This document shows, piece after piece, positions 1 to 64,000 of a stretch of DNA of 64,000 bases. Both the position numbers and the translations under genes were made by a program. Below the pieces are notes generated by a model that made no database searches, had not been told where the DNA came from, and worked only from the letters and a program-made list of their open reading frames with translations. Source of the DNA: Egibacter rhizosphaerae (GTDB lineage: Bacteria > Actinomycetota > Nitriliruptoria > Euzebyales > Egibacteraceae); contig NZ_CP036402.1 of assembly GCF_004322855.1 (NCBI RefSeq), positions 4,434,001 to 4,498,000 on the forward strand. Reading direction: 5' to 3'. Position 1 is the stretch's first letter; each line of letters begins with the position of its first letter.

Positions 1-1
1 C

Positions 2-586
2 GTCGCACGGCTCGAGGTGCTGCGAGAGGGTGAGGTCGTCGCCGCCCGCATCCCCGCACTCGACTTGCCGCAGGGGTGGCTCGCGGTCCCCGTGCGCGTC
101 GAGTGGGGCCTCGCGGAGGAACCCACCGACTGGAGCGGGAGCCTGCGCATCGACGGGGGAGCGGTCCTGCAGACCCCGTACTGGAGCCCCGAGCTCACCG
201 AGGTCGCGGACGACGCCGCCCACTGGCGGGCGTCTACCCACGCGCTCGGCGGAGGCGGGCTCTACGAGTCGCAGCGCGGCGGCGTGGAGCTGACGCTCCT
301 CGGGCCGCCGACCGCCGAGGTCGTGGTCGAGACCGCCGGGGGCCTGCTCAAGACGACCCTCGGGGAGGCTGCGGCCGGCCCGGTGGAGGGCACGCCGCAG
401 GGCAGCGGACGAATCGGCCTGCAGGCGGGTACCGGCGGGCTCACGAGCCTCGGGTCGGCGGACGCGACCCTCGACGCGACCGACGACCCCGCGGGCGGCT
501 CGACGTGGTACTACGCCCGCGCGTTCCTCGTCGACGGCGAGATGGCCTGGTCCTCGCCGGTGTGGGTCGACCCGTCGGCGGGCTGA
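2..586 (+). CDS. C-terminal fragment of a protein cut by the window edge
   Basis: The frame is already open at base 2, so the real start lies upstream; a GTG at 17 is an internal alternative. The visible 190-odd residues look like a beta-rich C-terminal region. The last 30 residues (Trp-Tyr-Tyr-Ala-Arg-Ala-Phe, then Met-Ala-Trp-Ser-Ser-Pro-Val-Trp-Val) resemble the tail of PHP/CehA-type metallohydrolases, which often end in a Tyr-Arg-x-x-x-x-Asp-Gly-x-x-Ala-Trp-Ser-Ser-Pro-Ile motif. No catalytic region is inside the window, so that assignment is a weak inference. It ends at a TGA just before a convergent small membrane-protein gene. Confidence 0.55.
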   Translation, partial: VARLEVLREGEVVAARIPALDLPQGWLAVPVRVEWGLAEEPTDWSGSLRIDGGAVLQTPYWSPELTEVADDAAHWRASTHALGGGGLYESQRGGVELTLLGPPTAEVVVETAGGLLKTTLGEAAAGPVEGTPQGSGRIGLQAGTGGLTSLGSADATLDATDDPAGGSTWYYARAFLVDGEMAWSSPVWVDPSAG

Positions 587-611
587 TCGCGGGTCGCCTT
601 CCTCGGCCCCG

Positions 612-845
612 TCAGGCCAGCAGCCGCGCGAGGATCCACGCGAAAGGGGCCGCGAGCGCCGCGCCGAGGACCATCCGCACCTTCGCGCCGCGCACCGCGG
701 CCGCGGTGGCCTCCGGGCGCGCGTCCTCGGGCTGCCCGGGAAAGCTGCCGGTCCGCCGATAGCGCAGGTAGGCGGTGCCGGTTCCCAGTAGCAGCGCGAG
801 CCCGATCGAGCCGAGGAAGATGACGAACAGCTCCAGGTAACCCAT
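612..845 (-). CDS. Small membrane protein, two predicted TM segments
   Basis: A 77-residue protein of unknown function. It has a hydrophobic helix at about residues 4-26, a basic Tyr-Leu-Arg-Tyr-Arg-Arg stretch, a polar linker, and a second hydrophobic segment at about 55-76, so both ends probably sit on the same side of the membrane. The codon bias and hydrophobic pattern favour a real gene over an antisense shadow. It converges with the partial gene to its left and lies just downstream of the SDR gene on the same strand, so co-transcription with the SDR is possible. No family was recognised. Confidence 0.55.
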   Translation of the reverse strand: MGYLELFVIFLGSIGLALLLGTGTAYLRYRRTGSFPGQPEDARPEATAAAVRGAKVRMVLGAALAAPFAWILARLLA

Positions 846-885
846 CGCGGGACAGCCTACGCGCGAGTCGGGGTTCCCTCCGGGC

Positions 886-1614
886 TCAGGTGTCCTGGGC
901 GGTCGCCGACATCGCGATCTCGCGCAGCAGCACCTCCGGTGGCTGGGCGAGGGCGTGCACGATCTGCCCGGCGACCGCCTCGGGGGAGAGGCCGAGCTCG
1001 GAGGCTCGCTCCCGCAGCCGGCGCGCGGCGTCGTGGTCGTCGCCCTCGAGCAGATCGGTCTCGACGATCCCCGGCGCGATGACGGTGACGCGGATCCCCT
1101 CCGCGTGGAGCTCCCGTCGCAGCCCCTCGCTGACGGCGTGGGCGGCGAACTTGGAGCCGCTGTAGACGCCCGCAGCGGCGTTGGGGACCCGCCGCCCCGC
1201 CTGACTCGACACGGTCACGAGGTCCCCACGGCCGGCCGACCGTAGGTGGGGCAGCGCGGCGTGCGCGACGAGCAGCAGCGCGAGGACGTTCACCTCGAGC
1301 ATCGCCCGCCAGTCGGCGACGCGCCCCTCGCCGATAAGGCTCGGGCGCATCACCCCGGCGTTGTTCACCACCGCGTCGAGGCCTCCGAGGGCGTGGGCGG
1401 CGAAGTCGACGGCCTGTACGGCCGCCGCCTCATCGGTCACGTCCGCGGGGCAGGCGACGGCGCCGATCTCGTCCGCGAGCACCTCGAGTCGCTCGGCGCG
1501 CCGGGCGACGAGTGCGACGCGCGCACCCGCCGCGGCGCACGCACGCGCTGTCGCGAGCCCGATCCCGCTGGACGCGCCGGTCACGAGCACCCGACGTCCG
1601 GTGAGTGCGCTCAA
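886..1614 (-). CDS. SDR family oxidoreductase
   Basis: A classical short-chain dehydrogenase/reductase of about 242 residues using NAD(P)(H). It shows the N-terminal cofactor motif Thr-Gly-Ala-Ser-Ser-Gly-Ile-Gly, the Asn-Asn-Ala-Gly motif near residue 86, and the catalytic Tyr-Ser-Gly-Ser-Lys near residue 153. A TTG start at 1614 is preferred over GTG at 1620 because a GAGGAG ribosome site sits six bases before the TTG but abuts the GTG. The substrate cannot be inferred. It resembles general clade-C SDRs of the YdfG/serine-dehydrogenase type. The 127-base gap upstream separates it from the DeoR gene. Confidence 0.88.
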   Translation of the reverse strand: MSALTGRRVLVTGASSGIGLATARACAAAGARVALVARRAERLEVLADEIGAVACPADVTDEAAAVQAVDFAAHALGGLDAVVNNAGVMRPSLIGEGRVADWRAMLEVNVLALLLVAHAALPHLRSAGRGDLVTVSSQAGRRVPNAAAGVYSGSKFAAHAVSEGLRRELHAEGIRVTVIAPGIVETDLLEGDDHDAARRLRERASELGLSPEAVAGQIVHALAQPPEVLLREIAMSATAQDT

Positions 1615-1748
1615 TTCCACCTCCTCGTCGCAGGATGTGCGTGCATTCTCCCACGAGGCCAGCGGCCTCCCGGTACCTCGGGCCGGGACAGTGAGCCCGG
1701 GCCGGGCTCACGGTGATCGCCGCCCGAGGAGTCGGAGCAGCGTCACCC

Positions 1749-2501
1749 TCACGTCACCTGCAGCTCCAACGCGCTGTCCACGAAGGGTGCCTGCTGGTCG
1801 GCGCGGGCGTCGTGGTTGGAGAGCACGGTCGTCCCGCTCGGCATCGGCGCCCACCACCGGTACGGCGCGGCCATGAGCTTCGACGCGTCCGCCAGCACCG
1901 TCACCCGCTGCGCGGCCTGCGCGGCGGCCTGCTTCCACGAGCTGTGCGGCAGGGAGGCGCAGTTCACCCCCCACTGCGGATGCACCCCGTCCGCGCCGAT
2001 GAAGGCGTGGTCGGGCTGCACCAGCCGCATCGCCGACTCCGCCACCGGCCCCAGCAGCGCCTGGCTGATCGACCGCACCGCGCCGCCCACCACGATCAGC
2101 TCCATGTCCTCGTGCTCGCGCAGTACGTCCAGGACGCTCAGCCCGTTCGTCAGCACCGTCAGGCCGCGGCGACCGTGCAGTTCCGAGGCCAGCCGCGCCG
2201 TCGTGGTCCCCGCGTCGAGCACCAGCATGTCGCCGTCGCGGACGCTCGCCGCCGCCGCGGCGGCCAGTTGGTGCTTGGCGTCCACGTTGCGCTCGGCCTT
2301 CTCCCGCACCGTCGGCTCGCTGCCACGCAACGGCGCGGCACCCCCGTAGGTCCGCTGTGCCTGCCCCCGCTCGACCAGCACCCGCAGATCCCGGCGGATC
2401 GTGGCCTCCGATGCCTCAAGCCGCGCGCACAGCGTGGCGACCTGGACCTCGCCCAGCGCCAGCTCCGCGAGGATCCGCTGTCGCCGCTGCTCCGCCTGCA
2501 T
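1749..2501 (-). CDS. DeoR/GlpR family transcriptional regulator
   Basis: A 250-residue repressor-type regulator. The N-terminal winged helix (residues 1-55) carries the DeoR signature Glu-Ala-Ser-Glu-Ala-Thr-Ile-Arg-Arg-Asp-Leu. The DeoRC sugar-phosphate sensing domain follows, with Asp-Ala-Gly-Thr-Thr-Thr near residue 95 and Gly-Ala-Asp-Gly-Val near residue 170. The frame stays open upstream to 2642, but ATG 2501 has a GAGAGGAG ribosome site, and the extension would run through the divergent promoter. It faces the GntP-kinase-PdxA2 operon across a 139-base gap, so it probably represses that operon and is relieved by a phosphorylated sugar acid. Confidence 0.9.
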   Translation of the reverse strand: MQAEQRRQRILAELALGEVQVATLCARLEASEATIRRDLRVLVERGQAQRTYGGAAPLRGSEPTVREKAERNVDAKHQLAAAAAASVRDGDMLVLDAGTTTARLASELHGRRGLTVLTNGLSVLDVLREHEDMELIVVGGAVRSISQALLGPVAESAMRLVQPDHAFIGADGVHPQWGVNCASLPHSSWKQAAAQAAQRVTVLADASKLMAAPYRWWAPMPSGTTVLSNHDARADQQAPFVDSALELQVT

Positions 2502-2561
2502 CGACCGCTCCTCTCCTGCGCCACGCCGGCCGCGCTCACGCCGGCCGCATCCTACGGACTC

Positions 2562-2591
2562 TTGATCGGCCCGATCACTCAGTCCTAGGAT
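2562..2591 (+). promoter_or_regulatory. Promoter of the sugar-acid operon with overlapping operator
   Basis: TTGATC (2562-2567) and TAGGAT (2586-2591) are separated by 18 bases and read toward the permease gene that starts at 2641. A perfect inverted repeat, GATCGG-C-CCGATC (2564-2576), overlaps the -35 element. That is the expected place for the divergent DeoR repressor to block transcription. The elements are seen directly; their use is inferred. Confidence 0.5.
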
Positions 2592-2640
2592 CCGACCGCT
2601 TCGTTCACGCCCCACCGAGCCGACCCCGGGAGGCGCCCGC

Positions 2641-4032
2641 ATGGAGCTTCAACCGCTGCTCGCGCTGGTGATCGGCATCGCGATCATCATCGTGCTGATC
2701 ATCCGTACCCGCATCGACGCGTTCATCGCGTTACTGCTCGCCGCGATCGCGGTCGGCCTCATCGCCGGACTGCCGATGGGCGCGACGACCGAGGCCATCG
2801 TCACCGGTTTCGGCAACACCCTCGGCAGCATCGGGATCGTGATCGGCCTTGGCGTGATGATCGGCAAGCTTCTCGAGGTCTCCGGTGGTGCCGACTCGCT
2901 CGCGAACGCGTTCCTGCGCGCCGTCGGCCGCGGCCGCGAGTCGTGGGCGATGGCCGGGACCGGCAGCGTCGTGTCCATCCCGGTGTTCTGCGACTCCGGC
3001 TACGTGATCATGCATCCGCTCGCCCGCTCGCTGTCGCGCACCGCCGGCAAGTCGTTCGTGATGCTCGCGCTGGCGCTCGGCGCCGGGATGACCATCACGC
3101 ATCACCTCGTCCCGCCCACCCCCGGGCCGCTGGCGGTCGCCGGCATCCTCGACGTCGACCTCGGGACCCTGATCGTCGCCGGGCTGCTGTTCTCCATCCC
3201 GATGGTCCCCACCGTCGTCTTCTACGCCAAGTGGATCGGCCCCAAGCTCGACGCCGAGGTCGATGCCGAGGTCCGCCGCAAGGTCGACGAGGGCGAGAGC
3301 GCGCCGACCACCGACGGGGGTGGCACCGCCACGCAGACCGAGACCCGCGCCGAGCCCACGACGACCACGACCGCAGCGCCCGGCGCGCTGCGCGCCTTCC
3401 TGCCGCTACTCGTGCCGCTGATCCTCATCGTGGGCAACACCGTGACCGAGGCGGTCGCCCCCGAGGCCGGTTTCGCCGAGGTCGCCGCCTTCCTTGGCGA
3501 CCCGGTGGTGGCGCTCATCATCGGCGCGCTGATCGCTATCTACGCGCTGGTGCCCGCGGCGACCGGCCGCAAGCAGGTGCAGAGCTGGTTGGGGGCCGGG
3601 GCCGCCTCGGCCGGCCTGATCATCCTCATCACCGGCGCCGGCGGCGCACTCGGCGAGGTGTTGCGCGAGTCCGGCGTCGGCGACGCGCTCGCCGAGGCCG
3701 TCCTCGACCTCGCGATCCCCGCCTACCTGATCCCCTTCCTCGTCGCGACGCTCGTCCGCTTCGCGCAGGGCTCGGGCACCGTCGCGATGATCACCGGGGC
3801 GTCGCTGACCGCGCCGCTGCTCGGCACCCTCGGGCTCGACCCGACCCTCGCTGCGCTCGGTATCCTCGTCGGCTCGATCTTCTTCAGCTACTACAACGAC
3901 TCCTACTTCTGGGTGGTCACCAAGTTCACGGGCCTCGAGGGGACCGCGGCGCTGAAGGGATGGAGCGGTATCACCACCGCGCTGTGGGCGGTCGGGTTCA
4001 TCTGTCTCACCATCGCCTCGTTCGTCCTGTGA
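2641..4032 (+). CDS. GntP family sugar-acid:H+ symporter
   Basis: A 463-residue inner-membrane permease of the gluconate permease family, with about 12 hydrophobic segments. Family hallmarks include Pro-Val-Phe-Cys-Asp-Ser-Gly near residue 117, His-His-Leu-Val-Pro-Pro-Thr-Pro-Gly-Pro near 155, and the C-terminal Tyr-Tyr-Asn-Asp-Ser-Tyr-Phe-Trp. A polar Thr/Glu-rich loop at about 220-250 divides the two halves. The ATG follows a GGGAGG ribosome site. It is the first gene of an operon with a four-carbon sugar-acid kinase and PdxA2, so the cargo is probably D-threonate, D-erythronate or a similar acid rather than gluconate. Confidence 0.92.
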   Translation: MELQPLLALVIGIAIIIVLIIRTRIDAFIALLLAAIAVGLIAGLPMGATTEAIVTGFGNTLGSIGIVIGLGVMIGKLLEVSGGADSLANAFLRAVGRGRESWAMAGTGSVVSIPVFCDSGYVIMHPLARSLSRTAGKSFVMLALALGAGMTITHHLVPPTPGPLAVAGILDVDLGTLIVAGLLFSIPMVPTVVFYAKWIGPKLDAEVDAEVRRKVDEGESAPTTDGGGTATQTETRAEPTTTTTAAPGALRAFLPLLVPLILIVGNTVTEAVAPEAGFAEVAAFLGDPVVALIIGALIAIYALVPAATGRKQVQSWLGAGAASAGLIILITGAGGALGEVLRESGVGDALAEAVLDLAIPAYLIPFLVATLVRFAQGSGTVAMITGASLTAPLLGTLGLDPTLAALGILVGSIFFSYYNDSYFWVVTKFTGLEGTAALKGWSGITTALWAVGFICLTIASFVL

Positions 4033-4039
4033 GCCGCCT

Positions 4040-5324
4040 TTGAGCCGCCCCATCCGCGCTCCGGTCACGATCGTCGCCGACGACCTCACCGGTGCCAACG
4101 CCGCCGCTGGAGGGTTCGCCGCCCGGGGCTGGCGCGCGGCGACGTTGCGGGGCGTTCACGCTGCCGTCGAGCCGGCCGATGTCGACGCGGTGGTCTGCGC
4201 GGTGCCCACCCGCCACCTCGCCCCGGCCGAGGCAGCGCGGCAGGTCCGCACGACCTTCGCCGCGCTGGGCCCCCGCCCGCTGGTCGGCAAGCGGATCGAC
4301 ACGACGCTGCGTGGCAACGTCGGCGCCGAGGTCGACGCCTTGCTCGCCGCGCTCACCGGCGACCCCGACGACACGCGGCCGTGCCGCGCGCTCGTCGCCC
4401 CCGCCTACCCGCGGGCCGGGCGCATCACCGTCGGAGGGCTGCACCTCGTGAACGGCGAGCCGCTGGCCAGCACCGCGGCGGCCCGTGACCCCCGCGGCCC
4501 GGTGACCACCTCCCGCGTGCACGAGGTGCTCGCCTCGGGCACCGACCGCTCCGTCGGCGCGGTGGACATCGACACCCTGCGGGCCGGCCCTGACGTGATC
4601 CGCGACGCGCTCGCCTCCACCGACGCCGAGCTCATGGTGCTCGACGCGGTCACCGATGACGACCTCGCGGCCGCGGCCGCCGGTGCCGCTCGGCTCGCCG
4701 AGGAGGTCCGCTGGGTTCCCCGTCGACCCCGGCCCCCTGGCGGTCGAGCTCGCCGAGGCGCTCGGGCTGCGACCCGCTCTGCCGCCCGCACTGGTCGTCG
4801 CCGGCAGCGTCACCGAGGTCACCCGACACCAGCTCGATCGTCTCGCCACCCGCCCGGGGACCGAGTTGGTGCGTACTTCTCCGGCCTCGCTCGACGTCGA
4901 CCGGGCCGTGGCCGAGCTGCTCGCCGCGTTCGACCGCGGCGCCCAGGTAGTCGCGCTGACCACCGCCGACGGCGACGAGCCGGTCGTCGACCTTGCCTCG
5001 GGTGAGGCCGAGCGCGTCGCGGAGTCCCTCGGCGCACTGGTCCGCGCGGTGCTCGACGCCCGGTCGATCAGCGGTGTGTACGTCACCGGCGGGGACGTCA
5101 CGGAGGCTGCCCTCGACGCCCTCGACGCGACCGCGCTGCTGCTCGAGGCGGAGATCGAGCCGCTCGCGGTGCAGGGTCGCGTCGTCGACGGACCCTGGGA
5201 CGGCGTGCCCGTCGCCACCAAGGGCGGGCTGATCGGCGGCCCCCAGACCGCCGCTGCGTGCGTGGACGCACTTCGCACCGCCGCCCGTGCGTACCCACGA
5301 ACGGAAGGAGCACCGACCCGATGA
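4040..5324 (+). pseudogene. Four-carbon acid sugar kinase (OtnK/DtnK type), frameshifted
   Basis: A DUF1537-family kinase that would phosphorylate D-threonate or D-erythronate at the 4-hydroxyl for PdxA2. The N-terminal half shows Val-Ala-Asp-Asp-Leu-Thr-Gly-Ala-Asn. The C-terminal half, in another frame, shows Asp-Pro-Gly-Pro-Leu, Val-Ala-Gly-Ser-Val-Thr, Val-Thr-Gly-Gly-Asp and Ala-Thr-Lys-Gly-Gly. The frame breaks at the CCCC run 4718-4721; removing one C restores Trp-Val-Pro-Val-Asp-Pro-Gly-Pro-Leu. The TTG start lies seven bases after the permease stop. The end overlaps the next ATG as ATGA. It is either a true mutation or a homopolymer error; the rest of both halves looks undamaged. Confidence 0.85.
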
Positions 5325-6340
5325 GCACCCCTATCGTCGCCGTGACCATGGGCGATCCCGCCGGCATCGGCCCCGAGATCGTTGCCCGCTCGCTCGCCGA
5401 CGTCGCCCCTGACGCGCCGCTGCGCCCCCTGGCGATCGGCGATGCGCCGGTGCTCCGCCACGCTGCACGGATCTGCGGCCTCGACGTCGAGGTCCGACCA
5501 ATCACCAGCGTCGAGCAGGCGCGCTTCGAGCCCGGCACCCTCGAGGTTCTCGACCTCGCCATCACCGGCGACGACCTCGCCTTCGGGGAGGTCTCGGCGG
5601 ACGCCGGGCGCAGCGCCGTCGCGGCGATCGAGACCGCCACGCGACTCGCGCTCGACGGCGAGGTCGCCGGCATCACCACCGCACCGATCAACAAGGAGGC
5701 GATCTGGGCGGCCGGCTCGTCGCACCTCGGCCACACCGAGATGCTCGGCGAGCTCACCGGCACCAGCAGGTCGGGAACCATGTTCGTGGTCGACGACCTG
5801 AAGATCTTCTTCACCACCCGCCACATGTCGCTGCGCGAGGCGATCGACCGGGTCACCGAGGACGCTGTGCGCCACGCCATCGACGAGTCGCTCACCGCTC
5901 TGCGGGTCCTCGGCCACGACGCGCCCCGCCTCGCGGTCGCCGCGCTGAATCCCCACGTCGGCGAGGGCGGGAAGTTCGGCACCGAGGAAATCGATGCCAT
6001 CGGACCCGCGTGCGAGGCCGCGCGCGCTGCCGGCCACAACGATGTCTCCGGGCCGGTCGGCGCCGACTCGGTGTTCCACCAGGGACTGCAGGGCCGCTTC
6101 GACGGGGTGCTGTCGCACTTCCACGACCAGGGGCACATCGCTGCCAAGACCTGGGACTTCGAGGGCGCCATCACCGTCACGATCGGTCTGCCGATCCTGC
6201 GCACGTCGGTTGACCACGGCACGGCGTTCGACATCGCGGGCCAGGGCGTGGCCTCGCATCGCGGGTTGCGCGCCGCCCTCGCCGCCGCCGGCCGGTTCGC
6301 CCCGTACGCCGACCGGATGCGCGAGACCTACGGTGCATGA
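5321..6340 (+). CDS. pdxA2: PdxA2-type 4-phosphoerythronate/4-phosphothreonate dehydrogenase
   Basis: A 339-residue NAD-dependent, metal-dependent oxidative decarboxylase of the PdxA family. Seen: Met-Gly-Asp-Pro-Ala-Gly-Ile-Gly-Pro-Glu at the N-terminus, His-Leu-Gly-His-Thr-Glu near 140, Thr-Thr-Arg-His-Met near 165, Leu-Asn-Pro-His-Val-Gly-Glu-Gly-Gly near 210, and the metal-site region His-Asp-Gln-Gly-His near 267. ATG 5321 has an AAGGAG ribosome site and overlaps the kinase stop, so the two are translationally coupled. Next to a sugar-acid kinase and permease, catabolism of D-threonate or D-erythronate to dihydroxyacetone phosphate (PdxA2 pathway) is more likely than pyridoxal synthesis. 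Confidence 0.9.
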   Translation: MSTPIVAVTMGDPAGIGPEIVARSLADVAPDAPLRPLAIGDAPVLRHAARICGLDVEVRPITSVEQARFEPGTLEVLDLAITGDDLAFGEVSADAGRSAVAAIETATRLALDGEVAGITTAPINKEAIWAAGSSHLGHTEMLGELTGTSRSGTMFVVDDLKIFFTTRHMSLREAIDRVTEDAVRHAIDESLTALRVLGHDAPRLAVAALNPHVGEGGKFGTEEIDAIGPACEAARAAGHNDVSGPVGADSVFHQGLQGRFDGVLSHFHDQGHIAAKTWDFEGAITVTIGLPILRTSVDHGTAFDIAGQGVASHRGLRAALAAAGRFAPYADRMRETYGA

Positions 6341-6430
6341 GCGGTCCTGAGGAAGCGTTGGGGGACGTCGGCGGCGGGCGACGTCTCGCGCAGCCCCACG
6401 TGCCGCAACCGCGTCTTAAACTGGCGCAGT

Positions 6431-6934
6431 ATGACTCTTGGCAGTGTGTGCCATCCTCGCGCCTTTCGGTACTTCCCGCGCAAGGAGGACCTCGTCGGGC
6501 TGCCCTTCGAGGACGAGGTGGAGCCCTGGGTGCGCGCGTTCCGTGAGCGCCCGGCGGGGGAGCGGTTCGACGAGGCCGTTCGCGCCGCCGCGGGCGCGCT
6601 CGGTCGCGACCACCGACGCGACCCCGAGGCGTGGCGGCGCCGCCGAGCGCTCATCGACGGCGACCCCGCGCTGCGTGAACGGCGACGTGGAGCCGCGATG
6701 GTCCGCCAGCAGCGCCTCGCCGACGCGATCGCGGCACGTCTGACGCTCGATGTCGGTGACCCGCGGGTGCCGGCGCTCGCCGCGGGCGCGCTGGCGGCTT
6801 TCGAGGTCGCCAGCGCAGCCTGGGCGCGGCGACCCGAGGCCGAGCGGACGTCCGAGCGCTACGAGGCCGAGTTGGACGCCGCCCACCGCCGCCTGGCGAG
6901 CGTGGAGGAGTGCCTCACCACGCCGGTGGGGTGA
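6431..6934 (+). CDS. TetR-like regulator lacking its DNA-binding helices
   Basis: A 167-residue ORF that begins at the very end of a TetR helix-turn-helix. The sequence Arg-Ala-Phe-Arg-Tyr-Phe-Pro-Arg-Lys-Glu-Asp-Leu-Val matches the classic Phe-Tyr-Arg-Tyr-Phe-x-x-Lys-Glu-x-Leu that closes the domain. The rest is an Arg/Ala-rich helical ligand-binding domain of MftR-like style. Only 90 bases separate it from pdxA2, too few for the missing 40 or more residues, and no ribosome site precedes the ATG. It is probably the stump of a regulator truncated by a deletion and unable to bind DNA specifically. Confidence 0.55.
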   Translation: MTLGSVCHPRAFRYFPRKEDLVGLPFEDEVEPWVRAFRERPAGERFDEAVRAAAGALGRDHRRDPEAWRRRRALIDGDPALRERRRGAAMVRQQRLADAIAARLTLDVGDPRVPALAAGALAAFEVASAAWARRPEAERTSERYEAELDAAHRRLASVEECLTTPVG

Positions 6935-7058
6935 TTGTTGAGCCGAGCGGTCACTGGCCCGCACCGAGGGCCCGCACCAGCTCTAGTTTACAGAACGTAT
7001 CTTATCGGGGTATTGGCGAAGCCGCCGGAAGCGGTGCATCCCACCTCGTTCTCCTCGG

Positions 7059-9440
<2,382 letters not shown>

Positions 9441-9446
9441 CCTGGT

Positions 9447-9857
9447 TCAGGGCCTCTCCTGGATACGGATCATGTTGCCCGCGGGGTCGCGCAGGGCGCA
9501 GTCCCGTGCGCCCCAGGGCTGGTCGGTCGGCTCCTGGACGACCTCGACGTCGGCGGCTTGCACCTGCTGGAAGGTGCTGTCGAGGTCCTTTGTGGCCAAC
9601 ATGAGGCTGGCGTAGGTGCCCTTGGCCATCATCTCGGTGATGGTGCGGCGTTCGTCGTCGGTGATGCCGGGTTCGGCGCCCGGCGGGTACAGGACGATGT
9701 TCACGTCGGGCTGATCGGGTGGGCCGACGGTGTTCCAGTGCATCCCGCCGTACTCCACCTGGTTGCGAACCTCGAAGCCGAGCGCGTCGCGGTAGAAGGC
9801 CAGGGAGGCCTCCGGGTCGTCGTGCGGCAGGAAGGTCGCGTGGATGCTGATGTCCAT
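9447..9857 (-). CDS. VOC family (glyoxalase/bleomycin-resistance fold) protein
   Basis: A 136-residue vicinal-oxygen-chelate protein. It has the paired beta-alpha-beta-beta-beta pattern, a Phe-Tyr-Arg-Asp-Ala-Leu-Gly-Phe motif near residue 25, and the C-terminal Asp-Pro-Ala-Gly-Asn typical of PhnB/glyoxalase-like members. ATG 9857 has a GAGGTG ribosome site; an in-frame GTG three codons earlier overlaps that site and was rejected. It sits between the AraC regulator and the UvrA-like ATPase on the same strand. VOC proteins in such contexts often bind or modify a drug; the ligand cannot be read from sequence. Confidence 0.88.
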   Translation of the reverse strand: MDISIHATFLPHDDPEASLAFYRDALGFEVRNQVEYGGMHWNTVGPPDQPDVNIVLYPPGAEPGITDDERRTITEMMAKGTYASLMLATKDLDSTFQQVQAADVEVVQEPTDQPWGARDCALRDPAGNMIRIQERP

Positions 9858-9899
9858 GGCGGTCACCTCACGTGGTTGGCGTCATTGGTGCCAGTCACG

Positions 9900-10373
<474 letters not shown>

Positions 10374-10391
10374 CGGGATTGCCCAGCGAGC

Positions 10392-10471
10392 GGTCGCCGA
10401 ACTCCGCGGTCGCCGAGCTCCGCGGTCGCCGAGCTCCGCGGTCGCCGAGCTCCGCGGTCGCCGAGCTCCTG
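10392..10471. repeat. Five tandem copies of a 16-bp unit
   Basis: GGTCGCCGAGCTCCGC is repeated five times without spacing; the first copy has one change and the last diverges at its 3' end. The array lies in the 142-base gap between the DUF4870 gene and the AraC gene. GAGCTC within each unit is palindromic. The lack of spacers excludes CRISPR. It could bind a regulator or be slippage-expanded DNA. Confidence 0.9.
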
Positions 10472-10515
10472 CGACCGTCGCCTTCTCCTGCGCTGGAGCG
10501 CGCTCGAGCGGTTGC

Positions 10516-11052
10516 TCAGTCCTGGATCATGCGGATGGTCAGCGGATACTCCGAGTGCGGGACCCCCTCCCCCGCGGCTTGCACACCGCGCACCATACCG
10601 ATGATCCAAACGATCAGGCCGATGATGACCACGGGGAGTAGCACGATCAGGCCGAGTCCGAGGGTCACGAGGCTCAGAACGAACGACGCGAGCACGACGA
10701 TCAGCCACGTGAGGTGGAAGTTCAGCGCCTCGCGCGCGTGCGGTCCGGCCAGCGGGTCGTTGCGCCGAAGGGCGAAGACCACCAAGGGCCCCACGAAGGA
10801 CGGGATCCCGAGCAAGAGCACCAGCGATGAGAGGTGGGCCACCTGCGCCAAGGTCCGGTCCCCGCCCGGTGGTGGACCTCCCAGTGGCTGGTCCCCTCCC
10901 GGTGGTGGACCTCCCGGTGGCTGGTCCCCTCCCGGTGGTGGTCCTCCCGGTGGCTGGTCCCCGGGCGGTGGCTGGCCCCCTCCCGGCGGCTGGTCCCCGG
11001 GCGGTGGCTGGTCCCCGGGCGGTGGCCCGGAAGGCGGCGGTGAGCTGCTCAT
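10516..11052 (-). CDS. DUF4870 membrane protein with Pro/Gly-rich N-terminus
   Basis: A 178-residue protein. Residues 1-65 are a low-complexity Pro/Gly/Asp/Gln tail made of Pro-Pro-Gly-Gly-Asp-Gln repeats. Residues 70-178 form a DUF4870 domain: a helix starting Ala-Gln-Val-Ala-His-Leu, the conserved His-Ala-Arg-Glu-Ala-Leu-Asn-Phe-His motif, and two long hydrophobic segments. ATG 11052 follows a GGAGG site; GTG 11064 is an in-frame alternative. The function of DUF4870 is unknown. The tail would be cytoplasmic and disordered and could mediate protein contacts, which is inference. A lipoprotein gene lies upstream on the same strand. Confidence 0.85.
   Translation of the reverse strand: MSSSPPPSGPPPGDQPPPGDQPPGGGQPPPGDQPPGGPPPGGDQPPGGPPPGGDQPLGGPPPGGDRTLAQVAHLSSLVLLLGIPSFVGPLVVFALRRNDPLAGPHAREALNFHLTWLIVVLASFVLSLVTLGLGLIVLLPVVIIGLIVWIIGMVRGVQAAGEGVPHSEYPLTIRMIQD
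10857..11027. repeat. In-frame 33-bp and 18-bp tandem repeats encoding the Pro-rich tail
   Basis: Three 33-bp units (10857-10889, 10890-10922, 10923-10955) are followed by 18-bp units to about 11027. All unit lengths are multiples of three, so gain or loss of copies keeps the DUF4870 frame. Copy number is likely to vary between strains. Confidence 0.85.
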
Positions 11053-11109
11053 CGCGTCCTCCACGCTCGGTGGTTGTGTCGTCGGTGCGCAGTCTCGCGG
11101 GGTTCGAGC

Positions 11110-11695
11110 CTACGCGAAGATCACGGCGGGTCCTGGGGCGGGCTGATCGCCCGGGCGGGACCGTCACGGGAGCGTCAGTGGGGCGCTCGGCGACGAATCC
11201 CGGATCGAGGCCGTCATCGTCCACATCGGGATCCTCGGGGTCGAGCTGCACCGCCCCGTCGATCCGCCAGCTGCCGTGCTCGAGCACGAGCTGGTAGCCG
11301 AGCAGCTCGTCGGGGACGCTGTCACCCTCGACATGCACGACGGCGTGTGCCCGGCTGCCGTCGTCGATGCAGGACGTCACCCGGTGGTTGTTCGAGTCGA
11401 GCACGGCGGGAAACGAGTCCTCGACGATGCGGCGCAATTCCGGCACGCTGACCGCGTCCCGAAAGCTGTCGCTCGCGAGATCCCACGCACCCTCCACGTC
11501 GTCGGCAGCGAAGGCAGCCAGTTGTTCTCCGATCACCCGCTTGACCACGCGACCCGTGCCGTCGTCACACACGTCTGCTTCGGCCTCGTGAGGGGCGGGC
11601 GGGCCGTCGGCCCGCAGCCGCAGCGGCTCCTCGTCGGCGGGCGCGCATGCCGCGAGTCCGAGGGCGAGGGCGAGCAACGTGGCGGGAGGTCTCAA
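11110..11695 (-). CDS. DUF4864-like lipoprotein, 3' end uncertain
   Basis: A secreted lipoprotein with a Leu-Ala-Leu-Gly-Leu-Ala-Ala-Cys lipobox ending at about residue 17. The mature domain resembles DUF4864: Val-Ile-Gly-Glu-Gln-Leu-Ala-Ala-Phe, then Ala-Trp-Asp-Leu-Ala-Ser, and near the end Gly-Ser-Trp-Arg-Ile-Asp-Gly. The TTG start at 11695 overlaps the aat stop as TTGA, placing the lipobox correctly. The literal frame stays open to 10346 through the whole DUF4870 gene, which is implausible. Dropping one G from the GGG near 11145 gives a natural end at the TAG 11110-11112. The lower coordinate here assumes that correction. Confidence 0.6.
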
Positions 11696-12429
11696 CGGGT
11701 GGTCCGTCCCCGCAGGCCACGGACGGCCTCGTGGTCGGTCGCCGGTTCCCAGGCCTCGAGGGGCCAACCGGTCGCGACGTCGCGCAGGCGCTCGATCTCG
11801 GCGAGGAACGCCGAGCGCCGCACCGTTCTCGCGCCGAGCGAGGCGAGGTGGCGGGTCGGCAGCTGGACGTCGATCAGCTCGAAGCCCCTCTCCCCCAGCC
11901 TCCGCACGAGGTCGACGAGAGCCACCTTCGACGCATCGGTGGCGCGATGGAACATCGACTCACCGCTGAACACCGCGCCGACCGCCACCCCGTAGAGCCC
12001 GCCCACCAGTCCGCCCTCGGTGTCCCAGACCTCCACGCTGTGCACCGCCGTCCTACCGACCGGACTGTGTCGCAGGGCATCGTACGCCTCCGCCATCTCG
12101 GGGGTGATCCAGGTGCCTTCGGGTCGGCCGCTGGCGCACTCGGCGATGACCGCGGCCGTGGCGGTGTCCGTCGTGCAACGCCAGCCGGCGCGCCGCAGGG
12201 TCCGCCGCAGCGATCGCGAGACCCGTAGGGCTTCGAGCGGCAGGACCCCTCGTGGATCGGGAGACCACCAGGTCGTCGTGCCCTCGACCGGCCATGGGAA
12301 GATCCCGCGCCGGTAGGCGGCCGCGAGGGTCGACGGGGTGATGGCGCCACCGAACGCGAGTGGTGCGTCCCCGGGCGCGAGACGCGCGTCGGGGAACTCG
12401 GTCGGCTCAGCAGCGCGATCGTGACGCAC
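11692..12429 (-). CDS. aat: Leucyl/phenylalanyl-tRNA--protein transferase
   Basis: A 245-residue L/F-transferase. It adds Leu or Phe from charged tRNA to N-terminal Arg or Lys of proteins, creating N-degrons. Family motifs seen: Phe-Pro-Trp-Pro near residue 40, Trp-Trp-Ser-Pro-Asp-Pro-Arg-Gly near 48, Thr-Trp-Ile-Thr-Pro-Glu-Met near 96, Gly-Gly-Leu-Tyr-Gly-Val-Ala-Val-Gly near 132, and Phe-Ser-Gly-Glu-Ser-Met-Phe near 143. The start is GTG 12429. The stop overlaps the downstream lipoprotein start. The N-degron pathway is usually linked to ClpS/ClpAP; no clp gene is in the window. Confidence 0.93.
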   Translation of the reverse strand: MRHDRAAEPTEFPDARLAPGDAPLAFGGAITPSTLAAAYRRGIFPWPVEGTTTWWSPDPRGVLPLEALRVSRSLRRTLRRAGWRCTTDTATAAVIAECASGRPEGTWITPEMAEAYDALRHSPVGRTAVHSVEVWDTEGGLVGGLYGVAVGAVFSGESMFHRATDASKVALVDLVRRLGERGFELIDVQLPTRHLASLGARTVRRSAFLAEIERLRDVATGWPLEAWEPATDHEAVRGLRGRTTR

Positions 12430-12518
12430 GACCCCAGCGTAGGCTGCCGAGCCGGCCGGGAGGGGGACGCGCGGTCCGACGGCTCGTTACCGGACCAGGG
12501 CGCGCAGGCCGTCGGCCA

Positions 12519-13417
12519 CTACTCCCAGCGGAAGAGTTTGATGGCGGCCAGGAGCGCGACCACGATCGTCACCCCCAGGGCGACGAGGCGCGACGGGTTG
12601 GGTGTGGCGCCGGCCCACGCCTCCCCCACGGTCGTGGCCGCCGCGCCGAGGGGCGCGTACTCCCCCACGGTCACCAGCCACCCGGGCAGCGCGTCGACCG
12701 GACCGAACCCGCCGCTCAACGCCATCATCCCGAGGACGAACACGAGGCCGATGCCGATCGCCGCATTCGGGCTCGGGGCTACCGCCGCCACGAGCAGGCC
12801 CAACGAGAACATGGCTCCCAGCCCGAGAAGAAGCGCGATCGCGACCCGCCCAGGTTCTGGGGGGCGGCGACGCCGAACGCGCCGAAGCCCACGGCCAGTG
12901 CCAGCGCGAGTCCGATCAACGCCAGCGCGACCGAGAGGCGTTGCTGCTGCCCGCCGGAGAGGTTCTGGAAGTAGGTGCCACGCTTGTCCTCGAGGCCGAG
13001 GGCCCGCACGAGGTGGTCGGGATCCTCCCCCTCTCGGTAGAAGGAGCGGAACAGTCGCACCGCCTCCTCGGTCCGCAGCTTCTCGGGCAGCCGGGACTCC
13101 TGCAGTTGCGCTCCCAGGATCTGCCGGACCTTCGATCGCTGCTCGATCGGGTCGTGGCCCATCACGGAGACGCGGCCAGCATCCGGCTCCTCCAAGCCCT
13201 CGATGCACTCGACCGTGGTGGTCTTGCCGGCGCCGTTACGACCGAGGACGCCGAAGACCTCGCCGTCCTCGACCTGCAGATCGACGCCGTTGACGGCCAC
13301 GGTGTCCCCGTATCGCTTATGCAGCCCCTCTACTTCGATGGCGGGCACGCTCGCTCCCCCGGCCAGATGGTTGGTCTCGTCCCGCGCCGTTGGATTCACA
13401 TCCGTCGGTGGCGTCAA
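12519..13417 (-). pseudogene. Wrecked ABC transporter: ATPase N-half joined to permease C-half
   Basis: Residues 1-170 are the front of a DrrA/CcmA-type ATPase: Walker A Gly-Arg-Asn-Gly-Ala-Gly-Lys-Thr, a Q-loop Gln, and signature Leu-Ser-Gly-Gly-Gln-Gln-Gln-Arg. Right after the signature the sequence jumps to hydrophobic ABC-2 permease sequence (Leu-Ala-Leu-Ala-Val-Gly-Phe). Walker B, D-loop and H-loop of the ATPase and the first permease helices are absent. A second lesion, one base short in the GGG at about 12849-12851, moves the remaining permease helices to another frame that ends at 12519. It cannot make a working transporter. The TTG at 13417 is the nominal start. Confidence 0.8.
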
Positions 13418-13457
13418 ACATCATGAGTGAACTCGTAGATGCGCACACGCACCAGTA

Positions 13458-13473
13458 GGCACGACATTGTGCC
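13458..13473. promoter_or_regulatory. Imperfect 16-bp inverted repeat upstream of the broken ABC gene
   Basis: GGCAC-N6-GTGCC lies 40 bases before the start of the ABC remnant and just after fabI. It is symmetric enough for a dimeric repressor such as TetR, perhaps the lost regulator of the transporter. No other support. Confidence 0.25.
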
Positions 13474-13528
13474 AAAACATCGGCGGGTCTGGCACCCGCT
13501 CCTGTGAGACATGCGAGCGGGGGTGGTC

Positions 13529-14308
13529 CTAGCCGTCCGAGGAGCCGCCGATGGCGTGCGTTCCCCCGTCGCAGTGGATGACCTCGCCAGTCACCGCCGG
13601 CATCCAGTCGGACAGGAGGGCGCAGGCCACACGGGCGACCGGCTCGGGGTCGAGGACGTCCCAGCCCAGCGGCGCGCGCCGGTGCCATTCCTCGAACAGC
13701 TCGAACCCTTCGACCGATTTCGCCGCCATGGTCTTGACGGGGCCGGCCGCGATCAGGTTAGCGCGTGTGCCCTGGGGACCGAGGTCCCTCGCCAGGTAAC
13801 GGTTGGCCGACTCGAGGCCCGCCTTCGCGACCCCCATCCAGTCGTAGCCGGGCCAGGCGAGCTGGGCGTCGAAGTCGAGCCCGAGGATCGATCCTCCGCC
13901 GGCGGCGCGCAGCTGTGAGGCGAGCGCGTGGGCGATCGCAACGTACGAGTAGGTCGAGATGTGCAGGGCCGTGCTGACGTCCTCCCAGGCCGCCTGCAGG
14001 AAGTTGCCGCCCAACGCTTCGGAGGGAGCGAACGCGATCGCGTGCACGATCCCGTCCACCGCGTCCCAGCGCTCCGCCAGCCGGGCGGCGGTCGCCGGGA
14101 TGTGGCCCTCCTGGGTGACGTCCATCTCGAGCACGTCCGGTGGATCGGGCAGCTTGCGGGCGATGCGCTCGGTGATGCGCAGGGTGCGCCCGTGGCCGGT
14201 CAGCACGATCTCTGCGCCCTGCTCCTGAGCCATTCGAGCGATCGAGTAGGCGATCGACGTCTCGGTCAGCACGCCCGTCACCAGGATTCGTTTGCCGTTC
14301 AGCAACAT
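13529..14308 (-). CDS. fabI: Enoyl-[acyl-carrier-protein] reductase, InhA-like FabI
   Basis: A 259-residue NADH-dependent enoyl-ACP reductase that completes each fatty-acid elongation cycle. It follows mycobacterial InhA closely: Leu-Asn-Gly-Lys-Arg-Ile-Leu-Val-Thr-Gly at the start, Ala-Gln-Glu-Gln-Gly-Ala near 28, catalytic Tyr155 and Lys162 in Gly-Tyr-Asp-Trp-Met-Gly-Val-Ala-Lys, Ala-Ala-Gly-Pro-Val-Lys-Thr near 190, and Cys-Ala-Leu-Leu-Ser-Asp-Trp near 228. ATG 14308 has a GGGAG site. It is the last gene of the fabH-acpP-fabF-fabI cluster, 111 bases after fabF. By family it would be a target of triclosan- or isoniazid-type inhibitors. Confidence 0.93.
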   Translation of the reverse strand: MLLNGKRILVTGVLTETSIAYSIARMAQEQGAEIVLTGHGRTLRITERIARKLPDPPDVLEMDVTQEGHIPATAARLAERWDAVDGIVHAIAFAPSEALGGNFLQAAWEDVSTALHISTYSYVAIAHALASQLRAAGGGSILGLDFDAQLAWPGYDWMGVAKAGLESANRYLARDLGPQGTRANLIAAGPVKTMAAKSVEGFELFEEWHRRAPLGWDVLDPEPVARVACALLSDWMPAVTGEVIHCDGGTHAIGGSSDG

Positions 14309-14419
14309 GTGGTCTCCCGCTGCGCGTCGGAGGTAGGCGTCCGCACGTACCCGCAAGCACACGAGGCGGACGCGGCGAGTCGCGCGCCGCGACCGGGCAC
14401 GACCGGCGCGTGGGTCGGA

Positions 14420-15637
14420 TCAGACGGAGGTGAGGACGAGAACGGCGTTCTGGCCCCCGAAGCCGAAGGAATCGCTCATCGCGACATCGACCTTCTGGGA
14501 GCGTGGTGCCTTCGCCACGATGTCGAGTTCGATCTCGGGATCCTGGCTGTCGAGGTTCGCGGTGGGAGGGATCTCCCCTCGCTCGATCGTGAGCGCGGTG
14601 AACGCAGCCTCGATGGCGCCCGCGGCACCGAGTGCGTGGCCGGTCACGCCCTTGTTGGAGGTCACGACGAAGTCGTCGCGCAGGACCCGGCGGAGCGTCG
14701 CGGCCTCGGACGCGTCGTTGAGCGGCGTCGACGTGCCGTGCGCGTTGACGTGCTGGACGTCGCTCGGGGAAAGGCCCGCATCCCGGATCGCCTCGGTCAT
14801 CGCCAACTCGGCTCCGTGGCCCTCGGGGTCGGGGGCGGTGATGTGGTGCGCGTCGGCGCTCGCTCCGTAGCCCGCAACCCCCGCGTGGCGGTGCGCCCCG
14901 CGTGCCCGGGCGTCGTCGTCGCGTTCGAGCACGAGGATGGCCGAGGCCTCGCCGGCGACGAAGCCGTCGCGGTCGACGTCGAACGGCCGCGAGGCGGCCT
15001 CCGGCTCGTCGATGCGGCTCGACAGCGCGCCCATCTGTGCGAAGCCGGCGATCGACAGCGGACTGAGGCTCGCCTCGGTACCGCCGGTGATCGCGATGTC
15101 GCAGGCGCCCGAGCGCAGCAGATCGCGTGCCGTCCCGATCGCCGTCGCTCCGGACGCGCACGCGGTCGCCGTGACGAGGTTCGGTCCCTTCGCCCCGTAC
15201 TCCATCGCCACCTGGCCGGCCACCATGTTCGGGACGAGCATCGGGATCAGCATCGCGCTGACCTTGCCCGGCCCGTGCTCGAGCATGCGCGTGTGCTGTG
15301 TCTCCCAGGTCCACGCGCCGCCCATGCCGCAGCCGAGGACCACGGCGACTCGCGGCCCGTCCCACGTCTCGGGATCCAGGCCGGAGTCGGCGATCGCCTC
15401 CTTGGCCGCGACGAGTGCGAGCTGTACGAACCGGTCGAGTCGACGGACCGCCTTCTTGCCGAGCACCTCGCCGACGTCGAGGTCGGGCATCCGGCAGGTG
15501 ATGTCGATCTCGAGGTCGGAGAGGTTGGGGTCCTTGGCGGCCGCGGAGCGACCAGCGCACAGCCCCTGCCAGCTCGCTTCGGTCCCCAGCCCCGCCGGCG
15601 TGACGAGGCCCAGGCCCGTGATGGCGATGTCGCTCAC
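14420..15637 (-). CDS. fabF: 3-oxoacyl-[acyl-carrier-protein] synthase II
   Basis: A 405-residue condensing enzyme that extends acyl-ACP with malonyl-ACP. The Cys-His-His triad is visible: Cys160 in Ala-Cys-Ala-Ser-Gly, His300 in His-Gly-Thr-Ser-Thr, and His334 in Gly-His-Ala-Leu-Gly-Ala-Ala-Gly. The C-terminal Ser-Phe-Gly-Phe-Gly-Gly-Gln-Asn is typical. Its ATG overlaps the acpP stop by four bases, so translation is coupled. KasA/KasB of mycobacteria are close relatives; nothing here shows a mycolate role. Confidence 0.95.
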   Translation of the reverse strand: MSDIAITGLGLVTPAGLGTEASWQGLCAGRSAAAKDPNLSDLEIDITCRMPDLDVGEVLGKKAVRRLDRFVQLALVAAKEAIADSGLDPETWDGPRVAVVLGCGMGGAWTWETQHTRMLEHGPGKVSAMLIPMLVPNMVAGQVAMEYGAKGPNLVTATACASGATAIGTARDLLRSGACDIAITGGTEASLSPLSIAGFAQMGALSSRIDEPEAASRPFDVDRDGFVAGEASAILVLERDDDARARGAHRHAGVAGYGASADAHHITAPDPEGHGAELAMTEAIRDAGLSPSDVQHVNAHGTSTPLNDASEAATLRRVLRDDFVVTSNKGVTGHALGAAGAIEAAFTALTIERGEIPPTANLDSQDPEIELDIVAKAPRSQKVDVAMSDSFGFGGQNAVLVLTSV

Positions 15638-15870
15638 GCTTGCGCGCCCTTCTGCTCGAGGAGCTTGACGGTGTCCTGGACGGACTCGAGCTGCTCGGCC
15701 TCCTCGTCGGAGATGCCCACGCCGAGCTCCTCCTCGGCGGCGAGGGCGAACTCGACGAGGTCGAGCGAGTCGAGATCGAGATCCTCGAAGGTCGCCTCGG
15801 GCGAGACGTCGCCCTCCTCGACCCCGAACTTCTCGACGAGCACTTCCTTCACCTTGTCGTACACCGTCAT
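15634..15870 (-). CDS. acpP: Acyl carrier protein
   Basis: A 78-residue acidic four-helix carrier protein. The phosphopantetheine attachment serine is Ser35 in Leu-Asp-Leu-Asp-Ser-Leu-Asp-Leu-Val-Glu. Length and charge are normal. It lies between fabH and fabF, as usual in actinobacterial type II fatty-acid clusters. An AGAAAGGA site precedes the ATG. It supplies the acyl thioester substrate to every other enzyme in this cluster. Confidence 0.95.
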   Translation of the reverse strand: MTVYDKVKEVLVEKFGVEEGDVSPEATFEDLDLDSLDLVEFALAAEEELGVGISDEEAEQLESVQDTVKLLEQKGAQA

Positions 15871-15922
15871 GCTCGGGTCGGTCCTTTCTCCGCCTGTGGC
15901 GGTGGCGATCGGGTCGTGGTGG

Positions 15923-16948
15923 TTATGTCGGGTCGGGGGTGGGCAGATCCGGCCACGTCATGAGCGAGGATCCCCACGCCATGCCGGCGCCGAAGGAGGT
16001 CAGCAGTACCTGTTGTCCCGGTTCGAGGCTGGCGTCGGCCAGTGCGAGCGGGATCGAGGCCGCCGAGGTGTTGCCGTAGCGGCCGACGTTCGACACGCAG
16101 CGGTCCCGAGGGATCTCGAGGCGGTCCGCCACGGCCTCGAGGATGCGGGCGTTGGCCTGGTGGGCGATGAGGCAATCCACGTCGTCGACCTCGAGGCCCG
16201 CCTGCGCGAGGACCGCGCGGCTGGACGACACCATCCGGCGCACGGCCTGCCGATAGACCTCGCGGCCGTCCATCTGCAGGAAGTGGTGGCGGTTCTCGAT
16301 CGCGTGGTCGTCGATCGGCTGACGCGTCCCGCCGGCCGGAACCTCGAGCAGGTGCGTCTGGTCGCCGTCGCTGCCCAGGTCGAACGGGCCCACGGCACCC
16401 GGCTCGTCGGCGTGCCCGGAGCGGACGACGACGGCACCCGCCCCGTCGCCGAAGAGCACGCGCGTGCTGCGGTCGTCAGGATCGACGATGCGGCTCATCA
16501 CCTCGGCGCCGATGACCAGGACGCGGTCGGCCGTGCCGGTGGCGACGAGGCCGCTCGCGACCGGGAGGGCGTAGATGAAGCCGGCGCAGGCAGCGTTCAC
16601 ATCGAAGGCGCTCGCGTCGCCGAGCCCGAGCCGGCTGGCCACCTCGGGGGCGGTGCCGGGCAGCATGCGGTCCGGGGTGGTCGTGGCGACGATCACGGTG
16701 TCGACGTCGCCTCCCGCGGCCTTGAGCGCGTCGGCGCCGGCCTCCACCGCGAGGTCCCCCGTGGACGTGTCGGGGTCGGCGAACCGTCGCTCGGCGATGC
16801 CCGTGCGGGTGCGGACCCATTCGTCGTTGGTGTCGAGATGCTGCGCGAGGTCGTCGTTGGTGACCACGTGCGGCGGGACCGCGGTGCCGAGTGCTTCGAC
16901 CACCCCGACGGGGGGGCGGGAGGCGCGGTGGGTGGATGCTGCGGCCAT
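15923..16948 (-). CDS. fabH: 3-oxoacyl-[acyl-carrier-protein] synthase III
   Basis: A 341-residue KASIII that primes fatty-acid synthesis by condensing acyl-CoA with malonyl-ACP. The Cys-His-Asn triad is visible: Cys121 in Ala-Ala-Cys-Ala-Gly-Phe, His in Ile-Ala-His-Gln-Ala-Asn near 262, and Asn in Gly-Asn-Thr-Ser-Ala near 292. The N-terminal Asn-Asp-Asp-Leu and Arg-Thr-Gly-Ile-Ala-Glu-Arg motifs are standard. ATG 16948 has a GAGGAG site. It heads the cluster; the promoter must lie in the 385-base divergent gap. FabD and FabG are not in this window. Confidence 0.95.
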   Translation of the reverse strand: MAAASTHRASRPPVGVVEALGTAVPPHVVTNDDLAQHLDTNDEWVRTRTGIAERRFADPDTSTGDLAVEAGADALKAAGGDVDTVIVATTTPDRMLPGTAPEVASRLGLGDASAFDVNAACAGFIYALPVASGLVATGTADRVLVIGAEVMSRIVDPDDRSTRVLFGDGAGAVVVRSGHADEPGAVGPFDLGSDGDQTHLLEVPAGGTRQPIDDHAIENRHHFLQMDGREVYRQAVRRMVSSSRAVLAQAGLEVDDVDCLIAHQANARILEAVADRLEIPRDRCVSNVGRYGNTSAASIPLALADASLEPGQQVLLTSFGAGMAWGSSLMTWPDLPTPDPT

Positions 16949-17333
16949 GTTCTCCTCGGAGGGAGCGGTCCCGTGGCGGGAGTGGTGAACGGCAGTCTCG
17001 GTCGCCCACGGACTCGTGCCAAGTGGCGGTCCCGTGGCCGCGGGCTGGCCGTGTCCACCAAGCGAGTGGGTGCACGGGGCCCACGCCCCAGCGTGTCAGT
17101 TCCTCACGCGTCTGCAGCATACGTCGCCGGGCAACGCGGACGAAAACGTGGGACCGCCGCTCTCGCCCGACCGTGGACGCGCACCGGATAGCTCGCCCTG
17201 GGCACGGGCAGAATGGCTCGTGGACACGGCCAGCGTACTGACGCTGACGTCAGTGTCAACATCGCCGACACGCGCGCTGAGCGCGCGGGTAGGCTCGCGG
17301 GCGCACCTCGTCGACGGGTCGCAAGGGAGCAGG
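16949..17333. promoter_or_regulatory. Divergent control region between fabH and the M20 peptidase
   Basis: These 385 bases hold no gene. They must contain the fabH-cluster promoter (minus strand) and the peptidase promoter (plus strand). The clearest signal is the inverted repeat ACTGACG-CTGA-CGTCAGT (17237-17254), about 80 bases before the peptidase start, with the palindrome CTGACGTCAG at its core. A regulator of either direction could bind there. Confidence 0.45.
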
Positions 17334-18797
17334 ATGCGGACCGACACACTGGCGACATCCCACGCCGAGGAATTGATCGAGGTCGTGACGAACCGTATGG
17401 CGACCCATCGGGTCGACTTAGAGCGGCTCCTTCGGATCCCCAGCGTCTCGGCGCCCGGATTCGATGCCGAGCCGGTGCGCCGGAGCGCGCAGGCGGTGGT
17501 CGACCTGCTCGCCGAACGCGGGGCCGACAACGCCGAACTGCTGGAGGTCGACGGTGCGCCACCGGCCGCCTACGGCGAGGCGTGGGCCGAGGATCCCGCC
17601 GCCCCCACCGTGCTGCTGTACGCCCACCATGACGTGCAGCCTCCCGGCGAGGAGGCCGCGTGGAGCTCTCCGCCCTTCGAGCCCACCGAGCGTGACGGGC
17701 GCCTGTACGGCCGCGGTGCCGCCGACGACAAGGGCGGGGTGCTCGTGCATGCCGCGGCGCTCGACGCGTGGCGCACCGTGGCCGGCGCGCCACCGGTGCA
17801 CACGAAGGTCATCGTCGAAGGGGAGGAAGAGGTCGGCAGCCCGCACCTCGCCGAGTTCCTCGTCGCGCACGGCGAGCGGCTGCAGGCGGACGCGCTCGTG
17901 GTCTGCGACACGGCCAACTGGAAGGCCGGGGTCCCGACGCTGACGTACCTGCTCCGCGGCCTCGTCGACGCCGAGGTCACGGTGACCGCCACCAGCCACG
18001 GCCTGCACTCGGGGACGTACGGCGGCCCGGTGCCGGACCCGGTCGCCGGACTCGCCCGGCTGTTGGCCACCCTGACCGACGAGCGAGGGGCCGTGGCGAT
18101 CCCGGGCTTCGGGGACGACGCGCGGCCGCTCACCGTGCGCGAGCGCGAGCGCATCCAGGAGCTGGCGTTCGACGAGGAGGCCTTCCGCCGTGAGGCCGGG
18201 CTCCGGGAAGGCGTGCCGCTGGCCGGTGACCCGGACCACCATCCGCTGGAGCGCCTGTGGACGCAGCCGGCGGTGGCGGTCATCGGTCTCGACGCGCCGG
18301 CTGTCGAGGGGGCGTCGAACACGCTGCAGCCGCAGGCGCGGGCGAAGGTCTCGGTCCGTTTGGCACCGGGCCAGGACCCCGAGCGCGCGCGCTCGCTGCT
18401 GTGCGAGCACCTCGAGCGTTCGGCGCCCTGGGGGCTCGACGTGGCCGTCACCCCGGGGGCGGCCGCCGCCCCGTTCACGCTCGATCCCGAGCAGCCGGCG
18501 TGCGTGGCCGCCGGCCGGGCGCTGAGCGCAGCCTTCGACGAGCCGCTCGTCCATGCCGGCTCGGGCGGCTCGATCCCGTTCATCGACCCGCTCGTGCGGG
18601 CGTTCGGCGCCGACACTCCCGTGCTGCTCACCGGGGTGGCGGACCCCGATACGCGGGCGCACGGCATCGACGAGTCGTTGCGCCTCGACGATTGGTATCG
18701 GGCGTGCGTGGGCGAGGCGCTGATGCTCGGCGAGTTCGCCCACACGCTCGGTGCCGCCGCGCCGAGCGGGACCCCGACCGGGGAGGTGCACCGGTGA
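17334..18797 (+). CDS. M20 family metallopeptidase (dipeptidase/deacylase type)
   Basis: A 487-residue cytosolic zinc peptidase of the M20/ArgE/DapE family. Metal-site motifs: Tyr-Ala-His-His-Asp-Val-Gln (residues 96-102), Gly-Ala-Ala-Asp-Asp-Lys-Gly (129-135), and Glu-Gly-Glu-Glu-Glu-Val-Gly-Ser near 164, where the first Glu pair supplies the base and a ligand. The dimerisation lid contains Leu-His-Ser-Gly-Thr-Tyr-Gly-Gly near 225. The final ligand His is in the C-terminal Ala-His-Gly-Ile-Asp-Glu. ATG 17334 has an AAGGGAG site; upstream in-frame codons lie in the control region. Substrates are probably dipeptides or N-acyl amino acids. Confidence 0.92.
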   Translation: MRTDTLATSHAEELIEVVTNRMATHRVDLERLLRIPSVSAPGFDAEPVRRSAQAVVDLLAERGADNAELLEVDGAPPAAYGEAWAEDPAAPTVLLYAHHDVQPPGEEAAWSSPPFEPTERDGRLYGRGAADDKGGVLVHAAALDAWRTVAGAPPVHTKVIVEGEEEVGSPHLAEFLVAHGERLQADALVVCDTANWKAGVPTLTYLLRGLVDAEVTVTATSHGLHSGTYGGPVPDPVAGLARLLATLTDERGAVAIPGFGDDARPLTVRERERIQELAFDEEAFRREAGLREGVPLAGDPDHHPLERLWTQPAVAVIGLDAPAVEGASNTLQPQARAKVSVRLAPGQDPERARSLLCEHLERSAPWGLDVAVTPGAAAAPFTLDPEQPACVAAGRALSAAFDEPLVHAGSGGSIPFIDPLVRAFGADTPVLLTGVADPDTRAHGIDESLRLDDWYRACVGEALMLGEFAHTLGAAAPSGTPTGEVHR

Positions 18798-19129
18798 CCG
18801 CTCGCCGGTCGGACGAGTACGAGGCGGCCTACGCGACGCTGCTCCGAGCGCGTGAGGAGCACGCCGACCTGCTCGTCTATCGCGAGTTCCTCGACCGTGA
18901 GCGCCGTCGGCTGGACGCTTTCGCGGCCGAGACGCGCGAGGCCATCGACGAGGTCCCCCGCAAGCTGCGTCGCTCGGTGGACGCGACGACGAAGGGTCTC
19001 ATGGAGGCCGTGGGTCGTCGACGCAGCGTGGTCGATGACGAGCGGCACCGCGTCGATGACCGGATCGCTGCTGCGCAGGCGTTCGTCGAGGAGCTCGAGG
19101 AGGAGGTGGCGGGTCTGCGAGGCTCCTGA
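18794..19129 (+). CDS. Small coiled-coil protein of unknown function
   Basis: A 111-residue, highly charged helical protein. Heptad-like Arg/Glu/Leu patterns run through residues 15-105, with Leu-Val-Tyr-Arg-Glu-Phe-Leu-Asp-Arg-Glu-Arg-Arg-Arg near 28-40 and a C-terminal acidic Phe-Val-Glu-Glu-Leu-Glu-Glu-Glu stretch. There are no Cys residues, no signal peptide and no membrane helix. The GTG start overlaps the M20 stop as GTGA, so it is translationally coupled and may act with the peptidase. No family was recognised. Confidence 0.65.
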   Translation: MTARRSDEYEAAYATLLRAREEHADLLVYREFLDRERRRLDAFAAETREAIDEVPRKLRRSVDATTKGLMEAVGRRRSVVDDERHRVDDRIAAAQAFVEELEEEVAGLRGS

Positions 19130-19145
19130 CCGACCCGCTCGCGCG

Positions 19146-19487
19146 TCAGAGCAGCCGCAGGCCGATCCCCAGCAGGGCGAGGGCCACGCCGCCGAGTCGC
19201 AGCGCGACGGTGAGCGCCCGTCGCGTGGGAGGGAGCAACTCGCCCGTCCCGGCGCCGAGCAACCCGAGCAGCGTGAGGGTGAACGCGACGTCGACGCGTT
19301 CGTCCCCCATGAGCGCGGGGACGGCGAGGCTGGCGACGACCAGCAGCCCCATGGCCATCACGAACAAGTGGGTCCAGGGTTTGCGGGGCCGGCCCGGGCC
19401 CAGCAGCTGCTCCTTCAGGCCGGGGGACGTCGGTGCCCGGTCCTGCAGCCGAGCCGACCGCTCCCCCGAGTGCTCCTCCGCCATCAT
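19146..19487 (-). CDS. Small membrane protein, three predicted TM helices
   Basis: A 113-residue protein of unknown function. A polar N-terminal tail (1-38) precedes hydrophobic segments at about 41-60, 67-85 and 90-112. The tandem ATGATG start at 19487 has a GGAGG site, which decides it against the longer open frame to 19793. It converges with the coiled-coil gene, leaving 16 bases, and diverges from the MDR oxidoreductase gene. The pattern of short helices with a Pro/Arg loop is common in actinobacterial hypothetical membrane proteins. Confidence 0.6.
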   Translation of the reverse strand: MMAEEHSGERSARLQDRAPTSPGLKEQLLGPGRPRKPWTHLFVMAMGLLVVASLAVPALMGDERVDVAFTLTLLGLLGAGTGELLPPTRRALTVALRLGGVALALLGIGLRLL

Positions 19488-19596
19488 CGGGTCCTCCGTC
19501 GTGGATCCGGCGAGCGGACCGTGGGATCTCTCGGGACGAAGGCTACCGACCGCCGTGGGGGCACATCGCGCCCGGTCGCGGGGTAGGGTCCCGCAC

Positions 19597-20583
19597 ATGC
19601 GTGCTGCGATCGCCACCCACGGATCCCATGACGACCCGCTCGGGGCCCTCGAGGTGCGCGACCATCCCGAACCGGACCCTCCGGATGGCTGGGAGGTCGT
19701 GCACGTTCGCGCCGCGAGCCTGAACCACCACGACGTCGCGACGCTGCGCGGCATCGCGACGTCACCGGACAACCTCCCCATCGTCCTGGGCACCGATGCG
19801 GCAGGGGTGACCGAGGACGGGCGCGAGGTCGTCTGTCACGCCGTGGCCCCCAAGCCGGGCACGGACGTGCCCGGCAGCGGCCCCCACGACGAGACCGATG
19901 TGTTCGGCCGCTTCTGTCTGCTGTCGGAGATCTTCGACGGCACCCACGCCGAGCGCGTCGCCGTGCCGCACGGCAACCTGCTCGCCAAGCCGCCCGAGCT
20001 GTCGTTCGCGCAGGCCGCCTGCCTGCCGACCGCGTGGCTGACCGCCTACCGCATGCTGTTCGTCAAGGGCGGAGCCCGACCGGGGCAGTCGGTGCTGGTC
20101 CAGGGCGCCGGGGGCGGCGTCGCCACCGCCGCGATCGTCCTGGGGCACGCGGCGGGCCTCCGGGTCCACGTCGCGAGCCGCCACGAGGACAAGCGCGCCC
20201 GAGCCCTCGAACTCGGTGCCGTGAACGCCGTGGAGCCGGGTGGACGGCTGACCGAACGGGTCGATGTCGTGATCGAGACCGTCGGCGAGGCGACGTTCGA
20301 CCACTCCCTCAAGGCGCTGGCCGCCGGTGGCGCGGTCGTCGTGGCCGGTGCCACGACCGGACCCAATCCCCCGGCCGCGCTGCATCGCGTGTTCGCGAAA
20401 CAGTTGCGCGTCCTCGGTTCGACGATGGGCACGCGCGACGAGTTCGAGGCGCTCATCGGCCTCCTCGCGGCGTCGGGGGCTCGACCGGTGATCGATGCGA
20501 CCTACGGCCTGGAGGACGCCACGACCGCGTATCGGCGCATGGTGGACGGGGATCTCTTCGGCAAGGCCGTTCTGCTCCCCTAG
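19597..20583 (+). CDS. MDR superfamily quinone oxidoreductase/alcohol dehydrogenase
   Basis: A 328-residue medium-chain dehydrogenase/reductase. The N-terminal GroES-like domain has Ala-Ala-Ser-Leu-Asn-His-His-Asp and Leu-Gly-Thr-Asp-Ala-Ala-Gly. The Rossmann domain (from about 165) has Val-Gln-Gly-Ala-Gly-Gly-Gly-Val-Ala-Thr. The usual Cys quartet of the structural zinc site is absent, which points to the zeta-crystallin/quinone reductase branch. A Glu/Thr/Asp-rich insertion near 85-105 is less common. The ATG at 19597 is the first before the conserved start; the ribosome site is weak. The substrate is unknown. Confidence 0.85.
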   Translation: MRAAIATHGSHDDPLGALEVRDHPEPDPPDGWEVVHVRAASLNHHDVATLRGIATSPDNLPIVLGTDAAGVTEDGREVVCHAVAPKPGTDVPGSGPHDETDVFGRFCLLSEIFDGTHAERVAVPHGNLLAKPPELSFAQAACLPTAWLTAYRMLFVKGGARPGQSVLVQGAGGGVATAAIVLGHAAGLRVHVASRHEDKRARALELGAVNAVEPGGRLTERVDVVIETVGEATFDHSLKALAAGGAVVVAGATTGPNPPAALHRVFAKQLRVLGSTMGTRDEFEALIGLLAASGARPVIDATYGLEDATTAYRRMVDGDLFGKAVLLP

Positions 20584-20617
20584 CACGGTCGTCAGGCGGG
20601 TTCGCTGGCGCCGTCGT

Positions 20618-20660
20618 CAGGCGAGGCGGTCGGCCCGGGACGAGCCGGCCCCCTCGCCTG
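20618..20660. terminator. Hairpin between convergent genes
   Basis: CAGGCGAGG (20618-20626) pairs perfectly with CCTCGCCTG (20652-20660), and the loop holds a second GTCGGC/GCCGGC helix. It lies in the 86-base gap between the convergent oxidoreductase and permease genes, so it may stop transcription both ways. There is no U-tract, which is common for GC-rich actinobacteria. The motif GTCGTCAGGCG also occurs twice here as a direct repeat. Confidence 0.5.
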
Positions 20661-20669
20661 GTGTGTGGA

Positions 20670-21488
20670 CTACTTGTCGCCGCTCAGGGCGAATCCCCGC
20701 GTGAACCGCTCCTGCAACAACATGAAGATGATCAACGGCGGGATCATCGTGATGATCGCCCCCGCCATGATGATCCCCCAGTGGTTGACCTGCTGTTCGC
20801 TGAGCAGCCGAACGAGGCCGACCTGAACCATCATCACCTCGGGGTCGGTCGCGGCCCAGCGCGGCCACAGGTACATGTTCCACATGTAGACGACGTCGAT
20901 CACGGCGGACGCGCCGATGATGTTCCAGGACAACGGGACGAGGAACGATCGCAGGAACCGGAACGGTCCGACCCCGTCCACCTGCGCGGCCTCCACGAGA
21001 TCGCGGGGGATGCGCAGGAAGTGCTGGCGGAACAGGAACGTTCCCGTCGCGGACGCCATGAAGGGCAGGATCAACCCCTCGTAGCTGTTCAGCATGCCGA
21101 GGTCCCCGACCAGGTCGAACAGCGCCCGGATGAGCGCCTCGGTCGGCATCATCAAGGTGAACAGCACCAGGGCGAACGCGAGGCCCTGGAAGGGGAACCG
21201 GAAGTAGACGAACGCGGTCGCGGCCAGCAGCGACAGCACCGTCTTTCCGAGGGTCACCGCCGCGGTGACGAAGATGGTGTTGCCCATCATCTGACCGAGA
21301 CCGAAGCGGTCGAGCGCGGCCCACGCGTTCGTCACGAACTGGTCGCCGAGCGCGAGGCTCGTCGACACCGAGGTGCCCAGGTCCTGGGTGGACTTCGCGA
21401 GCGCCCAGATGATGGGGAAGACGAACAGGAACGTCGTCACCCCGAGCACGAGGTGCGTCGCGATCACCGCACTGCGCTTGGGTCGCAT
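20670..21488 (-). CDS. Carbohydrate ABC transporter permease, UgpE/MalG type
   Basis: A 272-residue inner-membrane permease with six hydrophobic segments. The cytoplasmic EAA loop is seen at Glu-Ala-Ala-Gln-Val-Asp-Gly-Val-Gly-Pro-Phe near residue 170, which contacts the ATPase. Its C-terminal Glu-Arg-Phe-Thr-Arg-Gly-Phe-Ala-Leu-Ser-Gly resembles UgpE. It follows the partner permease by 11 bases in a solute-binding protein/permease/permease operon. No nucleotide-binding subunit is encoded nearby, so a shared MsiK/UgpC-type ATPase elsewhere probably drives it. Confidence 0.9.
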   Translation of the reverse strand: MRPKRSAVIATHLVLGVTTFLFVFPIIWALAKSTQDLGTSVSTSLALGDQFVTNAWAALDRFGLGQMMGNTIFVTAAVTLGKTVLSLLAATAFVYFRFPFQGLAFALVLFTLMMPTEALIRALFDLVGDLGMLNSYEGLILPFMASATGTFLFRQHFLRIPRDLVEAAQVDGVGPFRFLRSFLVPLSWNIIGASAVIDVVYMWNMYLWPRWAATDPEVMMVQVGLVRLLSEQQVNHWGIIMAGAIITMIPPLIIFMLLQERFTRGFALSGDK

Positions 21489-21499
21489 CAGCTTGCCCC

Positions 21500-22540
21500 C
21501 TACTGGTAGGTGACCCGCTTGCGGCCCTGCCGCAGCTGGACGACGGTGATGAACGCCACGGCGGCGAAGAGCAACAACGACTGTGCGGCCGCGAGGCCGA
21601 TGCGGTCGTCGCGGAAGGCGTTCTCGGTCACTTCGTAGATGAGGATGCTCGTGGCGCCCAGTGGCCCGCCGCCGAAGACGTCAGCGACCGCGTAGGCGTC
21701 GAAGAACGCGAACACCGTGCTGGTCACGAGCAGGAACAGCGTCATCGGTGTCAGGAGCGGGAAGGTCACGTGCCGGAAGCGCTGCCACGGGTTCGCCCCG
21801 TCCACGAGGGCTGCCTCGAGCGTCTCGCTCGGCAGGCTCTGGTAGGCCGCCGTGTAGAAGACGAGGTTGAAGCCCACCCGGTTCCAGATGAGGGTGACGA
21901 TGAGCACGACCTGCGCCAGCGTGCGGTCGCGGAACCATTCCGGCTGGATGCCGAACGGCTCGAGCACCGCGTTGACCATCCCGAAGTTCGGGTTGAACAG
22001 CGCCAGGAACACGATGCCGCTGATGGCCGTCGACAGGGCGAGCGGCCAGATCAAGAGCAGCCGGTAGACCCGGGCTCCGCGGATGTTCTGGTTGAGCAGG
22101 GACGCCAGGAGGAGCGAGATCGCGATCGTCGACACGATCACGATCGTCGAGATCACCGCGGTACGGACCACCGAGTCGTAGCTCGACGGGTCCGTGAAGA
22201 GCCGCACGAAGTTGTCGATGCCCACGAAGTTCTGCTGCTGACCGTAGAAGCGGACGTTGAAGAGCGACAGCCAGAACGTCCGCAGCATCGGGTAGTAGAT
22301 GAACAGCGCGAGGATGATGATCGACGGCAGCAGGAACCACAGCGCGGCGCGGCGACGCGGGAACGTCGCCGCGTGCGTGATGGCGAACGCGCTGGCGGCG
22401 TCGTCCCCCGAGTCCCGCCGCTTCCTCCGTCCGGAACCCTCGGGGGGAGACGGCCGGTCGGCCGCCTCCCCCGCTCGGTGAGTTGCGCCATGTGGGCTAC
22501 TCGACGTCGGCGTTGTATTCCTGCAGGACGCTGTCGGCAT
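21500..22540 (-). CDS. Carbohydrate ABC transporter permease, UgpA/MalF type, N-terminus doubtful
   Basis: The membrane part (from about residue 63: Arg-Arg-Arg-Ala-Ala-Leu-Trp-Phe-Leu-Leu-Pro-Ser) is a standard six-helix sugar permease with the EAA loop Glu-Ala-Ala-Leu-Val-Asp-Gly-Ala-Asn-Pro-Trp. In the given frame the only start is ATG 22540, which overlaps the binding-protein gene by 44 bases. A better ATG at 22491, eight bases beyond that gene's stop, is in another frame. Adding one G to the GGGGG run near 22470 would join it to the permease. Either a long overlap or a homopolymer error is present. Confidence 0.85.
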   Translation of the reverse strand: MPTASCRNTTPTSSSPHGATHRAGEAADRPSPPEGSGRRKRRDSGDDAASAFAITHAATFPRRRAALWFLLPSIIILALFIYYPMLRTFWLSLFNVRFYGQQQNFVGIDNFVRLFTDPSSYDSVVRTAVISTIVIVSTIAISLLLASLLNQNIRGARVYRLLLIWPLALSTAISGIVFLALFNPNFGMVNAVLEPFGIQPEWFRDRTLAQVVLIVTLIWNRVGFNLVFYTAAYQSLPSETLEAALVDGANPWQRFRHVTFPLLTPMTLFLLVTSTVFAFFDAYAVADVFGGGPLGATSILIYEVTENAFRDDRIGLAAAQSLLLFAAVAFITVVQLRQGRKRVTYQ

Positions 22541-23936
22541 CCTGCTTCGACGCCTCCAGCGCCTCCGCCGGGTCGAGGCCCTCGAACATCGCGGCCTCGG
22601 CCGCGTCCAGCACGATCGACCGGATCTGCGGGAACTGCCCCATGACCGCGCCCTGCGTCGCCGGGCTCACCTCGGTCTCCTCGAGCTGGTCGAGAGCGGT
22701 CCCGAAGTTCGGGTTCTCGTCGAACCAACCCTCCCCTTCGAGCTCCTCACGGGACTCCGTGCGGACCGGGAAGTACCCCGTGGCCTGGTGCCAGGCCTTG
22801 TCCTGCTCGGGCTCGGAGAGCCAGTTGATGAACTCCATCGCCGCGGCGATCTCCTCCTCGGGCTGGTCCTCCAGCACGTAAAGGCTGGCGCCGCCGATCA
22901 CGGTGCCGTGACGCTCGGCGTCGTCGGGAATCGGCAGGAAGGCGGTGCCGAGTTCGTTGTCGAGCTCCTCGAGCGAGTCCTGGTAGGCGCGGGTCGACGC
23001 GGTGGAGTCCACCGACATGGCGATCTGCCCGTCGGCCATCAGGGTGCGCGGGTCGTCCCAGTCCTCGCGGGCACCGGAGTTGATCCAGTAGCCCTCCTCG
23101 TCCATCTCCTGCCACCACTCCATGACCGCGACGCCCTCGGGGCTGTCGAGGAGCACCTCGTCGGCGCGGCCGTCACGACCGTTCTCGTTGTTCGCGAGGA
23201 GCCCGCCCTGGTTCGCGACCATCTGCTCGAAGAACCAGGCGTGGATCGGCATGCCGAAGCAGCCGTCGAGGTCGGTCTCCGCGATGATGTCGTCGCACGC
23301 GTCCATGATCTCGCCGAACCGCTGGGGCGGATCGTCAGGGTCGAGGCCGGCCTCCTCGAAGATGTCCCGGTTGACCATCATGATCGGGTTCGAGGAGTTC
23401 CACGGTGCGCTGTAGAGCCCGCCGGTCTCGTCCGTGTAGTAGCTCGAGACGGCCGGGATGTAGTCGTCCGGGTCGATCGCACCCTCCTGGTCGAGCTCGT
23501 GGATCGGCGCGAAGATCCCCGAGTCGCGAGCGATCTGGGTCCCGATCTCGTAGAGCTGCGCGATGTGGGGTGCCTGGTCGGTGCCGGCTGCGCTCACCGA
23601 CTGGTCCAGGACCTCCTCGTAGGTCCCGCGGTTCTGGGCGTTCACCACCACGCCGTCGGTCTCTTCGCTGTAGGCCTGGGCGAGTTCTTCTTCGATGAAG
23701 ATCTCGTCGTCGCCACCGAGGCCGTGCCAGAAGTCGATGACGATGTCGCCCTCCTCGCCGCCGAGGTCCTCGGGCTCCACGTCCTCGTCGGGGTCGTCGT
23801 CCTCGTCTTCGTCGGCGACGGCCTCCTCCTCGTCCTCCTCATCGTCCATCACGTCTGCAGGTTCCTCGTCGGCGCCTTCACCGCAGGCGGCCAGGAACAA
23901 GGCGAGAGCCAGTGTGAGCCACAGCACACGCTTCAT
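22497..23936 (-). CDS. Extracellular solute-binding lipoprotein, UgpB-like, with acidic linker
   Basis: A 479-residue family 1 (UgpB/MalE) binding protein. The lipobox is Leu-Phe-Leu-Ala-Ala-Cys, giving Cys18. Residues 20-66 are almost all Asp/Glu, an acidic tether before the folded domain that starts Ile-Val-Ile-Asp-Phe-Trp-His-Gly. That Trp-His and later Trp-Asn-Ser-Ser-Asn-Pro, Ala-Thr-Gly-Tyr-Phe-Pro-Val resemble UgpB. It is the first gene of the importer operon. The ligand may be glycerol-3-phosphate, a glycerophosphodiester or a sugar. A Pho-box-like repeat lies 135 bases upstream. Confidence 0.9.
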   Translation of the reverse strand: MKRVLWLTLALALFLAACGEGADEEPADVMDDEEDEEEAVADEDEDDDPDEDVEPEDLGGEEGDIVIDFWHGLGGDDEIFIEEELAQAYSEETDGVVVNAQNRGTYEEVLDQSVSAAGTDQAPHIAQLYEIGTQIARDSGIFAPIHELDQEGAIDPDDYIPAVSSYYTDETGGLYSAPWNSSNPIMMVNRDIFEEAGLDPDDPPQRFGEIMDACDDIIAETDLDGCFGMPIHAWFFEQMVANQGGLLANNENGRDGRADEVLLDSPEGVAVMEWWQEMDEEGYWINSGAREDWDDPRTLMADGQIAMSVDSTASTRAYQDSLEELDNELGTAFLPIPDDAERHGTVIGGASLYVLEDQPEEEIAAAMEFINWLSEPEQDKAWHQATGYFPVRTESREELEGEGWFDENPNFGTALDQLEETEVSPATQGAVMGQFPQIRSIVLDAAEAAMFEGLDPAEALEASKQDADSVLQEYNADVE

Positions 23937-24070
23937 CGGCGAGATCCAATCTTTTCCGGGGCGTCGACCTGTGCCGGTCGGCGCGGTTGCCTGGGGTCCC
24001 CGTCCGAGGACGGTAGGAGCCCGTCGTAACAGTCCCAGAGCCGCAAGGCAAATGGGAAGTGTCCGGCAGG

Positions 24071-24087
24071 TTAACTGAGAATTAACG
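24071..24087. promoter_or_regulatory. Pho-box-like direct repeat upstream of the importer operon
   Basis: TTAACT-GAGAA-TTAACG is two six-base repeats with an 11-bp period, in an otherwise very GC-rich gap. PhoP/PhoB-type response regulators bind such direct repeats (TTAACA-like in Bacillus), and Ugp transporters belong to Pho regulons. GTTAA/TTAAC also makes an inverted repeat, so direction is ambiguous. The next gene in the other direction is the end of hisN. Confidence 0.4.
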
Positions 24088-24173
24088 TATGGCCGGTGAG
24101 GCCCGTCCGACGTCGCGCGCGGGGGCCCTCGCCAGACGAAAGGCGCTCGACCTGCCGGGTGGGTCCTGCCCCG

Positions 24174-24959
24174 CTATCGGGACCGGGTCGAGGTGGTGAG
24201 CCGGGTGCGCACGGCGTCGTGGATCAGCCCGTTGGAGGAGAGGATCGTCCCGTCGCCGTGAAGGACTCCCTCACCGCTCCACGTGGTTGCCCGACCCCCG
24301 GCCTCCTCGATGAGACACACCAGCGCGGCGCGGTCCCAGATGGCGAGATCGGCTTCGAACGCTGCCTCAGCCATCCCCCCTGCGACCAGCATGTGCATCC
24401 AGAAGTCGCCCATCCCGCCGGTCTTCCACGAGTCCGTGGCCAGCTCGCCGAGGCGTTCCCACAGCACGGGATCGTCCCGGAGGAACTCGAGGCCCCCGTG
24501 TTGGAGGTGGGCGTCCTCGAGGCGCTCGATCGCGCTGACCCGCACGGGTCGGCCGTTGCGGCGTGTGCCGAGACCGGTTCCGGCGTCCCACCGTTCGTCG
24601 AGTGCCGGCGCGCTCGCGACGGCGACAACGACCTCATCGTGGACGACCAGAGCGATGAGGGTGCCGAAGACCGGAACGCCGCGTAGGAAGTTCTTGGTGC
24701 CGTCGATGGGGTCGATCACCCATGTCGGCCTCCCGGCCTCCAGGGCGCCGCCCTCCTCCTCCCCGAGGATCGCGTGGCCGGGCAGGCTCCTCGCGATCCA
24801 CTCGCGCAGCGCCGTCTCGATCTCATGGTCGGCCGCGGTCACGGGAGAGCCGTCGGGCTTGGCGGACGCCGCCACCGGGCCGCCGAAGTACCGGCGGGCG
24901 ATCTCGTCGGCGGCATCGGCCATCGCGAGCGCCTCGCCGCGCAGCCCCGCGATGTCCAC
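24174..24959 (-). CDS. hisN: Histidinol-phosphatase/inositol monophosphatase family
   Basis: A 261-residue Mg-dependent phosphatase of the IMPase fold. Motifs: Pro-Val-Thr-Ala-Ala-Asp near residue 40, Gly-Glu-Glu-Glu-Gly-Gly near 66, the metal-site Trp-Val-Ile-Asp-Pro-Ile-Asp-Gly-Thr near 80, and Ile-Trp-Asp-Arg-Ala-Ala near 209. The Thr-Lys-Asn-Phe-Leu-Arg-Gly extension and overall pattern match actinobacterial HisN. The start is GTG 24959, four bases after the stop of the upstream unknown gene. No other his gene is nearby, so histidinol phosphate is likely but not proven. Confidence 0.83.
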   Translation of the reverse strand: MDIAGLRGEALAMADAADEIARRYFGGPVAASAKPDGSPVTAADHEIETALREWIARSLPGHAILGEEEGGALEAGRPTWVIDPIDGTKNFLRGVPVFGTLIALVVHDEVVVAVASAPALDERWDAGTGLGTRRNGRPVRVSAIERLEDAHLQHGGLEFLRDDPVLWERLGELATDSWKTGGMGDFWMHMLVAGGMAEAAFEADLAIWDRAALVCLIEEAGGRATTWSGEGVLHGDGTILSSNGLIHDAVRTRLTTSTRSR

Positions 24960-24962
24960 GGA

Positions 24963-25436
24963 CTACTGGTCCTCGACGACGTCCTCGAACCGCAGCACGA
25001 GGTCGTTCGGTTGCACCGTGAGACTGAGATCGTCGCGAGGGGCCCAGAGGGGGATGCACGGGCCCTGCCCCGCGTGCCCGCAGAGGCAGACGACCAAGGT
25101 CCCCGAGGGGTTCATGCCGATGAGCTGTCGCGCGTACGACAGCAACTCGGTCATGGACGAGGTTCCACCGGTGCGGCGGTAGTACGCGTTCGCCCATCGC
25201 GACTCCGGTCGGCCGTAAACCGCCAGCGCGGTGCCGCGCTTCAACTCGGCCACGTCGTCCAGCCGCTCCGCGCCGGCCAGCACTTTGTCCTGGCTCGCGG
25301 CCTTGCCGACCCTGACGGCGGCAGCGGGTTCGCTCAGCGCGCCGGGCAGATCGGCGAGCTCGTAGTTGCCGGCGGCCTGAGCGGCCTTCTGGCGGTCCAC
25401 GGCCACGCGGTAGACCTGGTCGTTCTTCGTCGCCAC
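24963..25436 (-). CDS. Unknown protein with a C-x-C-G-H-x5-C cluster
   Basis: A 157-residue protein with no recognised family. The N-terminal two thirds are helical and charged. A hydrophobic strand leads into Val-Val-Cys117-Leu-Cys119-Gly-His121, and Cys127 follows in Gln-Gly-Pro-Cys, which could bind a metal. The end (Leu-Thr-Val-Gln-Pro-Asn-Asp-Leu-Val-Leu-Arg-Phe-Glu-Asp-Val) looks like a beta strand pair. There is no signal peptide or membrane helix. It is four bases upstream of hisN and almost certainly co-transcribed. The start is GTG 25436. Confidence 0.7.
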   Translation of the reverse strand: MATKNDQVYRVAVDRQKAAQAAGNYELADLPGALSEPAAAVRVGKAASQDKVLAGAERLDDVAELKRGTALAVYGRPESRWANAYYRRTGGTSSMTELLSYARQLIGMNPSGTLVVCLCGHAGQGPCIPLWAPRDDLSLTVQPNDLVLRFEDVVEDQ

Positions 25437-25783
25437 GCCGTCGCACCCTTCAGTCGGTCGCTCCGTGCCCCCGTAGTCTAGCGAGACGGCCGATCGGGCC
25501 GGGCACCGGTGTCAACAGGCGCCGTTGCCCGCTTTCTGTTCGGATCCCTTGACGACTACGGTGAGCAAGTGCATGGTGACGCTCCGGGGAGCCGCCAGCG
25601 ACGATCCCGCCCGTCTCTGGCCGGCCCAGGCGCGGCGACCGTCGGATTCGTGGGGGACCCGCGGTCGCCGCGCCACTTTCACGCTCCAGGGCCGCGCCCG
25701 CGGCGATGTGGCACATCACAACGAGTGTGCACACTGACGGTGTGCTGACGCGCTCGCGCGCGCGAGCGGCAAGGAGGGCCCGG
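25437..25783. other. 347-base gap with a perfect palindrome
   Basis: No supported gene; short frames here look like GC-driven shadows. It must hold the promoter for the unknown-hisN pair on the minus strand and that for the small basic protein on the plus strand. CGCTCGCGC-GCGCGAGCG (25751-25768) is a perfect 18-base palindrome just before the basic protein's ribosome site. It could form a hairpin in the mRNA leader or be an operator. Confidence 0.4.
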
Positions 25784-25921
25784 ATGCGGAGTCTGCTCTA
25801 CAAGATCGCGCGGCTCATGGGCGACTACCAGGCCGTCAAGAAGGGCCGGGTGGGCCGGCGTGTCGGTCGCCGTGTCGCGGGCCGGGCCACCGGAAAGGGC
25901 CTTGGCAAACTCTTCCGTTGA
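25784..25921 (+). CDS. Small basic protein, 45 residues
   Basis: Begins Met-Arg-Ser-Leu-Leu-Tyr-Lys-Ile-Ala-Arg-Leu-Met-Gly-Asp-Tyr-Gln-Ala-Val and continues with Gly/Arg/Lys repeats to Leu-Gly-Lys-Leu-Phe-Arg. AAGGAGG six bases before the ATG is one of the best ribosome sites in the window, which supports a real gene. Short proteins of this shape (aromatic-basic helix, then Gly-Arg-rich tail) recur in actinobacteria without a known role. Binding to nucleic acid or membrane is plausible from charge alone. It converges with tRNA-Glu. Confidence 0.65.
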   Translation: MRSLLYKIARLMGDYQAVKKGRVGRRVGRRVAGRATGKGLGKLFR

Positions 25922-25924
25922 GTG

Positions 25925-25997
25925 TGCTCCCGACGGGATTCGAACCCGCGCCGCCGGCTTGAAAGGCCGGTATCCTGGACCGCTAGATGACGGGAGC
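25925..25997 (-). tRNA. tRNA-Glu (anticodon TTC)
   Basis: A 73-nt cloverleaf on the minus strand. The acceptor stem GCTCCCG pairs with CGGGAGC. The anticodon arm is CCGGC-CTTTCAA-GCCGG with anticodon TTC. The T-arm has GGTTCGAATCC. The discriminator base is A and CCA is not encoded. All stems pair. Confidence 0.96.
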
Positions 25998-26032
25998 GCA
26001 GAGGGCAGCGTACCTGCCCACCCGTGCCGTCG

Positions 26033-27577
26033 TCAGCTTCTGCGGCGCCGCGACGCGAGCACCTGGAGCAGACCCAGCGCGAGCGCGAGCGCGATCACGG
26101 GCCACTCCCCGAAGCGGACGAAGGGCGTCGCGCCGTCGCGCAGCTCGAGCGTGCCGACCAGCTCGTCCGCGGCGTACAACTCCGTCTGTGCCGGTTGCGC
26201 GCCCCCCGGTTCGATGATCGTCGAGCGGCCGGTCGTCGCGGCGATCGCGGCTCCACGACCGGTCTCGGCGGCGCGCAACCTCGCGGCCTGCAGGAGCTGA
26301 TCGCTGACCGGCGCCTCCTCGTAGCTCGCCTGGGTGGTGAGCGCCGTGAGCGCCTGCGTGTCCGCGGCGCTGTCGCGCACGAGCCGCGCGAAGGTCACCT
26401 CCCACGAGACGACGGTCCCGAGGCTCACGGCATGGTCCGGCACCGCGAGCTCGCCCGGCAGGCCCCCGGAGACCATGTCGGTGGGCACGAGGTCGCCGAC
26501 GTTCGCGATCCACCCGAGCGCGTTCCGGAACGGGACGTACTCGCCGAACGGCACGGCGTGACGCTTGGCGTACGCATCGACCACGGTGCCGTCGGGCTCG
26601 TAGAGCACGTTGCGGTTGTAGAAGCGGTCGGGTTCCTCGGGCGAGCTCGTGCCCGCGAGCAGCGGAGCGGGCAGGTCCCCGGCGGCCTCGTGCAACGCGG
26701 CGCCCGCTTGTTCCGGCGTGGCCCCGCGCAGCACGCCCTCCCCCCACAGCAGGAGGTCGACGTCCTCGTCGAGGCGCCCGACGGCCGCGATGTGGTCGGC
26801 GAGCAGTTCCTGCCGCATGCCGGGGCACTCGGCGGCGTACTCGCCGGGACAGGGATCGTCGACCTGGATGATCGCGACCTCGAGGCTGCCGACGTCCTCG
26901 GTCCAGTCCGCCGCTCCGATCGCGGCGACCGAGCCGGTGGCGGCCAGGGCCAGGATCAGCGGGACGAGCGCGCGCAGCGGACCCTCGCCCCACCATTGCA
27001 GGGTCGCGGCGAGGGCGGCCGCCACTGCGACCAACAACCCGGTCAGCCCGAGCGTGCCGACGATCGCGGCTCCCTCGCGCACCGGGAACTCGGCGCTCGA
27101 CAACCCCAGCTGACCCCATTCGAACCCGCCCATCGGTGCGCGCGCCCGCAGGGCCTCGACGAGCGTCCACGTCGCCGCCACGGCGACCGTCCAGCCCAGT
27201 GGGCCGAGCCGACGGGCGGCCACGGTGGCCGCAGCGCCCGTCAGGACCCAGAAGGCCCCCTGGATCGGTGCGAGCGCGAGATAGGCCAGAACCTCCAGCT
27301 GCAGCGCCCACGCGAACACCACGCCCGCGAAGGCGACCCCGTAGGCGAGTCCCGTGATCGCGCCGCGGCCGGCCGTGCCGGACGCAGCGCACGCCCCGAG
27401 CCCCACCGCGACGCCGAGGAGGGCGAGCGGCGCGAGGTCGCTCGCCGGGAACCCGGTGCTCGTGAGGACCCCTCCGAACGCCGACAGCGGTACGAGGACC
27501 CACAGGGAGCGGGCGGGGCGACCGGGCCCGGCGCCCATGCCTGCCGGACGCGCCGCCGAGAGCGACTCAGCGGTCAT
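26033..27577 (-). CDS. lnt: Apolipoprotein N-acyltransferase homologue with Ser for catalytic Cys
   Basis: A 514-residue membrane protein: about seven hydrophobic segments (residues 25-220), a C-N hydrolase domain (230-475), and a final helix. Lnt adds the third acyl chain to lipoproteins. The triad Glu (Glu280, Leu-Trp-Gly-Glu-Gly) and Lys (Lys338, Tyr-Ala-Lys-Arg-His) are in place, with Val-Pro-Phe-Gly-Glu-Tyr-Val after it. The position of the nucleophilic Cys is Ser391 (codon TCG) in Val-Val-Ser-Trp-Glu-Val. The following Glu393 is kept. The protein may be inactive, a serine variant, or changed in role. It overlaps the DUF4193 gene by four bases. Confidence 0.85.
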   Translation of the reverse strand: MTAESLSAARPAGMGAGPGRPARSLWVLVPLSAFGGVLTSTGFPASDLAPLALLGVAVGLGACAASGTAGRGAITGLAYGVAFAGVVFAWALQLEVLAYLALAPIQGAFWVLTGAAATVAARRLGPLGWTVAVAATWTLVEALRARAPMGGFEWGQLGLSSAEFPVREGAAIVGTLGLTGLLVAVAAALAATLQWWGEGPLRALVPLILALAATGSVAAIGAADWTEDVGSLEVAIIQVDDPCPGEYAAECPGMRQELLADHIAAVGRLDEDVDLLLWGEGVLRGATPEQAGAALHEAAGDLPAPLLAGTSSPEEPDRFYNRNVLYEPDGTVVDAYAKRHAVPFGEYVPFRNALGWIANVGDLVPTDMVSGGLPGELAVPDHAVSLGTVVSWEVTFARLVRDSAADTQALTALTTQASYEEAPVSDQLLQAARLRAAETGRGAAIAATTGRSTIIEPGGAQPAQTELYAADELVGTLELRDGATPFVRFGEWPVIALALALGLLQVLASRRRRS

Positions 27578-27984
27578 ACGCAGTCAAAGCAGATCTGCTC
27601 CTCGGGATCGGCGAGCTGCGCCTGACGCTTCACGAGGAAGCAGGACAGACACGTGAACTCGTCCTCGCCGGCCGGGATGTTCGTCGGTGAGGAGCGGGGT
27701 GCCTCCCCGACCGTCGCGAACTCCTCCTCGAGGTCCTGCTCCCGCGCAAGGATGACGTCGAGCGACTCCTCCTCCTCCTCGGGGGCGTCGTCGTCATCGA
27801 GATCGTCGCTGTCGTCGGCGGTGCTCGTGGATCCTTCGTCGGACTCCTCGTCCTCGGTGGTCGTGTCCGTGTCCTCGCTGTCGGGGAGCTCGTCGATCTT
27901 GTCGATCTGCTCCAGACCGCTGAGTTCATCCTCCTGGTCGAGGTCAGTGAACTCTTCGTCGCCGATGTCGTCGGGTGTCGACAT
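27574..27984 (-). CDS. DUF4193 zinc-ribbon protein with acidic N-terminus
   Basis: A 136-residue protein. Residues 1-95 are an Asp/Glu/Ser/Thr-rich disordered tail. The C-terminal 40 residues match DUF4193: Glu-Phe-Thr-Cys-Leu-Ser-Cys-Phe-Leu-Val-Lys, then Gln-Leu-Ala-Asp, then Cys-Phe-Asp-Cys, a four-Cys zinc ribbon. This family is widespread in Actinobacteria and of unknown function; the tail here is longer and more acidic than in mycobacterial members. ATG 27984 has a GGAGCG-like site. It is the first gene of a two-gene operon with lnt. Confidence 0.88.
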   Translation of the reverse strand: MSTPDDIGDEEFTDLDQEDELSGLEQIDKIDELPDSEDTDTTTEDEESDEGSTSTADDSDDLDDDDAPEEEEESLDVILAREQDLEEEFATVGEAPRSSPTNIPAGEDEFTCLSCFLVKRQAQLADPEEQICFDCV

Positions 27985-28660
27985 GCCCGCTCCGCTCGCC
28001 TCTCAGTAGGTGCGGCTTCCCGAGCCCTTCGGGCTCCGCCGGTTCGTCCATGCTGGTCGTGTCAGGGTCGGCCGAAACCCGTCGGCCACAACCCTCACCG
28101 GGGTTGCCCCGGCGATGGGGGTGGGCAAACGCATCAGTGTGCCCGCGTGTTCCCGACCGTGTCGCGTGTGGTCCTTCGGCGCGCTCGCCGTGTGCCCGTC
28201 GTCCACGCTCCCGGCTTCCCGTGGGGGTGGAGGGGAGATGGGCAGAGGTCGACGGGCCCCGGGATGGCCCGGGGCCCGTCGGCGCGAGCATGGACGACCG
28301 TTGGCACCGTCGCGGGAAACGGGCACTCCCACGCGTTCTCTACTGAGCCGTCCGTTGCCCGTCCCGGTCGCACCGGGTACTCGGCACTCATGATGCCTTC
28401 AAGCTCCGTTGCACGCCGCCGCCTCGGCCACCCTCGGATGCCCCCGTGGGTGGCGGGTGGCGAGACGAACCCGTCGGCGTGGTGCGTGGCCCCAATACGG
28501 GCGAACCCGTACGCCACGAGGCGGGACCGTAGGCCTCGGACGAGGCGCCGTCAACCTACTCGCTGGCGCCTGTGACCTGCGAGGAAGGGGTGAACATCGA
28601 GGTCACCGGCCGACCGATCGAACCCGTTTCGCGTCCGCTCTGTGGCCCGGTGGGTCAGGG
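27985..28660. other. 676-base gap rich in perfect hairpins
   Basis: No convincing ORF: frames on both strands are GC shadows without ribosome sites or family motifs. Perfect hairpins are GAGCCC-TTC-GGGCTC (28022-28036), GGCCGA-N6-TCGGCC (28070-28087, enclosed by AGGGT/ACCCT), CCGGGG-TTG-CCCCGG (28098-28112), and a 13-bp stem with loop ATGG (28251-28280). The first three lie 40-130 bases before the DUF4193 start, so they could be a structured leader. The last could terminate the RNase HI transcript. No rnpB or tmRNA signature was seen. Confidence 0.5.
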
Positions 28661-29338
28661 CTAACGTTCGCTTCGGCGGTAGGCCGTCGCGAGGGCGTCC
28701 GCGTACTCGTTCCAGCGCGAGCCGGCGTGGCCACGGATCCATCGCAGCTCGATCTCGGGGCGGGCCGTCGCGCGCTCGTACAGGGCCTTCACGAGGTCGA
28801 GATTCTCGACCTCGCCGTTCTTGCGGCGCCACCCCCGCGCCTTCCAACCCGGCGCCCACTTCGTGATGGTGTCGACCGCCAGGCGGCTGTCGGTGAACAC
28901 GGTCACGGCCTCGCCCGGGGGCACGAGGTCGTAGCCGGCGATGAGCGCCGTGAGCTCCATTCGGTTGTTCGTGGTGTGCGCCTCCGACCCGCAGGCCTCG
29001 TCGACGATCTCGCCCTCGAGGACGTAGACGGCCCCCCAACCCCCGGGCCCGGGGTTCGGGTCCGCCGCCCCGTCGGTGAAGACACCGGTGTCGGGCCCCT
29101 CGTCGAAGTGCTCGAGGACCTCCGCGGTCGTGCGGTCGGCTTCCCGGCTGCCACCGCGCCGACGCGCGCCACCCTGCTTGCTGGGGGCCCCCTTGGGATC
29201 CGCGCCGCCGGAGCCGCCGGCGCGTCGACCGTGGCACCGCCGACAGCGCGCGGGGCGCCAGTTCGGGTACTGCGCGACCACCCGGTCCGGCAGGGTGAAC
29301 GAGGCCCCGCAGTCGGTGCAGACGAGCGGTTCGGTCAT
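28661..29338 (-). CDS. rnhA: Ribonuclease HI with N-terminal zinc ribbon
   Basis: A 225-residue protein. Residues 7-35 hold two Cys-x-x-Cys pairs (Cys7/Cys10, Cys32/Cys35), a likely zinc ribbon. After a Gly/Arg linker the RNase HI domain (85-220) has the full Asp-Glu-Asp-Asp set: Asp89 in Phe-Thr-Asp-Gly, Glu128 in Asn-Asn-Arg-Met-Glu, Asp150 in Phe-Thr-Asp-Ser, and Asp214 in Glu-Tyr-Ala-Asp. The helper His is in Arg-Gly-His-Ala-Gly. It cuts the RNA strand of RNA-DNA hybrids. ATG 29338 was chosen because the zinc ribbon starts right after it; longer frames add nothing conserved. Confidence 0.93.
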   Translation of the reverse strand: MTEPLVCTDCGASFTLPDRVVAQYPNWRPARCRRCHGRRAGGSGGADPKGAPSKQGGARRRGGSREADRTTAEVLEHFDEGPDTGVFTDGAADPNPGPGGWGAVYVLEGEIVDEACGSEAHTTNNRMELTALIAGYDLVPPGEAVTVFTDSRLAVDTITKWAPGWKARGWRRKNGEVENLDLVKALYERATARPEIELRWIRGHAGSRWNEYADALATAYRRSER

Positions 29339-29396
29339 GTCGGCGTTCCCACGGCTGTGCTCCTGGTCTCTCAGGCAGGCGACGTTGTCGAGGCGG

Positions 29397-29783
29397 CTAC
29401 ACGATGCCGTGCGCGACGCCGACGAGCAGCGGCGGCAGGCTCCCGGCCATGGCGGCACTGGCGATCGTCCAGACGACTCGTCGTCGCGACGGCAGCTCGT
29501 CGGCGGCGAGGTCCAGCAGGCCGGCGAGCACGAGCCACCCGGCCGTGACCATCACGCCGAACAGCAGCCCCACCAAGGCGGCAAGGCCGCCGGCGCGGCC
29601 GCTGCCCCCGAGCCCCACGACGCCGGTGACGAGCAGGCCACCGACGGTCAGGGCCACGAGTCCGCCGGCTCGCCGCGCGCGCCGAATCACCTCCGTGTCC
29701 CGTGAGGGACCCTGCGGGACGTCACCATCGTTCGACGGGTGCGCCGGGACGCCGTCGGGAGGGTCCACAGGGTTCCGGGTCAT
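29397..29783 (-). CDS. Small membrane protein, three predicted TM helices
   Basis: A 128-residue protein of unknown function. A polar N-terminal tail (1-38) is followed by hydrophobic helices at about 40-60, 66-90 and 103-126, rich in Gly, Leu and Val. Its ATG overlaps the acyl-CoA dehydrogenase stop as ATGA, so the two are co-translated. No family was recognised. A link with fatty-acid oxidation is suggested only by position. Confidence 0.65.
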   Translation of the reverse strand: MTRNPVDPPDGVPAHPSNDGDVPQGPSRDTEVIRRARRAGGLVALTVGGLLVTGVVGLGGSGRAGGLAALVGLLFGVMVTAGWLVLAGLLDLAADELPSRRRVVWTIASAAMAGSLPPLLVGVAHGIV

Positions 29784-30934
29784 CGTGGATCGAGCAGGCC
29801 GCGGGCGATCACGAGCCGCTGGATCTGGTTGGTGCCCTCCAGGATCTGCAGCACCTTGGTCTCGCGGAACCATCGTTGGACGGGCTCGTCCGCGCGGCAG
29901 CCGGCTCCCCCCAACAGCTGGACCGCGTCGGTGGTGACGCGCATCGCCCCGTCGGTCGCGGTGAGCTTGGCCATCGCGGCGAGCTGGCCGTAGGACTCCC
30001 CCCTGTCGCGGCGGGTCGCGGCGTCGTGGAAGAGGGCGCGCGCGGCGGCCACTGCGGCGGCCATGTCCGCGAGCATGAACTGGACCCCTTGGAAGTCGCT
30101 GATCGACTGGCCGAACTGCTCGCGTTCCCGTGCATGGTCGACGGCACGGTCGAGCGCGGCCTGAGCGACCCCGACCGCGCACGCCGCGATCCCCAGCCGC
30201 CCCCCGTCGAGGGCCCGAAGGGCGATCGGGAAGCCCTCGCCCTCCTCGCCGAGGAGGTGATCGGCGGGGACCCGCGCGCCGTCGAGCACGAGCTGGCCGG
30301 TGGGCGAGGCCGCGAGTCCCATCTTGCGTTCCGGCGGTGGGAAGTGGAGGCCCGGCGTGTCGGCGGTGACGAGGAACGCGCTGATGCCGCGCGTCCGATC
30401 GTTGCTCGTCCGGCACAGCACGACGTAGACGTCGGCCGCCCCGGCATGGGTGACCCACGCCTTCGTGCCGGTGAGCACGTACGCATCACCGTCCCGCTCC
30501 GCGCGCGTGTCGAGCGCGGCCGCGTCCGAGCCCGATTGGGGCTCCGAGAGGGAGTACGCGGCGAGACGGCGACCGGTGAGCAGGTCGGGCAGGATCATCT
30601 CGCGCGGGCCAGGGTGGGCGTGGCGGAGCACCACGCCCGTGGCGAGGTGGTGGACCGACAGTCCCATCCCGAGCGCGAGGGCGCCGCTCGCGAGGGCCTC
30701 GATCGCGCCGAGCGTCACCGGGGTCGGCGCGCCTCCTCCCCCCTCGCCACGATCGAACGGGAACCCCGCGAGGCCGAGGGTCGCGGCCTCGTCGAAGAGG
30801 TCACGGGGGAACCGCCCGCGCGCCTCGTCAGCCTCGGCGCGCGGCGCGACCCGCTCGCGCACGAACTCGTGCACGCGCGCGAGCAGGGCGGTGTGTCGGT
30901 CGGTGTCGGCGCCTGGCCGGGTACCGGTCACCAC
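29780..30934 (-). CDS. Acyl-CoA dehydrogenase
   Basis: A 384-residue FAD enzyme introducing the alpha-beta double bond into acyl-CoA. Signatures: Tyr-Ser-Leu-Ser-Glu-Pro-Gln-Ser-Gly-Ser-Asp near residue 130, Gly-Thr-Lys-Ala-Trp-Val-Thr near 155, Gln-Leu-Leu-Gly-Gly-Ala-Gly near 335, and the catalytic Glu in Gln-Ile-Leu-Glu-Gly-Thr-Asn near 367. The chain length it prefers cannot be read from the sequence. GTG 30934 (or 30931) has a GAGGAGG site. It lies 28 bases after the M24 peptidase gene on the same strand. Confidence 0.92.
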   Translation of the reverse strand: MVTGTRPGADTDRHTALLARVHEFVRERVAPRAEADEARGRFPRDLFDEAATLGLAGFPFDRGEGGGGAPTPVTLGAIEALASGALALGMGLSVHHLATGVVLRHAHPGPREMILPDLLTGRRLAAYSLSEPQSGSDAAALDTRAERDGDAYVLTGTKAWVTHAGAADVYVVLCRTSNDRTRGISAFLVTADTPGLHFPPPERKMGLAASPTGQLVLDGARVPADHLLGEEGEGFPIALRALDGGRLGIAACAVGVAQAALDRAVDHAREREQFGQSISDFQGVQFMLADMAAAVAAARALFHDAATRRDRGESYGQLAAMAKLTATDGAMRVTTDAVQLLGGAGCRADEPVQRWFRETKVLQILEGTNQIQRLVIARGLLDPR

Positions 30935-30962
30935 CGTCGCCTCCTCGCCTGTGTCGCTCGCG

Positions 30963-32084
30963 TCAGTGGGCTCGCGCGGCTACCGCCGGCTGCGTGCGGC
31001 GGGGTGCGCGGTCCAGGCGGTTGAGCACTTCGGCGCCGTCGTCGGTCACGACGACGATGTCCTCGATGCGCATCCCGAAGCGGTCCGGGATGTAGATGCC
31101 CGGCTCGATGCTGAAGGCCATCCCCGGTTCGAGCGCTGACTCCCGGCCCTCGACCAGGTAGGGCTCCTCGTGCTCCTCCAGGCCGATCCCGTGGCCGGTG
31201 CGGTGGATGAAGTAGTCGCCGTAGCCCGCGTCCGCGAGGTGGGCGCGGGCGACGCGGTCGATCTCGCCCACCGCGACGCCGGGGCGCACGGCCTCGGTGG
31301 CGACACGCTGGGCATCCTCGAGCACCCGGTGGGCCTCGCGGTAGCCCTCCGGCTCCCCGGTCTCGCCCACGAGGTAGTTGCGCGTGCAGTCCGAGCAGTA
31401 GCCGTCGACCGAGCCCCCGATGTCGACGACCACCGGATCCCCTTCGGCGAGGATCCGATCGCCGCTCTCGTGGTGCGGGCTGGCGCCGTTTGGGCCGCTC
31501 GCCACGATGACGAACCGCACGTCGTCGTGACCCTCCGCGACGATGCGGTCCGCGATCTCGCGGGCGCACTCGGCCTCGCTGCGTCCCGGGCGCAGGATCT
31601 CGGGACACGCCTCGTGAACCCGGTCGATCGCGCGACCCGCTCGGCGGAGAGCGTCGACCTCCGCGGCCGTCTTGCGCATCCGCAGCTGCGCGGTGACCTC
31701 CGAAGCCAGGCGCCAGGAGGCACCGGGCAACGCCTGCTGCAGGCCGAGCACGAACATGCCCCAGAGGCGGTCGCCGATGGCGAGGCGGTCGCCCGCGCCG
31801 TCGAGCAACCCGGCGACGAGCGCGTACGGGTCGTCGGTCTCGTCGTGGACGGCGAGTCGCAGGTTGTCCGGGAGCCCGGCATCCTCGGCGCGAGCGACCT
31901 CCAATCGCGGCACCACGAGATGGTGTGCGCCGTCGGCGCGGGCGACGAGCAGCGTGAGGCGTTCGAGCGGCAGCGCGTGGTACCCGGTGAGGTACTGCAG
32001 GTCGGCACCGGGCCCCACGAGGAGGGCGTCGATGCCCGCCCGTTCCATCGCGGCCGCGGTGCGGTCGAGCGGGACGTGGGCCAC
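30963..32084 (-). CDS. M24 family Xaa-Pro aminopeptidase
   Basis: A 373-residue metallopeptidase with an N-terminal creatinase-like domain (1-140) and a pita-bread catalytic domain. All five metal ligands are visible: Asp221, Asp232, His298 (in Thr-Gly-His-Gly-Ile-Gly), Glu327 (Ser-Ile-Glu-Pro-Gly) and Glu341 (Arg-Ile-Glu-Asp). It releases N-terminal residues before proline. The start is GTG 32084, seven bases after AAGGAG; the longer open frame to 32309 was rejected. Confidence 0.92.
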   Translation of the reverse strand: MAHVPLDRTAAAMERAGIDALLVGPGADLQYLTGYHALPLERLTLLVARADGAHHLVVPRLEVARAEDAGLPDNLRLAVHDETDDPYALVAGLLDGAGDRLAIGDRLWGMFVLGLQQALPGASWRLASEVTAQLRMRKTAAEVDALRRAGRAIDRVHEACPEILRPGRSEAECAREIADRIVAEGHDDVRFVIVASGPNGASPHHESGDRILAEGDPVVVDIGGSVDGYCSDCTRNYLVGETGEPEGYREAHRVLEDAQRVATEAVRPGVAVGEIDRVARAHLADAGYGDYFIHRTGHGIGLEEHEEPYLVEGRESALEPGMAFSIEPGIYIPDRFGMRIEDIVVVTDDGAEVLNRLDRAPRRTQPAVAARAH

Positions 32085-32178
32085 GGGAGGACTCCTTGGG
32101 GTCGCGACCGGTGCGGCGCCATCGTATCGAGGGCAGGCCGAGGCCCGGGCCCGGGTGCCCCCACAGCGGGCGGGCGCC

Positions 32179-33099
32179 CTACACCGAGATGCGCAGGATC
32201 CCGGGGAGCAACGAGAAGCGGGCGGGCGTCCTGCCCAGGAGCTCGCCGTCGGCCTCCACCCGCCGTCCGGCCGGCTCCGGCACCGCCACGAACGGGGACT
32301 GCCATTCACGGATCTCGGGGTGGGGCAGGTGGCCGCCCCGATACAGCTGGGGGGTCAGCGTGAAGACCTGGCTCCGCTGACCCGTGAAGGCGAGGACGTT
32401 GAACCGACCGCTGTCGGGCAGCGCGCGCGGGGCCACGCGCATCCCGCCCCCGAAGAACTGGCCCTTCGCGATGACGAGGTCGACCAGGTCGACGGTCTGC
32501 TGGCCGTGGCGGATCTCCACGACGGTGGGTTGCCGGTCGACCCCCCTGATCGCGCCCCACGCGGCGAGCAGGTAGCGCACGCGGCCGAGGCGGCGCGGCA
32601 GACGGCTCGCGAGGTGGGCGACCTCCGCGCCGTACCCGACCTCGGCGAGGTTCACGAAGTACCGCCGCGCCGTACCGCCGTCCTCGTTCGTGGTCTCGGC
32701 GACGCCGAGGTCGGCGCTCATGGTCGTCGGGTCCAGGAGCCGCCCGACCGCCTGCTTCGGGGGGAGGCTCAGCCCGAACGTTCGGGCGTAGTCCCCCCCG
32801 TGCCCGGCGGGCACGATGCCGAGCACCGCGTCCTCGGCGACGGGCTGGTCGTCGGCCACCATGCCGTTCACGACCGCTTGGACGGTGCCGTCGCCCCCGA
32901 CGGCGACCAGGTGCCGCCAGCCCTCGTCGAGGCTCTTGCGGGCGGCTCGCTCGGTGCCCGCCCGATCGGCCTCCTCGATGATGTCCGCGTCGGCCCCGCG
33001 GGCGCCGAGTTCGTCGCGCAGCGCCGAGGCGACCGCCCGCGCGCGCCCGGCCCCCGCAGTGGGGTTGACGAGCAGGCGGAACGGGCCCGGCCGGCTCAT
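32179..33099 (-). CDS. Diacylglycerol/sphingosine kinase family lipid kinase
   Basis: A 306-residue DagK/YegS-type kinase. Seen: the N-terminal Leu-Leu-Val-Asn-Pro-Thr-Ala-Gly-Gly-like motif (here Thr-Ala-Gly-Ala-Gly), the nucleotide-binding Val-Gly-Gly-Asp-Gly-Thr-Val near residue 66, Ile-Val-Pro-Ala-Gly-His-Gly-Gly-Asp-Tyr near 95 (where most members have Gly-Thr-Gly-Asn-Asp), and Asp-Gly-Glu near 287 in the C-terminal lobe. It would phosphorylate diacylglycerol or a similar lipid. ATG 33099 starts the protein directly before the conserved strand. It lies downstream of helY. Confidence 0.88.
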   Translation of the reverse strand: MSRPGPFRLLVNPTAGAGRARAVASALRDELGARGADADIIEEADRAGTERAARKSLDEGWRHLVAVGGDGTVQAVVNGMVADDQPVAEDAVLGIVPAGHGGDYARTFGLSLPPKQAVGRLLDPTTMSADLGVAETTNEDGGTARRYFVNLAEVGYGAEVAHLASRLPRRLGRVRYLLAAWGAIRGVDRQPTVVEIRHGQQTVDLVDLVIAKGQFFGGGMRVAPRALPDSGRFNVLAFTGQRSQVFTLTPQLYRGGHLPHPEIREWQSPFVAVPEPAGRRVEADGELLGRTPARFSLLPGILRISV

Positions 33100-33250
33100 C
33101 CGGGTTCTCCGACAGCGCAGCAGGACCGTGTGGTGGGGCGGGTCCTGCGGGAACGGCAGACCGGGCTGGTGGTGTCGTCCACGGTGGCGGCTCGCAGTCG
33201 TCAGCTCGGCGGGCCGGCGGCGTGCCGGCCCGAAGGGTACGCCGGCAAGC

Positions 33251-35983
33251 CTAGAGGTCCGCGGCGACGACGCCGCGCACGATGGCTCGATGGGCGGCTT
33301 GGGACGGGCTGGCGAGGCCGGTGTCGGCGTCGCGTAGCTGCCGAAGTAGGTCGGCGACCCGCTTCGTGCCACGGACGAAGTCCCCGGGGGTGAGCTCGCT
33401 GCCGTCGAGCGCCGCGTCGAGGTGCGCGCCGCGCGCCCAACGGTGCACCACCTCCACGAAGCCGGGGTCGGGTTCGCGCGTGACCGGGAGCCCGGCCGCC
33501 TGCTCGTGTTCCGAGAGCCGCTGCCATCGCTCGTCGATCGCGTCGAGGACCTCGTCGACCCGTGCCGTGGGCGAGGCCACCGGCGGGGGGTCCTTCATGC
33601 GGGTCTCGTGGACGAACACGCTCGCGACCGCGGCGAGCTCGGCCGGATCCAGGTCGGTGAGCAGCCCGGCACGCAGACACTCCGCGAGCAGCAGGTCCGC
33701 CTCGAGATGCAGGGCCGCGAGCGCCAGCCCATCGTCGGTCGGCCGTGGAGCCTCCTGCGGGCCGTCGAGGTACCCGTGGTCACCGAGAACGCCCACGATG
33801 CGGCGGAACGTGTCCACGAGCGAGTGCGTGTGGCGAGCGACGCGCCGCTCGATCTTGGCCGTGTCCCGCTCCAGCTCGTCGTAGCGGTGCGCCCACACCT
33901 CGATCTCCGATCGGGCCGGGTCGTGATGCACCGGGTGCTCGCCGATCGACTCGCGGAGCTCCGCGATACGGGCTTGCCGTTCGGCCTCCTCCGCATCGGT
34001 CTCGGGCAGGGTGTCGCCGTTCCCGGCGTCCCCCGGGGACCCGACGCGGGGCGCCGTCTCCACCTGTCGGAGCGCGTTCGCGACCTGTTTGCGGTAGGCG
34101 GGCTGGCGGGGTCCTCCGGCGTGTGGCAGCGGGACCCTGCCGACGCGCTCGGGCGGCCCGTCGAGCTCCCGCGGGCCCAAGCGGACCAGCTTGCGATCGG
34201 TCGTGACCGCTTCGGCCAATGGCGTGCCCGACTTCGTCCAGATCACCCGTACCACCGCGACGGGCGTGTCGTCCCTGCGACCGGGGGGTCGCACGACCTC
34301 CCCGGGGGCGAGGTCGGCCAGCGCCTCGGTGATCGCCCGTTGCCGCGCCTCGCGACGCGCCTTGGCGCCGGCCTTCTCGAGGCGGCTGAGCTCTCGGCGC
34401 AGCCCCCAGTAGTCGGGGAAGTCCCCGTAGTCCGAGACGAGGTTCTCCGCGTAGCCCTCCAGGGCCTCGCGGTTGCGCTCGATGCGTGCCTCGTCGTCGA
34501 CGACCCGGTTGCGCGCCTGCCACTGCGCGAACGAGGCCTCGAGCAGCTGCTCCGCGCCCGCGCGGTCGTGACGGCGCAGCAGGTTCACCGCCATGTTGTA
34601 CGACGGCTGGAAACGGCTGATCAGTGGCTCGACGCGACGCCCGACGAGGCTCGCGACGGTCGTGAAGTCGACGTCGCGCTGGTGCAGCACGACGGCGTGC
34701 CCGCGCTCGTCGAGACCGCGCCGCCCCGCCCTCCCGGTGAGTTGGGTGAACTGGCCGGGGCTCAACAGCACGTGTTGCTGACCGTCCCACTTCTCGAGTC
34801 GCTCGATCACCACCGTGCGTGCGGGCATGTTGATGCCCAGGGCGAGGGTCTCGGTCGCGAAGCACACCTTCACGAGTCCCCGGACGAACAGCTCCTCGAC
34901 GGTCTCGCGGAACAGGGGGACCATGCCCGCGTGATGGCTCGCGATGCCGTGGGCGAGCGCCTCGCGCCACGGGCCGAAGTCGAGCACGTCGAGGTCGGCC
35001 CGCTCGAGGTCCGCGGCCCGGTCGTCGACGATCGCGCGGATCTCCTCACGCTCCTCCTTCGAGGTGAGGCGCACCCCGTCGCCCACCAACTGGCCGACCG
35101 CCCCGTCGCAGCCCGCTCGGCTGAACACGAACACGATCGCCGGCAACCACCGGCGCTCGCGCAGGGACGCGACGAGGTCGCTGCGACGCGGCGGCAACAG
35201 CTTCGTGCCTCCGCCGGGACCACGGCCCCGCCGGCCGCGCTGCTGGGCGCGTCGCTCCAGCATGACGAGGTCCGGGTTCGGGACGCCCCCGCGTGCCTCG
35301 GCGGCGGCCGCCTCGCGAGCGGCTTTCGCGCCCTTCCGTCCCTGCCCGCCCTGTTTGCCGGCCTTGAAGATCGGCTCGATCCGGTCGTTCACCGCGTAGT
35401 GGTGGGCCAGTGGCACGGGGCGACGCTCGCTGATGACGACGTCGCAGCCGTCGCGGGTGGCCGCGAGCCAGGCCCCGAACTCCTCCGCGTTGGAGACAGT
35501 GGCCGACAAGCAGGCCAGCTGCACGTCGGCGGCGAGTTGGACGATCGTCTCCTCCCAGACCGCGCCGCGCTCGCGGTCGGCGAGGTAGTGGACCTCGTCG
35601 AGCACCACGGTGTCGAGCCCGTCGAGGGCGCGCGACCGCTCGTAGAGCATGTTGCGCAGCACCTCGGTGGTCATCACAACGACCGGCGCGTCCCCGTTGA
35701 TCGAGTGATCACCGGTCAGCAAGCCGACTCGGCCCTCGCCGTGCTCGCGGCACAGGTCGCCGTACTTCTGGTTCGACAGCGCCTTGATGGGCGTCGTGTA
35801 GAAGCAGCGGCGGCCCCGATCGAGGGCACGCCACACCCCGTACTCCCCCACCACCGTCTTCCCGGCGCCCGTGGGGGCGGCGACCAGCACGCTGCGACCC
35901 TCGTGCAGTGCCGTGATGCCGGCGTCCTGGAAGTCGTCGAGGGGGTGTGCGTAGCGCGCGGCGAAGCGGTCGGGATCACTCAT
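33251..35983 (-). CDS. helY: Ski2-like ATP-dependent helicase HelY
   Basis: A 910-residue superfamily 2 RNA helicase. Motif I is Ala-Ala-Pro-Thr-Gly-Ala-Gly-Lys-Thr (residues 35-43), motif II Asp-Glu-Val-His near 128, motif III Ser-Ala-Thr near 160, and motif VI Gln-Leu-Thr-Gly-Arg-Ala-Gly-Arg-Arg-Gly near 415. A basic insertion (about 205-265) precedes the second RecA domain. The C-terminal 450 residues are Ski2/Mtr4-like helical domains ending with a DSHCT-type region. M. tuberculosis helY sits downstream of tatC; here the subtilase gene is between them. The start is ATG 35983. Confidence 0.93.
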   Translation of the reverse strand: MSDPDRFAARYAHPLDDFQDAGITALHEGRSVLVAAPTGAGKTVVGEYGVWRALDRGRRCFYTTPIKALSNQKYGDLCREHGEGRVGLLTGDHSINGDAPVVVMTTEVLRNMLYERSRALDGLDTVVLDEVHYLADRERGAVWEETIVQLAADVQLACLSATVSNAEEFGAWLAATRDGCDVVISERRPVPLAHHYAVNDRIEPIFKAGKQGGQGRKGAKAAREAAAAEARGGVPNPDLVMLERRAQQRGRRGRGPGGGTKLLPPRRSDLVASLRERRWLPAIVFVFSRAGCDGAVGQLVGDGVRLTSKEEREEIRAIVDDRAADLERADLDVLDFGPWREALAHGIASHHAGMVPLFRETVEELFVRGLVKVCFATETLALGINMPARTVVIERLEKWDGQQHVLLSPGQFTQLTGRAGRRGLDERGHAVVLHQRDVDFTTVASLVGRRVEPLISRFQPSYNMAVNLLRRHDRAGAEQLLEASFAQWQARNRVVDDEARIERNREALEGYAENLVSDYGDFPDYWGLRRELSRLEKAGAKARREARQRAITEALADLAPGEVVRPPGRRDDTPVAVVRVIWTKSGTPLAEAVTTDRKLVRLGPRELDGPPERVGRVPLPHAGGPRQPAYRKQVANALRQVETAPRVGSPGDAGNGDTLPETDAEEAERQARIAELRESIGEHPVHHDPARSEIEVWAHRYDELERDTAKIERRVARHTHSLVDTFRRIVGVLGDHGYLDGPQEAPRPTDDGLALAALHLEADLLLAECLRAGLLTDLDPAELAAVASVFVHETRMKDPPPVASPTARVDEVLDAIDERWQRLSEHEQAAGLPVTREPDPGFVEVVHRWARGAHLDAALDGSELTPGDFVRGTKRVADLLRQLRDADTGLASPSQAAHRAIVRGVVAADL

Positions 35984-36080
35984 CGGGGCTCGCTCGGGAA
36001 GGGGCCAAGGGTCGGGGTCGATGGCACGCTCGTTGTGCGTGCTGTCCAGGGTCCACCCTACGCGGGCCGGGGGGACCGTG

Positions 36081-36130
36081 GCCGTGCGCGGGCTTGCGCG
36101 GCCGTGCGCGGGCCTGCGCGGCTCTGCGCT
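36081..36130. repeat. 20-bp tandem repeat upstream of helY
   Basis: GCCGTGCGCGGGCTTGCGCG (36081-36100) is repeated with one change at 36101-36120, then half a degenerate copy to 36130. It lies in the 176-base gap between the subtilase stop and helY, roughly 100 bases before the helY start. Confidence 0.8.
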
Positions 36131-36159
36131 GTGTTGACCACCCGACGGTGGGACGGGGT

Positions 36160-38358
36160 TTACCGACGCATCGATGCCGACCGCGCGGCCTCCTCCAGGG
36201 TCTGCTCGGACACCGCTCGCTCCCCGCCCAGTGCGGCGACGAGGTCGGGCTGCAGTCCCGCGAGGGCCTCCCCCGTCGGCTCGGCCAGCCCGTCGGCGGG
36301 CGTGAGCAGGAGCGGCGCCTCCTGACGTACCGCCGCCGGGCCCCCGGCCAGGCCGTCGGCGAACGCCCCCCCGGTCGCCAACAGGGCTCGCTCGGCGGAG
36401 GCCGGGTGTGCTCGACGCGCGAGCTCGGCTGCGGTCTCGTAGCGGTTCCTCCCCGCGACGCGCTCCGTATCGGCCAGCTCCGCGAGCGTCTCCTCGACGG
36501 ATGCCGAGACCGCGGCGTGGCCCCCCACCACGACGATTTCGTCGACGTCGAGCGTCCCCAACGCCTCGCGGGTCGCGGCCGGGAGTCGATCAGCCGCGGT
36601 GAGCAGGAGCGGTGCGCCGTCAGCGGCGGCCGGCGGCGTCGTGGCGAGCGCGTCCGGGAACTGCTCACCCGTGCCGACGTAGGCGCGATCGGTCGCCTCG
36701 GGGGAGAAGCCGTCGGCCGCGAGTTCCGCGGCCGTCTCGTACCGGTCCGCGCCGTACACGCGGCGGGTGCTCGCGCTCGCCGCGCCGGCGATCTCGAGGA
36801 GAACGTCGTCGCTGATCGCGGACGGGCCCCCGCTCACCACCACCCCTTCGGGGCGCAGCCGCTCGAGTTCCCTCGCGGTGGCCTCCGGCAGCGTGTCGCC
36901 GCGGGTGAGCAGCACGGGACCTGCCGCCACCGCGCTCGCGGGGCCGGCGGCGAGCGCGTCGGGGAACCGCTCGCCGGTCGCCACGTACACGCGCTCGACC
37001 TCGTCGGGGAACGTCCCCCGTGCCGTCTCGGCCGCCGTCTCGTAGCGATTCGCGCCCGAGTAGCGCGTGGTGGCGACCCCCTCGTCGTCGCCGTTGCCCG
37101 GCTCCGGGTCGCTGTCGTGGCCCCGGACGGCGGCATCCGCATCGACGCGCCCGTGGCGGACGTACTCCACGGGGGCGGCGTGCTCGGTGAGGCCGTCGGC
37201 CACCGTGTCATTGGTCGCGTCGGCGTCGTCGCTGAACAGCAGGGCGGCAACGCCCGCCACCACGGGGCTCGCCGAGGAGGTGCCGCAGAACGTCGCGTAC
37301 GCGGAGCTCGACTCGATGCTCGTCGAGATGTTGCAGCCGGGCGCGGCGAGGTCGACCCAGTCGCCGTGTGTCGACCAGGGGTAACGACGGTCCTCCTCGT
37401 CGGATCCGGCGACCGCCAGCGTGTGCTCGTGCGCGGCGGGATAGATGCGCTCGGTGTCGCCGGCGTTGCCCGCCGCGGCGACGACGAGGCTCCCGGCCTC
37501 GGTCGCGTCGTCGATGGCGCGGGCGACGGTCTGCGAGCGTTCCGACGAGCCCAGGCTGAGGTTGATCACCTGGGCTCCCTCGTCCGCGCTGTAGCGGATG
37601 CCGGCCGCGAGCTCCGCAGCGGTGCCCTCGCCGTCGTCGTCGAGCACACGGACCGGCAGCAGCTCGCAACGCCAGCACACACCCGCGATGCCACGGAGGT
37701 TGTCGGTTCGCGCGGCAGCAACCCCCGCGGTGAGGGTGCCGTGCCCGTGCGCGTCCTCCGTGTCGTCGTCGCCGTCGATGAAGTTACGTCCCTCGGCCGT
37801 GGCCTCCTGGAGGTCCTCGTGGCCGGTGTCGACCCCCGAGTCCACGATCGCGACGGTCACGTCGGGATCGCCGGTCGTGACGTGCCACGCGCCGGGGGCT
37901 TCGATGCGCGCCAGGCCCCATTGGCGTGGGTAGGCGGGGTCGTTGGGATTCCGCTCGTCCAGCGAGCGTACGATCCAGTTCGGCTCCGCGTACTCCGTCG
38001 CGGGGTGATCGTCGAGTCGTTCGGCCAAAGCCTCGACCTCGCCCGCGCGGGGCTCGATGACGTCGATCTCGGCTACCTCGGCTGCCCGCGGATCGACCGC
38101 CCGCGCGGCGTCTGTGGCCGCCAGGACGTCGTCGGTCTCGGCCGCCTCGAGGTCGTCGTCGAAGCGCACGAGGACCTCGCCGGTGCTCTGCGCCTCCGCG
38201 TCGTGTGCGTCCGTGCCGGGATCCGAGGGTGCGGCCTGGAGCGGTGCGGAGGTGACCAGTGCCGGCCCCGCGAGGACGAGGCCGGTCACGGCGACCGCCC
38301 ACGCGCGGCGGCACGGCCGACGGAGCAGGGCCGCGGCGCGCGGCGGTGGGCCTGACAC
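36160..38358 (-). CDS. S8 subtilisin-like serine protease with three CWB2 repeats
   Basis: A 732-residue exported protease. A signal peptide (basic Arg-Arg region, hydrophobic 20-34, cut near 43) precedes an inhibitor-like prodomain (60-130) and the S8 domain. The triad is Asp near 170 (Val-Asp-Ser-Gly-Val-Asp), His near 204 (His-Gly-His-Gly-Thr) and Ser near 361 (Gly-Thr-Ser-Ser-Ala-Ser). Residues 430-732 are three cell-wall-binding type 2 repeats, each starting Arg-Tyr-Glu-Thr-Ala-Ala-Glu with Phe-Pro-Asp-Ala-Leu-Ala, which should hold it at the wall. The start is GTG 38358. It sits between tatC and helY. Confidence 0.92.
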   Translation of the reverse strand: MSGPPPRAAALLRRPCRRAWAVAVTGLVLAGPALVTSAPLQAAPSDPGTDAHDAEAQSTGEVLVRFDDDLEAAETDDVLAATDAARAVDPRAAEVAEIDVIEPRAGEVEALAERLDDHPATEYAEPNWIVRSLDERNPNDPAYPRQWGLARIEAPGAWHVTTGDPDVTVAIVDSGVDTGHEDLQEATAEGRNFIDGDDDTEDAHGHGTLTAGVAAARTDNLRGIAGVCWRCELLPVRVLDDDGEGTAAELAAGIRYSADEGAQVINLSLGSSERSQTVARAIDDATEAGSLVVAAAGNAGDTERIYPAAHEHTLAVAGSDEEDRRYPWSTHGDWVDLAAPGCNISTSIESSSAYATFCGTSSASPVVAGVAALLFSDDADATNDTVADGLTEHAAPVEYVRHGRVDADAAVRGHDSDPEPGNGDDEGVATTRYSGANRYETAAETARGTFPDEVERVYVATGERFPDALAAGPASAVAAGPVLLTRGDTLPEATARELERLRPEGVVVSGGPSAISDDVLLEIAGAASASTRRVYGADRYETAAELAADGFSPEATDRAYVGTGEQFPDALATTPPAAADGAPLLLTAADRLPAATREALGTLDVDEIVVVGGHAAVSASVEETLAELADTERVAGRNRYETAAELARRAHPASAERALLATGGAFADGLAGGPAAVRQEAPLLLTPADGLAEPTGEALAGLQPDLVAALGGERAVSEQTLEEAARSASMRR

Positions 38359-38370
38359 GGATCAGCCTCT

Positions 38371-38397
38371 CACGTTGCTCACGTTGCTCACGTTTGT
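38371..38397. repeat. Three 9-bp repeats just upstream of the subtilase
   Basis: CACGTTGCT-CACGTTGCT-CACGTTTGT (38371-38397) ends 12 bases before the protease start. On the coding strand this is AACGTGAGC-type direct repeats that run into the ribosome site, so a protein bound here could block transcription or the leader could be structured. Confidence 0.7.
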
Positions 38398-38527
38398 GGT
38401 GACGACACGACTCGGGGGCGGACGCGCCGTCCCGTTCGCGAGCCAGTGTCGCAGCCGGTTGCAGGCTGTGACGAACGAACCCCGCGCTGTCACACGGGTC
38501 GATCGGGTTCGGGGTGGGCGCCCCGGG

Positions 38528-39349
38528 CTACGTCGGCAGGCCCTGCCGGGCCCGTCGCCGCTCGCGGAACCTGGCGATGAGCACGCAGCCCTCGAAGAAG
38601 GCGATCAGGGGCACGGCCATCGCGCTCATCGTGAAGGGGTCCCCGGTGGGAGTGATGATCGCCGAGGCCACGAACGTCCCGAAGATCGCGTGCCGTCGAT
38701 ACTTCTTCAGGCCGGCGCTGCCGACCGCGCCGGTGAGGATGAGCGCGAGGAGGATCAGCGGGAACTCGAAGGACACGCCGAACGCGATGACGGTGAACAG
38801 GATGAAGTTGATGTACTCGTGCGCGCCGAGGAGGGGAACGAGGCCCTCACCGGCGAACGAGAGCAGCAGCGCCAGCCCTCGGGGGATCACGAGGTACGCG
38901 AACACGGCACCGCCCGCGAACAGGACGAAGCTGCCCAGCAGGAACGGGATCGCGTACTTCTTCTCGACCGGGCGCAGCCCCGGCATCACGAACCGCCAGA
39001 TCTGGTACGACACGACGGGTGCGGCGATGAGCACCGCGACGATCGCGGCGGCTTTGATGCTGATCATCAGTCCGTCGAGCGGGGCGAGTACCACGAGGGC
39101 GCACTCCGCCCCGTCGCCCACGGCCGAGGGACCTGCCCGGACCTCGTCGGGCAGATCGCAGTAGGGGCGGCTCAAGACGTCGAGGACGAACTCGCGGAAG
39201 ACGAACCCGACGACGAAGCCGACGCCGATGGCGGCCAGGCTCTTGACGAGGCGCTGACGCAGCTCGCGCAGATGGTCGAGCAACGACATCTCGCCGCCGC
39301 GCGGCTGGTCGTCGCCGGTCGCTTCCGGTCCCGGGGAGGTCGCCGTCAT
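38528..39349 (-). CDS. tatC: Sec-independent translocase subunit TatC
   Basis: A 273-residue six-helix membrane protein that recognises twin-arginine signal peptides. The N-terminal Met-Ser-Leu-Leu-Asp-His-Leu-Arg-Glu-Leu-Arg-Gln-Arg-Leu motif, Tyr-Gln-Ile-Trp-Arg-Phe-Val-Met-Pro-Gly-Leu near 123, and Phe-Gly-Val-Ser-Phe-Glu-Phe-Pro near 193 are all present. A periplasmic Asp/Glu/Gly loop (68-85) holds two Cys residues. It is 18 bases after tatA, the usual operon. Confidence 0.95.
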   Translation of the reverse strand: MTATSPGPEATGDDQPRGGEMSLLDHLRELRQRLVKSLAAIGVGFVVGFVFREFVLDVLSRPYCDLPDEVRAGPSAVGDGAECALVVLAPLDGLMISIKAAAIVAVLIAAPVVSYQIWRFVMPGLRPVEKKYAIPFLLGSFVLFAGGAVFAYLVIPRGLALLLSFAGEGLVPLLGAHEYINFILFTVIAFGVSFEFPLILLALILTGAVGSAGLKKYRRHAIFGTFVASAIITPTGDPFTMSAMAVPLIAFFEGCVLIARFRERRRARQGLPT

Positions 39350-39367
39350 GGGTCCGCGACCCCCTCG

Positions 39368-39622
39368 TTAGGTGGTGTCGCGGTCCTCGGCACCCTGGCG
39401 CTCGCCCTCACCGTCTGCCACGTCCTCGGCCTCGGTGTCGTCCCCGCCGTCCTTGGCGGCGTCGAGTTCGTCCTTGGCCTCGTCCATGCCCTTGCGGAAG
39501 TTGGTGATGGTGCGGCCCACGGCACCGCCGAGCTCGGGGAGCTTCCGAGCACCGAACAGCAGCACGAGCACGCCCAGGATGATGATGAGCTCGGGCCCTT
39601 GGGGAAGGGTGAATGCGAGCAT
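39368..39622 (-). CDS. tatA: Sec-independent translocase subunit TatA
   Basis: An 84-residue protein: a short hydrophobic helix (residues 10-24), the Phe-Gly-Ala-Arg-Lys-Leu-Pro-Glu-Leu hinge, an amphipathic helix with Phe-Arg-Lys-Gly-Met, and an acidic tail rich in Asp, Glu and Gly. It forms the translocation pore with TatC. GGAGGAGGC before ATG 39622 is a strong ribosome site. No tatB is in the window, as usual in many actinobacteria. Confidence 0.95.
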   Translation of the reverse strand: MLAFTLPQGPELIIILGVLVLLFGARKLPELGGAVGRTITNFRKGMDEAKDELDAAKDGGDDTEAEDVADGEGERQGAEDRDTT

Positions 39623-39701
39623 CGGTGCCTCCTCCTCCGGCGATCGGCGCCCGCGGTCCGGGTCGCGATCAGATCACCGCCAGTGTACGCGCGATCAAGC
39701 C

Positions 39702-39983
39702 TCAGTTGCCGTCGGGCCGCTCGCCCCCGTGGTCAACGGGGCTGGTCGTGGCCGCCGGCCCGCTGCGCAGCCTCGCAAGGCGGTCCTGCAGATGCGTGAG
39801 CTCGGTCTGCGTGACGGCGGCCTCGTCACCGAGTTCCTCGAGCAGCGGCTGCAAGCGGCGGGCATGCGAGGTCGCCTCACGCTGCAGGGCCACGGCCCGC
39901 TGGCCCAGCCGGATGGCGATGAGCACCGTCACCGCCACGATCGCGACCGCGATCGCGATCGACACCGTCACCATCACCGACAC
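39702..39983 (-). CDS. Small membrane-anchored coiled-coil protein
   Basis: A 93-residue protein. A single N-terminal hydrophobic helix (2-25) is followed by a charged helix (28-72) with heptad-like Leu/Glu spacing and a polar tail. The layout (one helix, then coiled coil) recalls DUF948-like proteins and TatB, but the Gly-Pro hinge of TatB is missing. It lies between the slipin gene and tatA on the same strand. The function is unknown. Confidence 0.6.
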   Translation of the reverse strand: MSVMVTVSIAIAVAIVAVTVLIAIRLGQRAVALQREATSHARRLQPLLEELGDEAAVTQTELTHLQDRLARLRSGPAATTSPVDHGGERPDGN

Positions 39984-40059
39984 GAGTGCTCCTCCGACGC
40001 GAGTGCTCCTCCGTTGCGGCGGGTCGGGGGCCGCGGCCGCCGACCCGCCGCGCCGCAGG

Positions 40060-40824
40060 CTAGTCGTCCCGAGCGGACCGTTCGAAGAAGCGCAGCAGCT
40101 CCATCGGCATGGGGAAGATCAACGTGGAGTTCTTCTCCGAGGCGATCTCGCTCATCGTGGCGAGCTGGCGCAGCTGCATCGCCCCCGGGTTCTTCGCGAG
40201 CTCCGCCGCCGCCTCGGAGAGCGTCTCGGCGGCCTCCTGTTCGCCCTTGGCGTGGATGATCTTGGCCCGGCGATCGCGCTCGGCCTCGGCCTGGCTGGCC
40301 ATGGCCCGACGCATGCTCTCGGGTAGCTCGACGTCCTTGACCTCCACGATCGAGACCTTGACCCCCCACGGGTTGGTCTGGCTGTCGATGATCGACTGCA
40401 GCTCGGCGTTGATCTGGTCCCGCTCGGTCAGCACGTCGTCGAGGTCGGTGCGCCCGATGATGCTGCGCAGCGTGGTCTGGGCCACCTGAGCGGTCGCGTA
40501 GCCGTAGTTCTCGACGTCGATGACGGCCTTCGACGGATCCTCGACGCGGAAGTAGGTGACCGCGTTGACGCGGATCGTCACGTTGTCCCTGGTGATGATG
40601 TCCTGCGGCGGGATGTCCATGGTCACCGTCTGCAGGCTGACCTTCACGATCTTGTCGATCACCGGGATGATGAAGAACAGCCCGGGACCCTTCGCGCCGA
40701 TCGAACGGCCGAGGCGGAAGATCACCCCGCGCTCGTACTCCTTGACGATGTGGATCGACTGGCTGAGGACGAAGGCCACGACGATCACCACCACGGCGAT
40801 GGTGATGAGTGTGTTGAGGTCCAT
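40060..40824 (-). CDS. Slipin family SPFH-domain protein
   Basis: A 254-residue stomatin-like membrane organiser. An N-terminal hydrophobic helix (5-22) leads into the SPFH domain: [12 protein letters not shown] near 29-40, Pro-Gly-Leu-Phe-Phe near 47, and Asp-Asn-Val-Thr-Ile near 80. A coiled coil (165-215) follows, with [11 protein letters not shown]. It lies 59 bases after an nfeD gene. NfeD and stomatin are a conserved partner pair in which the protease trims the SPFH C-terminus. ATG 40824 begins right before the membrane helix. Confidence 0.93.
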
Positions 40825-40883
40825 GGGGGCTCCTTGGGGGCTGACGGATGCTGGGGTTCGGATCCGGGCGGTCCCGCGTGGCG

Positions 40884-42569
40884 CTATCGCTCGCCGGGGG
40901 TGCCGGACTCGGGCGGTCGGTCGGGCGCGGGACGCTGCGGCCGCGTGCGCGGCCGGTCGGGTTCGCGATGCCGGTCGCGCCGTGGGCGTGCCCGCGGCGG
41001 TCGGTCCGCGCCGGCACGCGACGCGTCGGGCGAGCCCGGCTCGTTCGATGGCGGCGTGTCGACGCGCGGCTCGGCAGGGGGATCCGACGGGGAGTCGGAC
41101 GGAGGTTCGGACGGCGAGTCGGACTCGGTGACCGGCGCCACTCGGAGGACGAGGCCCTCGACGCCCTCGACGCGCACCTCCTGGCCCTCCTCGAGGGGTT
41201 CGTCGCTGCGCGCCTGCCACCAGGAGCCGTCCAGGTAGACCTGCACCTCGGTGGGTCGTCGCGTGATGCGGCGGACCTCGGTGACGTGCCCGACCAGCCG
41301 CTGGGGACCGGTGGAACGTACCGGGCGCGTGCGGGTGCGGGCGGCCACGACCCCGATCCCGACGGCCCCGAGGCCCGCGAGCAATACGGTCGGGAACAGC
41401 ACCCACCAGGAGATGCCCAGGCCGGTGGGCTGCTCGAAGAGCAGCAGTCCGGCGACGACGAGCGCGATCGCCCCGCCGCCCGCCAACGCGCCGACGCCGG
41501 GCGCGAACAGCTCCCCGAGGAGCAGGGCGCCCGCGAGCGCGAGCAGCGCGACCCCCGCCAGGGTGGTGGGCAGCACCGAGAGCGAGTAGAAGGCCAGGAT
41601 CAGCATGACCGCGCCCACGGCTCCCCCCAGACCCGCGCCGGGGTTCGCGAACTCGTAGAGGATCCCGAGCACCCCGAGGCTCAGGAAGATGAAGGCCAGG
41701 TCCGGGTTCGCGATGGCCTGCAGCACTTGGCGCGCGAAGCCCAGTTCCCGCTCGACCACGGGCGCTTCGGCCGTGTCGAGGGTGGTCTCGCCGCTCGCCA
41801 CCGTGACCTCGCGGCCGTCGGCGGCCTCGAGCAGCCCGCGACGATCGTCCTCGAGCACGTCGATGGCGCCGCGATCGTCGGCCTCCTCGGAGCTGATCGA
41901 GGTGCCCTCGCGCACCGCGGAGACGGCGAACTCGACGTCACGGTCCCGCTCCTCGGCCAGCACCCGGATGTAGCTCGCGCTGTCCTCGACGAACTTGTCG
42001 AGCACCTCCTCGCCGTCGCCGTCCACCGGGGTCGCCGCGCCGATCGTGGTTCCAGGGGCCATCGCGGCGATGTGGGCGGCGTAGGTGATGAACGTGCCGG
42101 CCGAGCCCGCGCGTGCCCCCGTGGGAGCGACGTGGACGAGGACGGGGACGTCCGCCCCCAGGATGAGGTCGACGATCTCGCGGGTCGTCTCCAGTTGACC
42201 GCCGGGGGTGTCGAGCGTGACGAGCACGGCCCGTGCATCGGCGGCCGCCGCGTCGTCGATGGCGCGCTCGAGATGGTCGCGCATGGCGGGCGTCACGGTG
42301 CCGTCCATCTCGATCGCGAGCACGCTGCCCGCCAACTCTGCCTGCTCGCTCTCCCCCGTCTCGGTCGCGTCCGTCTCGGTCGCGTCCGTCTCGGTCGCGT
42401 CCGCCGTTGCGGCACCCAGGAACGGTCCTGTCGTGAGCAGCAATCCCGCCATCGCGATCAGCAGCGAGGCCAGGCGCACGCCCCAGGAGCCGCCCATCGG
42501 TGTCACCGTGCGCCCGGTGGGCGCGGGTGCGCCGGACGCGGGAACTGGCGGACTCCGTAGCGCGCGCAT
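40884..42569 (-). CDS. NfeD membrane serine protease (ClpP-like plus OB domain)
   Basis: A 561-residue protein: a signal or membrane segment (about 30-55), an in-frame 15-bp repeat giving Glu-Thr-Asp-Ala-Thr copies, a ClpP-like domain (80-260) with Leu-Asp-Thr-Pro-Gly-Gly and the probable nucleophile in Ala-Gly-Ser-Ala-Gly-Thr, then four to five membrane helices (285-410) and an OB-like NfeD domain (425-490). The final 70 residues are Pro/Arg/Asp-rich and unusual. It would cleave its neighbour, the slipin. ATG 42569 has a GGGGG site. Confidence 0.9.
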
Positions 42570-42665
42570 GCCCCCATTGTCGCAGGTTGCGCGTGCTGAC
42601 AATCCCCCTCCCCCACGATCGGCCTTCCCGCGGGTGCCGAACGGGGCGAGGCCTGTCGGTCGTGG

Positions 42666-43001
42666 TCAGAAGTCCTCGGGCGTGTTGGTCAAGAGCTGCT
42701 GGAACCAGTCGTCCGATTCGAGCAGACGGTGGAAGTCGAGGAGGTCGTCGCGGGTCAGGGGGGGTGCGGCCGGGCGCTGCTCGAGCGGTTCCGGCTCCGG
42801 GTCGCGCACCTCGACGCCGCCGCTCACCAGCAGGCGGACGATGCGCTGGTCGGCCGGTTTGCGGACCGCCGCGGCGCAGTCGGGACAGACGAACCCGTAC
42901 GACGCGTCCTCGGGCTCACCGGGGTCGACCCGCAGGTCGATGTCGGCGGGTGTCAGGCTGACCTCGCCACAGTGCGGACACGTCGCCTTGATCGTCGTCA
43001 T
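42666..43001 (-). CDS. Small zinc-ribbon protein downstream of pafBC
   Basis: A 111-residue protein. The N-terminal 45 residues contain Cys-Pro-His-Cys (8-11) and Cys-Pro-Asp-Cys (about 39-42), a rubredoxin-knuckle zinc ribbon. The acidic C-terminal part ends Phe-His-Arg-Leu-Leu-Glu-Ser-Asp-Asp-Trp-Phe-Gln-Gln-Leu-Leu. The function is unknown; similar small proteins occur in actinobacteria. It follows pafBC by 142 bases on the same strand. ATG 43001 is the only start before the first Cys pair with a GAGGTGA site. Confidence 0.75.
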   Translation of the reverse strand: MTTIKATCPHCGEVSLTPADIDLRVDPGEPEDASYGFVCPDCAAAVRKPADQRIVRLLVSGGVEVRDPEPEPLEQRPAAPPLTRDDLLDFHRLLESDDWFQQLLTNTPEDF

Positions 43002-43143
43002 GCCGGTCACCTCTCTCGACGCGCTGCCCCCGCTGGCTGGTCCGTCGGCGTTGCTCGTGCCGCGTTCCCCGCGCTGCGGCCGCGGCACCGGGGCGTGGGC
43101 CGTCCGGGCCCTACGGGAGGTCTCGACTGTCGAGGCGGGACCT

Positions 43144-45177
43144 TTAGCGACGCGTCGGGCCGGCGCTCCCACCTGGGTCCTGTGCGAGCGCGGCCACCCG
43201 CGCCGCCAGTTCGGGCGGGTCGATGACACGGAGCCCGCCCTCCCCGGCGAGCACGAGACGGGCCGCCCAATCGAGGGAGCGCACGCGCAGTGCCGCGATT
43301 CCGTCCTCCTCGACGGCACCCGTCCCCTCGAGCTGCCACCGGGCCCACGACCTCACTCGGAGCACGACGAGAGGGTGGTCCGGGGCGGGCCGGTACCCGG
43401 GGGGTCGGGCCGTCGCGTCGGGGGGTGGTGCGGCCGCGAGCTCCCCGGTGGTCTCGAGTCGGTGGACGCGATCGAGCCGGAAGTCCCGGGGTGCCTGGCT
43501 GCTGCGGCACCAGCCGCGCAGATACCACCACCCGTCCGCGCCGATCGTCGCCCACGGCTCGACCTCGCGCACGGTGGGCTCCGCGGCGTCGGCGGCGCGG
43601 TGCACGAGCCGGACCACGCGGCGGCCCTCGACCGCCTCGCGCGCGTCGGCGACCCACTCGTCGCCGTCGCCGGTGACGTCCAGGGCGACCGGCACCTCGT
43701 CGATGCCGAGCGCGGCCGCGAGCCGTGACGCTGCGTGCTCCAGCAGTGCCTGACCGCCCGCACGGGGCTCGCTCCCCGCGATCCCGGGCTGCCCGCCCGG
43801 GATCGCGGCCACCGCGTGCGCGGCGAGGAGCAGGCCCAGCGCTTGGGGCAGGTCGAGGCGCAGCGGGCGCCGGAACCAGTCGGCGAGGCGGATCGTGACC
43901 CGGTCCCCGACCACGCGCGTTTCGACGAGATCCCCACCGCCGTACCCGGGCACCCCGCAGTAACCGAGCACGTCGAGGTCCGCGGCGATGTCCTCGGGGC
44001 TCCCGCCGAACCGGTTCGCGAGCTCGTCGAGCGTCGCTCCGGGGTTGGCCAACACCCACGGGACCAGGGCCAGCAGGCGGTCGATGCGGGTCGCCACCCC
44101 GCCGTCGGACCCCGCGGCTTCCCGTGTCCCGGCCTCCTCGACCTCGCCGCGCACACGCTCGGCCTCCACCAGGGCCGACCGCCAGCCGTCCACGTCGACG
44201 TCGGCGGCCTGGGCGTCCGACGGCTCGGCCGCGAGCAGCGCCCGCGCCGCGGTCACTCGATCGACGACCGACGGCGGCCCCTCGACCCGGACCTCCGGAA
44301 AGTGCGCGAGCGCCCATCGCACGGCCGCATCGCTGTCACGGTGAAGCACCCGGAATCGCGTCCACCCGTCGGTCCGGGTCCGGCCCGGCTCGGTGGCGGC
44401 TCGCGCGACCTCGGCCTCGACCCCCGGGGCGACCGCGACCTCGAGCTCCACCGGTTCGGCCGGCGGGACGACCTCGGTGACGTCGACGGTCGGGCGGCTC
44501 TCGAAGGCGCCGGGCTCGGAGTTGAACGTCACCCCGCCCCGGATGCGGTCGACGCGGAACGCGCGATCCGCGCCCCGGTCCCGATCCCACGCGACGAGGT
44601 ACCAGCGACCCCTGCGATGCACGAGCCCGGCCGGCTCGACGTTGCGTGTCTCGGGCCGGCGGTCCGGTGGCGCGTAGTCGAAGCGCACCCGCCGTTGCTC
44701 GCGCAAGGCACCGAGGAGCGGGGGCAGCACCTCGCCGTCCGGGGTGAGGCGCAAGGCGAGTCCCCCGCTGTGAGCGCTCGGAATGGCCTGGCCCTGCTCG
44801 GTCGCCGCCAGGCGGCGCAGGCCACCCGGCGCGTCGAGCCCGGCGGTGTCCAGCTGCACCGCTCGGGCGGCCGCGGCCAGCGCGGTGAGCTCCTCCGGTG
44901 TGAGGTCGAGCGGTGGGAGCTCGTACGCGTCGGTGGGAATGCGATAGCCCTCGACCTCGCCCAGGCGATCGGCGCGCGCCGTCTCGATCGGGACCCCGAG
45001 CGCGCGGAGCTCGGCCTTGTCGCGCTCGAACATGCGGCGGAACGCGGTGGCTTCCTGCCCGTAGCCGGCCACGGTCGTGCGGATCTCCTCGGCGGTGAGC
45101 GGCCTGCGGGCGTCGCGCAGGGCAATGACGAGATTGAGCAACCGCTCCAGCCGGCCTGCCAACGACTCCCCCTGCAC
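43144..45177 (-). CDS. pafBC: PafB-PafC fusion, WYL-domain DNA-damage regulator
   Basis: About 677 residues made of two copies of winged helix plus WYL plus WCX. PafB half: HTH at 5-70 (Ala-Glu-Glu-Ile-Arg near 33), WYL core near 205 (Val-His-Arg-Arg-Gly-Arg-Trp-Tyr-Leu-Val-Ala-Trp). PafC half: HTH from about 372, WYL core near 568 (Trp-Trp-Tyr-Leu-Arg-Gly-Trp-Cys). In mycobacteria PafB and PafC form a heterodimer that activates the LexA-independent DNA-damage regulon; fusions are known in other actinobacteria. The start is uncertain: GTG 45177 precedes the conserved start, and the frame is open to 45423. Confidence 0.9.
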   Translation of the reverse strand: MQGESLAGRLERLLNLVIALRDARRPLTAEEIRTTVAGYGQEATAFRRMFERDKAELRALGVPIETARADRLGEVEGYRIPTDAYELPPLDLTPEELTALAAAARAVQLDTAGLDAPGGLRRLAATEQGQAIPSAHSGGLALRLTPDGEVLPPLLGALREQRRVRFDYAPPDRRPETRNVEPAGLVHRRGRWYLVAWDRDRGADRAFRVDRIRGGVTFNSEPGAFESRPTVDVTEVVPPAEPVELEVAVAPGVEAEVARAATEPGRTRTDGWTRFRVLHRDSDAAVRWALAHFPEVRVEGPPSVVDRVTAARALLAAEPSDAQAADVDVDGWRSALVEAERVRGEVEEAGTREAAGSDGGVATRIDRLLALVPWVLANPGATLDELANRFGGSPEDIAADLDVLGYCGVPGYGGGDLVETRVVGDRVTIRLADWFRRPLRLDLPQALGLLLAAHAVAAIPGGQPGIAGSEPRAGGQALLEHAASRLAAALGIDEVPVALDVTGDGDEWVADAREAVEGRRVVRLVHRAADAAEPTVREVEPWATIGADGWWYLRGWCRSSQAPRDFRLDRVHRLETTGELAAAPPPDATARPPGYRPAPDHPLVVLRVRSWARWQLEGTGAVEEDGIAALRVRSLDWAARLVLAGEGGLRVIDPPELAARVAALAQDPGGSAGPTRR

Positions 45178-45341
45178 CTTCGACGTCGCGTGGGCGATCC
45201 GATCGGCCAGGAGGGTAGCCCGTGCACCTCGTGGCGGACCGCACCGCGTCACATACCCTGGGTCGCCGGGCTCCGATCGGAGCCCGGCGACGCGTGTCGG
45301 GGGGCACGCGCGCGACGCAGTTGTCGGGAGGACGCACCGGC

Positions 45342-47984
45342 GTGGCCGATCAACCCGGGGGTCGTGGCACGAGCGGCTGGAGCCGCACCAGCACCGGCAC
45401 GGAGGGGCCCGAGGCGCCGCCACCCCGGCGCGAGGGTCCCTGGCCGGTCCGTGCGATCACGCTCCTCATCGTCGGCGTGGCCGGCCTTGTCGGCATCGCG
45501 CTCCTCGTGACGGCGCTGTTGCCGAGGGCTGCGCTCGATGTCGCCGACGCGGTCGAGGTCAGCGCCGACCTGCCCGAGGACACCGAGTTGCCCGACCTGC
45601 GGGAGCGGTCGTTCGTCTACGCCGCGGACGGGACGCTGCTGTCGGTGCTGGCGGACGAGGAGGACCGCCGGGTGGTGCCGCTCGAGGCACTGCCCGATCA
45701 CGTCTGGCAGGCCGTCGTGACCGCCGAGGACCGCCGCTTCCACGAGCACGAGGGCTATGACCCCGAGGGCATCGGCCGCGCGCTGTTCGCGAACATCCGC
45801 GAGGGTGGCGTGTCACAGGGCGGGTCGACGATCACCCAACAGCTGGCGAAGAACAACTTCCTGGACGACAGCCAGACCCTCGACCGCAAGCTGCAGGAAG
45901 TCCTCTACGCGATGGCGCTCGAGGACGAGCACGACAAGGACGACCTGCTCGAGCGCTACCTCAACCAGATCTACTTCGGCTCGGGGGCGTACGGCATCCA
46001 GGCGGCGGCCGAGGAGTACTTCGACGTCGGCGCCGCCGACCTGCGCCCCGACCAGAGCGCCCTGCTGGCCTCGCTCATCGCCGCCCCGAACGCGTACAAC
46101 CCTCGCGAGAAGCCCGACGCTGCGCTCGCGCGTCGTGACGGGGTCCTCCGTGCGATGGCCGAGGAGGGGTACCTGAGCGGGCGGGTGGTGGACGACCTCA
46201 CCGAGGCGGATCTCGAGATCGCGGAACGCCGGGAGCGGGAGGTCCGCGAGCCCTTCGTGGTCGAGGAGGTCAAGCGCCAGTTCCTCGCCGACGAGCGGTA
46301 CGGCGACACGCGGGAGGAGCGCGCGGAGTTGCTGTTCGGTGGCGGGATCGAGATCCACACGACCATCGATCCGGACCTGCAGGACATCGCCCGCGACGTG
46401 GTCGCCGAGTCCTTCCCTGAGGGCGAGCCGACCGCGGCCATCGCGACCGTCGAGCCGGCCAGTGGCGCGGTACAGGCCGTGCACTCGGGGGGCAGCTTCG
46501 AGGACGAGCAGTTCGATCTCGCCACGCAGGGCCGACGTCCACCCGGCAGTGCGTTCAAGACGTTCACCCTGTTCGAGGCCCTGCGCCAGGGGTTCCCGCC
46601 GGAACTCATGCTGGAGTCCGGGAGCCCGATGGAGTTCGAGGAGGCCCCCGGGGACGACACGTGGGAGGCCAGGAACTTCGGAGGGGCCGACTACGACTCG
46701 ATCGACCTCGCGGAGGCCACCCGCAACAGCGTGAACACGTACTACGCGCAGCTGTGGTTCATGGCCGGCCCCGAAGATGTGGTCGACTTTACCGAGGAGC
46801 TCGGGATCGATCGTGCCGCCTACGGCGACGACGATGAACTGTGGGGGCCGTACTCGCTCGGGGGTCTGACGCACGGGATCAAGCCGGTCGAGATGGCCAG
46901 CGCGTACGGGGCCATCGCGAACGACGGGATCCACCACGACTGGTACCTGATCGACCGCGTCGAGAGCCGGGACGAGACGCTCTACCAGCACGAGTTCGAC
47001 GGGACGCAGGTCATCCCCCAAGGGGTGAACGCGGTGGGGCGCGACATCCTGCTCGAGACCGTCAACGAGGGCACGGGTACCGCGGCCCGGATGCAGGGGT
47101 GGGACGTCGCCGGCAAGACGGGAACGACGAACGACAGCGCCGACGCTTGGTTCGCTGGCTTCACGCCGAATCTCTCGACGTCGGTCTGGGTGGGCCACCC
47201 CTCGGGGCAGGTGCCGATGCCCGGGGCCACGGGCGGCGACCTCGCCGCCCCGGTCTGGCAGACGTTCATGACCCGGGTGCTCGAGGACGCCGAGCCCGAG
47301 CGGTTCCCCGACGTCGATCGGGACCAGTTCGCCGCCGACTTCGACGGCGACGAGGTCGAGGTTCCGGACGTGACCGGGATGGACGAGGACGAGGCCGTCG
47401 CCGAGCTCGCGCAGGCCCGGTTGGGCTCCTCGATCACCCTGACGAGCTCGTTCGCTCCTGCCGGGGAGGTGGTGCAGCAGTCACCGACCGGTGGATCCAC
47501 CACCGAGATCGCGACGACGGTCGACCTGTACGTCTCGACCGGCGAGTCGCCGGAGGTCAACGTCCCTGACGTCGTCGGCGCGAGCGAGGGTGCGGCCATC
47601 GCCGCACTGCAGAACGCCGGATTCGACGTCCAGGTCAACCCGGTGGGCTCGTCCTCCCCCGCCGGCCAGGTCGTCGACCAGTCCCCCGGCGGGGGCGCAG
47701 CGGTTTCCGCCAACATCACGGTGACGATCGCGGTCTCGCAAGGAAGTGGGAACGGCACCGACGACGAGGACTCGCCGGACGACCCCGACCCGCCGCCCGA
47801 CGACGAGGACGAGCCCGACGACGGTGGCGGTGGCGGTGACGGTGATGGGGCCGATGACGGCAACGGCGGCGGCGACGGCGGCGACGACGGCGCGGACGGG
47901 CAGAGCGGCGACGGCCGCAACGGCGACAACGGCGACAACGGCGGCGGCAACGACGACAACGACGGCGCCGAGGAGGACCCCTAG
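45342..47984 (+). CDS. Class A penicillin-binding protein with PASTA domains
   Basis: An 880-residue bifunctional peptidoglycan synthase. A membrane helix (38-62) precedes the glycosyltransferase (80-260: Thr-Ala-Glu-Asp-Arg-Arg-Phe near 130 and Gln-Gly-Gly-Ser-Thr-Ile-Thr-Gln-Gln near 160). The transpeptidase has Ser-Ala-Phe-Lys near 400, Ser-Val-Asn near 462 and Lys-Thr-Gly near 590. Two PASTA domains (668-800) and a 75-residue Asp/Gly/Asn tail end it. M. tuberculosis PonA2 has a similar layout with PASTA. GTG 45342 follows GGGAGGA. It diverges from pafBC and converges on pafA. Confidence 0.92.
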   Translation: MADQPGGRGTSGWSRTSTGTEGPEAPPPRREGPWPVRAITLLIVGVAGLVGIALLVTALLPRAALDVADAVEVSADLPEDTELPDLRERSFVYAADGTLLSVLADEEDRRVVPLEALPDHVWQAVVTAEDRRFHEHEGYDPEGIGRALFANIREGGVSQGGSTITQQLAKNNFLDDSQTLDRKLQEVLYAMALEDEHDKDDLLERYLNQIYFGSGAYGIQAAAEEYFDVGAADLRPDQSALLASLIAAPNAYNPREKPDAALARRDGVLRAMAEEGYLSGRVVDDLTEADLEIAERREREVREPFVVEEVKRQFLADERYGDTREERAELLFGGGIEIHTTIDPDLQDIARDVVAESFPEGEPTAAIATVEPASGAVQAVHSGGSFEDEQFDLATQGRRPPGSAFKTFTLFEALRQGFPPELMLESGSPMEFEEAPGDDTWEARNFGGADYDSIDLAEATRNSVNTYYAQLWFMAGPEDVVDFTEELGIDRAAYGDDDELWGPYSLGGLTHGIKPVEMASAYGAIANDGIHHDWYLIDRVESRDETLYQHEFDGTQVIPQGVNAVGRDILLETVNEGTGTAARMQGWDVAGKTGTTNDSADAWFAGFTPNLSTSVWVGHPSGQVPMPGATGGDLAAPVWQTFMTRVLEDAEPERFPDVDRDQFAADFDGDEVEVPDVTGMDEDEAVAELAQARLGSSITLTSSFAPAGEVVQQSPTGGSTTEIATTVDLYVSTGESPEVNVPDVVGASEGAAIAALQNAGFDVQVNPVGSSSPAGQVVDQSPGGGAAVSANITVTIAVSQGSGNGTDDEDSPDDPDPPPDDEDEPDDGGGGGDGDGADDGNGGGDGGDDGADGQSGDGRNGDNGDNGGGNDDNDGAEEDP

Positions 47985-48010
47985 CTGGTGGACTGCGGGT
48001 CCGCGCGGCC

Positions 48011-49366
48011 CTACATGCTCGCGATGAGCTTGTCGACGCGCTCGTCGCTCGAGCGGAAGGGATCCTTGCACAGCACCGTGCGCTGGGCTTGATCGTTCAG
48101 CTTCAGGTGCACCCAGTCGACGGTGAAGTCGCGCCGGCGGCGCTTGGCCTCGCGGATGAAGGCCCCGCGCAGCGCCGCCCGAGTGGTCTCCGGCGGGTTC
48201 TCCATCGCGTGCGCGATCGCCTCGTCATCGACGACTCGGTCCATCCTTCCCCGGCGCTCCAGCAACTGCTGCAGTCCCCGAGCACGGCTCACGTCGTGGT
48301 ACTGCAGGTCCAGCATCCCGACGCGGGGGCTCGACAGCGGCAGGTCGTGCCGGCGGCGGAAGTCCTCGACCAGGTGATACTTGGCGACCCAGTCGCACTC
48401 GCGGGACAGCTTCAGCGGGTCGTCTGCCAACGTGTCCAGCACCCGCCCCCACTCGGCGAGGACGAGGTCGGTCTCGGGGTCGGAGCCCTCGTGCTCGATG
48501 AACTGGGCGACTCGCTCGAAGTACTCGCGTTGGATCTCGAGCGCGCTCATCTCGCGACCTCCCGCGAGGCGGACGCGGCGCTGACAGGTCATGTCGTGGC
48601 TGATCTCGCGGATCGCGCGGATCGGGTTGTCGAGCGAGAGATCGCGCATCACCGTGCCGGCCTCGACCATGCGCAGCACGAGGTCGGTGGTGGCGAGCTT
48701 GAGCCACGTGGCGTACTCGCTCATGTTCGAGTCGCCGACGATGACGTGCAGCCGACGGTACCGCTCGGCATCGGCGTGCGGCTCGTCGCGGCTGTTGATG
48801 ATCGGGCGGCTGCGCGTCGTCGCGCTCGAGAGCCCCTCCCAGATGTGCTCCGCTCGCTGGGAGATCGAGTAGACGGCGCCGCGGGGGGTCTGCAGCACCT
48901 TGCCCGCGCCGGCGAAGATCTGTCTCGAGACGAGGAACGGGATCAGCGTGTCCGCGAGCCGCTGGAACTCGCCGAAGCGGGCCACGAGGTAGTTCTCGTG
49001 GCTGCCGTAGGAGTTGCCGGCCGAATCGGTGTTGTTCTTGAACAGGTAGATCTCGCCGGCGATCCCCTCCTCGTGCAGTCGCTGCTCCGCCTGCTCGGTC
49101 AGCGACTCCAGGATCCGCTCCCCCGCCTTGTCGTGTGTGACGACGGCCCGCACCGAGTCGCACTCGGGCGTGGCGTACTCGGGGTGGCTGCCGACGTCGA
49201 GGTAGAGGCGGGCGCCGTTCTCGAGGAAGACGTTCGAGGAGCGCCCCCACGAGACGACCCGGCGGAAGAGGTAGCGGGCCACCTCGTCCGGTGACAGGCG
49301 CCGTTGCCCGCGGAAGGCGCACGTGACGCCGTACTCGACCTCGAGACCGAAGATGCGGCGTTCCAT
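48011..49366 (-). CDS. pafA: Pup--protein ligase PafA
   Basis: A 451-residue ligase joining the C-terminal Glu of Pup to substrate lysines. It matches mycobacterial PafA along its length: the start [13 protein letters not shown] with catalytic Glu9, [10 protein letters not shown] near 57, Phe-Lys-Asn-Asn-Thr-Asp-Ser near 108, and the end Lys-Asp-Pro-Phe-Arg then Leu-Ile-Ala-Ser-Met. It lacks the Dop loop, which separates it from dop in this window. ATG 49366 has a GGGAGGAA site; the open frame to 50347 is a shadow. Confidence 0.96.
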
Positions 49367-49478
49367 GCGGGTTCCTCCCGGCTCTGGGATGCCCAGTCTA
49401 CGGCTTGGGTTCGGCCAGCGGCCGCGAGGGTCACACTGGGGACGTGATCGGCTCCGGACAGCCGGTGGGCGTGATGCC

Positions 49479-51911
49479 GTGAGTGACGACTGGGAGGCCG
49501 GGGAGACGCCGCGGCGCATCCGTCGACGCCATCGCGTTCTCCTGGCGGCGGCGGCCGTCGCGGTCGCGGGGATCGCGGTATCCCTCGCGCCCGGTGACGA
49601 ACCGGATGACGGGTCCGTGGAGGTCGAGGCCGGCGATCCCGACGAGGTCGACAACCTGACGGTGGAACCGGGGACGGGAGAGGATCCGCCCGATCGCGTC
49701 GAGCCGGGGACGGGAGAGGGTCCGCCCGATCGCGTCGAGCCGGACCCGGCCGAGGACGACGACGCGGCCACCGAGCGCGTCACGACGATCGGTCGCCCCG
49801 TGGGGGGCTGGAGCCCGCTGCCGGAGGCGCCTCTACCGGGCCGCGCCGAGCCGGGCGGGGCGTGGACCGGTGCGGAGTTCGTGGTGTGGGGCGGCCGCGA
49901 CCCCGAGGCCGGCACCTGGCACCGCGATGGCGCCGCGTACGATCCCGCGAGCGAGGAATGGCGGTCGCTGCCCGACGCGCCCGACGCGGCTGCCCCCGGG
50001 GGCACGGTGCTGTGGGACGACCACGACCTCGTCGTGCTCGGAGCCGACGGGGGGCGAACCTTGCGGCTCGACGTCGATGACGAGGAATGGGCGCGCCTCC
50101 CCGCCCCGCCCGTCGACCGGTGGACCGCGACGCGAGCCGCTGCGGCGGACGGCCGGACCTGGGTGGCCGACACGGGCGGCGCGGTCGTCGAGCTGGCCGG
50201 TGCGCACTGGGACCCCTTGCCCGATCCACCGCTCGAGGGCGTGACCGCCCTGGCGGCCGGTCCGGAGGGACTCGTCGCGTTCGGCCGGCCGAGCGATGGG
50301 GAGACTCTCGCCGACGATCCTGGGGAGGGCGGAGCAGGCGCCGACATCGGCCCGCGTGGAATGGCGGGGGCCGCGGTCGCCGCGGTCGCGTGGGAAGGAG
50401 ACGGCTGGGACGACCCCGACCCGGCCCCGTTCAGCGGTCAATGGACCCCCGACGCGTCCATGGACGATGAGGGCGCCATCACCGCGGCCGGCGCCGCGCA
50501 GAGCCGCGGCGCGGTCCACGCGGCCTGGCGATGGCACCCGTCGCAGGGTTGGACGGCGTTGCCGCGTCTTCCGGGGCGCACCGCTCGCGCCGAACCCCGG
50601 GTGGAACCGCTGCCCGGCGGCCGGGCCCTCGTCTGGCCCGCGGACGCGCCGGACGCCGCACGTGTGCTCGTGGCCGCCGGGGTCTCGCCGGGATCGAGCA
50701 GCGAGCAGAACGCGGTATGGCGGGAACTCGCCCGCCCGCCCGATGCGCTCTCCCCCGGCGCCGCGTCGGCCTGGTCGGGCGACGGCCTGTTCGTCTGGGG
50801 CGAGGACGGCGGCGCGGTGTGGCGCGAGCGCCCGCCGGGGGCGGTGGCGTTGCCCCCCTCCGATGCGCCGCGATGGGACGGCGACTGGGAGACGCTCCCG
50901 GCACTTCCCGATGATCGTCGGGACCCGACGCTCGCGGGCCTCGAGGACGGCCTGCTCGCGTGGAGCGGTCGTGACGCGGACGATCAGTTCGAGCGTGACG
51001 GGTTCGTCCTCCGCTCGTTCGACGGGCGATGGAGCGAGGTGGCGTCTGCCCCGATCGCGGGCCGGTACGAACCCGCGACGGCGTCGACGGGCCGGCGTGT
51101 CTTCGTGTGGGGCGGCGCCCGCGCCGTCAGGACGCCGCAGAACGAACGGGACGACGACGCGTACGCCGACGGCGCGGTCTACGACGCGGAGCGGGACGAG
51201 TGGCGCCGGCTGCCCGACGCGCCGCTGCCCCCGGTCGCCCGCCCGAGCGGGATGTGGGACGGTGACCGCTTCGTGGTGGTCAGCGCCTCGGGAGCGGCCG
51301 CGTACGACCCGGGTCAGGACGCCTGGCAGCGCCTGCCCGACCCGCCCGGGCACGTGGAGCCCGCCGTGGTCACCGCCGTCGATGACGAGCTGCGCCTACT
51401 CGCCTCCGACTGGGAGGACGAGATCGTCGCCGCGTCCCTGCGGGAGGGGCAGTGGGAGGTCGAGGCGGTCGCGGATCTGCCGGCCTCACCCCGTGCTGTG
51501 TCGCCCGAACCGACCGACGATGACCCACGACGCGCCGGCGCGTGGTCGGCCGAGTCCGCCGAGGTCGTGCTGGCCGAATCCGGTTGGCCCGTGCACGCTC
51601 CCCCTTGGGATGCCCCGGGCGGCGGCCCGGCAGCGCTCGTCGACGGACGTGTGGTGCTGTGGGGCGGAGCACGGATCGGTGACGCACACCACGGGCGGGC
51701 CGGCGCGGCTGCGATGGACACCGAGGGCGAGTGGTCGGTCCTGCCCGATCCCCCGCCCTACGCCGACGGCGACAGAGCGGTTGCCGTCGGCGGCGCGTTC
51801 GTGCTGTGGTCCGACGCGGGCGACCCGGCCGCGTTCCTGCCCGCGGACACGAACTCCGAGGCCGCGACCCCCGAGGCCACGACGCCCGAGGCCACGGCCC
51901 CCGACTCGTGA
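49479..51911 (+). CDS. Membrane-anchored Kelch/beta-propeller-like protein
   Basis: An 810-residue protein of unknown role. A basic Arg-Arg-Ile-Arg-Arg-Arg-His-Arg stretch and hydrophobic helix (19-35) suggest an uncleaved anchor with the rest outside. An acidic linker with a 12-residue repeat (about 63-86) follows. From about 110 to 790 there are recurring Kelch-like units, for example [10 protein letters not shown], then [15 protein letters not shown]. The end has Ala-Thr-Pro-Glu repeats. Two propellers would fit the length. It is wedged between pafA and prcA on the opposite strand. GTG 49479 is the likely start. Confidence 0.75.
49665..49736. repeat. Two 36-bp tandem copies inside the Kelch-like gene
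   Basis: Units 49665-49700 and 49701-49736 differ at two positions and encode Glu-Pro-Gly-Thr-Gly-Glu-x-Pro-Pro-Asp-Arg-Val twice, part of the acidic linker after the membrane anchor. The length keeps frame. Confidence 0.85.
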
Positions 51912-51918
51912 CTCGTGA

Positions 51919-51935
51919 CGAGCCCGCGAGGCTCG
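51919..51935. terminator. Short hairpin between convergent genes
   Basis: CGAGCC-CGCGA-GGCTCG lies in the 26-base gap between the convergent Kelch-like and prcA genes. It has a six-bp GC stem with no U-tract. It is plausible as a bidirectional stop; the position is the main support. Confidence 0.35.
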
Positions 51936-51937
51936 AG

Positions 51938-52663
51938 TCAGGACGCGCCCTGCCCGGACTCGTCGGCAGAGCCCGTCCCGTCGCCGGTGTCGAGCAACTC
52001 GACCACCCGCTCGGTCTCGAGCCGGAAGAACTTGCGGCGACCTCGATCGCGATCCAGGCCCGCCACCTCGAGCCGGCGAGGATCGACGGCACGATCCTCC
52101 CCGGAGGACAGCGCCGCGTGGGCTGCGCGCAACGCGGCCCCCAGGTCCATGCCGGGGGCGTAGCGGTCGGCGAGCTGGCGATTCACGGGTTCGGTCGTCC
52201 CGCCGATCACGACATGGCCGGACTCGTCGGAGATCGAGCCGTCGTACAGGATGTGATAGAGGTCCACGGCGTCCGGGGTGACCTCGGCGACCAGCAACTC
52301 CACCTCGAACGGCTTCGATGGCTCCGTGAAGGCGCTGCCCAGCGAATTCGCGTAGGCGTTCGCGAGCGAACGGCCCGTCACGTCCTCACGGGCGTACTGA
52401 TAGCCCGTGATGTCGGCCAGTCGGATCCCCTGTCGGCGCAGCAGCTCGAACTCGTTGTACTTGCCCACGGCGGCGAACGCGACACGATCGTAGATCTCGC
52501 TGATCTTGTGCAGCGTCGTCGAGGGATTCTCGGCCACGAACAGCACGCCCCGGTCGAACTCGATCGCGACGACCGATTTCCCGCGGCTGATCCCCTTCCG
52601 GGCGAAGTCCGCCCGGTCTTTCATCATCTGTTCGGGCGAGACGTAGGGCATCATCGACGACAC
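51938..52663 (-). CDS. prcA: 20S proteasome alpha subunit
   Basis: A 241-residue alpha-type subunit forming the outer rings and gate of the core particle. Seen: the N-terminal Met-Met-Pro-Tyr-Val-Ser-Pro-Glu-Gln-Met-Met gate peptide, Phe-Ala-Arg-Lys-Gly-Ile-Ser-Arg-Gly-Lys near 20-29, Val-Ala-Glu-Asn-Pro near 43, and an acidic, flexible C-terminus. There is no N-terminal catalytic Thr, as expected for alpha. GTG 52663 is seven bases after GAGGAG; ATG 52654 is an alternative. It lies 72 bases after prcB. Confidence 0.96.
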   Translation of the reverse strand: MSSMMPYVSPEQMMKDRADFARKGISRGKSVVAIEFDRGVLFVAENPSTTLHKISEIYDRVAFAAVGKYNEFELLRRQGIRLADITGYQYAREDVTGRSLANAYANSLGSAFTEPSKPFEVELLVAEVTPDAVDLYHILYDGSISDESGHVVIGGTTEPVNRQLADRYAPGMDLGAALRAAHAALSSGEDRAVDPRRLEVAGLDRDRGRRKFFRLETERVVELLDTGDGTGSADESGQGAS

Positions 52664-52735
52664 GGCACTGCTCCTCTGTCGCGTGCGACCGGTGGGTGGC
52701 TCGTGGGGCGGGAACTCTGCGGTATCGGGCGGCGA

Positions 52736-53584
52736 CTAGGACCTGCGGCGCTGGTTGATGACGGCATCGACCCGTTCGGCGACCGTGTCGTCCTCGAGCT
52801 CGCGATAGCCGTCGGAGTCGACGACGGTCACCAGCGGGTAGATCTGGCGGACGACGTCAGGCCCACCGGTGGCGATGTCCTCGTCCGCGGCGTCCCACAG
52901 CGCCTCGATCGCGATGTCGATGGCGGTCTCCCGCGAGAGGTCCTCGCGATACCGGGCCTTCAGGCTCCCGCGCGCGTCCCTGCCGCCAGAGCCGGTGCTC
53001 GCGAAGTGGCGCTCCTCGTAGCGGCCCCCCGTGGGGTCGAACTCGTAGATGCGCCCAGTGGTCCTCCCGTGGTCGAAACCGGCGAACATCGGGACGACGA
53101 CCAGGCCCTGCATCGCCATCGGGAGGTTGTTGCGCACCATCTGCGCGAGCTTGTTCGCCTTGCCCTCGAGCGAGAGCGGTGAACCCTCGACCTTCTCGTA
53201 GTGCTCCAACTCGGTGGCGAAGATCTTCGCGAGCTCCATGGCCGGTCCGGCCGCACCGCTGATCGCGACCGCCGACCACTCGTCGGCCTGGAAGACCTTC
53301 CGCACGTCGCGCTTGGAGATGACGTTCCCGGCCGTGGCCCGTCGATCGCCGGCCACGATCACTCCCCGCTCGTCGTCCCGTCCGAAGGTGAGGGCGAGGA
53401 CCGTCGTCCCGTCCACGTGCTCGGGCAAGCTGTCGAGCCGCGGGTGCGCGTCCGGTGCGGACCGCTCCAGCAGCGCCGAGAAGCTCGATCCCCCGGGGTC
53501 GAAGGGGCCCCTGCTCCCGACGCTGAAGCCAGGGCCCGAGGGATCCTCTCGAGAGACGTCGAATCCCTGGTCACGGGTGGTCAC
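52736..53584 (-). CDS. prcB: 20S proteasome beta subunit
   Basis: A 282-residue N-terminal nucleophile hydrolase. A 59-residue propeptide would be removed at His-Val-Asp-Gly|Thr-Thr-Val-Leu-Ala to expose Thr60. The supporting Asp (Val-Ala-Gly-Asp-Arg-Arg) and Lys (Ile-Ser-Lys-Arg-Asp) lie 17 and 33 residues into the mature chain as usual. Val-Ala-Ile-Ser-Gly-Ala-Ala-Gly-Pro-Ala is also conserved. GTG 53584 has a GGAGGA site. The paired prcA and the ATPase ARC complete the degradation machine. Confidence 0.96.
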   Translation of the reverse strand: MTTRDQGFDVSREDPSGPGFSVGSRGPFDPGGSSFSALLERSAPDAHPRLDSLPEHVDGTTVLALTFGRDDERGVIVAGDRRATAGNVISKRDVRKVFQADEWSAVAISGAAGPAMELAKIFATELEHYEKVEGSPLSLEGKANKLAQMVRNNLPMAMQGLVVVPMFAGFDHGRTTGRIYEFDPTGGRYEERHFASTGSGGRDARGSLKARYREDLSRETAIDIAIEALWDAADEDIATGGPDVVRQIYPLVTVVDSDGYRELEDDTVAERVDAVINQRRRS

Positions 53585-53817
53585 AGGCGCGTCCTCCGGT
53601 CGATGGGGGCACGGTGGGCATCCTAGGGGCGGCCTTTCCTGCCCGCAGGAGGTGTTGGCGGTCGGGCTCGTCCTGTTCTCCCTGCGCGTGTCACGTTGCC
53701 ACGAGCTTGGCACGCTATCGTTGCCCGCACCGAGGGTCGAGCGGTTCAGGCGGCCGTCGTCGCCCCGGTCGCCGATCCGTACCCTGGGCCGCGCCTCCCT
53801 GCGACGAGGATCCGATC

Positions 53818-54423
53818 ATGACATCCGACGCCCTGATGACCGAGAACGACGGGCCCGCGACCATCGACCCCTCGACGCTGGCCGCGCAGCGACAGCGCGG
53901 CGAGTCGCACGCGGTCGTCGACGTGCGCACCCCCGGGGAGTTCGAGGCCGAGCGCCTCGCGGACGCGGTCAACCTCCCCCTGGACGTGCTCCGGCGGGAC
54001 CCGCAGCGCGTCGCGGGGGCGCTCGACGGCCCGGCGGTGGTGGTGTGCCAATCGGGTGCTCGCGCCGCGCAGGCCGCGGAGTTGCTCGTCGAGGCGGGCG
54101 CACCGGATTGCCGTGTCCTCGACGGCGGCATGAACGCGCTGACACGTGAACGACACGAACTGGACGTCGACGTTCTGCAGGGCCGGCGTGTCTGGGACAT
54201 GGAGCGCCAGGTGCGCTTCGCGGCCGGCTCACTGGTCGTGACCGGACTCGCCCTGGGCGCGGCCTGGCGGCCGGCGCGGCTGGTGTCCGCGTTCGTGGGC
54301 GGCGGCTTGGTGTTCTCCGGGCTGACGAACACGTGCGGGATGGCCCGCGTGCTCGCGAAGATGCCGTGGAACCGTCGTGGGTCGCTCGACCTCGACGAGG
54401 CCGTCGCGCAGCTGCCCGGGTGA
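53818..54423 (+). CDS. Rhodanese domain plus DUF2892 membrane segment
   Basis: A 201-residue YgaP-like protein. The rhodanese domain (10-110) has Val-Asp-Val-Arg-Thr-Pro-Gly-Glu-Phe and the active-site Cys in Val-Val-Cys-Gln-Ser-Gly-Ala-Arg, which would carry a persulfide. The C-terminal 75 residues form DUF2892: Met-Glu-Arg-Gln-Val-Arg, two hydrophobic helices, and Gly-Leu-Thr-Asn-Thr-Cys-Gly-Met. The ATG at 53818 has a GACGAGGA site. It is divergent from prcB. It probably handles sulfane sulfur at the membrane. Confidence 0.9.
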   Translation: MTSDALMTENDGPATIDPSTLAAQRQRGESHAVVDVRTPGEFEAERLADAVNLPLDVLRRDPQRVAGALDGPAVVVCQSGARAAQAAELLVEAGAPDCRVLDGGMNALTRERHELDVDVLQGRRVWDMERQVRFAAGSLVVTGLALGAAWRPARLVSAFVGGGLVFSGLTNTCGMARVLAKMPWNRRGSLDLDEAVAQLPG

Positions 54424-54486
54424 GTGGGCGTCCCTGTCCCGCCTGGCCGGGTACCCTCTGACGGTGACACGACCGGGGGCGAAGGC

Positions 54487-55227
54487 ATGGCAGCGCGCAC
54501 CCACGAACAGGACCTGTCCGCGGCGCTCCTCGAGCTCGCCGACACGCTCACCTCGGACTACGACGTCGTGGACTACCTCGACCGCTTGTTGCACTACTCG
54601 TGCGGCGTCATGCAGGCGCCGGCCGGGGGGGTGATGCTCGACAACGGACGGGGGTCGCTCGCGGTCATGGCCTCGACCGACGAGCGCATGCGCCTGCTCG
54701 AGGTGCTCGAGGTACAAGGCGACGAGGGGCCCTGTGTCGATGCGTACCGATCCGGCGAGCGGGTGGTCGTCGGGGACCTCCGGGGCTCGAGGCAATGGCC
54801 GGGGTTCACCCCGATGGCCTCCGAACGCGGCATCGCGGCGGTGTGCGCGTTCCCGCTGCGCTGGCGCGACCACTCGATCGGCGCGCTCAACCTCTTCCGG
54901 GACGAGCCGGGTGCGCTGGAACCGAGGCAACTGCAGGCCGCGCAGGCGCTGGCCCAGATGGCGGCGATCGGCATCCTGCAGGAGCGCGCGGTCCGCGAGG
55001 CCCGCGAGCTCACCGCTCAGCTGCAGACCGCGTTGCACAGCCGTATCGTCATCGAGCAAGCCAAGGGCATCCTCGCCGAGCGCGGGGGCTTTGACATGGG
55101 CGCGGCCTACGAAGCGCTGCGCTGGTACTGCCGCACGCGAAACCTGCGATTGCGGCAGACGGCCGGGGCCATAACCGCCGATCCCTCCGTCGCCGACGAG
55201 GTGATCGCCGACCAACGGACCGATTGA
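54487..55227 (+). CDS. GAF-ANTAR sensor regulator
   Basis: A 246-residue protein. The GAF domain (15-165) has Asp-Glu-Gly-Pro-Cys-Val-Asp-Ala near 82, a form common in actinobacterial GAF-ANTAR proteins. The ANTAR domain (172-230) has Arg-Ile-Val-Ile-Glu-Gln-Ala-Lys-Gly-Ile-Leu-Ala-Glu-Arg and Tyr-Glu-Ala-Leu-Arg. ANTAR domains bind dual-hairpin RNA and prevent termination. The RNA target and GAF ligand are unknown. ATG 54487 has a GGCGAAGG-like site 64 bases after the rhodanese gene on the same strand. Confidence 0.9.
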   Translation: MAARTHEQDLSAALLELADTLTSDYDVVDYLDRLLHYSCGVMQAPAGGVMLDNGRGSLAVMASTDERMRLLEVLEVQGDEGPCVDAYRSGERVVVGDLRGSRQWPGFTPMASERGIAAVCAFPLRWRDHSIGALNLFRDEPGALEPRQLQAAQALAQMAAIGILQERAVREARELTAQLQTALHSRIVIEQAKGILAERGGFDMGAAYEALRWYCRTRNLRLRQTAGAITADPSVADEVIADQRTD

Positions 55228-55440
55228 GCCGCACGGCGGGGTGCACCGACTCCCGCGGTCGCGGGGTGCCTCCACCTCTCGGGCGGGAGCCGGCGCGCAG
55301 CGGTCTGCGACACGCCCGTGCGACGCCGTCGTTGCTCGACCTCGCCGAGGAACGGGAGCAGGTCAGGAAAGGCTCACCAGAGGTGACGTCCGTCCGTCGG
55401 TGGGCTAACGTCGGCCGTCGGTCACGAGCAGGAGGAGGAC

Positions 55441-56064
55441 GTGGGCACAGACGCCGGACCACCCGGGGAGGATGCGCCGGCCGGGGGGTCGATTCGATCC
55501 GGTCAGGGGGAGCACCGCGGTGCCGACCCCGGTCAGGGCGACCGTCGTCTGGACCGTTCGAACACGATCCGTGCGGGCGTGTTCGGCATCCAGGACGGGA
55601 TCGTCAGCAACTTCGGCCTGATCATGGGCGTTGCGGGTGCGCAGATCGACCCGGCCGCGGTCATCGTGAGCGGGGTGGCCGGCATCGTCTCGGGGTCGAT
55701 CTCGATGGGTGCCGGTGAGTACGTGAGCGTCCGCACCCAGGGCGAGATGCTCGCCGCCGGGAGGGCGGTCGACGAGGAGGAGAACGTCAACCCCTACCGC
55801 GCGGCAGCCGCCAACGGCGGGCTCTTCGCGATCGGGGGCAGCGTCCCGCTGTTCCCCTTCTTCTTCGCCACGGGGTGGGTCGCGGTGGTCATCAGTGTCG
55901 TGATGAGTGTCGCGGCGCTCTTCGTCGCGGGTGCGATCCTCACGCGTGTCACGCGGCGGCATCCGCTCGTGTCGGGCTTGCGCCTGCTCGTCATCGGTGG
56001 CGGCGCCGGCATGCTCGGCTACCTGCTCGGAACGCTGCTCGGTACGGCGCTCGGCGCTGGGTGA
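55441..56064 (+). CDS. VIT1/CCC1 family metal transporter
   Basis: A 207-residue membrane protein. A polar N-terminus (1-40) precedes the signature Ile-Arg-Ala-Gly-Val-Phe-Gly-Ile-Gln-Asp-Gly-Ile-Val-Ser-Asn near 43-57, Gly-Ser-Ile-Ser-Met-Gly-Ala-Gly-Glu-Tyr near 92-101, and three further hydrophobic segments. The family moves Fe2+ or Mn2+ out of the cytosol in exchange for H+. The large Glu-rich cytoplasmic domain of some members is absent. GTG 55441 follows AGGAGGAGG. It converges on pup. Confidence 0.9.
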   Translation: MGTDAGPPGEDAPAGGSIRSGQGEHRGADPGQGDRRLDRSNTIRAGVFGIQDGIVSNFGLIMGVAGAQIDPAAVIVSGVAGIVSGSISMGAGEYVSVRTQGEMLAAGRAVDEEENVNPYRAAAANGGLFAIGGSVPLFPFFFATGWVAVVISVVMSVAALFVAGAILTRVTRRHPLVSGLRLLVIGGGAGMLGYLLGTLLGTALGAG

Positions 56065-56184
56065 CCGTGCCTCGTCCGAGCGGCGCGACCGGCGTCGCCG
56101 CTGTCCCTCCCGCACGCTGTCGATTCGAGCGCGGGACCCGGGATCGCCGTGGCGCTGCCCCAACGGCCCCGCCTCGGAACCCGC

Positions 56185-56373
56185 CTACTCGCCGCCCTTC
56201 TGGACGTAGTTCTTGACGAACTCCTCGGCGTTCTCCTCGAGCACCTCGTCGATCTCGTCGAGCAGGTCATCGACGTCGGAGGTGTCGACCTCCTCGGTCG
56301 CCTCCTCGGTCGTCTCGGTGTTCTCCTCGTCCTGCTTCGGGCGGCCCTTGCGGACCTGGCCTCCGTCGCTCAT
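56185..56373 (-). CDS. pup: Prokaryotic ubiquitin-like protein Pup, Gly-Gly-Glu end
   Basis: A 62-residue, acidic, mostly disordered protein modifier. The core Asp-Asp-Leu-Leu-Asp-Glu-Ile-Asp-Glu-Val-Leu-Glu-Glu-Asn-Ala-Glu-Glu-Phe is the part that pairs with the ARC coiled coil. The chain ends Tyr-Val-Gln-Lys-Gly-Gly-Glu. Mycobacterial Pup ends in Gln and must be deamidated by Dop; this one is made ready for PafA. The ATG at 56373 has a GAGGGGTT site. It lies 99 bases after dop and upstream of prcB. Confidence 0.97.
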   Translation of the reverse strand: MSDGGQVRKGRPKQDEENTETTEEATEEVDTSDVDDLLDEIDEVLEENAEEFVKNYVQKGGE

Positions 56374-56472
56374 CGCAACCCCTCCTCGACGTCCACGGAC
56401 CGCTCGCGTGCCGGACGCGCCGACGGGACGCCGTCACCCCCGAGTGTACGTGCGTCGCCGACGAAGCAGCGC

Positions 56473-57984
56473 CTAGTTGCCCTGCAGCGCGTCGAGCAGC
56501 TGTTCGGCGGTGTCGCAACGATCGATCAGCGCCTCAGTGGTGGCCGCGCCCCCCCGACCGGGATCCATCATCGGCACCCGTTGCAGGGACTCGCGCCCCA
56601 CGTCGAAGATCAGCGCGTCCCAACCGGCGGCGGCGACCGCGTCGCGGTACTTCTCGAGGCAGCGCCCCCGGAAGTAGGCGCGGGTGTCGCGGGGCGGGTG
56701 GGCGACGGCCTGCTGGACCTCTCCCTCGTCGACGACGCGCTCGATGCGCCCGGCGTCCACGAGGCGGTTGTAGAGGCCCTTGTCCTGACGCACGTCGTGG
56801 TACTGCACGTCGATCAGTTTCAGCTTGTCGGCACTCCAGTCGAGGCCGTCGCGCGCCGCGTACCGGTCGAGCAGCTGGTGCTTGGTCACCCAGTCCACCA
56901 CCCCGTCGAGCTTCATGGGATCGTCCTCCACGGTGGACAAGAGCCGTTCCCAGAGGGCCAGCACCTCCTCTGCCCATTCGGGAGCGAGCCCCTCCTCGTG
57001 GTACTTGCGCGCCCGTTCCAGGTACTGCCATTGCAACTCGACGGCGGTGGTGCGCGTGTTGGCGTCGAGGGCCACGGTCTGGCTGCAGGAGATGTCGTGG
57101 CTGATGGCGTGCAGTGCCTTGACCGGCTGCGCCAGGACCGGGGGTGGAGGCAGGAACCCGTCCTCCACCATGGACAGCACCAGGCTGGTCGCCCCGAGCT
57201 TGAGGTAGGTGCACACCTCGGAGAGGTTCGCGTCTCCGATGATCACGTGCAGGCGTCGGAACCGTTCCGGGTCGGCGTGCGGCTCGTCCCTGGTGTTCAC
57301 GATCGGTCGCTTCAGCGTCGTCTCGAGCCCGACCTCGACCTCGAAGAAGTCGGCCCGCTGGCTGATCTGGTAGGGCACGTCCTTGCGTCCGAACTCGTTG
57401 CCGATCCGCCCGGCGCCCACGAGGACCTGACGCGACACGAAGAACGGGATGAGGTGGCGGGTGAGTTCCCCGAACGGGATGCGACGATCCATGATGTAGT
57501 TCTCGTGCATCCCGTAGGCGGCGCCCTTGCCGTCGGTGTTGTTCTTGCTGATCACGATGCGCCCGGGGCGGGCGCCGTCGCTGCCCTCTACATGGGGCAG
57601 GGTCTCGGCAGCGCGCTCGGCGGCGTGCTCGAGGATGCGCTCCCCCGCCTTGTCCCACACCGTCGCGTCGTAGGGGGTCGCGCACTCCGGGGTGGAGTAC
57701 TCGGGGTGGGCGTGGTCCACGTAGAACCTGGCCCCGTTCGTGAGGATCGTGTTCGCGAGGCCGACGTCATCCTCGGGAGCGGGCTCGTGCCCCCCCGGCT
57801 GCGTGAACCCGCGCGCGTCTCGCAGCGGGTTCTCCTCCTCGTAGTCCCAGCGCGCCCGGTGGCGACCGTCGGCCGAGTACGCGTTGACCACCAGGGACGA
57901 CGCCAGCACGGGGTTGAAGTCGGGGCGGCCGACCACGCTGATCCCGAACTCGGTCTCGGTGCCGAGGTACTTGGGGCTCGCCAC
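56473..57984 (-). CDS. dop: Pup deamidase/depupylase Dop
   Basis: A 503-residue enzyme close to mycobacterial Dop in length. The start Ser-Pro-Lys-Tyr-Leu-Gly-Thr-Glu-Thr-Glu-Phe-Gly carries the metal-site Glu. The Dop loop (about 38-75) with Arg-Trp-Asp-Tyr-Glu-Glu-Glu-Asn-Pro-Leu-Arg-Asp-Ala-Arg-Gly is present, which separates it from PafA. Phe-Tyr-Val-Asp-His-Ala-His-Pro-Glu-Tyr-Ser and Ser-Lys-Asn-Asn-Thr-Asp-Gly-Lys follow. With a Gly-Gly-Glu Pup, depupylation should be its main job. GTG 57984 follows GGGAGG; the frame open to 58155 was rejected. Confidence 0.95.
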   Translation of the reverse strand: MASPKYLGTETEFGISVVGRPDFNPVLASSLVVNAYSADGRHRARWDYEEENPLRDARGFTQPGGHEPAPEDDVGLANTILTNGARFYVDHAHPEYSTPECATPYDATVWDKAGERILEHAAERAAETLPHVEGSDGARPGRIVISKNNTDGKGAAYGMHENYIMDRRIPFGELTRHLIPFFVSRQVLVGAGRIGNEFGRKDVPYQISQRADFFEVEVGLETTLKRPIVNTRDEPHADPERFRRLHVIIGDANLSEVCTYLKLGATSLVLSMVEDGFLPPPPVLAQPVKALHAISHDISCSQTVALDANTRTTAVELQWQYLERARKYHEEGLAPEWAEEVLALWERLLSTVEDDPMKLDGVVDWVTKHQLLDRYAARDGLDWSADKLKLIDVQYHDVRQDKGLYNRLVDAGRIERVVDEGEVQQAVAHPPRDTRAYFRGRCLEKYRDAVAAAGWDALIFDVGRESLQRVPMMDPGRGGAATTEALIDRCDTAEQLLDALQGN

Positions 57985-58124
57985 GGGGGTGCGCTCCCTC
58001 CCTGGTCGGGGTCCGTCGGCTCCCAGTGTCGCACCAGGGAGGGGGGTCGGACAGCAGCCCTCGCGGGTCCCGGTCGATCGTCCACAAGCGCGAGCGGCCG
58101 ATCCGTCGGAGTGCGCGCGCTGCG

Positions 58125-59207
58125 ATGGTTCGCTCGTCCCATGGCCATGACACACGCCGGGACCGCGACCGTCCAGCAGACGGCCATCGACCCGTTGGGT
58201 CTACGGACGGAACTCACACCGACCCGCCCCCGGCGAGCAGCCGGGAGCGACGCGCGGCGCTCCGTGAGCTCGCCGCCGGGCAGGACGGCCAGTTCGCCAC
58301 CGCTCAGGCCGGTGTGCTCGGTCTCACCCGCGGCGGGGTGCGAGCACTCGCCGACGCACACGAGATCGTGGCGCTCCGCAAGGGGGTGTGGCGGTTCCTC
58401 AGTGCCCCGGGCGAGCCCGACGAGGCGATGACGGCCTGCCTGGCCTCGTGGCCGCTCGCCGTGCTCTCACACGCGAGTGCCGCACGGCACCACGGGCTCG
58501 AACGCGTCCCTCGGCCAGCACAGCCGTCGGTGACGGTCCCGGTGCAGGCACGCTGTCGACCCAGCGGCGTTCGGGTCCACCGCAGCCGCGCGCTGCCCGC
58601 GCGCGACGTCGCTCGGAGCGGCCGGATCCCGGTGACGAGCCTCGCCCGGACGGTCTGCGACCTCGCCGATGGCGCTGCTCCCTGGGAGACCTTCGCCCGG
58701 GTCGACGATGCGATCGCCCTGGGGGCCTCACGGCGCTGGCTGCACGAGAGAGCCTCGGCGCTGCGCTCCGGGCGGGACGGGGTGGCGCTCGTCGCCACGG
58801 CGACGGCCCCCGAGAGCGGCGAGGTGTTCCGCTCGTGGCTCGAGCGTGTCGCGTCCGTGGTCTACCGGGCCGCGGGCCTCCCCGACCCCGAGTGGAACGT
58901 CCCCATCGATGACGAACGCGGGCTCATCGGGATCGTGGATGCCTTCTGGCGACCCTGGGCGGTGATCGGCGAGAAGGAAGGGCTGCGTTTCCACAGCTCT
59001 CGGGAGCAGCTCCAGCAGGACGCGCAGCGATTCAATCGCCTCCACGAAGCGGGTTACGTGGTGCGCCGCTTCGGGTGGGAGGACGTGGTCCACCGCCCGG
59101 TAGAGGTCGCAGCGTCGGTCATGCGGGCCCTGCGTGCCGCCGGCGCGGACTTGGATCCGGCGCGACTCCCCCGCGTCATCGAACTGCCGGCCCATCCGTT
59201 TCGCTGA
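58125..59207 (+). CDS. AbiEi-like winged-helix protein with PD-(D/E)XK-like C-terminus
   Basis: A 360-residue protein. The N-terminal winged helix (about 45-100) resembles the AbiEi antitoxin domain: Gln-Phe-Ala-Thr-Ala-Gln-Ala, then Ala-Leu-Arg-Lys-Gly-Val-Trp-Arg. A middle region has Thr-Ser-Leu-Ala-Arg-Thr-Val-Cys-Asp-Leu-Ala. The C-terminal part has Ile-Val-Asp-Ala-Phe-Trp, Gly-Glu-Lys-Glu-Gly and Tyr-Val-Val-Arg-Arg-Phe-Gly-Trp, a Vsr/DUF559-like nuclease pattern. No AbiEii toxin is next to it. ATG 58125 lacks a clear ribosome site; GTG 58026 is possible. It sits between dop and ARC on the opposite strand. Confidence 0.75.
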   Translation: MVRSSHGHDTRRDRDRPADGHRPVGSTDGTHTDPPPASSRERRAALRELAAGQDGQFATAQAGVLGLTRGGVRALADAHEIVALRKGVWRFLSAPGEPDEAMTACLASWPLAVLSHASAARHHGLERVPRPAQPSVTVPVQARCRPSGVRVHRSRALPARDVARSGRIPVTSLARTVCDLADGAAPWETFARVDDAIALGASRRWLHERASALRSGRDGVALVATATAPESGEVFRSWLERVASVVYRAAGLPDPEWNVPIDDERGLIGIVDAFWRPWAVIGEKEGLRFHSSREQLQQDAQRFNRLHEAGYVVRRFGWEDVVHRPVEVAASVMRALRAAGADLDPARLPRVIELPAHPFR

Positions 59208-59582
59208 CCGCTCCTCCGGCCGGGATCGCCTACCCGCCCCCTTCGCTGACGATGCTGCCGGCCACGGCCGACTCGCGCGAGGCGACCGCCTCGTTTCGGC
59301 CTCCGTCTCGGCCGCTGTGGGCAGGAGCGCACGCAGCGCCGTGCGCACTTGTCCACAGCGAGCGGCTAAGCGACACGGACCGGTGACGTGTGGGCATCAT
59401 CGCCCGTTTCAACTGCCGCAGGTGTCCACACGCGGGGGGGCGGGCGAGTGGAAGCGCCCGGGTGTGGACGGTTCCGGGGCCTGCCCTTGCGGAACCGTCC
59501 ACACCGCGACGGGTCCGCGGGGCGGCCGCCAGTGCCAGATGGGGCGCGGCCGCCAGTGCTAGATGGGGCGCGGCCGCCAGCG
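59208..59582. other. 375-base convergent gap: hairpin, DnaA-box-like motifs, tandem repeat
   Basis: No gene is supported. A perfect 16-bp inverted repeat (59461-59476 with 59490-59505, 13-base loop) may terminate both convergent genes. TTGTCCACA (59349-59357) equals the actinobacterial DnaA-box consensus. GTCCACA also occurs at 59424-59430, on the minus strand at 59463-59469, and at 59497-59503; the last two are in the hairpin arms. A 24-bp unit is repeated three times from 59517 to 59588, running over the ARC stop codon. Confidence 0.6.
59461..59505. terminator. Perfect 16-bp hairpin downstream of the AbiEi-like and ARC genes
   Basis: GGTGTGGACGGTTCCG pairs with CGGAACCGTCCACACC around a 13-base loop. 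It is the strongest inverted repeat in this gap and sits between two convergent genes. No U-tract follows on either strand. Confidence 0.5.
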
Positions 59583-59588
59583 CTAGAG
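59517..59588. repeat. Three 24-bp tandem repeats spanning the ARC stop codon
   Basis: Units 59517-59540, 59541-59564 and 59565-59588 share GGCGGCCGCCAGTGCTAGAT-like sequence; each holds the palindrome GCGGCCGC or GGCGGCCGCC. The third copy contains the ARC stop codon, so the array grew from the end of the gene. Confidence 0.85.
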
Positions 59589-61316
59589 GTACTGGCCGGT
59601 GTTGATGTTCTCGATCGACTTGCCGGGTTCCTCGCCGTCGCCGATCAGCGTGCGCACGTAGACGATGCGCTCGCCCTTCTTGCCGCTGATCCGTGCCCAG
59701 TCGTCCGGGTTGGTGGTGTTCGGGAGGTCCTCGTTCTCCTTGAACTCGTCCCGGACGGCCTCGTAGAGGTCCTCGGCCTTGATCCCGCGCTGCCCCTCGT
59801 CGAGGTAGCGCTTGATCGCGGCCTTCTTCGCCCGGGCGACGACGTTCTCGATCATCGCCCCCGAGTTGAAGTCCTTGAAGTAGAGGATCTCCTTGTCCCC
59901 GTTGGCGTAGGTGACCTCGAGGAACCGGTTCTCGTCCGCCTCGGCGTACATCCGGCGACACGTCTCCGTGACGACGGCGTGGATCGCCTCCTGCTCGCCG
60001 CCGTGCTCCTTCACGAGGTCCGGATGCAGCGGGACCCCCGAGTGCAGATAGATCTTGAAGATCTCGCGGGCGGCGAGCTCGTCCGGGCGCTCGATCTTGA
60101 TCTTCACGTCCAGGCGTCCGGGCCGCAGGATGGCGGGGTCGATCATGTCCTCGCGGTTCGACGCGCCGATGACGATGACGTCCTCGAGCGTCTCGACCCC
60201 GTCGATCTCGCTGAGCAGCTGCGGCACGATGGTGTTCTCGACGTCGCTCGACACGCCCGACCCGCGGGTGCGGAAGATCGAGTCCATCTCGTCGAAGAAC
60301 ACGATGACCGGATGGCCCTCCTCGACCTTCTCCCTCGCCCGCTGGAAGATGAGCCGGATCTGGCGCTCGGTCTCGCCGACGTACTTGTTGAGCAGCTCCG
60401 GGCCCTTGATGTTCAGGAAGTAGCTCCGCGCGTCCGCGCGCTTCTCCTTCTCGGCGACGCGGCCGGCGAGGCTCGAGGCGACGGCCTTCGCGATCATCGT
60501 CTTCCCGCAGCCGGGGGGGCCGTAGAGCAGGATCCCCTTGGGCGGGGTGAGGTGGTGCTCGCGGAACAGGTCCGCGTGCACGAACGGGAGCTCGACCGCG
60601 TCCTGGATCGCCTCGATCTGGTCCCCGAGTCCACCGATGTCCGTGTAGTCGATGTCGGGGATCTCCTCGAGGACGAGTTCCTCCACCTCGGGCCGCGGCA
60701 GGCGCTCGAGCGCGTAGCTGGAACGGGGCTCCACGAGCAGCGAGTCACCGGCGCGCAACGGCAGGTCTTGCAGTGGCTCGGCGAGACGCACGACCTGCTC
60801 GTCGTCGGTGTGGTTGATGACGAGCAGCCGATCGTCGTCGAGACGCTCCTTGAGGCTCATGACCTCGCCCACCGACTCGTACTGGGCGGCGAGGACGACG
60901 TTGAGGGCCTCGTTGAGCACCACCTCCTGCCCGGGCTGGAGCTCCTTGGCGGGCACGTCGACGGAGCAGTTGACCCGAAGCTTCCGGCCCTGGGCGAACA
61001 CCTCGAGGATGTAGCCCTCGTCGGTCTCGTCGGCGATGCCGAGGAACACGCCGTAGCTCGACGGCGGGGCCGAGAGCTTCTCGACCTGCTCCTTCAGCGT
61101 GACGATCTGCTCGCGTGCCTCTCGTAGCGTGTCCGCGAGCTTCTGGTTCTGGGCGACCGCGTTGGACAGCTGCGCCTTGGTCTCGAGCACTCGTTCCTCG
61201 AGCGCGCGGACACGCTGGGGGGATTCCTCCAGCCGCCGGCGCAGGAGCGCGGCCTCCTCCTGGAGATAGTTGACCTGCTCGCGAAGCTCCGCGACCTCGG
61301 CGTCCTGGTCTGCCAT
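59583..61316 (-). CDS. arc: Proteasome-associated AAA ATPase ARC/Mpa
   Basis: A 577-residue hexameric unfoldase that receives pupylated proteins. The N-terminal coiled coil (5-85) binds Pup. Two OB folds (87-210) follow. The AAA module has Walker A Gly-Pro-Pro-Gly-Cys-Gly-Lys-Thr near 265, Walker B Phe-Phe-Asp-Glu-Met-Asp-Ser near 335, and Arg fingers near Arg-Pro-Gly-Arg. The chain ends Asn-Thr-Gly-Gln-Tyr-Leu, the docking motif for the PrcA ring. ATG 61316 has a GGAGGAA site. It follows trmI by 171 bases, as in mycobacteria. Confidence 0.96.
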
Positions 61317-61487
61317 GGCGGATCTTCCTCCGGGCCAGCTACGGACCGGCGTGGTGGGCGGCCGGAACCGGCTGCCATGCTCGGGCAAGCCCGAGCGCCG
61401 CAGCGGCTCCGGTGGGCCTGCGGCCTCCGCTGTCCGCGAGTATAGGTCGAGCGACCCTCAGGCTCTGCGCATCCGGACCGTCCAGAG

Positions 61488-62336
61488 CTACTCGTCCGCG
61501 AGCCGACGCACCGTCGTGAGGAAGGCGGTGTGGGCGACCATTCGGTGGTCGGGCCGGACGGCGAGGCCCTCGACGTGCCACGTGCGCAGCAGCGTCTCGA
61601 CGGTCTGGGCCAATCCCCAGCGGCGGTCGGCATCGAGTGCCTCGCGCAGCCGCATCACCTGCGGCACCGACGGGGTGTAGGCACACAGGATGCCCCCCGA
61701 GTGCAGTGCCTCGACCGCGATCGGCACGATCCTGTCGGGTTCGAGCAGGTCGAGCACGAGCCGGTCGCAGCTCAGGCCGGGCAGCCGCTCGACGACGTCG
61801 GCGACCTCGAGCGTCCAGTTCGGCGGGTGGGTCCCGAACCGGTCCGCGATCGAGCGGGCGGCCACGGTCGCGTGATCCTCACGGAGCTCGAACGACACCA
61901 CCCGACCGTTCGGCCCGACGGCGCGCAGGAGCGCCGCGGTGAGCGCGCCGGACCCGGCGCCCGCCTCGATGACCGTGCAACCCGGGGCGATGTCCGCGAG
62001 TCCGACGATCATCGCCTGGTCCTTGGGGTAGACGACCTGGGCGCCGCGCTTCGCCTTGAGGGTCCAGTCGCCGGCGGTGGGTCGGAGCGCCAGGAGCGTC
62101 GTGCCCTTCGCGCTGCGCACACGTGAGCCCTCGGCCGCGCCGAGCAAGTCGTCGTGCGCGACGGCGCCCCCGTGGTAGTGGAACGTGCCGCCGGTGGCGA
62201 GGGTGACGAGGTAGCGCCGTTCCTTGCGGTCGACGAGCAGGGCGACCTCGCCGGGCCCGAACGGCTCGGGATGCCCGGCGTGCCGTGGCTCGCGACCCTC
62301 GGCCGGCGTCGTGGGGGGATCCTCGGCGTCACGCAT
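61488..62336 (-). CDS. trmI: tRNA (adenine-58-N1)-methyltransferase TrmI
   Basis: A 282-residue SAM-dependent methyltransferase that makes m1A58 in the tRNA T-loop. A small N-terminal beta domain (25-85: Glu-Arg-Arg-Tyr-Leu-Val-Thr-Leu) precedes the Rossmann fold with Val-Ile-Glu-Ala-Gly-Ala-Gly-Ser-Gly-Ala near 120, Tyr-Pro-Lys-Asp near 100 and Leu-Asp-Leu-Leu near 190. It matches M. tuberculosis Rv2118c in order and length. ATG 62336 is used; Met codons at 62375 and 62387 are alternatives. It heads the minus-strand proteasome neighbourhood. Confidence 0.92.
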   Translation of the reverse strand: MRDAEDPPTTPAEGREPRHAGHPEPFGPGEVALLVDRKERRYLVTLATGGTFHYHGGAVAHDDLLGAAEGSRVRSAKGTTLLALRPTAGDWTLKAKRGAQVVYPKDQAMIVGLADIAPGCTVIEAGAGSGALTAALLRAVGPNGRVVSFELREDHATVAARSIADRFGTHPPNWTLEVADVVERLPGLSCDRLVLDLLEPDRIVPIAVEALHSGGILCAYTPSVPQVMRLREALDADRRWGLAQTVETLLRTWHVEGLAVRPDHRMVAHTAFLTTVRRLADE

Positions 62337-62666
62337 GACGCGCAAGCCTAGCTGGCCGTAGGTCTTGTCAAGCATCGTGTACGACATCCTTGGCAGCCCC
62401 CGGTGTGCGCGGGGGCTGGCGGGATGCTTGTGTGGCGGTGGGGTGCGAGGTCGGCGGGGCCGTAGGCCCACGCTGATCTATGCGACCTCCACTGAGGGTG
62501 GGGTCAGCTGGCTTCGTTCGGGCTCTGAGACGGGTGGAAGGCCGGGCGTCAAGCTAGGAGCGGCGTGACCCGCGAACGAGTCCGCCATAGCCCGTACGAC
62601 GTCTGATCCGGCCTTCCTGTCCGCGAGCCTCGCACGATCGACCGCGGATGGGAAGGGTCCGGTGTC
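62337..62666. other. 330-base structured gap between trmI and the IS110 transposase
   Basis: No gene was found. Nested pairing is strong: CAAGCATC (62369-62376) with GATGCTTG (62423-62430) encloses CAGCCCCC (62394-62401) with GGGGGCTG (62411-62418). A second unit pairs GAGGTCG (62447-62453) with CGACCTC (62483-62489) around GGGCC-GTA-GGCCC (62457-62469). This could be the trmI leader or the downstream non-coding end of the IS110 element, where IS1111-type members encode their guide RNA. Confidence 0.45.
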
Positions 62667-63932
62667 CTACTCCTTGCTGGCCCAGCAGGCGGGGTCGTAC
62701 AGCGTCTGGTCGCGGACCATCGCGAAGGCGATCTTGTTCGCCCGGCGGGCCAGGGCGGTGGCGATGATCGCGCCGGGCTTGCCGCGCTCGCGCAGCCCGG
62801 CGGCGTAGCGGCGGGCGGCGGGATCTTGGTGCCACAGGCCTACGCCGAGGTCGAGGATCGCCCGGCGCAGCGGCACCGATCCCTCCCGGCTGATGCCGCT
62901 GTCACGCCGGCGACCGGCGGACTCGTACTGGGCGGGGTTCAGCCCGGCGGCGCGGTACACCTGCCGGTGCGAGGGCCAGCGTGCCGGGTCGCCGACGCCG
63001 GCGGCGTAGCCGGCCGCGCGGACCGCCCCCCAGCCCGGCCCCGACGTCAGCACGCGGTAGCGGGTGGCGGGCACGAGCGCGTCGATGCGCGCGTCGACCT
63101 CGGCGAGTTGGCCGTCCAGGCCGTCGAGCAGCGCCAGATCGGCGGCCAGGACCTGACGGGCCACCGCCGCGTCGGGCGTGGGCAGCGCGTCGCGGGCCGC
63201 GGCCACGAGGCGCTCGGCCAGCGCCACGCTCACGCGCACGTCGCGGCGCGCCGCGAACGCCCGGAAGCGGGCCACGCCGAGCCGGGCGAGCCGATCGGGG
63301 TCTGAGAACTCGGCCGCGACAAGGCGGCCGACCTTGGTGCCCAGCACGCTCGACAGACTCGCGCCCAGCCCGGGAAAGCAGCGGTCCAGCTGACCGGTCA
63401 GCTGGTTCTTGACCGCCGAGCGGGCCTGCACCCGCCGGCGGCGATGCGCCGCCCACGCGCTCAGCTCGACCAGCAGCTCATCACCGACGGCCACCTCGTA
63501 GCCGCGGCCGGCCAGCAGCAGATCCGCGATCGCGGTCAAGTCGATCGGGTCGGTCTTGGTCCGACCCGTGCCGTTGACCCGCCGCTGGGCTGACACCCAC
63601 GCCGGGTTGTGCTCCACCAGCTGCCAGTGCCCGGGCAGCACCCTCGAGGCGACCAGCGGCCGGTGGTAGTGCCCGCACGCCTCCACCCCCACCCGCACCA
63701 ACGCCGTCTCCGCCGGCAGAACCCGCTCGACCCGAGCGACGAACCCCGCCACCCCCGACCGGTCGAGAGCGAACTCGAACGGCGCGGCCAGCCGCCGACC
63801 CGAGAAGTCGACCACCATCGCCATCGCCGCCGACTTGCCCACATCCACCGGCACCGCCACCAGCCGATCCAACCCCACGCCGACCGTCCGCGCCGAAAGT
63901 TGCTGCGCTCGAATACCATGCATGTGCATCAT
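62667..63932 (-). CDS. IS110 family transposase (DEDD recombinase)
   Basis: A 421-residue transposase with both hallmark domains. The N-terminal RuvC-like DEDD domain has Val-Asp-Val-Gly-Lys near 30, Val-Glu-Ala-Cys-Gly-His near 82, and Lys-Thr-Asp-Pro-Ile-Asp near 125. After a long helical linker, the C-terminal transposase_20 domain has Leu-Thr-Ser-Gly-Pro-Gly-Trp-Gly near 300 and Asp-Ser-Gly-Ile-Ser-Arg-Glu-Gly-Ser near 345 with the serine nucleophile. It looks intact. ATG 63932 (second ATG follows) has GGGAGG eight bases upstream. Confidence 0.94.
   Translation of the reverse strand: MMHMHGIRAQQLSARTVGVGLDRLVAVPVDVGKSAAMAMVVDFSGRRLAAPFEFALDRSGVAGFVARVERVLPAETALVRVGVEACGHYHRPLVASRVLPGHWQLVEHNPAWVSAQRRVNGTGRTKTDPIDLTAIADLLLAGRGYEVAVGDELLVELSAWAAHRRRRVQARSAVKNQLTGQLDRCFPGLGASLSSVLGTKVGRLVAAEFSDPDRLARLGVARFRAFAARRDVRVSVALAERLVAAARDALPTPDAAVARQVLAADLALLDGLDGQLAEVDARIDALVPATRYRVLTSGPGWGAVRAAGYAAGVGDPARWPSHRQVYRAAGLNPAQYESAGRRRDSGISREGSVPLRRAILDLGVGLWHQDPAARRYAAGLRERGKPGAIIATALARRANKIAFAMVRDQTLYDPACWASKE
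62667..63932 (-). mobile_element. IS110-family insertion sequence, ends unresolved
   Basis: The transposase defines the element. IS110 elements lack clear terminal inverted repeats, and the upstream end may lie beyond base 64000, so only the coding core is given. The downstream end falls somewhere in 62337-62666, placing the insertion just upstream of trmI. Confidence 0.8.
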
Positions 63933-64000
63933 CAAGCCCACCTCCCGGTGGTGTCAGGAGAACCAGGCGCGACAACGCCCGACCCTCGGAACCTGTGCGG

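Follow-up and report, generated by a model that had tools for sequence, protein, structure and literature searches.

Does an Lnt homologue that carries Ser in place of the catalytic Cys still work as an acyltransferase? The third fatty acid on lipoproteins is normally added by Lnt, which, like the nitrilase superfamily generally, is understood as a Cys enzyme whose Cys-to-Ser form is a dead or stalled laboratory mutant. We addressed this question for a gene in a 64,000-nucleotide stretch of the Egibacter rhizosphaerae genome (the window), which a sequence-only reading had described as an Lnt homologue with Ser at the catalytic Cys.

The window protein and its nucleophile position

The gene and the codons of its catalytic positions lie as follows.

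26033..27577, minus strand: Ser-nucleophile Lnt homologue, 514 amino acids, ATG start, with an LNT_N membrane domain, a nitrilase domain and a C-terminal transmembrane helix
26738..26740, minus strand: Glu280 codon, aligned with E. coli Glu267
26564..26566, minus strand: Lys338 codon, aligned with E. coli Lys335
26405..26407, minus strand: Ser391 codon TCG, aligned with E. coli Cys387

A domain search found both the LNT_N and the CN_hydrolase domains, and the protein scored 171 bits against TIGR00546, the lnt equivalog (cut-off, 132.9). The AlphaFold model, built with 88 sequences (mean pLDDT, 93.8; pTM, 0.92), matched E. coli Lnt (8B0P) over its whole length, with a Z score of 41.7 and an rmsd of 2.6 Å for 476 residues. 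Ser391 sits within VVSWEVTF, and the profile alignment placed it on residue 387 of the solved E. coli Lnt, in a column that is Cys in 144 of 144 Cys-type Lnts, so the sequence-only reading had identified the substitution correctly. It was also right that Glu280, Lys338 and Glu393 are kept and that the Ser codon is TCG; Glu280, Lys338, Glu346 and Glu393 correspond to E. coli Glu267, Lys335, Glu343 and Glu389. Glu343, Tyr388 and Glu389 are essential in E. coli Lnt; at the Tyr388 position, Trp392 keeps an aromatic residue, which is Phe in most actinobacterial Lnts. Since Glu280 and Lys338 of the Glu-Lys-Cys triad are present and the Cys is Ser391, we classed the protein among Lnts as a Ser variant and not as a canonical member.

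We consider the probability of a sequencing error or a decaying gene to be negligible. Nothing that we found supports either, the frame is intact, and Ser is encoded by both TCN and AGY codons among the Ser rows, which come from many independent genomes. Closest pairs of related Ser-Lnts, mostly from Acidimicrobiia, had dN/dS values of 0.05 to 0.19, well under 1, and these genes are under purifying selection. The relatives and the dN/dS values led us to reject both error and pseudogene, and the earlier statement that the Ser is not a sequence artefact held up, as the same Ser, mostly TCG, occurs in independently sequenced relatives. The positions of Glu267, Lys335, Glu343 and Glu389 were invariant in 78 of 78 Ser rows, a count that, like the other residue counts given here, is taken over related sequences and not over independent events.

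Copy number, gene slot and spread

The E. rhizosphaerae genome is one 4.64-Mb contig, estimated to be 95.7% complete. A single match in it exceeded the LNT_N cut-off, the window gene, and a single match exceeded that of TIGR00546. A hidden second Lnt was considered and rejected: the other CN_hydrolase matches include two NAD synthetases, and none has LNT_N over the cut-off. The search for a second Lnt that the sequence-only reading had proposed thus came back empty. Lgt and LspA are each present in one copy. The same reading had put the number of lipoproteins encoded by the window at two or more, which we did not recover; our crude lipobox scan gave one clear case there, a solute-binding protein (22497-23936, minus strand). 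Most relatives are metagenome assemblies, for which sole-copy status is weaker than for the window genome.

The lnt gene occupies a slot that is common to Ser-Lnt and Cys-Lnt genomes.

24174..35983, minus strand: conserved gene slot that includes lnt
27574..27984, minus strand: DUF4193 gene directly upstream of lnt, with a 4-base overlap with the lnt start

The slot runs in the order HelY, DAG kinase, M24 peptidase, acyl-CoA dehydrogenase, RNase H, DUF4193, lnt, a 157-amino-acid protein and inositol phosphatase. It holds a Ser-Lnt in the window and at L262 and L263, and a Cys-Lnt at L255 to L258, L260, L261 and L265. Eight genomes of the window's family and order had the Ser type only (the window genome, G001, G008, G017, G021, G023, G025 and G027, with G017 assigned from a fragment close to G001). 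One genome (G028) had a Cys-Lnt together with a window-type Ser-Lnt, another (G026) had a Cys-Lnt and a different Ser type, and the remaining Lnt-holding genomes of the family and order had Cys only. Ser is therefore fixed in the window's clade but not across the order, where most sister genera have Cys. The avoidance between the window-type Ser-Lnt and the Cys-Lnt gave a Fisher p of 4e-6, or 2e-4 when three Lnt-less genomes were counted, and kinship makes both values optimistic. This near mutual exclusion in one slot is our main ground for assigning the Ser-Lnt and the Cys-Lnt an equivalent role.

Several other features of the neighborhood were recorded. The end of the DUF4193 gene falls inside the lnt start codon, and this gene is the neighbor of lnt in the family's Ser and Cys genomes; the overlap and the kept adjacency suggest that the two may be cotranslated. 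The 157-amino-acid protein (24963-25436, minus strand) has no Pfam match, is well kept (74 to 80% identical in relatives) and always has lnt on one side and the inositol phosphatase gene on the other. A tRNA-Glu (TTC) gene (25924-25997, minus strand), the only tRNA found in the window, is directly downstream of lnt. Two divergent Cys-type CN-hydrolase proteins of about 560 to 650 amino acids, L045 (G027:C87) and L053 (G034:C6), scored under the lnt cut-off and are without the VPFGEYVP motif; apart from L045, the Lnt of G027 is of the Ser type only.

Scanning named genomes yielded 33 further Ser-Lnts, mostly from Acidimicrobiia and unclassified Actinomycetota assemblies. In the group with a Cys pair described below, to which the window protein belongs, 31 of 32 other genomes had no Lnt over the cut-off besides the Ser gene; the exception was G082. 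We also took an even sample of the phylum, 296 Actinomycetota genomes, of which 159 had an Lnt and 137 had none; a Ser-Lnt stood alone in at least 34 of the 159. Two further Ser groups came out of this sample, family f6 (VISFEGDF) and family f27 with its kin (VISWEVFF), as well as Ser second copies in family f29 (L246 and L247), sister to the Cys second copies of family f23. The latter (L173, L181 and L188) make f29 and f23 a recent, neat pair for the Cys-to-Ser change. A search of viral contigs found no relative. The Ser is not confined to the window gene: the window's clade has it throughout, other Actinomycetota groups have it as a fixed state too, and the gene that carries it is usually the sole Lnt.

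Origins of the Ser and the residues that change with it

Trees built with the trait columns masked supported each Ser group (Cys-pair group, 99/98; f27 group, 100/100; f6, 100/100), and the bootstrap trees needed three to four Cys/Ser switches. A single clade of all Ser rows was rejected (AU p = 1.6e-8). A common origin of the three main Ser groups was rejected neither by the AU test (p = 0.063) nor by the pair test (p = 0.128), and a single origin fell only once the f29 second copies were added. On these tree tests, at least two Ser origins can be considered secure and up to four likely. The direction would be Cys to Ser, since Cys is the general state of the family. In situ mutation of a local Cys gene was rejected as well: the AU test rejected a tree that joins the window's Ser group to the Cys-Lnts of the same family and order (p = 0.008), which makes displacement within the slot, or an old duplication with differential loss, more likely. 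The swap is old, conserved and has arisen more than once in related genomes, so the window Lnt appears to be a genuine enzyme variant rather than a damaged gene.

The nucleophile is not the only position to differ. The relevant codons in the window gene are the following.

26849..26851, minus strand: Cys243 codon, first cysteine of an invariant pair, in the loop that corresponds to arm 7 of E. coli Lnt, which holds Trp237
26825..26827, minus strand: Cys251 codon, second of the pair
26330..26332, minus strand: Gln416 codon, at the E. coli Asp413 position

In E. coli, the arm 7 loop holds Trp237 (PMC5500888), which is reported to be essential only for acyl transfer to the lipoprotein, and the loop shifts by about 8.5 Å and covers the substrate cavity (PMC6971011). 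The window Lnt has no Trp in this loop and has a Cys pair instead. Trp occurs there in only 30 of 96 Cys-Lnts, so its presence is a weak criterion outside Proteobacteria. The Cys pair (PC...C), in the loop after the first nitrilase strand, was found in 45 of 45 rows of the window's Ser clade (44 distinct genes), with varying spacing, and in 0 of 144 Cys-Lnts. The idea that the pair always accompanies Ser was dropped, as neither f6 nor f27 and its kin have it, and these two groups showed no conserved Cys. Asp413 contributes to the cavity next to the nucleophile (PMC5500890). Its position is Asn or Asp in 134 of 144 Cys forms versus 1 of 78 Ser forms, and the replacement differs by Ser group (Glu/Gln/Val, Thr, Gly/Ala and Thr). 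At the His425 position, nearly all window-clade rows have Leu, Phe or Met, unlike f6 and the f27 kin.

The simplest reading of two cysteines that are kept throughout at variable spacing, in a loop outside the cytoplasm, is a disulfide, and Cys243 and Cys251 most likely form one that holds the loop. Could one of them instead be the real nucleophile, or a relay from Ser391 to the amine? The restriction of the pair to the window's Ser clade and the mobility of arm 7 over the cavity would fit such a relocated thiol, but the constant presence of both cysteines at variable spacing is what a disulfide predicts, and two other Ser groups manage with no conserved Cys at all; we regard a relocated thiol as quite improbable. 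A specific route in which the nucleophile work is split, with a Ser391 oxyester passing the chain to an arm 7 Cys thioester and then to the lipoprotein amine, seems to us very unlikely. The sequence-only reading would have yielded to a true Cys elsewhere in the protein. Ser391 does occupy the Cys column, but the invariant C243 and C251 in the Trp237 loop call for care on this point.

Function and comparison with known systems

We favor a working acyltransferase of the Lnt fold that uses a Ser nucleophile and takes the place of the usual Cys-Lnt, a reading to which, judged from sequence comparison, we give about an even chance. Such natural enzymes would form a Ser oxyester acyl-enzyme in a pocket rebuilt for transfer, and the acyl chain would then be handed to an acceptor that is presumably the N-terminal amine of apolipoproteins. 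We infer the oxyester and the rebuilt pocket because the loop that differs serves the step at which E. coli C387S stalls, and the cavity residue that differs is part of the pocket lining: this mutant makes an oxygen-ester acyl-enzyme with no onward transfer (PMC6828757), and the Ser mutant has elsewhere been called low in activity (PMC10313180). The transfer step would presumably be rescued by the rebuilt Trp237 loop, with its Cys pair and likely disulfide, and by the changes at the Asp413 and His425 positions. The window gene being the only Lnt in a single-contig genome that holds Lgt and LspA counts for this reading; the C387S stall, the altered Trp237 loop and the behavior of the one reported Ser-Lnt, BCG_2279c of M. 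bovis BCG, count against it. Of the 296 sampled Actinomycetota, 137 live without Lnt, so this lineage cannot be assumed to need N-acylation.

The stall and the fact that the altered loop and cavity residues are exactly those tied to the acceptor step could also point to a changed reaction, in which the chain on the Ser391 oxyester is hydrolyzed or given to a hydroxyl or another amine, as by a phospholipase or other acyltransferase, leaving lipoproteins diacylated. The BCG_2279c result fits this too, but the near mutual exclusion with Cys-Lnt in one slot suggests the same role for both, and a changed reaction appears possible but rather unlikely. When the Cys-Lnt was deleted, BCG_2279c did not N-acylate four lipoproteins, and the authors favored a contributive role for it (PMC3850990). 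A noncatalytic window protein, its fold kept as a lipoprotein-binding scaffold or helper as proposed there, would follow that precedent. Against it, the other catalytic positions are invariant in the Ser rows, the nucleophile position is always Ser with no mixture of residues, and the genome usually lacks an active partner Lnt, all of which make this unlikely. The sequence-only reading had listed an inactive enzyme, a scaffold and an oxygen-ester enzyme without choosing; conservation, sole copy, the slot in common with Cys-Lnt and repeated origin favor a catalytic Ser and argue against decay.

Our search of open-licence papers for nitrilase-superfamily members with a natural Ser nucleophile came back empty, although this does not show that none exists. 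In the same literature we found no Ser-Lnt reported as an only Lnt or in the slot of a Cys-Lnt, and no description of repeated Ser-Lnt origin, the Cys pair or the Asp413 correlation. If true, a Ser-Lnt that is conserved, has evolved repeatedly and serves as the sole copy would reveal how the second step is rescued in nature, and it would provide natural enzymes for probing the roles of the Trp237 loop and the Asp413 position. It bears on which Actinomycetota produce triacylated lipoproteins, and an lnt annotation is no guarantee of a thiol enzyme.

The closest comparison is with E. coli Lnt (PDB 5N6H and 8B0P; C387S, 5VRH and 8B0M), which the window Lnt resembles in the whole fold, in the Glu-Lys pair and at the Glu343 and Glu389 positions; it differs in having Ser for Cys387, a Cys-pair loop for the Trp237 loop, and changes at the Asp413 and His425 positions. 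BCG_2279c, whose M. tuberculosis counterpart is split into Rv2262c/Rv2261c, shares the natural Cys-to-Ser change at the nucleophile (PMC3850990), but it is a second copy beside a working Cys-Lnt, whereas the window Lnt is a sole copy. L246 and L247 are probably of the BCG_2279c kind. The window Lnt is not, given its sole-copy status, its clade apart from L246 and L247 and the rejected joint Ser clade, and BCG_2279c probably had a separate origin from the window clade, as judged through these two likely relatives. AatD, a glycine N-acyltransferase, is likewise an Lnt homologue with a divergent role (PMC7943197), but unlike the window Lnt it keeps a Cys (C325) triad. TEV protease, an unrelated protein, was evolved in the laboratory to use a Ser nucleophile and regained activity via changes elsewhere in the protein (PMC4576821).
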